From a virus: a stretch of DNA of 24,574 nucleotides. Positions within the stretch are counted from its first letter, which is position 1. Every line of letters begins with the position of its first letter. The notes under the pieces were generated by a model, which ran no database searches, was not told the origin of the DNA, and worked only from the letters and a program-made list of their open reading frames with translations. This document shows positions 1 to 24,574 of the stretch, piece by piece. A program made the translations under genes and the position numbers. The stretch is taken from IMG/VR virus record IMGVR_UViG_3300037189_004533, positions 1 to 24,574 of that record, one strand, 5' to 3'.

Positions 1-1
1 A

Positions 2-196
2 ATTGAGACGCGCGCCCGTGTGGCCGGGAAACTAGCGCCGCGAGTCTATGGCGAGCGAATAGAGCAATTCGCTCAAACGGTTAACGTCACCAATAACACG
101 TTATCCATTGACGCGCGCGCCTTGGACGGGACGCAACGGGAGGCCTTGCGCGCCATGCTAACGCAAGCGCGAGACGCCAAGACCATTGACGGTTAA
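2..196 (+). CDS. Terminase small subunit, C-terminal fragment (partial)
   Basis: An open frame enters from the left edge and ends at TAA 194-196, giving 64 residues with no start in the window. The segment ARVAGKLAPRVYGERIEQ resembles the stretch following the helix-turn-helix of many phage small terminases, where a basic helix leads into a 'K-L-x-P-x-x-Y-G-(D/E)-(K/R)' motif. The tail is a Gln/Ala/Arg-rich helix ending in TIDG. Small terminases recognise the packaging site and recruit the large subunit. Its position upstream of terL supports the call, although two reverse-strand genes and a non-coding block separate them, which is unusual. The DNA-binding domain lies outside the window, so the assignment rests on the C-terminal motif and context. 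Confidence 0.62.
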   Translation: METRARVAGKLAPRVYGERIEQFAQTVNVTNNTLSIDARALDGTQREALRAMLTQARDAKTIDG

Positions 197-404
197 CTTG
201 ACCTTGGCTATTCATCCAGGCCAACCAGGCGATTGCTTTGATTGTGTTGGAATTTCCGGGGGACAGAAACAGAGCTTTGAGGTCCCTCGGCCAGACCGAC
301 CCTATGGGCCGCCTAATAGCTACCGCCCCCGGCTACGGTTCCGTAAGCGTCCCCCTGCTATACGGCCAAATATACAGGTCCTATAGAATTGTGCATGCCG
401 TACA

Positions 405-420
405 TGTTTCACGTGAAACA
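405..420. other. parS: parS-type centromere site 1 (perfect)
   Basis: TGTTTCACGTGAAACA is a perfect 16-bp palindrome identical to the widely conserved bacterial chromosomal parS consensus bound by ParB. Flanking A404 and T421 extend the symmetry to 18 bp. It lies in non-coding DNA. No ParB with a parS-binding helix-turn-helix is encoded in the window, so the likely partner is host ParB or a phage ParB elsewhere. Confidence 0.85.
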
Positions 421-435
421 TTCCGGCACCCCCCC

Positions 436-471
436 CATAGTTAGGTTCCCTTCTAACTACCCCTAACTATG
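436..471. repeat. Perfect 10-bp inverted repeat between parS sites
   Basis: CATAGTTAGG (436-445) is the exact reverse complement of CCTAACTATG (462-471), with a 16-nt loop. The loop contains a further CTAAC, so alternative pairing is possible. There is no T-run, so it does not look like a simple terminator. It sits between two parS sites. Confidence 0.55.
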
Positions 472-559
472 ATGAGCCTATGCTCCTACCCCATATAGGC
501 ATGGGTATACCCCCCCTACCTCCCCGGTAGTAGGTTCCCCCTATTGGGTCCTATCCAGA

Positions 560-575
560 TGTTTCACGTGAAACA
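560..575. other. parS: parS-type centromere site 2 (perfect)
   Basis: A second perfect TGTTTCACGTGAAACA, 155 bp from the first centre to centre. It is in non-coding DNA downstream of the stop of the reverse-strand HTH gene (692). Frames that start in the ATG just before it and read MFHVKH are a by-product of the palindrome rather than evidence of a gene. Confidence 0.85.
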
Positions 576-604
576 CTATGCGGGTTGGACGCTACCCCAA
601 CTGT

Positions 605-623
605 CTTGGCTACCCCGGCCAAG
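605..623 (-). terminator. Weak hairpin after the reverse-strand genes
   Basis: CTTGGC (605-610) pairs with GCCAAG (618-623) around a 7-nt loop, about 70 nt beyond the stop of the HTH/DUF551 gene when read on the minus strand. No U-tract follows, so an intrinsic terminator is only tentative. Confidence 0.25.
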
Positions 624-691
624 CTGCCATCACCCTGCACACATGCGTTTTCGCTGTGCCGCCGCATATCCAATCATTTCAATAGTTTACA

Positions 692-1342
692 TCACTTTGG
701 TGGGGGAGGCAATGGCATCCAATGCGTTACATCACCCACCCAACTGTTAGCCGCATTGGTCCAGCGACCGCCAATCCATGCCGCCGTCTGATAAAAAAGA
801 CTTTGCACATTGGGTTGGTGGTTGGACCGCCCGTAAACAATAACAAGCGTTCCGTCCTTTGGTGCCGTCTCTATGGGGTGCCAGCTACCATTGAACCGGG
901 GCTGGTATAGACCATAGCGCTTCAATGCCGCCTTCATGCCGTCAACGCTCTTGCCGTAGTACAAAGCTACCTCCCGGTAGCTGCCGCCCTTGGCCAGCAT
1001 CTGCACAGCTTTCGCCAGGCGCTCCTTGGTCCAGAAGTACCCTTCCTCCCGCCTTTCCTTGGTAGGGACTGCCGTAGGTACAATCGGTGCGCCTAGCTCA
1101 ATGTTAATAGCCCTAGCCAAGGCCTCAATGATCTTGGGGCCAACGCCAGCAGCAAACCGCCATTCATTAGGACCGTCTACAACAACGTCCCACATAGAAC
1201 CGTCATGACCGTACACATGGCCAAGAAACCCGCATACCCGCCGGTTGATGCTGTGAGGGCCAAAGTCATGCCGGGGTGAGTCCTCAAGGGTCACCATAAA
1301 ATCCCCAACAGTTAAGTTCCTAAGTTTTTCTTCAAAGTCCAT
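692..1342 (-). CDS. HTH protein with C-terminal DUF551-like domain
   Basis: A 216-residue product starting at ATG 1342. That start has a strong ribosome site (GAGGGGG) a few bases upstream; the longer start at 1375 lies inside parS site 3 and would begin MFHVKH, so it is not preferred. Residues about 102-146 (from YFWTKERL through the AKGGSYREVALYYGKS segment) look like a helix-turn-helix of the homeodomain/resolvase type. Residues about 154-214 begin WHPIETAPKDGT and end THWMPLPPPP, the hallmarks of the DUF551 family common in phages, whose function is unknown. The protein may be a phage regulator. It probably shares a transcript with the upstream Tat-signal gene, with parS site 3 filling the junction. 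The HTH call is by pattern; the DUF551-like end is clearer. Confidence 0.75.
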   Translation of the reverse strand: MDFEEKLRNLTVGDFMVTLEDSPRHDFGPHSINRRVCGFLGHVYGHDGSMWDVVVDGPNEWRFAAGVGPKIIEALARAINIELGAPIVPTAVPTKERREEGYFWTKERLAKAVQMLAKGGSYREVALYYGKSVDGMKAALKRYGLYQPRFNGSWHPIETAPKDGTLVIVYGRSNHQPNVQSLFYQTAAWIGGRWTNAANSWVGDVTHWMPLPPPPK

Positions 1343-1358
1343 TTGATCCCCCTCAGGA

Positions 1359-1374
1359 TGTTTCACGTGAAACA
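1359..1374. other. parS: parS-type centromere site 3 (perfect)
   Basis: A third perfect TGTTTCACGTGAAACA, symmetric to 18 bp with A1358 and T1375. It fills the gap between the stop codon of the Tat-signal gene (complement of 1375-1377) and the start of the HTH gene (1342). ParB loading here could affect read-through into the HTH gene; that is inference. Confidence 0.85.
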
Positions 1375-1824
1375 TTAGACACTTCTAACCCCAAACCAAC
1401 GACCTTGGGTTGGATCAGATAAAAGTTCCGTAAGCGCACCATACCCAGCCACATTGGTAAACCCGGTGGCCTCATCAACTATAGCTTTGCGTTGGCTGAC
1501 AAACCATTCTTGCGCTGCGGTCCTTCGCTCCTGCCAATCTTTAGGCCGATACATGGGCATCAACGGAGCCTGCGGCTTGGTGTAAACAACTTCCGTTACC
1601 TCACGAAATTTGTCGATGCCGCCGCCAAACCGGGTAAAGTTCCAAGCATCTTTGGGCGTCCAAACAACATGCTCGACAACCTCAAGGTCATGGCCTACGC
1701 CCCAAACCGTAGCGTAGCGTTCTGGGATCTGATGGACCTTCATGAGGCTGTCGGCCCTGACAATAGCAGGCGCACAGAACAGGCTGGTCAATCCGGTTAA
1801 AAAGCTGCGTCTCGATGCAATCAT
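1375..1824 (-). CDS. Secreted protein with twin-arginine (Tat) type signal peptide
   Basis: About 149 residues from ATG 1824; an adjacent ATG at 1827 lies only 2 nt from the AGGGGG ribosome site, while 1824 has better spacing. The N-terminus has a twin-arginine motif (SRRSFL, residues 4-9), a hydrophobic core and an APAIVRA|DS cleavage-like end near residue 24, so export of a folded protein through the Tat pathway is predicted. The mature part is about 125 residues, Trp/Tyr-rich, with no motif I recognise. Similar short Tat-signal proteins occur in phages and prophages of alphaproteobacteria, but I know of no assigned role. It is transcribed away from terL and probably co-transcribed with the HTH gene. 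Envelope modification or superinfection exclusion are guesses. Confidence 0.75.
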   Translation of the reverse strand: MIASRRSFLTGLTSLFCAPAIVRADSLMKVHQIPERYATVWGVGHDLEVVEHVVWTPKDAWNFTRFGGGIDKFREVTEVVYTKPQAPLMPMYRPKDWQERRTAAQEWFVSQRKAIVDEATGFTNVAGYGALTELLSDPTQGRWFGVRSV

Positions 1825-1827
1825 CAT

Positions 1828-1920
1828 AGCCCCCTATTTTTTGCAAAAACATACTAGCATGATTTGCTGGGGTGTCTATATTCTTTTTGTCCAACACATC
1901 TCAAGAGATCACCAAAACCC
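1828..1920. promoter_or_regulatory. Divergent intergenic region between Tat gene and terL
   Basis: This 93-bp AT-rich gap separates genes transcribed in opposite directions, so promoters for both should lie here. A TATATT hexamer at 1877-1882 could be a -10 for terL, but no good -35 is visible. A perfect 12-bp palindrome, TTTTTGCAAAAA (1838-1849), lies just upstream of the ribosome site of the reverse gene and could be an operator. All assignments are tentative. Confidence 0.35.
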
Positions 1921-3648
1921 ATGACAACGCTCAACCTGGACGGCCAGCAGATCGACATTGAGCGCCAGCTAATGGAGCTGGACAGGGCTGACTGTGAAGA
2001 CAGCCTTTACACATTCTTGAAGCACTCATGGAAATACATTGATGCTTCTCCTTTTACCGAAGGCTGGCCCATTGAAGCCATTGCTGAACATCTTCAAGCA
2101 GTTGCTGATGGCGAGATCCGCAGGCTCATCATCAACATCCCGCCGCGCATGGGCAAATCGTCCATTACCTCCTGCGCCTTTCCTGCATGGGTATGGGCGC
2201 AGCCTTGGCGGTCCCCAACCAGTGGGCCGGGCGTTCAGTTCCTGCATGCCTCCTACGCCCAGCAGCTTTCCCTGCGTGATTCGGTAAAGTGCCGTCGCCT
2301 TATTGAAAGCCCATGGTACAGGGAACTTTGGGGCGAACGGTTTAAGCTAACCTCCGACCAAAATACCAAAGGGCGCTTTGACAATGATCAAAATGGCTCG
2401 CGCCTTAGCACTTCAGTCGGTTCGGCGCTTACTGGCGAAGGCGGATCTATTATTGTGGTCGATGACCCGAATGCCGCACAAGAAGCTTTCTCGGAAGCAA
2501 CTATTGCCGCAACCATCGAGTGGTGGGACTCTGCGCTCTCGACCCGCCTCAATGACCCCAAAACGGGCGCGTTCGTGGTTATCCAACAGCGCCTTTCGGA
2601 AGAAGACTTGACTGGCCACATTATGTCCAAGGATGAAGGCGAGTGGACGCATCTCTGCCTTCCCATGCGCTATGAATGGCAAAGGCACAGCTACACATCG
2701 ATAGGCTGGAATGACCCCAGGGGCTGCGATGACAACGGCAATTCTCTTGTCGAGGTCACAGACGAAGGCGACCGGGCAGCTATCAGCCCCGAAGCTCAGG
2801 TTGAACTGGACGACCGCGAAGGCAAACTTCTTTGGCCGGATCGCTTTGGCGAAACCGAAGTCATGATCCTTGAAAAACAACTTGGCCCATGGGCTGCTGC
2901 CGGTCAGCTCCAGCAGCGCCCGGAGCCCAAAGGCGGCGGCATTATCAAGCGCGAGTGGTGGAAGCCTTGGGAGGCTACAAACTTCCCAGCCATGGATCTT
3001 ATTATTGCTACGCTAGATACCGCATATACGTCCAAAACGGAGAACGATCCGTCAGCCATGACAGTATGGGGCGTTTTTAGCGACGAAAGCTCAGGTTCAG
3101 CTCAGGCCCCCGGCCATGCAGGCAGCAGGAACGGCGACCGGGTCACCTATGCCCGCAGTTATGTTGAAGAAGTTCCCAAGGTCATGTTGATGTATGCATG
3201 GCAAGGACGGTTTGAGCTTCACGATCTTGTCCTGAAGGTCTCCGAGACTTGTCGGATGATGAAAGTAGACACCCTGCTCATCGAAAATAAAGCCGCCGGT
3301 CACTCCGTAGCCCAAGAAATGCGCCGCATGTACGGTGGTGAGCGCTTTGGCGTCCACATGTTTGATCCAAAAAGCCAAGACAAATTGGCCAGGCTTTATT
3401 CTGTCCAGCATTTGTTTGCCGAAGGGCTGGTTTTTGCGCCCATCAAACAGTGGGCAGAGATGGTCATCACCCAAGTGGGCCAGTTCCCAAAAGGCAAACA
3501 TGACGATTTGGTCGATACCGTAAGCATGGCAATGCGCCATTTACGTGATACCGGCGCAATCATGCGCAATGAAGAGTTCCAAATGGGCGTGGACGACAGT
3601 CTGGCCTTCAAGGGCAACAATCAGTGGGAACCACTCTATCCAGTTTAG
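1921..3648 (+). CDS. terL: Terminase large subunit (ATPase-nuclease)
   Basis: The 575-residue product is the packaging motor that pumps DNA through the portal and cuts concatemers. The N-terminal ATPase has Walker A NIPPRMGKSS (about 72-81) and Walker B IIVVDD (about 177-182). The C-terminal RNase H-like nuclease has acidic residues in ATLDTAY (about D366), LLIENKAAG (about E455) and KHDDLVDT (about D528-D532). All core motifs are intact and the length is normal. ATG 1921 is chosen because translation from there begins directly with a soluble N-terminus; the frame extends to 1864, but that 19-residue extension reads across the intergenic region. The ribosome site at 1921 is weak (AAGAGA, distant). 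It leads the late operon that continues into portal. Confidence 0.95.
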   Translation: MTTLNLDGQQIDIERQLMELDRADCEDSLYTFLKHSWKYIDASPFTEGWPIEAIAEHLQAVADGEIRRLIINIPPRMGKSSITSCAFPAWVWAQPWRSPTSGPGVQFLHASYAQQLSLRDSVKCRRLIESPWYRELWGERFKLTSDQNTKGRFDNDQNGSRLSTSVGSALTGEGGSIIVVDDPNAAQEAFSEATIAATIEWWDSALSTRLNDPKTGAFVVIQQRLSEEDLTGHIMSKDEGEWTHLCLPMRYEWQRHSYTSIGWNDPRGCDDNGNSLVEVTDEGDRAAISPEAQVELDDREGKLLWPDRFGETEVMILEKQLGPWAAAGQLQQRPEPKGGGIIKREWWKPWEATNFPAMDLIIATLDTAYTSKTENDPSAMTVWGVFSDESSGSAQAPGHAGSRNGDRVTYARSYVEEVPKVMLMYAWQGRFELHDLVLKVSETCRMMKVDTLLIENKAAGHSVAQEMRRMYGGERFGVHMFDPKSQDKLARLYSVQHLFAEGLVFAPIKQWAEMVITQVGQFPKGKHDDLVDTVSMAMRHLRDTGAIMRNEEFQMGVDDSLAFKGNNQWEPLYPV

Positions 3649-3689
3649 GGTTTTCGCTGTAATATCTCCCAACTTACCAAGGATTTAAC

Positions 3690-3902
3690 ATGAAACGGGT
3701 GCTTGCCAGCGCAGTTGTAGACGTTCTTAAGGAGCCATCCTTTCCCAGGGTAGGCAACTTTAGGGTTGAGGTGTGGGGCCAGCCGCCTCATGACTTCGTT
3801 CGCACCTATGAAATTTTGGCAAAATCCGATACTGTAGCCGCACAGGAAGGCATCCAGCGCTTTGTCCATGAGATGGAGACGCTGGATACACCGAAGGAAT
3901 AG
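3690..3902 (+). CDS. Small conserved phage protein between terL and portal
   Basis: Seventy residues, preceded by AAGGAT about 7 nt upstream of ATG 3690, ending 5 nt before the portal start. The sequence is a compact alpha/beta type (a GNFRVEVWGQPPHDFVRTYE region followed by an acidic helix AAQEGIQRFVHEME) without membrane or signal features. I recognise no family. Genes of this size commonly occupy this site in podovirus-like genomes. Position and tight spacing make it real and co-expressed with portal; the function is unknown. Confidence 0.75.
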   Translation: MKRVLASAVVDVLKEPSFPRVGNFRVEVWGQPPHDFVRTYEILAKSDTVAAQEGIQRFVHEMETLDTPKE

Positions 3903-3907
3903 CTTCC

Positions 3908-6232
3908 ATGCCCATGACGCCCGGCTTGATGCCCAATATTCGGCAGCCTGCACCCGAACAGGACGATTTGGGCGATGGTGGTGTCATCGTTGAGATCATT
4001 GACGACGCCAAGGACACGGAAAAAACTGACAAGGACGGTGCAATCCTTGAGATTGAGCATGCAGATGGCTCGATCACCATTTCCTTGGATGGGAAACCCA
4101 TCAATGACAACCGTAAAGAGCGCGATGAAAGCGATTGGTATTGCAATCTGGTCGAGGATGTCTCTGAAGGTGCGTTGAACGGCATTGCACAAGAGCTTCT
4201 GCGCGGCATCCGCGACGATATTCAGAGCCGCAACGACTGGATTGAGGATCGCGCACAGGGAATCAAGCTTCTTGGCCTCAAGATTGAGATCCCAGGCTTG
4301 CAGGGAGCGACTGACGGCGCTCCGGTGGAGGGCATGAGTAAGGTTCGCCACCCACTGCTGCTTGAAGCAGTGCTGCGGTTCCAAGCGAATGCGCGTTCTG
4401 AGCTGCTGCCCACTGATGGGCCGGTCAAAATTCGCAATGACAACAACAATGCAACCCTCGACAACGACCAGTTGGCCAATGCGCTGGAGAATGATCTCAA
4501 TCATTACCTTACAGCGACCGCCACCGAGTACTATCCTGACACGGATCGCATGTTGTTGATGCTGGGCTTTGGTGGAACGGCCTTTAAGAAGGTCTATTAC
4601 TGCCCATTGCGCAACCGTCCGGTGTCTGAGAGCGTTGATGCGAACGATTTGATCGTCAATAACGCTGCTACAGACCTCAGAAACGCCAAAAGGATCACTC
4701 ACAGGTCCTATATGCGCCCCAGCACGGTCAAAAGGCTGCAAATTCTCGGTGTGTACGCCGATATTGACCTATCAACCCCTAAAGCGCCAACTCTTGACAG
4801 CGTTCAGCGCGAAAAGAACGCCCAGCAGGGCATTACAGCAGAGTCCATGAACCCTGAGGACCGTGATCGCGAGATCTATGAGGTCTATTGCGAGTTGGAT
4901 CTGCCGGGCTTTGAGCATAAACACAAAGGCAAGCCATCTGGGCTTGAGATTCCCTACATTGTGACCATCGATCTGTCGTCCCAACAGGTTCTGTCTGTGG
5001 TGAGGAACTATGCCGAGGATGATCAAGAGCTTCCGGTCGCCAAACGTCGTTTTGTTAAGTACACTTTTGTTCCTGGGATGGGGTTCTATGATATTGGGTT
5101 ACTTCATATACTTGGCAATACGACAAATGCTATCACGGCTGCATGGCGCGAGCTGCTAGACGCTGGCATGTACAACAATTTCCCCGGTTTCCTTATGGCT
5201 GACACCGGGGCAAGGCAGAACACCAACATATTCCGTGTTCCGCCTGGTGGGGGTGCATTGGTAAAGACCAATGGCATGCCCATCACACAGGCCATCATGC
5301 CGTTGCCCTACAAGGAACCGTCCGGGGCGCTCATGAACCTTGTCACCCAGATGTCTGACACCGGCATGCGTGTCGGCGGCACATCTGAAGTCATGGTGAC
5401 TGAGGGCAAGCCTGACGCTCCTGTTGGGACAACCCTAGCCATGATCGAGCAGGCGCAAAAGGTGCTAAACTCGGTCCACAAGCGCATGCATGCGTCTCAG
5501 GCAGAAGAGTTTGAGATGCTGGTTGAATGCTTCCGCGAGCATCCTGAGAGCTTCTGGATCAAGCGCCGCAAGCCTGCCTATCCGTGGGACGAGAAGACCT
5601 TCATTGACGCGCTGGACAACTACTATTTTGTCCCGCAAGCAGACCCCAACACATCGAGCCAGACCCAGCGCTTGATGAAGGTGCTGGCGCTCAAGCAATT
5701 GGTAGCGTCTAACCCGTCACTGTATGACCCGATTGCGGTTGATACGGCTGCGTTGCAAGCCCTTGGTTGGAGCAACCCGCAGCAGTTCATGATCCCGCCG
5801 TCTGCGCAGGGCAAGCCGCCGCCAGAGATGATGCAGGCTATGGCGAAGGCCCAGAACGACAAGAGCAATGCTGATGCCCGCATGATGGACAGCCAGACGC
5901 GCGCGCAAGAGTCCCAAGCGAGGTTGGAGCTTGATCACATGCGCCTCCAGATGGAGATGCAGCGTGACCAAGGCGACCCAGCCAAGATGGCACAGGTTGA
6001 CACGCAGCAGATGGAGATCCAGCAGCGCGCTCAAGATGGCATCCTTGATGCTATCAACCGCAAGCGTGATCGCGAGAGCCGCGAGCGCCTTGCTGCCATC
6101 AAGCTCGCTGAAGAAGTCATGCGCAACCCGGAAGGACTTGCGGATGCGCAGCAGTTCCTAGACCCCAACATGCTCCAACGTCTAGAAACCAATGAGCCTA
6201 CTCTAGACGGAACCCAGACCGGAGAACTGTGA
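3908..6232 (+). CDS. Portal protein
   Basis: The 774-residue product fits the long P22-type portal group, which forms the dodecameric ring at one capsid vertex through which DNA enters and leaves. Supporting features are its place directly after terL, its length, the central portal-like segment containing GTTLAMIEQAQKVLNSVHKR, and the acidic N-terminal arm. Residues about 641-774 form a Gln/Met/Glu-rich helical extension likely to be coiled coil, corresponding to the barrel/crown region of long portals. AAGGAA at 3894-3899 gives a good ribosome site for ATG 3908. The gene ends in TGATG, overlapping the next start by one base, which implies translational coupling. Confidence 0.9.
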   Translation: MPMTPGLMPNIRQPAPEQDDLGDGGVIVEIIDDAKDTEKTDKDGAILEIEHADGSITISLDGKPINDNRKERDESDWYCNLVEDVSEGALNGIAQELLRGIRDDIQSRNDWIEDRAQGIKLLGLKIEIPGLQGATDGAPVEGMSKVRHPLLLEAVLRFQANARSELLPTDGPVKIRNDNNNATLDNDQLANALENDLNHYLTATATEYYPDTDRMLLMLGFGGTAFKKVYYCPLRNRPVSESVDANDLIVNNAATDLRNAKRITHRSYMRPSTVKRLQILGVYADIDLSTPKAPTLDSVQREKNAQQGITAESMNPEDRDREIYEVYCELDLPGFEHKHKGKPSGLEIPYIVTIDLSSQQVLSVVRNYAEDDQELPVAKRRFVKYTFVPGMGFYDIGLLHILGNTTNAITAAWRELLDAGMYNNFPGFLMADTGARQNTNIFRVPPGGGALVKTNGMPITQAIMPLPYKEPSGALMNLVTQMSDTGMRVGGTSEVMVTEGKPDAPVGTTLAMIEQAQKVLNSVHKRMHASQAEEFEMLVECFREHPESFWIKRRKPAYPWDEKTFIDALDNYYFVPQADPNTSSQTQRLMKVLALKQLVASNPSLYDPIAVDTAALQALGWSNPQQFMIPPSAQGKPPPEMMQAMAKAQNDKSNADARMMDSQTRAQESQARLELDHMRLQMEMQRDQGDPAKMAQVDTQQMEIQQRAQDGILDAINRKRDRESRERLAAIKLAEEVMRNPEGLADAQQFLDPNMLQRLETNEPTLDGTQTGEL

Positions 6233-7812
6233 TGGCTGGTTACGAGCTTTCTCGCGATGCTGATGGGAACGTCATCCTTGTTCCAGCTACAACCCAACCC
6301 CAGAAACCCAAGGGTTTTTTGGAGGATGCGGCAAGCAAGGCTAGAGAGTACTTTCTGCCAAGGGGTTCTGATTTTACGGAGGGAACCGCCGCCGCCTACG
6401 GGGCTGGTCGAGACATAAGCCAGCGCGGTTATGGAAATCTCAAGACCAATCCTTTGTATGGGGCGGGTCAGATTATTGGCGGTTCTGCCTTGTCCGCCAT
6501 ATCCCCACTGGCTGGGGCCACTGAATACGTCACCAAGCCTGTTGGCAGAACCCTTGGGCCTGCTCCCGAGCATGCTGCTGAAATTGCAAGTATGTTTGTC
6601 CCCCTCCCTTCTAAAGGTGCGTCCATGTTCAAGCTTCGCCCCAAAGCAGCCCCTGTATCTGAGCTTGCTAACATTCCAAGAGAGTTTTCCTATCTGCCTA
6701 GGGACATGCAGGAGACAATCAACGCAATGCCTCCTGCCGATAGGGCGCAAGTGTTTCAGGTATTGCGGGAAGGAGGGGCAGGGGCACCGACTGCTGCTGC
6801 TCGTCCTGCTGCGCCGTCTGCTGCATCTGAAGCAGTGGAAACTGCCAGATCTATCAGCCCGGTAGATTTAGCGATACAACAGAACCGCAATCCGGGGCGT
6901 TTTGTTAACCCGGAAACTGGCATGCCTCAGTCGGTAAGAGATCCTTTGACTGGTCAAATGAGGCCAGCAATGGGCGCTATCCATGACCCGTTTGAAGCGC
7001 TTGCTCAAAGGGTGAGCGAAATTCCTGGACCTGTGGATTATCTTACAAGGCCACGGCCAGTGATTAACCCCGACACTGGGTATCAACTTCAATCAATCTT
7101 GCCCAATGGCAGATTTGGGCCGGGCCGCACTGAATTTACCCCTGGCCAGCGAATTGCACAGGGAACGGCCATTGGCGCGCCTTTGGTTGCTGCCGGGGTT
7201 GGCCTGAACAATGTAATGCAAGCCCCTTCTGCAACTGCCGCAACCGGACCTAGGGATATGGATCGCGGTAATTCTTTGGGCGTAGATGAACTGTCTGCTT
7301 ACCCTTCTGGTGCAGTTCGCAGGAGCCTGAACCGCACCAATGAGCTTGGGGTTGACGAACTTTCAGCTTACCCTGCCGGTGCGGTTCATAATTACAATCG
7401 CGGCAATGCCCCAGGCGTAGATGAGCTTTCAGCTTATCCTAGGAGCCCGGTCCAATTGGCTAGACAGCGCATGGCCGCAGCTCAGGCCACTGGGGAAAGA
7501 GCCCCGGCTCCCCCACGCCGCCCGGATGATGGCATCATGTCCAAAATCTTTTCTGGTCAGGACTACCAGTCAACCAATGCGCTCTCATCTGATCCAAGGA
7601 CTCGTGGCTACAGCGCTCCTGTAGTACAGGACAAGCGAATCAATTGGGGCGACTCTGACAGCGCTGCTGACTTCTTCCGTGCTGACAAAGCATTGAGGGC
7701 TCAGCAGGCGGCGGATGAAGGAATGAGGCGCGGCGGCGCGGCCAATGCCAAGCCTGATTCGGTTCACAAGGCGCTTGAGATCATTCATCATCTCTTGACT
7801 CGCGGCCACTAA
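6232..7812 (+). CDS. Putative internal virion / ejection protein with GVDELSAYP repeats
   Basis: A 526-residue product starting at ATG 6232 (GGAG at 6221-6224); an overlapping GTG at 6229 is a less likely start. No enzyme domain is recognised. Residues about 75-110 are Gly/Ala-rich and hydrophobic, and could interact with membrane. A central Ala/Pro-rich region follows. Three near-identical GVDELSAYP units occur at about residues 350, 373 and 395 (periods 69 and 66 nt). The C-terminus carries a short amphipathic helix, DSVHKALEIIHHLLTRGH, like terminal helices in other proteins here. Its place between portal and a hydrolase-bearing gene matches ejection proteins of short-tailed phages. Existence of the gene is near certain; the role is inferred from position and composition. 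Confidence 0.8.
   Translation: MAGYELSRDADGNVILVPATTQPQKPKGFLEDAASKAREYFLPRGSDFTEGTAAAYGAGRDISQRGYGNLKTNPLYGAGQIIGGSALSAISPLAGATEYVTKPVGRTLGPAPEHAAEIASMFVPLPSKGASMFKLRPKAAPVSELANIPREFSYLPRDMQETINAMPPADRAQVFQVLREGGAGAPTAAARPAAPSAASEAVETARSISPVDLAIQQNRNPGRFVNPETGMPQSVRDPLTGQMRPAMGAIHDPFEALAQRVSEIPGPVDYLTRPRPVINPDTGYQLQSILPNGRFGPGRTEFTPGQRIAQGTAIGAPLVAAGVGLNNVMQAPSATAATGPRDMDRGNSLGVDELSAYPSGAVRRSLNRTNELGVDELSAYPAGAVHNYNRGNAPGVDELSAYPRSPVQLARQRMAAAQATGERAPAPPRRPDDGIMSKIFSGQDYQSTNALSSDPRTRGYSAPVVQDKRINWGDSDSAADFFRADKALRAQQAADEGMRRGGAANAKPDSVHKALEIIHHLLTRGH
7267..7455 (+). repeat. Three tandem in-frame repeats (GVDELSAYP)
   Basis: The units start at 7279, 7348 and 7414. Each encodes GVDELSAYP, preceded by Asn-x-x and followed by a proline or glycine turn and (A/P)V. 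The nucleotide copies differ at synonymous positions, so the protein motif rather than the DNA seems to be conserved. Confidence 0.85.
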
Positions 7813-7824
7813 AGGGTCCTGACC

Positions 7825-9888
7825 ATGAAGCGCAACTCCATCAGCGAAGCCCTGCGCATCGCCCGCAAGCGCTATGCCCTTGGTGGGGGTGACTATGGTC
7901 AGGCAACCTATGAACAGTTGATGCGGGATTTGGCGGCTCAAAAGAAGCTGCCACTTCCACAGATTGCGCCACTGACGGATGGTGGCCAGCCTAATACGCA
8001 GACACCGGACGCCCCAAGCGCGCCTGCCGACAAAACGCCTGACGCCCTGCCCAGCGATACTACACCAGTGCGCAGGCCCCCAGATGGCGGCGGTGGTGGG
8101 GGCGATGGATTTGCGCCTGCGTATCAGGGAATGCCAACCGGCAAAGATGCGGCGCTCCCGTCTGCAATGCCGGAAGCCATTGACCTGACTACTGGTCAGC
8201 CATCTGGCAAAACGGGATTTGGCCCGTTGGATCGTGCTATAGCTGACCCTGTAGCAACAGTAGGTAATGCCGCATTTGGTTTTGTCCCGGTTCTTGGCCC
8301 GTTAAACACAGTATCAGGTTTGCTTGGCGGCCCTACTTTTATGGGCATGACAAAGGGTGCTTTAAATTCGCTATCTAAAGATGCGCAGCCAACTGGCGCT
8401 ATTCCATCCAATGTGCAGAATCTTGTTTCTGATCAAGCTGATGGCGGCGGTGACGCGCCTGTTGGCTCTGGTCGCGGCTCAGTGGTTGAAAGTCTGCATG
8501 ACCGTGCAATGGCGCAATATGCAGATGCCAAGGGTCATGCTTTGAGCCAAGACCCTAATGCCGACAGAATGGCCATGGCTGCCATGATGTACGGGGAGAC
8601 CCGTGGCAAAGGCGATGCAATGCCTGCTGGCATGAGCGCAATTAACAGGTCTATGGCCCTTAACCAGCCTGTCAGCGCGATCATTGCGCAGCCAAATCAA
8701 TATAAGGGATACAATCCGGGGGCTATGAGGGCCGTTGCTGACCCAAGCAAGATTGCCAATCCCATGGAGCGCCAAGCTGCCATCAATTCCATCCAGAAAG
8801 CTACGGATGTTATGACAGGCAAAGCCGAGGGTGCTTATGGTAGGGGAACGCCGTATGGAAGCGTCACCAGCTTTAACAAAGCTACGCCCGCCTACAACTA
8901 CAATACCCCCAGCCAAGGGGCTGTGAAGGGCAGCGCTGTCGTTGGTGAGCCCCACACATTCTACACGGTTAACAACCTTGCTGGCCCATTGGCTAGGGCG
9001 CAAGCGAAGGCAGATCAGGCTGCCCGTGCAAAGGCTGAACAGGAGCAGATTGCTCAGCAAATAGATGATTCGGTCTCAACACCTGGCGGGACCGGAAGCG
9101 CGACAACCCCCACAGGAACAGCCGGGCAAGGCGCAGCGCAAGTAGCGTCTAATGATCCTGGCATTGGGTTGGGTGGGCCACTAGGCGGCGCTCCTGCTGG
9201 TGGCGTTTCTGGCGGCACTGCGCCGGGTGCTGCGCCTGCTGCTACTGCGGCTCCTGCTGATGACGATGCGGCTCCCAGCGCAAGCCCTAGTGTTAATTCT
9301 GACGCCGTGTCTTCTCCTGCTGGAACGGGACCGGCCCCATCTGGGGATGTGTCTGGTACTGCATCAGCGCCCGGAACTTCTCCGGGGTCAACAGGATCTT
9401 CTGCTACACCTGGCAGCACACCGGGCGCGTCAACACCCGGCACAACTGCTGCTCCGTCAGAAGCACCAACCACCTCCAGCCTTGTCTCCGTGACGGACCC
9501 AAGTATGGCACCCGCAGTTGGGCCTCCATTGGGCCAGCCAGCGCCACCACCGCCACCTCCTGAAGATAAAGACGAAGAAGACGACGACGACGAAGGTGAT
9601 GATGAAGGCGAAGGCGAAGGCGAAGGCGAGGGTGGTGAAGGCGGAGGTGGTGAAGGTGGGGGCGGCGGCGAAGGTGGCGGGGGAGGCGAAGGCGGAGGCG
9701 GCGAAAAACGTGGTGGGCTTATAGCTCCTCACGTTAAGAAAGCTTTGCGCCTTACTGAAAGGCCTGTGAAGCGCGTCAAGCTAAAGCCTCATGTGTCTTC
9801 TACCAAAAATCCTGACACCCAAAAAATGGTAAAGACAGCCATCGATCTTTTGGATAAAAGGAGGAAACAGCGCTCTAAACGGGGGTAA
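7825..9888 (+). CDS. Internal virion protein with SleB-type cell-wall hydrolase domain
   Basis: A 687-residue multidomain product. The N-terminus has an amphipathic helix ending in Gly-Gly (SISEALRIARKRYALGG). After a Pro-rich linker, residues about 141-175 are hydrophobic (PVATVGNAAFGFVPVLGPL and onward). Residues about 225-380 look like the SleB/Hydrolase_2 fold: AAMMYGETRGKG carries the likely catalytic Glu (about 258), followed by AINRS and a QYKGYNPG substrate-side motif. Such domains cut peptidoglycan, and in a virion would open the wall during DNA ejection. Residues about 415-620 are low-complexity Ala/Gly/Pro/Ser with an acidic Glu/Asp-Gly tract at the end, then a strongly basic C-terminal tail. 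It follows the previous gene by 12 nt. The hydrolase call is by pattern and fairly firm; virion location is inferred. Confidence 0.82.
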   Translation: MKRNSISEALRIARKRYALGGGDYGQATYEQLMRDLAAQKKLPLPQIAPLTDGGQPNTQTPDAPSAPADKTPDALPSDTTPVRRPPDGGGGGGDGFAPAYQGMPTGKDAALPSAMPEAIDLTTGQPSGKTGFGPLDRAIADPVATVGNAAFGFVPVLGPLNTVSGLLGGPTFMGMTKGALNSLSKDAQPTGAIPSNVQNLVSDQADGGGDAPVGSGRGSVVESLHDRAMAQYADAKGHALSQDPNADRMAMAAMMYGETRGKGDAMPAGMSAINRSMALNQPVSAIIAQPNQYKGYNPGAMRAVADPSKIANPMERQAAINSIQKATDVMTGKAEGAYGRGTPYGSVTSFNKATPAYNYNTPSQGAVKGSAVVGEPHTFYTVNNLAGPLARAQAKADQAARAKAEQEQIAQQIDDSVSTPGGTGSATTPTGTAGQGAAQVASNDPGIGLGGPLGGAPAGGVSGGTAPGAAPAATAAPADDDAAPSASPSVNSDAVSSPAGTGPAPSGDVSGTASAPGTSPGSTGSSATPGSTPGASTPGTTAAPSEAPTTSSLVSVTDPSMAPAVGPPLGQPAPPPPPPEDKDEEDDDDEGDDEGEGEGEGEGGEGGGGEGGGGGEGGGGGEGGGGEKRGGLIAPHVKKALRLTERPVKRVKLKPHVSSTKNPDTQKMVKTAIDLLDKRRKQRSKRG
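9585..9711 (+). repeat. Low-complexity Glu/Asp/Gly-coding tract
   Basis: Simple GAA/GGC/GGT codon alternation encodes an Asp/Glu run and then Glu-Gly and poly-Gly repeats inside the hydrolase gene. Such tracts are prone to length change by slippage and make the encoded linker flexible and acidic. Confidence 0.8.
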
Positions 9889-9893
9889 AGGCG

Positions 9894-11486
9894 ATGTCTG
9901 ATTGCGATGTAATTGCGTCTTTTATAAAAGAATTTTGCATTTTTAGATCTACTGCTAACAGAACCTACAAAAATTCTGCTGGCAAAAAAATGCAGTGGAT
10001 CTTAGATCTGCGCCTAGCCATGTTGAATGGCTTCATCCTTGATGAGGTAGCAACCCAATTTTGGGATATGTTTGGCGATGTGGATTGCCAACTTGCTGGC
10101 ATTGAAATGGCTGGCATCCCATTGGTGTCTGCCATTGCTCTTGAAGGTCATAAGCGTGGGAAAGACGTTTCGGCGCTCATTGTTCGCGTCAAGCGCAAGA
10201 AGCACATGGCTGCGGAGATTATTGAAGGAGCGCCAAGTGGCAAACCAATTCTTTTGATAGATGACTCTATCAATTCTGGCCGCAATGCAGAGCTTGCCAA
10301 AAAGAAGCTTGAGGCAGCAGGGCTTCGCGTTACTGGGCTGTTTTGCCTTGTTGATTTTCGGTCTAATTCGGGCATCAATTGGCGCGTATCCAACAAGATA
10401 GAAGTTACAAGCTTGTTGGATCTTGGCAGTTTGGATCTTCAATACTCTCGTGCCCATGCTCCAATTGCAAAATATGAGGTCAAATGGTCTTTTGCGGCAC
10501 CCAATCCAAAACTTGACTTTGCCGTAGCCAAATCAACGCCTGTAATTTGGGAAGACAAGATTATTTTTGGGTCTGATTCGGGAATTGTGTGGGGCGTTGA
10601 GAAGAATACCGGGCGAATTTGCTGGCAATTCAAGACCAATGACTGCACTGGCAAGGGAGTCTTGTCTTCTCCTGCTGTTCAGAACAGAAATGTCTATTTC
10701 GGTTCCTATGACGGCACTCTTTACTGTTTGGATGCCAATACAGGGCGTCAAATATGGGCAAGCATGTGCTGCGCTTGGATTGGATCTAGCCCAGTAATCC
10801 ATAATGGCAAGCTTTACATTGGGCTAGAGTTCAAAAGCTCAACGCAGGGCGGCGCAATAGCTTGTTTTGACCTAAATGGCCAAATGTTGTGGACCAAGCC
10901 AACTGTTAAGCAGCTTCATTCCTCACCAATCATCGATGTTCGTGATGGCAAAAGCTATCTAATCACAGGGACCAATGATTGCGACCTGTTTGCGCTTGAC
11001 CCAGATACCGGCGCTGTCATCTCGCATGTTAAAACTGGTGGCCCTACAAAATATCATTGCGCTACATGGGGCAGTAGGGCTGTGGCCTGCGCTTTTGATG
11101 CGATCTACGTTTGGAACTACGTGACCGGGGATGTGCTTCTCAAGCTAGAAACCGAAGATATCAATTACTCCAGACCTTTGGTGGTTGGGGACATAGCATT
11201 CTGCGGGTCTGCTGACGGCAACCTGTACATGATCAACATGCTCTCTTGCGAAGTTGTCGGCCAGATTGATGTTGAAGAGAAGATCCATTCATCGCCTGCG
11301 CTTATTGATGGGCTTGTCTGGGTTGGCACATCAGCAGGCGAATTGATTGCAATCGACCCTATAAACTTTGAAATGATGTACAGGTATGCATTCCCGGAAA
11401 GAATCACTTGTACGCCCGTATCAGATGGAAATTTGATCTTTGTGTACTCGTATGACAATCGAATTTGGGCTATATCTAAAAAGTAG
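9894..11486 (+). CDS. Phosphoribosyltransferase-like domain fused to PQQ/BamB-like beta-propeller
   Basis: A 530-residue fusion. Residues about 20-190 resemble orotate phosphoribosyltransferase: KKMQWILDLR near the start, the AGIPLVSAIALE segment (about 73-84), a basic catalytic-loop-like VRVKRKKH (about 97-104), and the PRPP-binding motif ILLIDDSINSGRN (about 119-131) with its acidic pair. Residues about 195-530 contain seven PQQ/BamB-type propeller blades, with motifs such as GTLYCLDANTGRQIW and recurring S-S-P strands; the last strand (NRIWAISKK) could close the ring. There is no signal peptide, so unlike BamB or PQQ dehydrogenases it should be cytoplasmic. DNA at the 5' end is very AT-rich (17 of 60 G/C at 9901-9960) compared with its neighbours. 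It lies 5 nt after the hydrolase gene, so is likely expressed late. Domain calls are firm; reaction and role are unknown. Confidence 0.85.
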   Translation: MSDCDVIASFIKEFCIFRSTANRTYKNSAGKKMQWILDLRLAMLNGFILDEVATQFWDMFGDVDCQLAGIEMAGIPLVSAIALEGHKRGKDVSALIVRVKRKKHMAAEIIEGAPSGKPILLIDDSINSGRNAELAKKKLEAAGLRVTGLFCLVDFRSNSGINWRVSNKIEVTSLLDLGSLDLQYSRAHAPIAKYEVKWSFAAPNPKLDFAVAKSTPVIWEDKIIFGSDSGIVWGVEKNTGRICWQFKTNDCTGKGVLSSPAVQNRNVYFGSYDGTLYCLDANTGRQIWASMCCAWIGSSPVIHNGKLYIGLEFKSSTQGGAIACFDLNGQMLWTKPTVKQLHSSPIIDVRDGKSYLITGTNDCDLFALDPDTGAVISHVKTGGPTKYHCATWGSRAVACAFDAIYVWNYVTGDVLLKLETEDINYSRPLVVGDIAFCGSADGNLYMINMLSCEVVGQIDVEEKIHSSPALIDGLVWVGTSAGELIAIDPINFEMMYRYAFPERITCTPVSDGNLIFVYSYDNRIWAISKK

Positions 11487-11499
11487 CAGGGGTTTAGCC

Positions 11500-11889
11500 A
11501 TGCAAAGCTCAAGTTCTAACGCATATTTAATGCGAGACCACAAAGATTGGTCTGAGCATGGAGATTTTGAAAAGACTGGCGGGAAATTGTCCCACATGTC
11601 TCCAGACGAATTTTTGGGAAAGTCAAAGCCCCTCAACATGGACGGGGATGACAAAAACCTTATCCATCATTTTAAAAAGAAAATTGAGAAGGGGCACAAG
11701 TTAGACCCGTTGGCTTTGTACCCCGGCAAAGGGCAAGATGGCCGCCACCGCGCGCATGCAGCTAAGCAGTTGGGAATTAAAAAGGTTCCGGTCATTACTT
11801 GGCCGAGTAAAGCAAAGGGCGGCTCTATTGTTGAGCGAGCGCTTGTGCTAACGTCTAAACCGGCAAGTCGCCAACGGGGACGCCCGTAA
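11500..11889 (+). CDS. ParB/sulfiredoxin-fold (ParB N-domain-like) protein
   Basis: A 129-residue product from ATG 11500, which has AGGGG a few bases upstream; a longer frame from 11440 overlaps the previous gene and lacks a better site. After MSPDEFL (about 33-39) and a helix, residues about 69-100 read DPLALYPGKG then DGRHRAHAAKQLGIKKVPVI. The GxxRxxAA motif is the conserved nucleotide-binding box of the ParB/Srx fold. There is no ParB helix-turn-helix or dimerisation domain, so this is not a canonical parS-binding ParB. Stand-alone and fused domains of this type are common in phages and mobile elements, variously proposed as nucleases, CTP/ATPases or modifiers. The tail is basic. It is probably co-transcribed with the propeller fusion 13 nt upstream. 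Confidence 0.82.
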   Translation: MQSSSSNAYLMRDHKDWSEHGDFEKTGGKLSHMSPDEFLGKSKPLNMDGDDKNLIHHFKKKIEKGHKLDPLALYPGKGQDGRHRAHAAKQLGIKKVPVITWPSKAKGGSIVERALVLTSKPASRQRGRP

Positions 11890-11906
11890 CCTAGCTAGGA
11901 GCCATC

Positions 11907-13040
11907 ATGTCTGACATGGCAAAACAGGCCCGCGCGGCCATGAAAGCTAAGGCTCAACGCCTTGGCAGTGATCGTCCAACCGAAAAAGTTGATTCGTCTT
12001 CTTGGAGCCCCCCGGAACTTTTGAACGCTGATGCGAAGACTGGCATGCGCCCGATTTCGCGCCGCGCGTACAAGTCCGGCGGCAAGGTTCAGGGCGCTAA
12101 GGGATCTGCCAACATGGGAAAAGCTCCCAGGTCTGGAAATAAACCCCTTACGGCTGATTCGTTTGTGAACAAGGACTTGAAGGAAGCTAATGCGGAGCGC
12201 GAAGGCGTTAAGCACATTGGTGGCTTGAAGTCCGGTGGCCGCGCTAAAAAGCTTGGTGGCGGACCCATGAGCGCGCCCATGCCTGCAAGCATTGCGAACG
12301 CCCAAAACATGATGGATCGCGCCAAGGCCACCTCCGGGGTTCCTATTAGCAATTTGGCATCTCAAGCTCGCCCTGGCGTAAACCGGATCAAGCAGGCTAC
12401 TGGCTTCAAGAAGGGCGGATCTGCCGCCAAGCATGAAGACGTTGCCGAAGACAAGGCGCTCATCAAGAAGATGGTGAAGCCATCTGCCCGCACCGGCAAG
12501 GACCTTGGCGGCGGTATGGACGGGAACGGTGATAGCGACAATGGAATGAAGAAGGGTGGCCGGGCCAAGCGCGCAACCGGCGGCGGAACCTTTTCTGGCC
12601 CTGGCTATCCCGGCAAGGTTCCCGGTGTGGTCCCCGGCGGGCGTGACCCCCATGCTCGCGGCGGAAAAACTGGCAGGGGCAAGGGCAAAACCAACATCAA
12701 CATCGTCATTGCTGGCGGCAAGCCTGCGGGCGCTGGCGATATGATGGGCAACCCCATGGGTGGCCCGACCAAGCCTCCCGGCGCTGACGGAATGCCCGGC
12801 GGCATGCCCGTTCCTGTGCCGCCTCCTGCTGGCGGTCCTGCGGCTCCCATGCCAATGCCAATGCCTATCCCAATCCCAATGGGTGGCGCTGGTGGGCCTC
12901 CCCTCATGCCCCGTAAGTCCGGTGGCCGCACGTATAGCTCCTACAAGGACATGGATGCTGGTGCTGGCGGTGGTGAGGGCCGCAAGGAAAAGACTGAGAT
13001 TGCGTCTAAGACGGCCAAGATCAGCAAGGGGAACTACTGA
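11907..13040 (+). CDS. Basic, Gly/Pro/Met-rich protein with repeated K-x-G-G motifs
   Basis: A 377-residue product with AGGAG 5 nt before ATG 11907. It is low-complexity and very basic. Short K/R-x-G-G motifs recur: YKSGGKV, LKSGGRAKK, FKKGGSAAK, MKKGGRAKR, HARGGKTGR and RKSGGRTY. Between them lie Pro/Met-rich stretches, including a PMPMPMPIPIP tract, and a hydrophobic TNINIVIAGG strand. No enzymatic domain is visible. Similar KGG-rich proteins are found in phages with this gene order and are generally uncharacterised; nucleic-acid or capsid interaction is plausible from the charge. A long reverse-strand frame over the same DNA (11895-13172) is a composition artefact. The end is followed by a double-hairpin region. 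Confidence 0.78.
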   Translation: MSDMAKQARAAMKAKAQRLGSDRPTEKVDSSSWSPPELLNADAKTGMRPISRRAYKSGGKVQGAKGSANMGKAPRSGNKPLTADSFVNKDLKEANAEREGVKHIGGLKSGGRAKKLGGGPMSAPMPASIANAQNMMDRAKATSGVPISNLASQARPGVNRIKQATGFKKGGSAAKHEDVAEDKALIKKMVKPSARTGKDLGGGMDGNGDSDNGMKKGGRAKRATGGGTFSGPGYPGKVPGVVPGGRDPHARGGKTGRGKGKTNINIVIAGGKPAGAGDMMGNPMGGPTKPPGADGMPGGMPVPVPPPAGGPAAPMPMPMPIPIPMGGAGGPPLMPRKSGGRTYSSYKDMDAGAGGGEGRKEKTEIASKTAKISKGNY

Positions 13041-13041
13041 G

Positions 13042-13071
13042 TTTGCAGCCAAGGCGCGCTTAGGCTGCAAA
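13042..13071 (+). terminator. Hairpin directly after the KGG-rich gene
   Basis: TTTGCAGCC (13042-13050) pairs exactly with GGCTGCAAA (13063-13071) around a 12-nt loop, beginning 2 nt after the TGA. No U-run follows, so it may be a transcript-stabilising or attenuating element rather than a true intrinsic terminator. Confidence 0.5.
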
Positions 13072-13114
13072 TTGGGTGGAGATGCGACCCCCCTTCGTGT
13101 CTCCACCCTCCAAT
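13071..13114 (+). promoter_or_regulatory. Second leader hairpin upstream of the 70-aa gene
   Basis: GGGTGGAGA (13074-13082) pairs with TCTCCACCC (13100-13108), and ATTGG (13071-13075) can extend the stem with CCAAT (13110-13114) past a bulge. The loop is C-rich. It touches the first hairpin and lies about 28 nt before the next start codon, so it is a candidate leader element or RNase-processing site. Confidence 0.45.
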
Positions 13115-13142
13115 CATAAGGGGGAACTGCTAGGGGGCAGTT

Positions 13143-13355
13143 ATGAAAACCACATATCAAGCCTACTACCAATATGAGCTACAGAAACTGATAAATGAGA
13201 ACATCGAGAGACTCAAAGAAGCGCTCGTAAGTTCTTATCAAATCGAGGGTTTTGACTTTTCGGGCTACCGACACCAAGTAGGTAGAGTCGAAGGACTTCG
13301 CCTAGCTCTCCAGCTTTGCGAGGATGCAGAAGCCATTGTGAATGGCAAAGAATAG
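13143..13355 (+). CDS. Small conserved phage protein
   Basis: Seventy residues from ATG 13143, with AGGGGGC about 6 nt upstream. It is mostly helical: a Tyr-rich N-terminus, an INENIERLKEAL helix, then VGRVEGLRLALQLCEDAEAIVNG, a pattern seen in small phage proteins of unknown role placed near scaffold/GroES genes. It has no membrane segment or metal motif. It lies 11 nt upstream of the co-chaperonin gene and is probably translated with it. Confidence 0.75.
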   Translation: MKTTYQAYYQYELQKLINENIERLKEALVSSYQIEGFDFSGYRHQVGRVEGLRLALQLCEDAEAIVNGKE

Positions 13356-13366
13356 GGGGACTAAAC

Positions 13367-13759
13367 ATGCCGTATATGCAGATGGATCACGAAATTGATC
13401 CGGTACAGAGCTTGAAGAACGATTTGGGTGATATCTCAGACGTTGAAGTGTTCAACAATCAGATACTGGTGGCGGTTTACATCCGCCCTCAGAAGACAAG
13501 AAGTGGCATCATCTTAACGGATAAAACAACTGAAGAAGACCGTTACCAGTCTAAGGTAGGTTTGGTGATCAAGAAGGGTCCGCAAGCTTTCCTTGATAAG
13601 TCTGGTGAATGGTTCAAGGGCATAGAAATCAACGAGGATGACTGGATCGTGTTCCGTCCGTCTGACGGTTGGAGCATTGTCGTCAACAATGTCCTGTGTC
13701 GCATGATTGACGATGTCAATATCAAGGGTCGCATCAGCCACCCTGACCAGGTTTGGTAA
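13367..13759 (+). CDS. GroES-like co-chaperonin
   Basis: A 130-residue product starting at ATG 13367 with AGGGGGA upstream; the frame extends to 13316, but that part overlaps the preceding gene. The N-terminal half shows the Cpn10 pattern: VEVFNNQILVAVYIRP, then TRSGIILTD, where GIIL corresponds to the hydrophobic tip of the GroES mobile loop that docks on GroEL, and later VGLVIKKGPQAF. The second half ends with IVVNNVLCRMIDD, matching the last strands of the fold. It is longer than bacterial GroES (about 97 aa), as in phage co-chaperonins of the T4 gp31 type, which adapt host GroEL for capsid protein folding. The location just before scaffold and capsid genes fits that job. Confidence 0.82.
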   Translation: MPYMQMDHEIDPVQSLKNDLGDISDVEVFNNQILVAVYIRPQKTRSGIILTDKTTEEDRYQSKVGLVIKKGPQAFLDKSGEWFKGIEINEDDWIVFRPSDGWSIVVNNVLCRMIDDVNIKGRISHPDQVW

Positions 13760-13770
13760 GGAGAAAAACC

Positions 13771-14679
13771 ATGTCAGAAGTAGAAGAGAAACTTGAGTTC
13801 AAATTAGACGATGTCCCAAAAATGGAGGCAGGGAAAGATGGGGAGCCGGTTGTCGAGATAGTCGATGAACCTGTTTCCCCGGATGATGATGATAAATCTG
13901 ATAAAGATGTTGATAAGGCTCTGAAAAAGCTTAACAAAAAGCTTGAGAAGGAGCGCAAGGCTCGCATTGAGGCCGAGGCCATAGCTAGGCAGGCTTCTGA
14001 ACAGGCCAGGTTGCTCCACAACGAGGCTAGCGACAGCAATCTTCACCTTGTCAGTGGTGCGATTGAGTCTGTAAAGCGCGATCAGGACATCCTGAAGTCT
14101 CATCTTCGCGATGCCATGGCTATTGGCGACTATGACAAGGCTGCTGATCTGCAAGAGCAGATGACCGCCAACATCACAAACCTACGCCAACTTGAGCGTG
14201 GCTTTGAAGAGATGAAGCAGCAGCCTCGGTTCCAGCCGCAGGCTCCTGCTGCACCTGAGGTCGATGTTGATTACCTCATCAACAACGTCACTCCAAAGTC
14301 TGCGGAATGGCTGCAAAGAAACCGCGAGCATATCTCTGATGCTCGTTCCATTCGTGTGATGAAGCGAGCCCATGAAGATGCAGTGGATTACGGCATTGCG
14401 CCGGAATCTGATGCCTATTTCAAGTTCGTAGAGAACCGGATGGGCATTGAGCGCAGTGGCAAGTCTATACCGGAGGTGGAAAACGTCATGTCTTCAGCGT
14501 CTTCCTCCACCCAAAAGCGCTCTGGTCCTCCGTCAGCCCCTGTTTCGCGTCAGCCAATTGATTCGCCGCATCGTCCGGGGGTCATCCATTTAACGGCAGC
14601 CGAAGTTGAGGCTGCGCGTATCAGTGGGATTACGCCTCAGGAGTACTACAAGAACAAAATGCGCGAATCTAACCGTTAA
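13771..14679 (+). CDS. Putative scaffolding / capsid assembly protein
   Basis: A 302-residue product from ATG 13771 (AAGGAG 7 nt upstream); an earlier ATG at 13753 is not supported. The N-terminus is acidic (SPDDDDKSDKD), followed by a long coiled-coil helix (about 45-140) rich in Lys/Glu/Ala, a Pro/Gln linker and a helical region with VDVDYLINNVTPKSAEWLQ. The C-terminus has a compact helix, LTAAEVEAARISGITPQEYY, followed by a basic tail. This architecture and its position before the capsid gene are typical of scaffold proteins of podovirus-like phages, where a short basic C-terminal helix-turn-helix contacts the capsid protein. Scaffold function is inferred from features and context. Confidence 0.72.
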   Translation: MSEVEEKLEFKLDDVPKMEAGKDGEPVVEIVDEPVSPDDDDKSDKDVDKALKKLNKKLEKERKARIEAEAIARQASEQARLLHNEASDSNLHLVSGAIESVKRDQDILKSHLRDAMAIGDYDKAADLQEQMTANITNLRQLERGFEEMKQQPRFQPQAPAAPEVDVDYLINNVTPKSAEWLQRNREHISDARSIRVMKRAHEDAVDYGIAPESDAYFKFVENRMGIERSGKSIPEVENVMSSASSSTQKRSGPPSAPVSRQPIDSPHRPGVIHLTAAEVEAARISGITPQEYYKNKMRESNR

Positions 14680-14694
14680 ACTAAGGAGAAAACC

Positions 14695-15315
14695 ATGTCT
14701 GATACAGCAACAACGAAACGTCGCGGTCGCCCGCCCAGAACCCAGCCCACCGAGCCTGTTGCCGACAACAATTTGCCCTCACAGGCCTATGTTGTTGAAT
14801 CTTCTGGGCTTTCTGCCGCACCTGAGCGCCCATCCATGCGCCCATCCATGCGTGAGGAAGACCCCAGAGTAGCTGCTGCCCGCCGTGCGGCGGAAATTCG
14901 CGGGCATTTGGGTGATTCAGACGATAGCCAAGACAAGTTCCGGTCGCCTCCTGCTCCTCCCGGTTGGGAATATGAGTGGAAACGCCGCCTTCTCCTTGGT
15001 CAGGAAGATCCTTCATATCAAGTTGCGCTTGCGCGGCAGGGCTGGGAACCTGTTCCAACTTATCGCCACCCCGAAATGATGCCTTTACAGGGAAATCACC
15101 CGACAATTGAGCGCGATGGCATGATTCTCATGCAGCGTCCGGGTGTAATTTCGGATGAAGCGCGCGCAACCGAGCTGTCTAGGGCTCGAAACCAAGTTCG
15201 CGTGAAAGAACAACAGCTTAACGCGACCCCAGATGGCACTTTGACCCGTGATCATCCCAGTGCGCGGCCCCAAATTAAGAAGGGCTACGAGCCAATTGCG
15301 GTTCCTGAGAGCTAA
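14695..15315 (+). CDS. Conserved phage protein with AT-hook-like N-terminus
   Basis: A 206-residue product with AAGGAG upstream of ATG 14695, 15 nt after the scaffold-like gene. The N-terminus has TKRRGRPPRT, an AT-hook-like R-G-R-P core that could touch the minor groove. A central conserved-looking block has PPGWEYEWKRRLLLGQEDP then LARQGWEPVPTYRHPEM, a pattern I associate with uncharacterised phage proteins next to head genes. A later helix contains Lys/Arg/Gln. It is the last gene before the terminator at about 15328-15355. DNA-binding is only suggested by the hook-like motif. Confidence 0.75.
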   Translation: MSDTATTKRRGRPPRTQPTEPVADNNLPSQAYVVESSGLSAAPERPSMRPSMREEDPRVAAARRAAEIRGHLGDSDDSQDKFRSPPAPPGWEYEWKRRLLLGQEDPSYQVALARQGWEPVPTYRHPEMMPLQGNHPTIERDGMILMQRPGVISDEARATELSRARNQVRVKEQQLNATPDGTLTRDHPSARPQIKKGYEPIAVPES

Positions 15316-15327
15316 AATAGGCAAATT

Positions 15328-15355
15328 AAGGGGCTGGCTAAAAACCGGCCCCTTT
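15328..15355 (+). terminator. Intrinsic terminator before the capsid cassette
   Basis: AAGGGGCTGG (15328-15337) pairs with CCGGCCCCTT (15345-15354) with one T-G wobble and a 7-nt loop, then a short T-rich stretch. It begins 13 nt after the stop of the AT-hook-like gene. Confidence 0.75.
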
Positions 15356-15381
15356 ACATTTATGATTTATAGTTGTAATTT
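15353..15381 (+). promoter_or_regulatory. Possible sigma70-type promoter for the head genes
   Basis: TTTACA (15353-15358) and TAATTT (15376-15381) are separated by 17 nt. The -35 matches the consensus at 5 of 6 positions and the -10 at 3 of 6. It overlaps the end of the terminator and lies in the AT-rich start of the 181-bp gap before the next gene. The rest of the gap (15382-15482) shows nothing I can assign. Transcription start is unverified. Confidence 0.35.
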
Positions 15382-15496
15382 TTCCATCGACGCCTTCTAG
15401 GCTCATCTGTCCCCCGGCGTGGACAGTCAATTCCCCCCGTTCCTAGCTGCCCCGGCGCGCAGTGATTGGGACTTCCTTGAAGAAGGAGGCACCGTC

Positions 15497-16090
15497 ATGG
15501 CGAACACCAATGCGCCTTTCGGTTTCCGTCAGATCAGCGGCACTGGCTCTGCTCCGACTTACGAGCAGATTGCTGTCCGTATCGTCTACAATGCTACGAA
15601 CATTTTCTACGGCGACCCCGTCGCTGGTGATTCAAGCGGCTATATCGTTCAGGCTTCTTCGAACTCCCTCGCCTCCGGCGTTCAGGGTATTTTCGTTGGC
15701 TGCCAGTACCTGTCGGTCGCTCAGAAGCGCACCGTGTGGTCGAACTACTGGCCCGGTTCTGATGTGGCTTCCGGTAACACCGTGACCGGCTACATCGTGA
15801 ACGATCCGAATGCCAAGTTCATCGTCCAGTCTGACTCGACTGGCGTTGCCACCACCGACATCAATGCCAACATTGGTTTTGCTATCGGCACTGGCAACAC
15901 GCTCAGTGGCATCTCTGGTGCGTATCTCGATACGTCCACCATCAACACCACCAATACCCTGCCTTTCCGCATCATCAGCCTTTATGATTTCCCTCCGGGT
16001 TCTCAGGGCACGATCACCAGTGGTCAGGCTTACGACTGGGTTGTGGTTGCCTTCAACAACGCTGCTACCAAGCAGCTTACCGGCGTCTAA
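15497..16090 (+). CDS. Head-associated virion protein upstream of capsid gene
   Basis: A 197-residue product from ATG 15497, with a strong AAGGAGG site 7 nt upstream; the frame extends to 15419 without a ribosome site. It begins MANTNAPFGFR, a start shared by many small phage head proteins next to major capsid genes. It is Gly/Ser/Thr/Asn-rich, poor in charged residues, and looks all-beta (segments such as IFYGDPVAGDSSGYIVQAS and AYDWVVVAFNNA). A capsid decoration or minor head protein is the best guess. Strong ribosome site and position imply high expression with the capsid gene, 13 nt downstream. Confidence 0.72.
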   Translation: MANTNAPFGFRQISGTGSAPTYEQIAVRIVYNATNIFYGDPVAGDSSGYIVQASSNSLASGVQGIFVGCQYLSVAQKRTVWSNYWPGSDVASGNTVTGYIVNDPNAKFIVQSDSTGVATTDINANIGFAIGTGNTLSGISGAYLDTSTINTTNTLPFRIISLYDFPPGSQGTITSGQAYDWVVVAFNNAATKQLTGV

Positions 16091-16103
16091 GGAGTAAGGA
16101 CCA

Positions 16104-17018
16104 ATGGCTGTCAATCTCAGTTCCATTAAAGACCTTCTCCTCCCCGGTCTCCGTGGTGTGGAAGGCAAGTACGAGCAGATTCCTGCTCAGTACGACAAGA
16201 TCTTCAACAAGCATGAGTCGAAGATGGCTCTGGAGCGCACTGCTGAAATGCGCTTCTTGGGTCTCGCTCAGCTCAAGACCGAAGGCGGCCAGACTGCCTT
16301 TGATAACAACGCTGGCGAGCGCTACGTGTACAACCAGGAGCATACGGAAATTGCTCTCGGCTACGCGATCACCCGCAAGGCGATTGACGACAATCTCTAC
16401 AAGACCCAGTTCATGCCTTCGAACCTCGGCCTGATTGAATCTTTCCATCAGACCAAGGAGATCTACGGCGCGAACATCCTGAACACCGCCCAGACCTACA
16501 ACTCTGCGGTTGGCGGCGATGGCCAGGCTCTCTGTTCTTCTTCGCACCCCATCGATGGTGGCACTGTTGCGAACCAGCCTTCTACTCAGGTTGACCTGAA
16601 CGAGGCTACGCTTCTCAACAGCATGATTGCGATCAGGACGAACTTCAAGGATCAGGCTGGTCTGAAGATCTTCGCTCGTGGCCGCAAGCTCATCGTTCCC
16701 CCGCAGCTTGAGCCGGTTGCTATCCGTCTGACAAAGACGGAACTGCGCCCCGGCACTGCGGACAATGATGTCAATGCGATCATGATGACGGCGGGCGGTC
16801 TCAGCGACGGCTACATGGTCAACGACTTCTTGACCTCGGCCTACGCTTGGTTCCTCCTGACCAACATCGACGGGTTGTCGTACATGGAGCGAGTGAAGTT
16901 TGAAAGCGATATGCAGGTTGATTTTGTCACAGACAATCTGCTTGTTAAGGGCTACGAGCGCTACTCCTTCGGCTACTACAACTGGCGCGCGATTTACGGC
17001 TCCTTCCCCACCTCGTAA
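16104..17018 (+). CDS. Major capsid protein
   Basis: A 304-residue product with purine-rich GGAGTAAGGA just upstream of ATG 16104. It resembles the Mu gpT / HK97-fold head-subunit group: a long N-terminal helix region (KYEQIPAQYDKIFNKHES), a central DGQALCSSSHPIDGGT turn, a DLNEATLLNSMIAIRT helix, then the GLKIFARGRKLIVPPQLEP strand-loop and a C-terminal FGYYNWRAIYGSF. Length is typical. Capsomers of this protein form the shell around the packaged genome. It lies between a putative decoration protein and another virion protein, downstream of scaffold and co-chaperonin genes. Codon use looks optimised for high expression (many C- and G-ending codons). Confidence 0.88.
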   Translation: MAVNLSSIKDLLLPGLRGVEGKYEQIPAQYDKIFNKHESKMALERTAEMRFLGLAQLKTEGGQTAFDNNAGERYVYNQEHTEIALGYAITRKAIDDNLYKTQFMPSNLGLIESFHQTKEIYGANILNTAQTYNSAVGGDGQALCSSSHPIDGGTVANQPSTQVDLNEATLLNSMIAIRTNFKDQAGLKIFARGRKLIVPPQLEPVAIRLTKTELRPGTADNDVNAIMMTAGGLSDGYMVNDFLTSAYAWFLLTNIDGLSYMERVKFESDMQVDFVTDNLLVKGYERYSFGYYNWRAIYGSFPTS

Positions 17019-17033
17019 GAATGGAGACCGTAG

Positions 17034-18182
17034 ATGTCTGTTAGCGCATTCTCTGGCCCCCTGATCTCCTTTGGGCAAGGTCCGTTCCCGGACTACAACC
17101 CGGAGGCGGGTACGTCTCTTTTCTTCAACGGCACGGGGGTCCTTGATCCCCGTAGCCCCTTCACTTATCAGCCTGGTCAGAACTTCGGTGCTGCAACGGC
17201 TGGTTTCCTTGGGTCGTCCAACATCCAGACGCTGAACTATCAGCCCTACGCTCTCAGCACTTCCGCAATTGCGGCTGCTGCGAACGTAGTGTCTGGCACT
17301 GCGATGACCTTGGTTTCGACCAACTCCACCACCACTGGCGTTGCGGTTAGTCAGTACACGATTAACTACAACACCGGGGCTCTGGTCAGTGGCCTCCTGA
17401 TGCTTGATGGCCTTGCGTCCTTCACGGGCGTTGTGGCTGCCGGTGTCTTGACTGCTTCCAGCGTTACGGGAACCATCATTGTCGGGATGACCATTTCCGG
17501 CACGGGTGTCACCACCGGAACGACGATTGGGAACCAGTTGACCGGCCCTGCTGGCGGCGCTGGAACGTACACTGTTGTTGGTTCAACGACTGTATCTTCC
17601 ACTACCATCACAGGCGTGACCTCCAACTCCACTAACGGTAACGTCGCTCTTCGCTTCGGCATGGGCGATGTTGACACCATCCAGATGTGGAACCCGCAGG
17701 CGCTCTGCGCTCGCGCAGTGAGTGTCACGGGTGCTGCTTCTGCTTCTGGTTCCGTCAGTTTCTTGGTATCGGGTTACGACATTTATGGCGTCCCCATGTC
17801 TGAGCTGATTGGCCCTGTGGCTGCAAGCACTACTGTCAGCGGCAAGAAGGCGTTCAAGTACATCGCTTCGGTTGTGCCGAATGCGACGGATGCCATTAAC
17901 TACTCCGTTGGTACGTTGGACATCTTTGGCTTCCCGATCCGCTCTGATTTCTTTGGCGATGTAACTCTGAACTACAACGCCACTGGCATCACAGCTTCGA
18001 CTGGGTATGTTGCTGCGGTTACCACTTCTCCTGCCACCACTACGACGGGCGACGTTCGCGGCACTTATGCGGTGCAGTCGGCTACGGACAAGACCAAGCG
18101 TCTGTTCTTCTACCAGAATCCCCTTGTTTCGAACATTGGTTCCGGTTCTATCACGGGCCTGTTCGGCGTAACACAAGCCTAA
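17034..18182 (+). CDS. Gly/Thr/Ser-rich virion protein with inserted repeat-type domain
   Basis: A 382-residue product from ATG 17034 (GGAG upstream), 15 nt after the capsid gene. The outer parts look like a conserved head or neck protein (N-terminal GPLISFGQGPFPDYNPEAG; C-terminal KRLFFYQNPLVSNIGS). Residues about 129-194 differ: they carry VGMTISGTGVTTGTTI, then GPAGGAGTYTV and TVSSTTITG, a Gly/Thr-rich beta motif that recurs inside many unrelated phage structural proteins. This implies insertion of a mobile surface or decoration-type domain. There is no enzyme motif. The function is probably structural, on or near the head; the domain's ligand is unknown. Confidence 0.72.
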   Translation: MSVSAFSGPLISFGQGPFPDYNPEAGTSLFFNGTGVLDPRSPFTYQPGQNFGAATAGFLGSSNIQTLNYQPYALSTSAIAAAANVVSGTAMTLVSTNSTTTGVAVSQYTINYNTGALVSGLLMLDGLASFTGVVAAGVLTASSVTGTIIVGMTISGTGVTTGTTIGNQLTGPAGGAGTYTVVGSTTVSSTTITGVTSNSTNGNVALRFGMGDVDTIQMWNPQALCARAVSVTGAASASGSVSFLVSGYDIYGVPMSELIGPVAASTTVSGKKAFKYIASVVPNATDAINYSVGTLDIFGFPIRSDFFGDVTLNYNATGITASTGYVAAVTTSPATTTTGDVRGTYAVQSATDKTKRLFFYQNPLVSNIGSGSITGLFGVTQA

Positions 18183-18193
18183 AGGAGGCTTTT

Positions 18194-18451
18194 ATGAAGG
18201 GTAAGAACAAGCTCGAAACCGGCAAGAACACCGATAAGTCCCTTGGTGGGGACTTCTATGCTGGTGGTCAGTCCGAAGTTGCCAAGGAAGCCAAGAACAA
18301 GGCCGAAGGCTTCAAGCGCGGTGGCAAGACCGTCAAGATGGGTGGCATGAAGGCCAAGGCTGATATGGGTCGCAAGCCCCGTATGAGTGGTGGCAAGGTC
18401 ACCTCGTCTGCGGCGGGCATGACCCCCCGTGGCAAGTCTTCTCACTACTAA
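18194..18451 (+). CDS. Small basic KGG-motif protein
   Basis: An 85-residue product with a strong AAGGAGG site before ATG 18194. It is Lys/Gly-rich with FKRGGKTVKMGGMKAKAD and RMSGGKVTSS, the same K/R-x-G-G theme as the 377-aa protein at 11907-13040. An N-terminal GGDFYAGGQSEVAKEAK segment is less basic. No known domain. It is the last gene before the strong terminator at 18481-18504, so it belongs to the head transcript and may be made in quantity. A DNA- or capsid-contacting role is plausible from charge only. Confidence 0.72.
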   Translation: MKGKNKLETGKNTDKSLGGDFYAGGQSEVAKEAKNKAEGFKRGGKTVKMGGMKAKADMGRKPRMSGGKVTSSAAGMTPRGKSSHY

Positions 18452-18480
18452 GATCACCTCCCGGATCTAATGTGAGACTT

Positions 18481-18504
18481 ACGGGGGCCGCGCGCCCCCG
18501 TTTT
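18481..18504 (+). terminator. Strong intrinsic terminator
   Basis: ACGGGGGC (18481-18488) pairs perfectly with GCCCCCGT (18494-18501) around CGCGC, followed immediately by a T-run ending at 18504. It closes the capsid cassette. Confidence 0.88.
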
Positions 18505-18520
18505 GCTATAGGGGACACTC

Positions 18521-18760
18521 ATGACTGCTGCTTGGACTCGCAAGGAAGGCAAGAACCCTGAGGGTGGCCTTAATGAGAAAGGCCGGGCGTCTTTACGTGC
18601 TCAGGGCCATGACATTAAGCGTCCCCAACCAGAAGGGGGCTCGCGGAAAGACAGCTTTTGCGCTAGAATGACCGGCATGAAGCGAAAGATGACCGGATCT
18701 GCAAAAGCTGCTGACCCGAACAGCCGAATCAACAAATCGCTCCGCGCTTGGGATTGCTGA
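18521..18760 (+). CDS. Conserved phage protein, DUF6321-like
   Basis: A 79-residue product from ATG 18521 with TAGGGG upstream. It contains WTRKEGKNPEGGLNEKGR near the start, RPQPEGGSRKDSFCARM in the middle and ADPNSRINKSLRAWDC at the end. This order of motifs is characteristic of a small, highly conserved phage family I recall as DUF6321, with no known function. It is basic and has two cysteines. It is the first gene after the terminator and is followed one base later by a 54-codon gene. Confidence 0.82.
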   Translation: MTAAWTRKEGKNPEGGLNEKGRASLRAQGHDIKRPQPEGGSRKDSFCARMTGMKRKMTGSAKAADPNSRINKSLRAWDC

Positions 18761-18761
18761 T

Positions 18762-18926
18762 ATGGACAAGCCTTTCTGGGAAAAAGATGCGCCAAAAGAT
18801 GCTAAAGTGAAGCATCTTGATCGCAAACAGAAGCAGTCTGCTAAGGCGATGGCTAGGGCTGCCGGTCGCCCCTATCCAAATCTTGTAGATAATGCTGCCG
18901 CCGCAAGGGCTGGCAAAAGGAGTTAA
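18762..18926 (+). CDS. Very small conserved phage protein (54 aa)
   Basis: This frame starts at ATG 18762, one base after the preceding stop, and ends at TAA 18924-18926, two bases before the next start. The 54-residue product begins MDKPFWEKDAPKD, is Lys/Ala-rich, and carries AAGRPYPNLVDNAAAARAG near its end. The GRPYPNLVDN motif recurs in small phage proteins at this locus. The tight packing between its neighbours and the motif support a real gene despite its size. Its own 3' end (AAAAGGAG) provides the ribosome site of the next gene. Function unknown. Confidence 0.75.
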   Translation: MDKPFWEKDAPKDAKVKHLDRKQKQSAKAMARAAGRPYPNLVDNAAAARAGKRS

Positions 18927-18928
18927 CG

Positions 18929-19729
18929 ATGGCTGCTTTCACATCTACTGGCGCAGTCAGCCAGTCCATCACCCGTATCGGACGCTATGAGCCGTTTGAG
19001 CTTCAAGTAGCTCGCGATCAGATTACGTTCCATGCTGAACGAAACATATTTGCCTATGGCACTACGCCTGCAACGGCAGCGCTGTTCCGTACTGTTTGGG
19101 AGAACATGGGCAGCACGGAATATGTGTTCCCTAGCTCTGCTTTGACCATGCAGCTTGTTAGTGCTGCGGTTGGCGACACTGCTTCCATCACAATCACCGG
19201 CCTCGACGCTAACTATGCGGTTATTTCAGAGACGTTGGTCCTGAACGGCACTACCAACGTCCCTACGGTTAACCAGTATTTGCGCATCAACAACATGGTT
19301 GTCTCTAGCGGAAGCGCGACTAACCCTTCTGGTGTTATTACGCTTTCCAATGGTGGCACCATTTACGCACAGATCAACACTGCTGTGTATAACGGTACGA
19401 CATCTAGCGTTGGCCAGACGCAGATGGCTGTGTTCACCGTGCCTGCTGGCTACACTTTTTATGGGTATCGCTACGGCGCTTACTCATCTTTCAACGGGAA
19501 CACTGCCAACTACACAACTTATAGAGCCGTCACGAACTCATCGGCTGGCGTCCAGAAGATCATCGTTCAGACGCCCTTCAATACGACCTATGAGGTTATG
19601 AGGCACTTTCCGTTGCCCTATGCTGAAAAAACTGACCTTCGTTGGCAGATTGCCTCAAGTGCTGCAACTGCGGCGGTTGTCAGCGTCAACATTGGCGGTG
19701 TTCTTATCAAGAATGACGGCTCACTGTAA
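18929..19729 (+). CDS. Conserved structural protein, probable head/neck component
   Basis: A 266-residue product with AAAAGGAG just upstream of ATG 18929. It appears all-beta, rich in Thr/Asn/Ser/Val, with repeated strand-like segments: ASITITGLDANYAVISE, LVLNGTTNVPT and QMAVFTVPAGYTFYGYR. The 'ITGLDANY…ETLVLNGT…YLRINNM' pattern resembles an uncharacterised virion protein of marine and soil podovirus-like phages. No signal peptide, enzyme motif or metal site. It lies between small conserved genes and the adaptor, consistent with a neck or head-surface protein. Assignment as structural is reasonably firm; the exact role is not. Confidence 0.7.
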   Translation: MAAFTSTGAVSQSITRIGRYEPFELQVARDQITFHAERNIFAYGTTPATAALFRTVWENMGSTEYVFPSSALTMQLVSAAVGDTASITITGLDANYAVISETLVLNGTTNVPTVNQYLRINNMVVSSGSATNPSGVITLSNGGTIYAQINTAVYNGTTSSVGQTQMAVFTVPAGYTFYGYRYGAYSSFNGNTANYTTYRAVTNSSAGVQKIIVQTPFNTTYEVMRHFPLPYAEKTDLRWQIASSAATAAVVSVNIGGVLIKNDGSL

Positions 19730-19740
19730 GGCAGTCTGAT

Positions 19741-20430
19741 ATGGCAACCAGTGGCACATACACTTACAATCCCGGCTTAGGTGAGTTGACGCTCTATGCG
19801 TACAACTTGATCGGGATTCGTAATACATCTGTGCTTCAGGAGCATATGCAGTCGGCCCGCATGGCTGCAAACATGATGCTGTCTCGTTGGGCTAACCAAG
19901 GCGTCAATCTTTGGGCTGTGGATCTTGTCACCGTCCCATTGGTGACTGGGCAGAAGACCTATTCGGTTGATGCAAATACGGTTGTCATGCTGGACACCTA
20001 CATGCAGATAGACAACGGCAATGGGCAGCCTATTGATAGGTTGATTTTGCCTGTTAGCCGCACCGAGTATGCATCATATCCTAACAAGGATCAGACAGGG
20101 TTTACGACGACCTATTGGTTTGACAGGCTTCTGTCGCCATCTGTTACGCTCTGGCCCGTCCCTGACGGCTCCGCGACTTCGCTAAAATACTACCGGGTTC
20201 GCCAGTTGCAGGACGCCAATCTGCAAAATGGCCAACAGGTCGAGATCCCGTATCTCTGGATGGAAGCCTTTGCCTATGGCTTGGCCCAGCGCTTGGCGAC
20301 AATTTGGTCTCCCGACAAGGTGGCGATCCTGAAGCCCATGGCTGATGAATCCTACCAGATTGCGGCACAGCAGAACGTCGAAACCGCCCAGCAGTACATC
20401 TCGCCTGTCATATCCGGCTACTTCCGATAA
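19741..20430 (+). CDS. Head-tail adaptor (head completion) protein
   Basis: A 229-residue product from ATG 19741; the ribosome site is weak (AAGGCAG). The N-terminal helical region (YNPGLGELTLYAYNLIGI then MAANMMLSRWANQGVNLW) and the middle beta segment with a TLWPVPDG turn fit the adaptor proteins that dock under the portal ring in podoviruses (P22 gp4 / T7 gp11-like role). The C-terminal helix (AFAYGLAQRLATIWSPDK) and the YQIAAQQNVE segment also match that group. The adaptor stabilises packaged DNA and joins head to tail. Position downstream of head genes and just before the fibre supports this. It is a family-pattern call without a decisive catalytic motif. Confidence 0.7.
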   Translation: MATSGTYTYNPGLGELTLYAYNLIGIRNTSVLQEHMQSARMAANMMLSRWANQGVNLWAVDLVTVPLVTGQKTYSVDANTVVMLDTYMQIDNGNGQPIDRLILPVSRTEYASYPNKDQTGFTTTYWFDRLLSPSVTLWPVPDGSATSLKYYRVRQLQDANLQNGQQVEIPYLWMEAFAYGLAQRLATIWSPDKVAILKPMADESYQIAAQQNVETAQQYISPVISGYFR

Positions 20431-20439
20431 GGAGAAGCC

Positions 20440-20943
20440 ATGGGCTACGCCTCGCAGGCCGGTAGGGCCAGAACTAGCTCCACAAACCCACAGGCGCATG
20501 CGATATGCGACAGGTGTGGGTTTCGGTATAACCATGTGAATCTTCGCTGGCAGTATGACTGGCGCGGCGCATCTTTGCAGAACTTGCGTCTGCTAGTCTG
20601 CAATACATGCTATGATGTGCCTCAAGAGCAGCTCCGCGCTATTGTTGTTCCGGCAGATCCCATGCCGATTGATCAGCCTCGTATTCAGGATTTTGTCGCT
20701 GCGTCGCAGGACACGCGCGTCACATCTGGTCAAAACACCACAGATCCAATCACGGGCATTCCTGTTCCTGGTGGGGATACCCGCATCACGCAAGCTGACC
20801 AGACCCGTGTCACACAGCAAACTGGCGAGCCTCCGGGCGGCCTTAACACCCAGCCCGGCACAGACCCCAATGCTCCCGGTGACAATGATCCTGGTTTACC
20901 GTATAACAATGACACAGTTCCACAGACAGGGCCGTTGACATGA
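20440..20943 (+). CDS. Zinc-ribbon-like conserved phage protein
   Basis: A 167-residue product with AAGGAG before ATG 20440. Two CxxC pairs, C23/C26 (ICDRCGFRY) and C54/C57 (VCNTCYDV), make a probable zinc ribbon with an intervening WQYDWRGASLQNLRLL segment. The C-terminal half is Pro/Gly/Asp/Thr-rich and probably disordered, with a repeated TRVT/TRIT theme. I have seen this ribbon arrangement in phage genes next to adaptors, without a known role; a structural Zn site in a tail component is possible. Its stop overlaps the fibre start by ATGA, implying translational coupling. Confidence 0.75.
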   Translation: MGYASQAGRARTSSTNPQAHAICDRCGFRYNHVNLRWQYDWRGASLQNLRLLVCNTCYDVPQEQLRAIVVPADPMPIDQPRIQDFVAASQDTRVTSGQNTTDPITGIPVPGGDTRITQADQTRVTQQTGEPPGGLNTQPGTDPNAPGDNDPGLPYNNDTVPQTGPLT

Positions 20944-23900
20944 GCGTCAAGCAAATACCCAATCTTACGGCTGCTATTGCGCTCAATGGAACTGAGCAGC
21001 TTGAGGCTGTTCAGTCTGGCTCGTCGGTGCGGATCACAACTGCGCAGATTGGCTCGTATGTTGCCTCCGCCTATTATCCGGCGACTGGCATTTATAGCAT
21101 CACGGCCAATGCTCCTATTACGTCCAGCACCGTAGGAACGGCGGTTACAATTTCTCTGCCTACGCAGAGCATTACGAATGCCTATCTCACCACGATGGCT
21201 AATGGAACAATCAAGGCGAACATTTCTGGCACAACAGCCACACCTTCTGATGTCACCCCTAGTGCCATTCTTGACACATTTGGCACCCAGACTGGCTCTG
21301 TTCTTTATCGCGGCGCAACCAATTGGCAGGCGTTAACTGCGGGAACGGCCAATCAAGTTCTGACATCAAATGGGACGACATCTGCGCCGTCTTGGCAGAC
21401 CCTTTCTGTGCCGCCTCCCAGCATTGGCCCGACAGGCGTTGTGGCCGGAACTTATGGCTCTGCGTCCCAAGTTCCGGTATTCCATGTCCTCGCCAGTGGT
21501 CAGCTTGATAGTGTTACCAACACATCAATTGCGATTGGTGCTGCGGCTGTTTCTGGGCTGGCTCCTTCTGCGACGACTGATACGACGAATGCCAGTAATA
21601 TCACATCTGGCATTCTTGGTTCTGCTCGGTACAGCTCAACTCTATCTGCTGCGCTTGACGCATCTGCTGGCTCTACTCAGGGCAGCATCCTGTATCGCAA
21701 TGCTTCAGGATGGACTCAGCTTGGCCCTGGTACGTCTGGGCAGGTTCTTCAAACTCAAGGAGCTGGCGCAAACCCAACTTGGGCATCTGCGGCTGGCGCT
21801 GGAACTGTCACTTCAGTAGCTACAGGGACCGGTCTTACGGGCGGGCCAATAACGTCTTCTGGCACGATTAGCATTGCAAACACTGCCGTCACGGCTGGAT
21901 CGTATGGTTCTCAGTCTTCGGTTGGCACTTTCACTGTTAACGCACAGGGTCAGCTTACTTCCGCCACCAGCACTCCAATCAATGCTGTCGCACTAACAAC
22001 TGGCACAATTAGCACTGCTCCTGTGAACGACACGGACATTGCCAACAAGCTTTATGTCGATAGCACTGCTCAGGGGCTGAACTTTCACCAAGCTTGTAAC
22101 TATGCGACGACTGCCGATCTTGGAACGGTTTCGTATAACAATGGCTCTTCAGGCGTTGGCGCAACACTGACGAAGACGGCACCGTTCTCAACCTTGGCGG
22201 TGGACGGGCATACCTTTGTCTCGCCTACGGACATTGGTCTTCGCATTCTCGTGAAGAATGAAAGTAACTCTGCTTACAACGGAATTTATACCGTTACCAA
22301 TGTTGGGTCAGGCGCTGCGGGTTGGGTTTTGACCCGTGCAACTGACTATGACAGCAGCGGCACTGGCACAAACGAGATTGATGCTGGCGATTTTATCTTG
22401 GTTCTTTCTGGGACGACAAACGCCAACACATCATGGGTGCAGCAAACGCCCTTGCCAATAACAGTTGGGACGACTGGCATCGTCTTCACTCAGTTTGGTT
22501 CGCAAACTTCCTACACTGCCGGGACTGGCCTTACCCTTGCAAGTAACCAGTTCAGCATCACCAACACTGCTGTAACGGCGGGTTCTTATGGTGGCGTTTC
22601 CTCGGTTGGCACATTTACGGTCAACGCACAGGGCCAGCTCACTGCCGCCAGCAACACTTCAATCGCCATCAATGCTTCTGCCATAACGTCTGGCACGGTC
22701 ACTGTGGCTCAGGGCGGCACTGGTGCGACGACACTTACGGGGTATGTGAAGGGCAGTGGGACGAGTGCGCTTACTGCTTCTTCCACAATTCCCAGCACGG
22801 ACATCACTGGCCTTGGCACGATGTCCACCCAGAACGCCAATTCTGTCACGATCACGGGCGGCACGATCAATGGGGCGTCTATTGGCGCGACAACTCCCTC
22901 GACTGGCGCGTTCACGACCATCACGGCTGGTACTTGGAACGGTACGGCGATTGGTGCCATTTATGGTGGCACGGGCCAGACAACCGTTGCAACTGGTGAC
23001 ATTCTTTATGGGTCTGCGACAAACACATGGTCCAAGCTGGCGGCAGGAACTAACGGCTACGTTCTGACTCTTGCTGCTGGTGTGCCTACATGGGCTGCGT
23101 CTACGGGTGGCGTGACCAGCTTCCAGACATCTCTGAGTGGATTGACGCCTAGCAGCTCTTCAACTGGCGCAATCACACTGGCTGGGACTCTTGGGCCTAC
23201 TTCTGGCGGCACTGGTCTTTCCACCTATGCTACTGGCGACATTCTCTATGCTTCGGCCAGCAATACCCTGTCGAAGCTTGCAGCCAGCACCAATGGCTAT
23301 GTGCTGACCCTTTCTGGCGGTGTCCCGACATGGGCTTCTGCCAGCGGTGGAACTTATTCGCGCACAAGCTTCACGGCGACTGCGGGCCAGACGACATTCG
23401 CCGCAACCTACACAGTCGGCTATGTACAGGTCTATTTGAATGGCGTTCTGCTTAATTCGGCGGACTACACAGCTTCATCTGGAACTTCTGTTATCCTTGC
23501 CACAGCGGCATCTGTTGGCGATTTGGTTGATGTAATTGCAACGGCTGGCGGAACTCCTAGTGGTGGCAGCGGCACTGTTAACTCTGGCACAACCGGCCAA
23601 CTTGCGTACTACGCATCCAGCGGGACAGCAGTTTCTGGACTTAGCAATCTCCCGGTCACGAACCTCAATTCCGGCACGGGCGCATCGTCCACAACTTTCT
23701 GGCGCGGGGACGGAACATGGGCGACTCCTGCTGGCGGTGGCGGGCTGTCCTGGCAATCCGTCCAGACCGGCAATTTTACTGCCGTAAGCGGCAACGGCTA
23801 TCCGATCAACACCACATCCGGTGCAGTCACCGTGACGCTGCCTGCAAGCCCGTCTGCGGGCAATTATGTGCAGTTGACAGACTATGCTGGGACATGGGCA

Positions 23901-24574
23901 ACGAACAATGTTACGGTTGGGCGCAACGGGTCAAACATCAATGGCGTTGCCGCTGATGTTGTGTTGGCAATACGGCGGGAGTCGATTGCATTTGTGTATA
24001 TCGACGCAACGCAAGGGTGGATTGCGTATTCAAGTTTTAACGCTACAAATTCAGGTACTTATCTTGCGTCATACCTTGTTGTTGCTGGCGGTGGCGGTGG
24101 CGGTTACGGCGGCGCTGGAGGGGCGGGCGGTTTCTTAACTGGTTCAGCTTCTATTAATGTCGGTTCTACCTATACCGTTGTTGTTGGCGCTGCTGGCGCT
24201 GCCGGTACGTCTGGAGACGGCGGATCTGGAACCGCATCTTCTATAACCACCCTTGTACCAACTGGCACCAATATTGGCGGCGGCGGCGGAGCATATAATA
24301 CTTACCCAACAGCAAGAAACGGAATTGCTGGCGGATCAGGGGGCGGGGCTTCATATTCCAGCACAGTAGGCGCTTCTGGCACTGGAGGCGCGGGCACATC
24401 TGGGCAAGGTTTTGCTGGCGGTAGTGCTTACTTTACAGGGTCATTTGGTGCTAGTGGCGCTGGTGGCGGCGCAAGCGCCGCTGGCGGAAGCGCAACTTCT
24501 ACTCAAGGTGGGGCTGGCGGGGCTGGCACAGCTTCTACAATTACCGGATCATCTGTAACATACGCTGGCGGCGG
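20940..24574 (+). CDS. Tail fibre / receptor-binding protein, 3' end outside window (partial)
   Basis: An open frame of 1,211 codons from ATG 20940 with no stop before the window edge. It is Thr/Ser/Gly/Ala-rich and repetitive. Repeats include TAVTAGSYG…VGTFTVNAQGQLT (about 21880 and 22562, with a degraded copy near 21430) and GGTG…GDILY…LAAGTNGYVLTL…PTWA (about 22962 and 23201, with relatives near 21300 and 21690). A NKLYVDSTAQGLNFHQA segment introduces a fibre domain with a GIYTV strand; a later segment reads TVGYVQVYLNGVLLNSADYT. From about residue 1040 a glycine-rich tip begins (YLVVAGGGGGGYGGAGG). These features match phage fibres, whose tips bind host receptors. The start overlaps the previous stop by ATGA. 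Confidence 0.88.
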   Translation, partial: MSVKQIPNLTAAIALNGTEQLEAVQSGSSVRITTAQIGSYVASAYYPATGIYSITANAPITSSTVGTAVTISLPTQSITNAYLTTMANGTIKANISGTTATPSDVTPSAILDTFGTQTGSVLYRGATNWQALTAGTANQVLTSNGTTSAPSWQTLSVPPPSIGPTGVVAGTYGSASQVPVFHVLASGQLDSVTNTSIAIGAAAVSGLAPSATTDTTNASNITSGILGSARYSSTLSAALDASAGSTQGSILYRNASGWTQLGPGTSGQVLQTQGAGANPTWASAAGAGTVTSVATGTGLTGGPITSSGTISIANTAVTAGSYGSQSSVGTFTVNAQGQLTSATSTPINAVALTTGTISTAPVNDTDIANKLYVDSTAQGLNFHQACNYATTADLGTVSYNNGSSGVGATLTKTAPFSTLAVDGHTFVSPTDIGLRILVKNESNSAYNGIYTVTNVGSGAAGWVLTRATDYDSSGTGTNEIDAGDFILVLSGTTNANTSWVQQTPLPITVGTTGIVFTQFGSQTSYTAGTGLTLASNQFSITNTAVTAGSYGGVSSVGTFTVNAQGQLTAASNTSIAINASAITSGTVTVAQGGTGATTLTGYVKGSGTSALTASSTIPSTDITGLGTMSTQNANSVTITGGTINGASIGATTPSTGAFTTITAGTWNGTAIGAIYGGTGQTTVATGDILYGSATNTWSKLAAGTNGYVLTLAAGVPTWAASTGGVTSFQTSLSGLTPSSSSTGAITLAGTLGPTSGGTGLSTYATGDILYASASNTLSKLAASTNGYVLTLSGGVPTWASASGGTYSRTSFTATAGQTTFAATYTVGYVQVYLNGVLLNSADYTASSGTSVILATAASVGDLVDVIATAGGTPSGGSGTVNSGTTGQLAYYASSGTAVSGLSNLPVTNLNSGTGASSTTFWRGDGTWATPAGGGGLSWQSVQTGNFTAVSGNGYPINTTSGAVTVTLPASPSAGNYVQLTDYAGTWATNNVTVGRNGSNINGVAADVVLAIRRESIAFVYIDATQGWIAYSSFNATNSGTYLASYLVVAGGGGGGYGGAGGAGGFLTGSASINVGSTYTVVVGAAGAAGTSGDGGSGTASSITTLVPTGTNIGGGGGAYNTYPTARNGIAGGSGGGASYSSTVGASGTGGAGTSGQGFAGGSAYFTGSFGASGAGGGASAAGGSATSTQGGAGGAGTASTITGSSVTYAGG
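21877..22653 (+). repeat. Fibre-internal duplicated module (two copies)
   Basis: Copies at about 21879-21971 and 22562-22653 both encode NTAVTAGSYG, VGTFTVNAQGQLT and a following Ser/Ala turn. Their DNA is similar but not identical, indicating an older duplication inside the fibre shaft. Confidence 0.75.
22962..23342 (+). repeat. Fibre-internal duplicated GDILY…PTWA module
   Basis: Copies at about 22962-23102 and 23201-23342 both encode GGTG, ATGDILY, SKLAA, TNGYVLTL and VPTWA. More divergent relatives occur near 21300 and 21690. Such modules are typical recombination points in fibre genes. Confidence 0.75.

Follow-up and report, generated by a model that had tools for sequence, protein, structure and literature searches.

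Phosphoribosyltransferase (PRTase) domains occur in the polyvalent proteins of phages and plasmids, where their role has been called "enigmatic," and polyvalent-protein domains have been proposed as counter-host factors (Iyer et al. 2017, PMC5512222). In addition, viral contigs often carry solo pyrE-like genes, and cyanophage P-SSM7 has one. Here, we describe a gene that joins an OPRT-related PRTase domain to a PQQ/BamB-like propeller. It lies in the window, the whole stretch of 24,574 nucleotides analyzed (positions 1 to 24,574 of IMG/VR virus record IMGVR_UViG_3300037189_004533). The explanation that we tentatively favor is that the product may be an accessory protein that binds PRPP inside the cell and that its propeller would position a target or second substrate, with a probable role in phage-host conflict.

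A PRTase-propeller fusion gene and its relatives

The fusion gene (9894 to 11486, plus strand; 530 aa), delineated by the ORF call, family matches, homologues, and a structural model, starts 5 bp downstream of the preceding late gene. The type I, OPRT-related PRTase domain (9912 to 10433, plus strand; residues ~7 to 180), supported by TIGR00336, OPRTs of the PDB, the AlphaFold2 core, and Foldseek, is followed by a poorly conserved, low-confidence linker (10434 to 10472, plus strand; residues 181 to 193) and then by an eight-bladed PQQ/BamB-like propeller (10473 to 11483, plus strand; residues 194 to 530), supported by Pfam, the strand list, Foldseek, and the model. The AlphaFold2 model obtained with a 28-sequence alignment has a mean pLDDT of 87.4 and a pTM of 0.70, with both domains confident; only five close sequences did not resolve the PRTase domain, and the larger alignment was used instead. 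The pLDDT falls to 57 over linker residues 181 to 190, and 3 of the 13 linker positions are common to the three lineages compared. The family matches and the confident model of both domains bear out the fusion of a PRTase to a PQQ/BamB-type propeller put forward in the preliminary description, and the predicted structure does contain a PRTase core, as seen in the model and in a Foldseek match to PyrE. Inspection of the sequence revealed no N-terminal hydrophobic segment, in agreement with the earlier proposal that the protein has no signal peptide.

Scans of IMG/VR recovered full-length homologues in six contigs besides the window, with identities to the window fusion of 87% (L002 and L003), 72 to 73% (L004 and L005), 63% (L185), and 62% (L109/L186); a DNA pattern for the peptide DFAVAKSTPV recovered the same six. 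The five homologues at 63 to 87% belong to the same phage family and occupy the same place in the late operon, while the one at 62% is found in an otherwise unrelated phage; only a few distinct lineages were available for comparison. The gene is carried by a few little-known environmental phages. Since dN/dS is 0.02 to 0.27 for the pairs with estimable dS and the full two-domain architecture is kept down to 62% identity, we consider the ORF to be a real gene, which by these comparisons is under purifying selection; the same observations rule out a chance or miscalled ORF. The homologues at a shared family locus, together with the one in an unrelated phage, indicate a mobile, selected gene.

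tblastn against INPHARED (50,697 phage records) and PLSDB (72,556 plasmid records) gave no full-length match, and the matches listed by Foldseek among the viral models of BFVD include propellers that match the second domain and no full-length counterpart. The plasmid matches cover the propeller part alone; in the three regions inspected, the annotation at the match shows no PRTase, and one match (H63) is annotated as a long hypothetical protein. Two phage records from fecal samples, MT836367 and MT835805, encode phosphoesterase-PQQ proteins with apparent signal peptides and were set aside as not being relatives. Two pattern scans of GTDB genomes, made with short peptides that reach fairly close relatives, gave no relative; more distant bacterial fusions may exist. 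The other viral PRTases recovered (~30% identity) are open frames of 143 to 209 aa, none with a propeller. We found no relevant publication on PRTase-propeller fusions in our literature searches. The earlier remark that no phage protein of this architecture had been characterized therefore stands for the phage records and literature searched, and the fusion is undescribed as far as we searched the literature and reference genomes.

Active-site loops and the conserved propeller face

The isolated PRTase domain matches TIGR00336 (pyrE) over residues 25 to 178 with an E value of 2.9e-19, at a score of 69.5 bits that misses the PyrE family cut-off of 106.8. It also matches PHROG_32468, "phosphoribosyl transferase" (1.9e-9), the solved OPRTs 2p1z (8e-11) and 5hkf (3e-8), and, in the Foldseek comparison with BFVD, PyrE (TMt 0.69) and UMP synthase. 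All the OPRT landmarks listed in the preliminary description (the AGIPL segment, the basic loop, and ILLIDDSINSGRN) were recovered in this domain. According to the OPRT alignments, the flexible (catalytic) loop corresponds to residues 98 to 112, RVKRKKHMAAEIIEG (10185 to 10229, plus strand), in which K102 and H104 align with the catalytic Lys and His of OPRTs and the stretch KRKKHM is invariant among all fusion copies. Alignments also place the predicted PRPP-binding loop at residues 119 to 133, ILLIDDSINSGRNAE (10248 to 10292, plus strand), with the family signature IDDxxNS[GA][RK]NAE, which does not fit PROSITE PS00103 as we take that pattern to read. R98, K102, H104, D123, D124, N127, S128, and N131 are invariant in every fusion copy.

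Several positions depart from those of OPRTs, for which we assume the residue roles of the Salmonella enzyme. The fusions carry RVKRKKHM and IDDxxNS[GA][RK]NAE, whereas the solo viral OPRTs carry RKEPKGHG and LEDVxTTGxSA. At the position equivalent to OPRT Lys100 the fusion has Val99, Met105 replaces the Gly that follows the catalytic His, and Asn/Ser/Asn stand for the threonines of the PRPP loop; Gly129 of the same loop is Ala in L185. The fusion has RVK where OPRTs have RK and VDFRS where they have VDR, so that F155 occupies the position of the orotate-binding Arg of the "DR" motif and the next residue is R or K across the fusions. Catalysis could be lost because of Val99, Met105, and the Asn/Ser/Asn replacements. 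By these comparisons the predicted PRPP pocket is kept yet altered, which makes both decay and an ordinary OPRT specificity less likely, and ordinary OMP synthesis is doubtful given the family-specific PRPP and flexible loops and the displaced orotate-binding Arg.

These residues bear directly on an unlikely alternative, in which the protein would be an auxiliary metabolic enzyme that boosts the supply of pyrimidine nucleotides, from orotate to OMP or by a similar base salvage, with the propeller as a scaffold for host enzymes. The closest relatives of the PRTase domain are indeed OPRTs, and viral solo pyrE-like genes offer a parallel, but Phe155 stands in place of the orotate-binding Arg (shifted by one), Lys100 is lost, and the phosphate loop is altered. 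Moreover, no solo OPRT that we recovered has a propeller, and in the window family the gene occupies a late slot instead of a nucleotide-metabolism cluster.

The propeller matches the Pfam model Beta-prop_ACSF4 above cut-off (2.4e-40) and PQQ_2/BamB (9.4e-28). It had first been described as seven bladed; the count is in fact eight. The strand list gives seven complete blades and an eighth closed by strand 194 to 201 with ~504 to 529, inner-strand starts recur eight times along the propeller, and Foldseek matches the eight-bladed design Cake8 with a TMt of 0.89; the strand lists and the Cake8 match rule out seven blades. Once generic SSP repeats had been removed, 60 of the 87 loop positions on the D-A/B-C face were invariant among six copies versus 12 of 49 on the opposite A-B/C-D face (Fisher p = 8e-7), a contrast that applies within the fusion family, and the three diverged lineages alone gave 65/87 and 13/49. 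The conserved residues of this face are blade specific, comprise many Lys, His, Arg, and aromatic residues as well as several acidic positions, and include K206, K213, K254, W295, H342, K386, Y387, N424, Y425, K463, H465, and R503. Such strong conservation of one face suggests that it binds a ligand or a partner, although conserved face loops can be structural instead in propellers.

A conserved face and an altered phosphate loop would also suit a noncatalytic sensor or sponge, in which PRPP or a nucleotide signal is bound by the PRTase fold, as in PRTase-derived regulators, and a protein or ligand by the propeller; nucleotide sensing or production has also been proposed for the PRTase domains of selfish elements (PMC5512222). 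We regard this alternative as possible but rather improbable, given that D123, D124, R98, K102, and H104 are kept in every copy and that a pure sensor would not need them all.

Genomic context of the fusion gene

The late-gene order is common to the window, L002 to L005, and L185, in agreement with the late-operon location first proposed. Across the wider phage family, delimited by its major capsid protein, the fusion is absent from the loci of 20 relatives that span the portal to the gene equivalent to that at 11907, among them L018, L020, L022, and L025, whose portals are 81 to 83% identical. The fusion gene is therefore accessory in the window phage family. The portal-to-11907 interval (6229 to 11895 in the window; compared in L018 to L097) serves as a slot for variable cargo in a widespread family of environmental phages, which exchange here the fusion, hydrolases, oxygenases, and polyvalent ART/PBECR5/InPase proteins. 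The slot holds ART-PolyVal and PBECR5 in L041, ART-PolyVal in L072, ART-PolyVal with a GNAT-like stretch in L080, and an M15 peptidase with ART-PolyVal, plus an InPase protein, in L097 (= MW202675); it holds a tail lysozyme in L053, a 2OG-Fe(II) oxygenase in L050, and GP88 in L082 and L087.

The gene upstream of the fusion (7825 to 9888, plus strand) had been taken for an ejection protein. It is rather a probable SleB-type cell-wall hydrolase with an acidic low-complexity tail, based on PHROG_30550 and on the SleB-type domain of its homologue in L185 (PF07486, 6e-9). Downstream, a small gene (11500 to 11889, plus strand) with a weak ParB-like match (PHROG_1033, 3e-4) is a slot member with or without the fusion and has no match in L002 or L003. 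Elsewhere in the window, a phage GroES-like co-chaperonin (13364 to 13759; Cpn10, 2e-6; PHROG_3188) lies in the structural cluster and is kept across the family, and a 150-aa protein with a twin-arginine-like N terminus, SRRSFLTGLTSLFCAPAIVRA, is encoded on the strand opposite the late operon (1375 to 1827, minus strand).

Slot proteins of L002 to L091 and L097 share a short tag, [KR]xGG...ALxx[ILVT], as in RRGGAANAKPDSVHKALEII, KRGGLIAPHVKKALRLT, and KGGSIVERALVLT, mostly near the C terminus, which in the window lies at 7723 to 7812, 9700 to 9888, and 11800 to 11889. This tag may serve as a signal for packaging, processing, or binding. It is common to several otherwise unrelated slot proteins, the two genes upstream of the fusion, and the ParB-like gene, and occurs in 24 of 73 proteins versus 3.8 in shuffles, for a pattern picked post hoc among related sequences. 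It is absent from every fusion copy.

In L186, the fusion gene is flanked by a terminase small subunit on one side and by nuclease/lysis-type genes on the other and does not belong to a late structural operon. Its neighbors are the terminase small subunit, which is the sole packaging neighbor seen, an SNase-like gene, a weak SLT transglycosylase match, a DNA polymerase, and a helicase. None of the other proteins in the covered L186 region resembles the window family; all the records compared are fragments, and genes may be shared outside the covered regions. This unrelated context suggests that the fusion gene moves between phages, independently of the late slot.

It had been suggested that the protein might be a virion component ejected with the phage DNA. 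A site 5 bp after a probable cell-wall hydrolase in the late operon would fit, as would a slot that in relatives holds polyvalent proteins, a class reported as injected. Yet, the fusion lacks the short tag of its slot neighbors, the upstream neighbor is better read as a hydrolase, and the unrelated phage carries the gene elsewhere. These observations weaken virion delivery, which we consider unsupported and very unlikely.

Candidate function and comparison with known systems

Our preferred explanation remains that the fusion is produced within the infected cell as an accessory protein. The PRTase domain would bind PRPP via the retained Asp-Asp pair and the reshaped phosphate loop, and the conserved face of the propeller would hold a target or second substrate. 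The fusion might then act as a PRPP-dependent phosphoribosyltransferase or as a base/pyrophosphate exchanger, with the propeller presenting a ligand that is not free orotate and with the outcome that host nucleotides would be diverted or a host response disarmed. PRPP binding, catalysis, OPRT-like dimerization, ligand binding by the propeller, and the role in conflict are all what we infer.

Interference with host defenses had also been raised. This role is plausible, since the slot of relatives holds ART-PolyVal, PBECR5, and InPase polyvalent proteins, a class with described PRTase domains. The polyvalent Pfam models gave no match to the fusion protein, and PADLOC returned a weak, local ShosT match only. 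A bolder version, in which the fusion represents a new class of phage effector that disables defense through a propeller-guided, PRPP-dependent PRTase acting on a nucleotide immune signal or a host macromolecule by phosphoribosylation or base exchange, seems to us quite unlikely. An active protein would combine PRPP chemistry with recognition by a propeller module, and the sources that we searched contain no precedent for this pairing. As a compact two-domain fusion with clear conserved active-site and face residues, present in two unrelated phages, it offers a tractable system for conflict PRTases.

Compared with PyrE (TIGR00336), the fusion shares the domain fold, the PPi loop, the flexible loop with its Arg/Lys/His, and the acidic pair of the PRPP loop, but it stays below the family cut-off, has Val for Lys100, NS[GA] for the TTG loop, and a displaced orotate Arg, and carries a propeller. 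With BamB and PQQ-repeat (ACSF4-type) proteins it shares eight blades and PQQ-like repeats, at a Foldseek TMt of ~0.8 to BamB; it differs in having no lipoprotein or signal sequence, ~15% identity, an attached PRTase, and a blade-specific conserved face, and it scores 100 bits against TIGR03300, the BamB equivalog, below the cut-off of 285. The solo cyanophage pyrE genes, such as that of P-SSM7, also encode an OPRT-like PRTase (~25 to 30% identity), but they are stand-alone, with ~180 aa and canonical OPRT loops. The polyvalent PRTases (PMC5512222) have reported partners that include MuF, in a paper from which the word propeller is absent, and share a ComFC feature (a ComFC-like Arg), whereas the PRTase of the fusion is OPRT-like. 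Nevertheless, they resemble the fusion as phage-borne PRTases in multidomain proteins, and the ART-PolyVal and InPase proteins of relatives share its slot.
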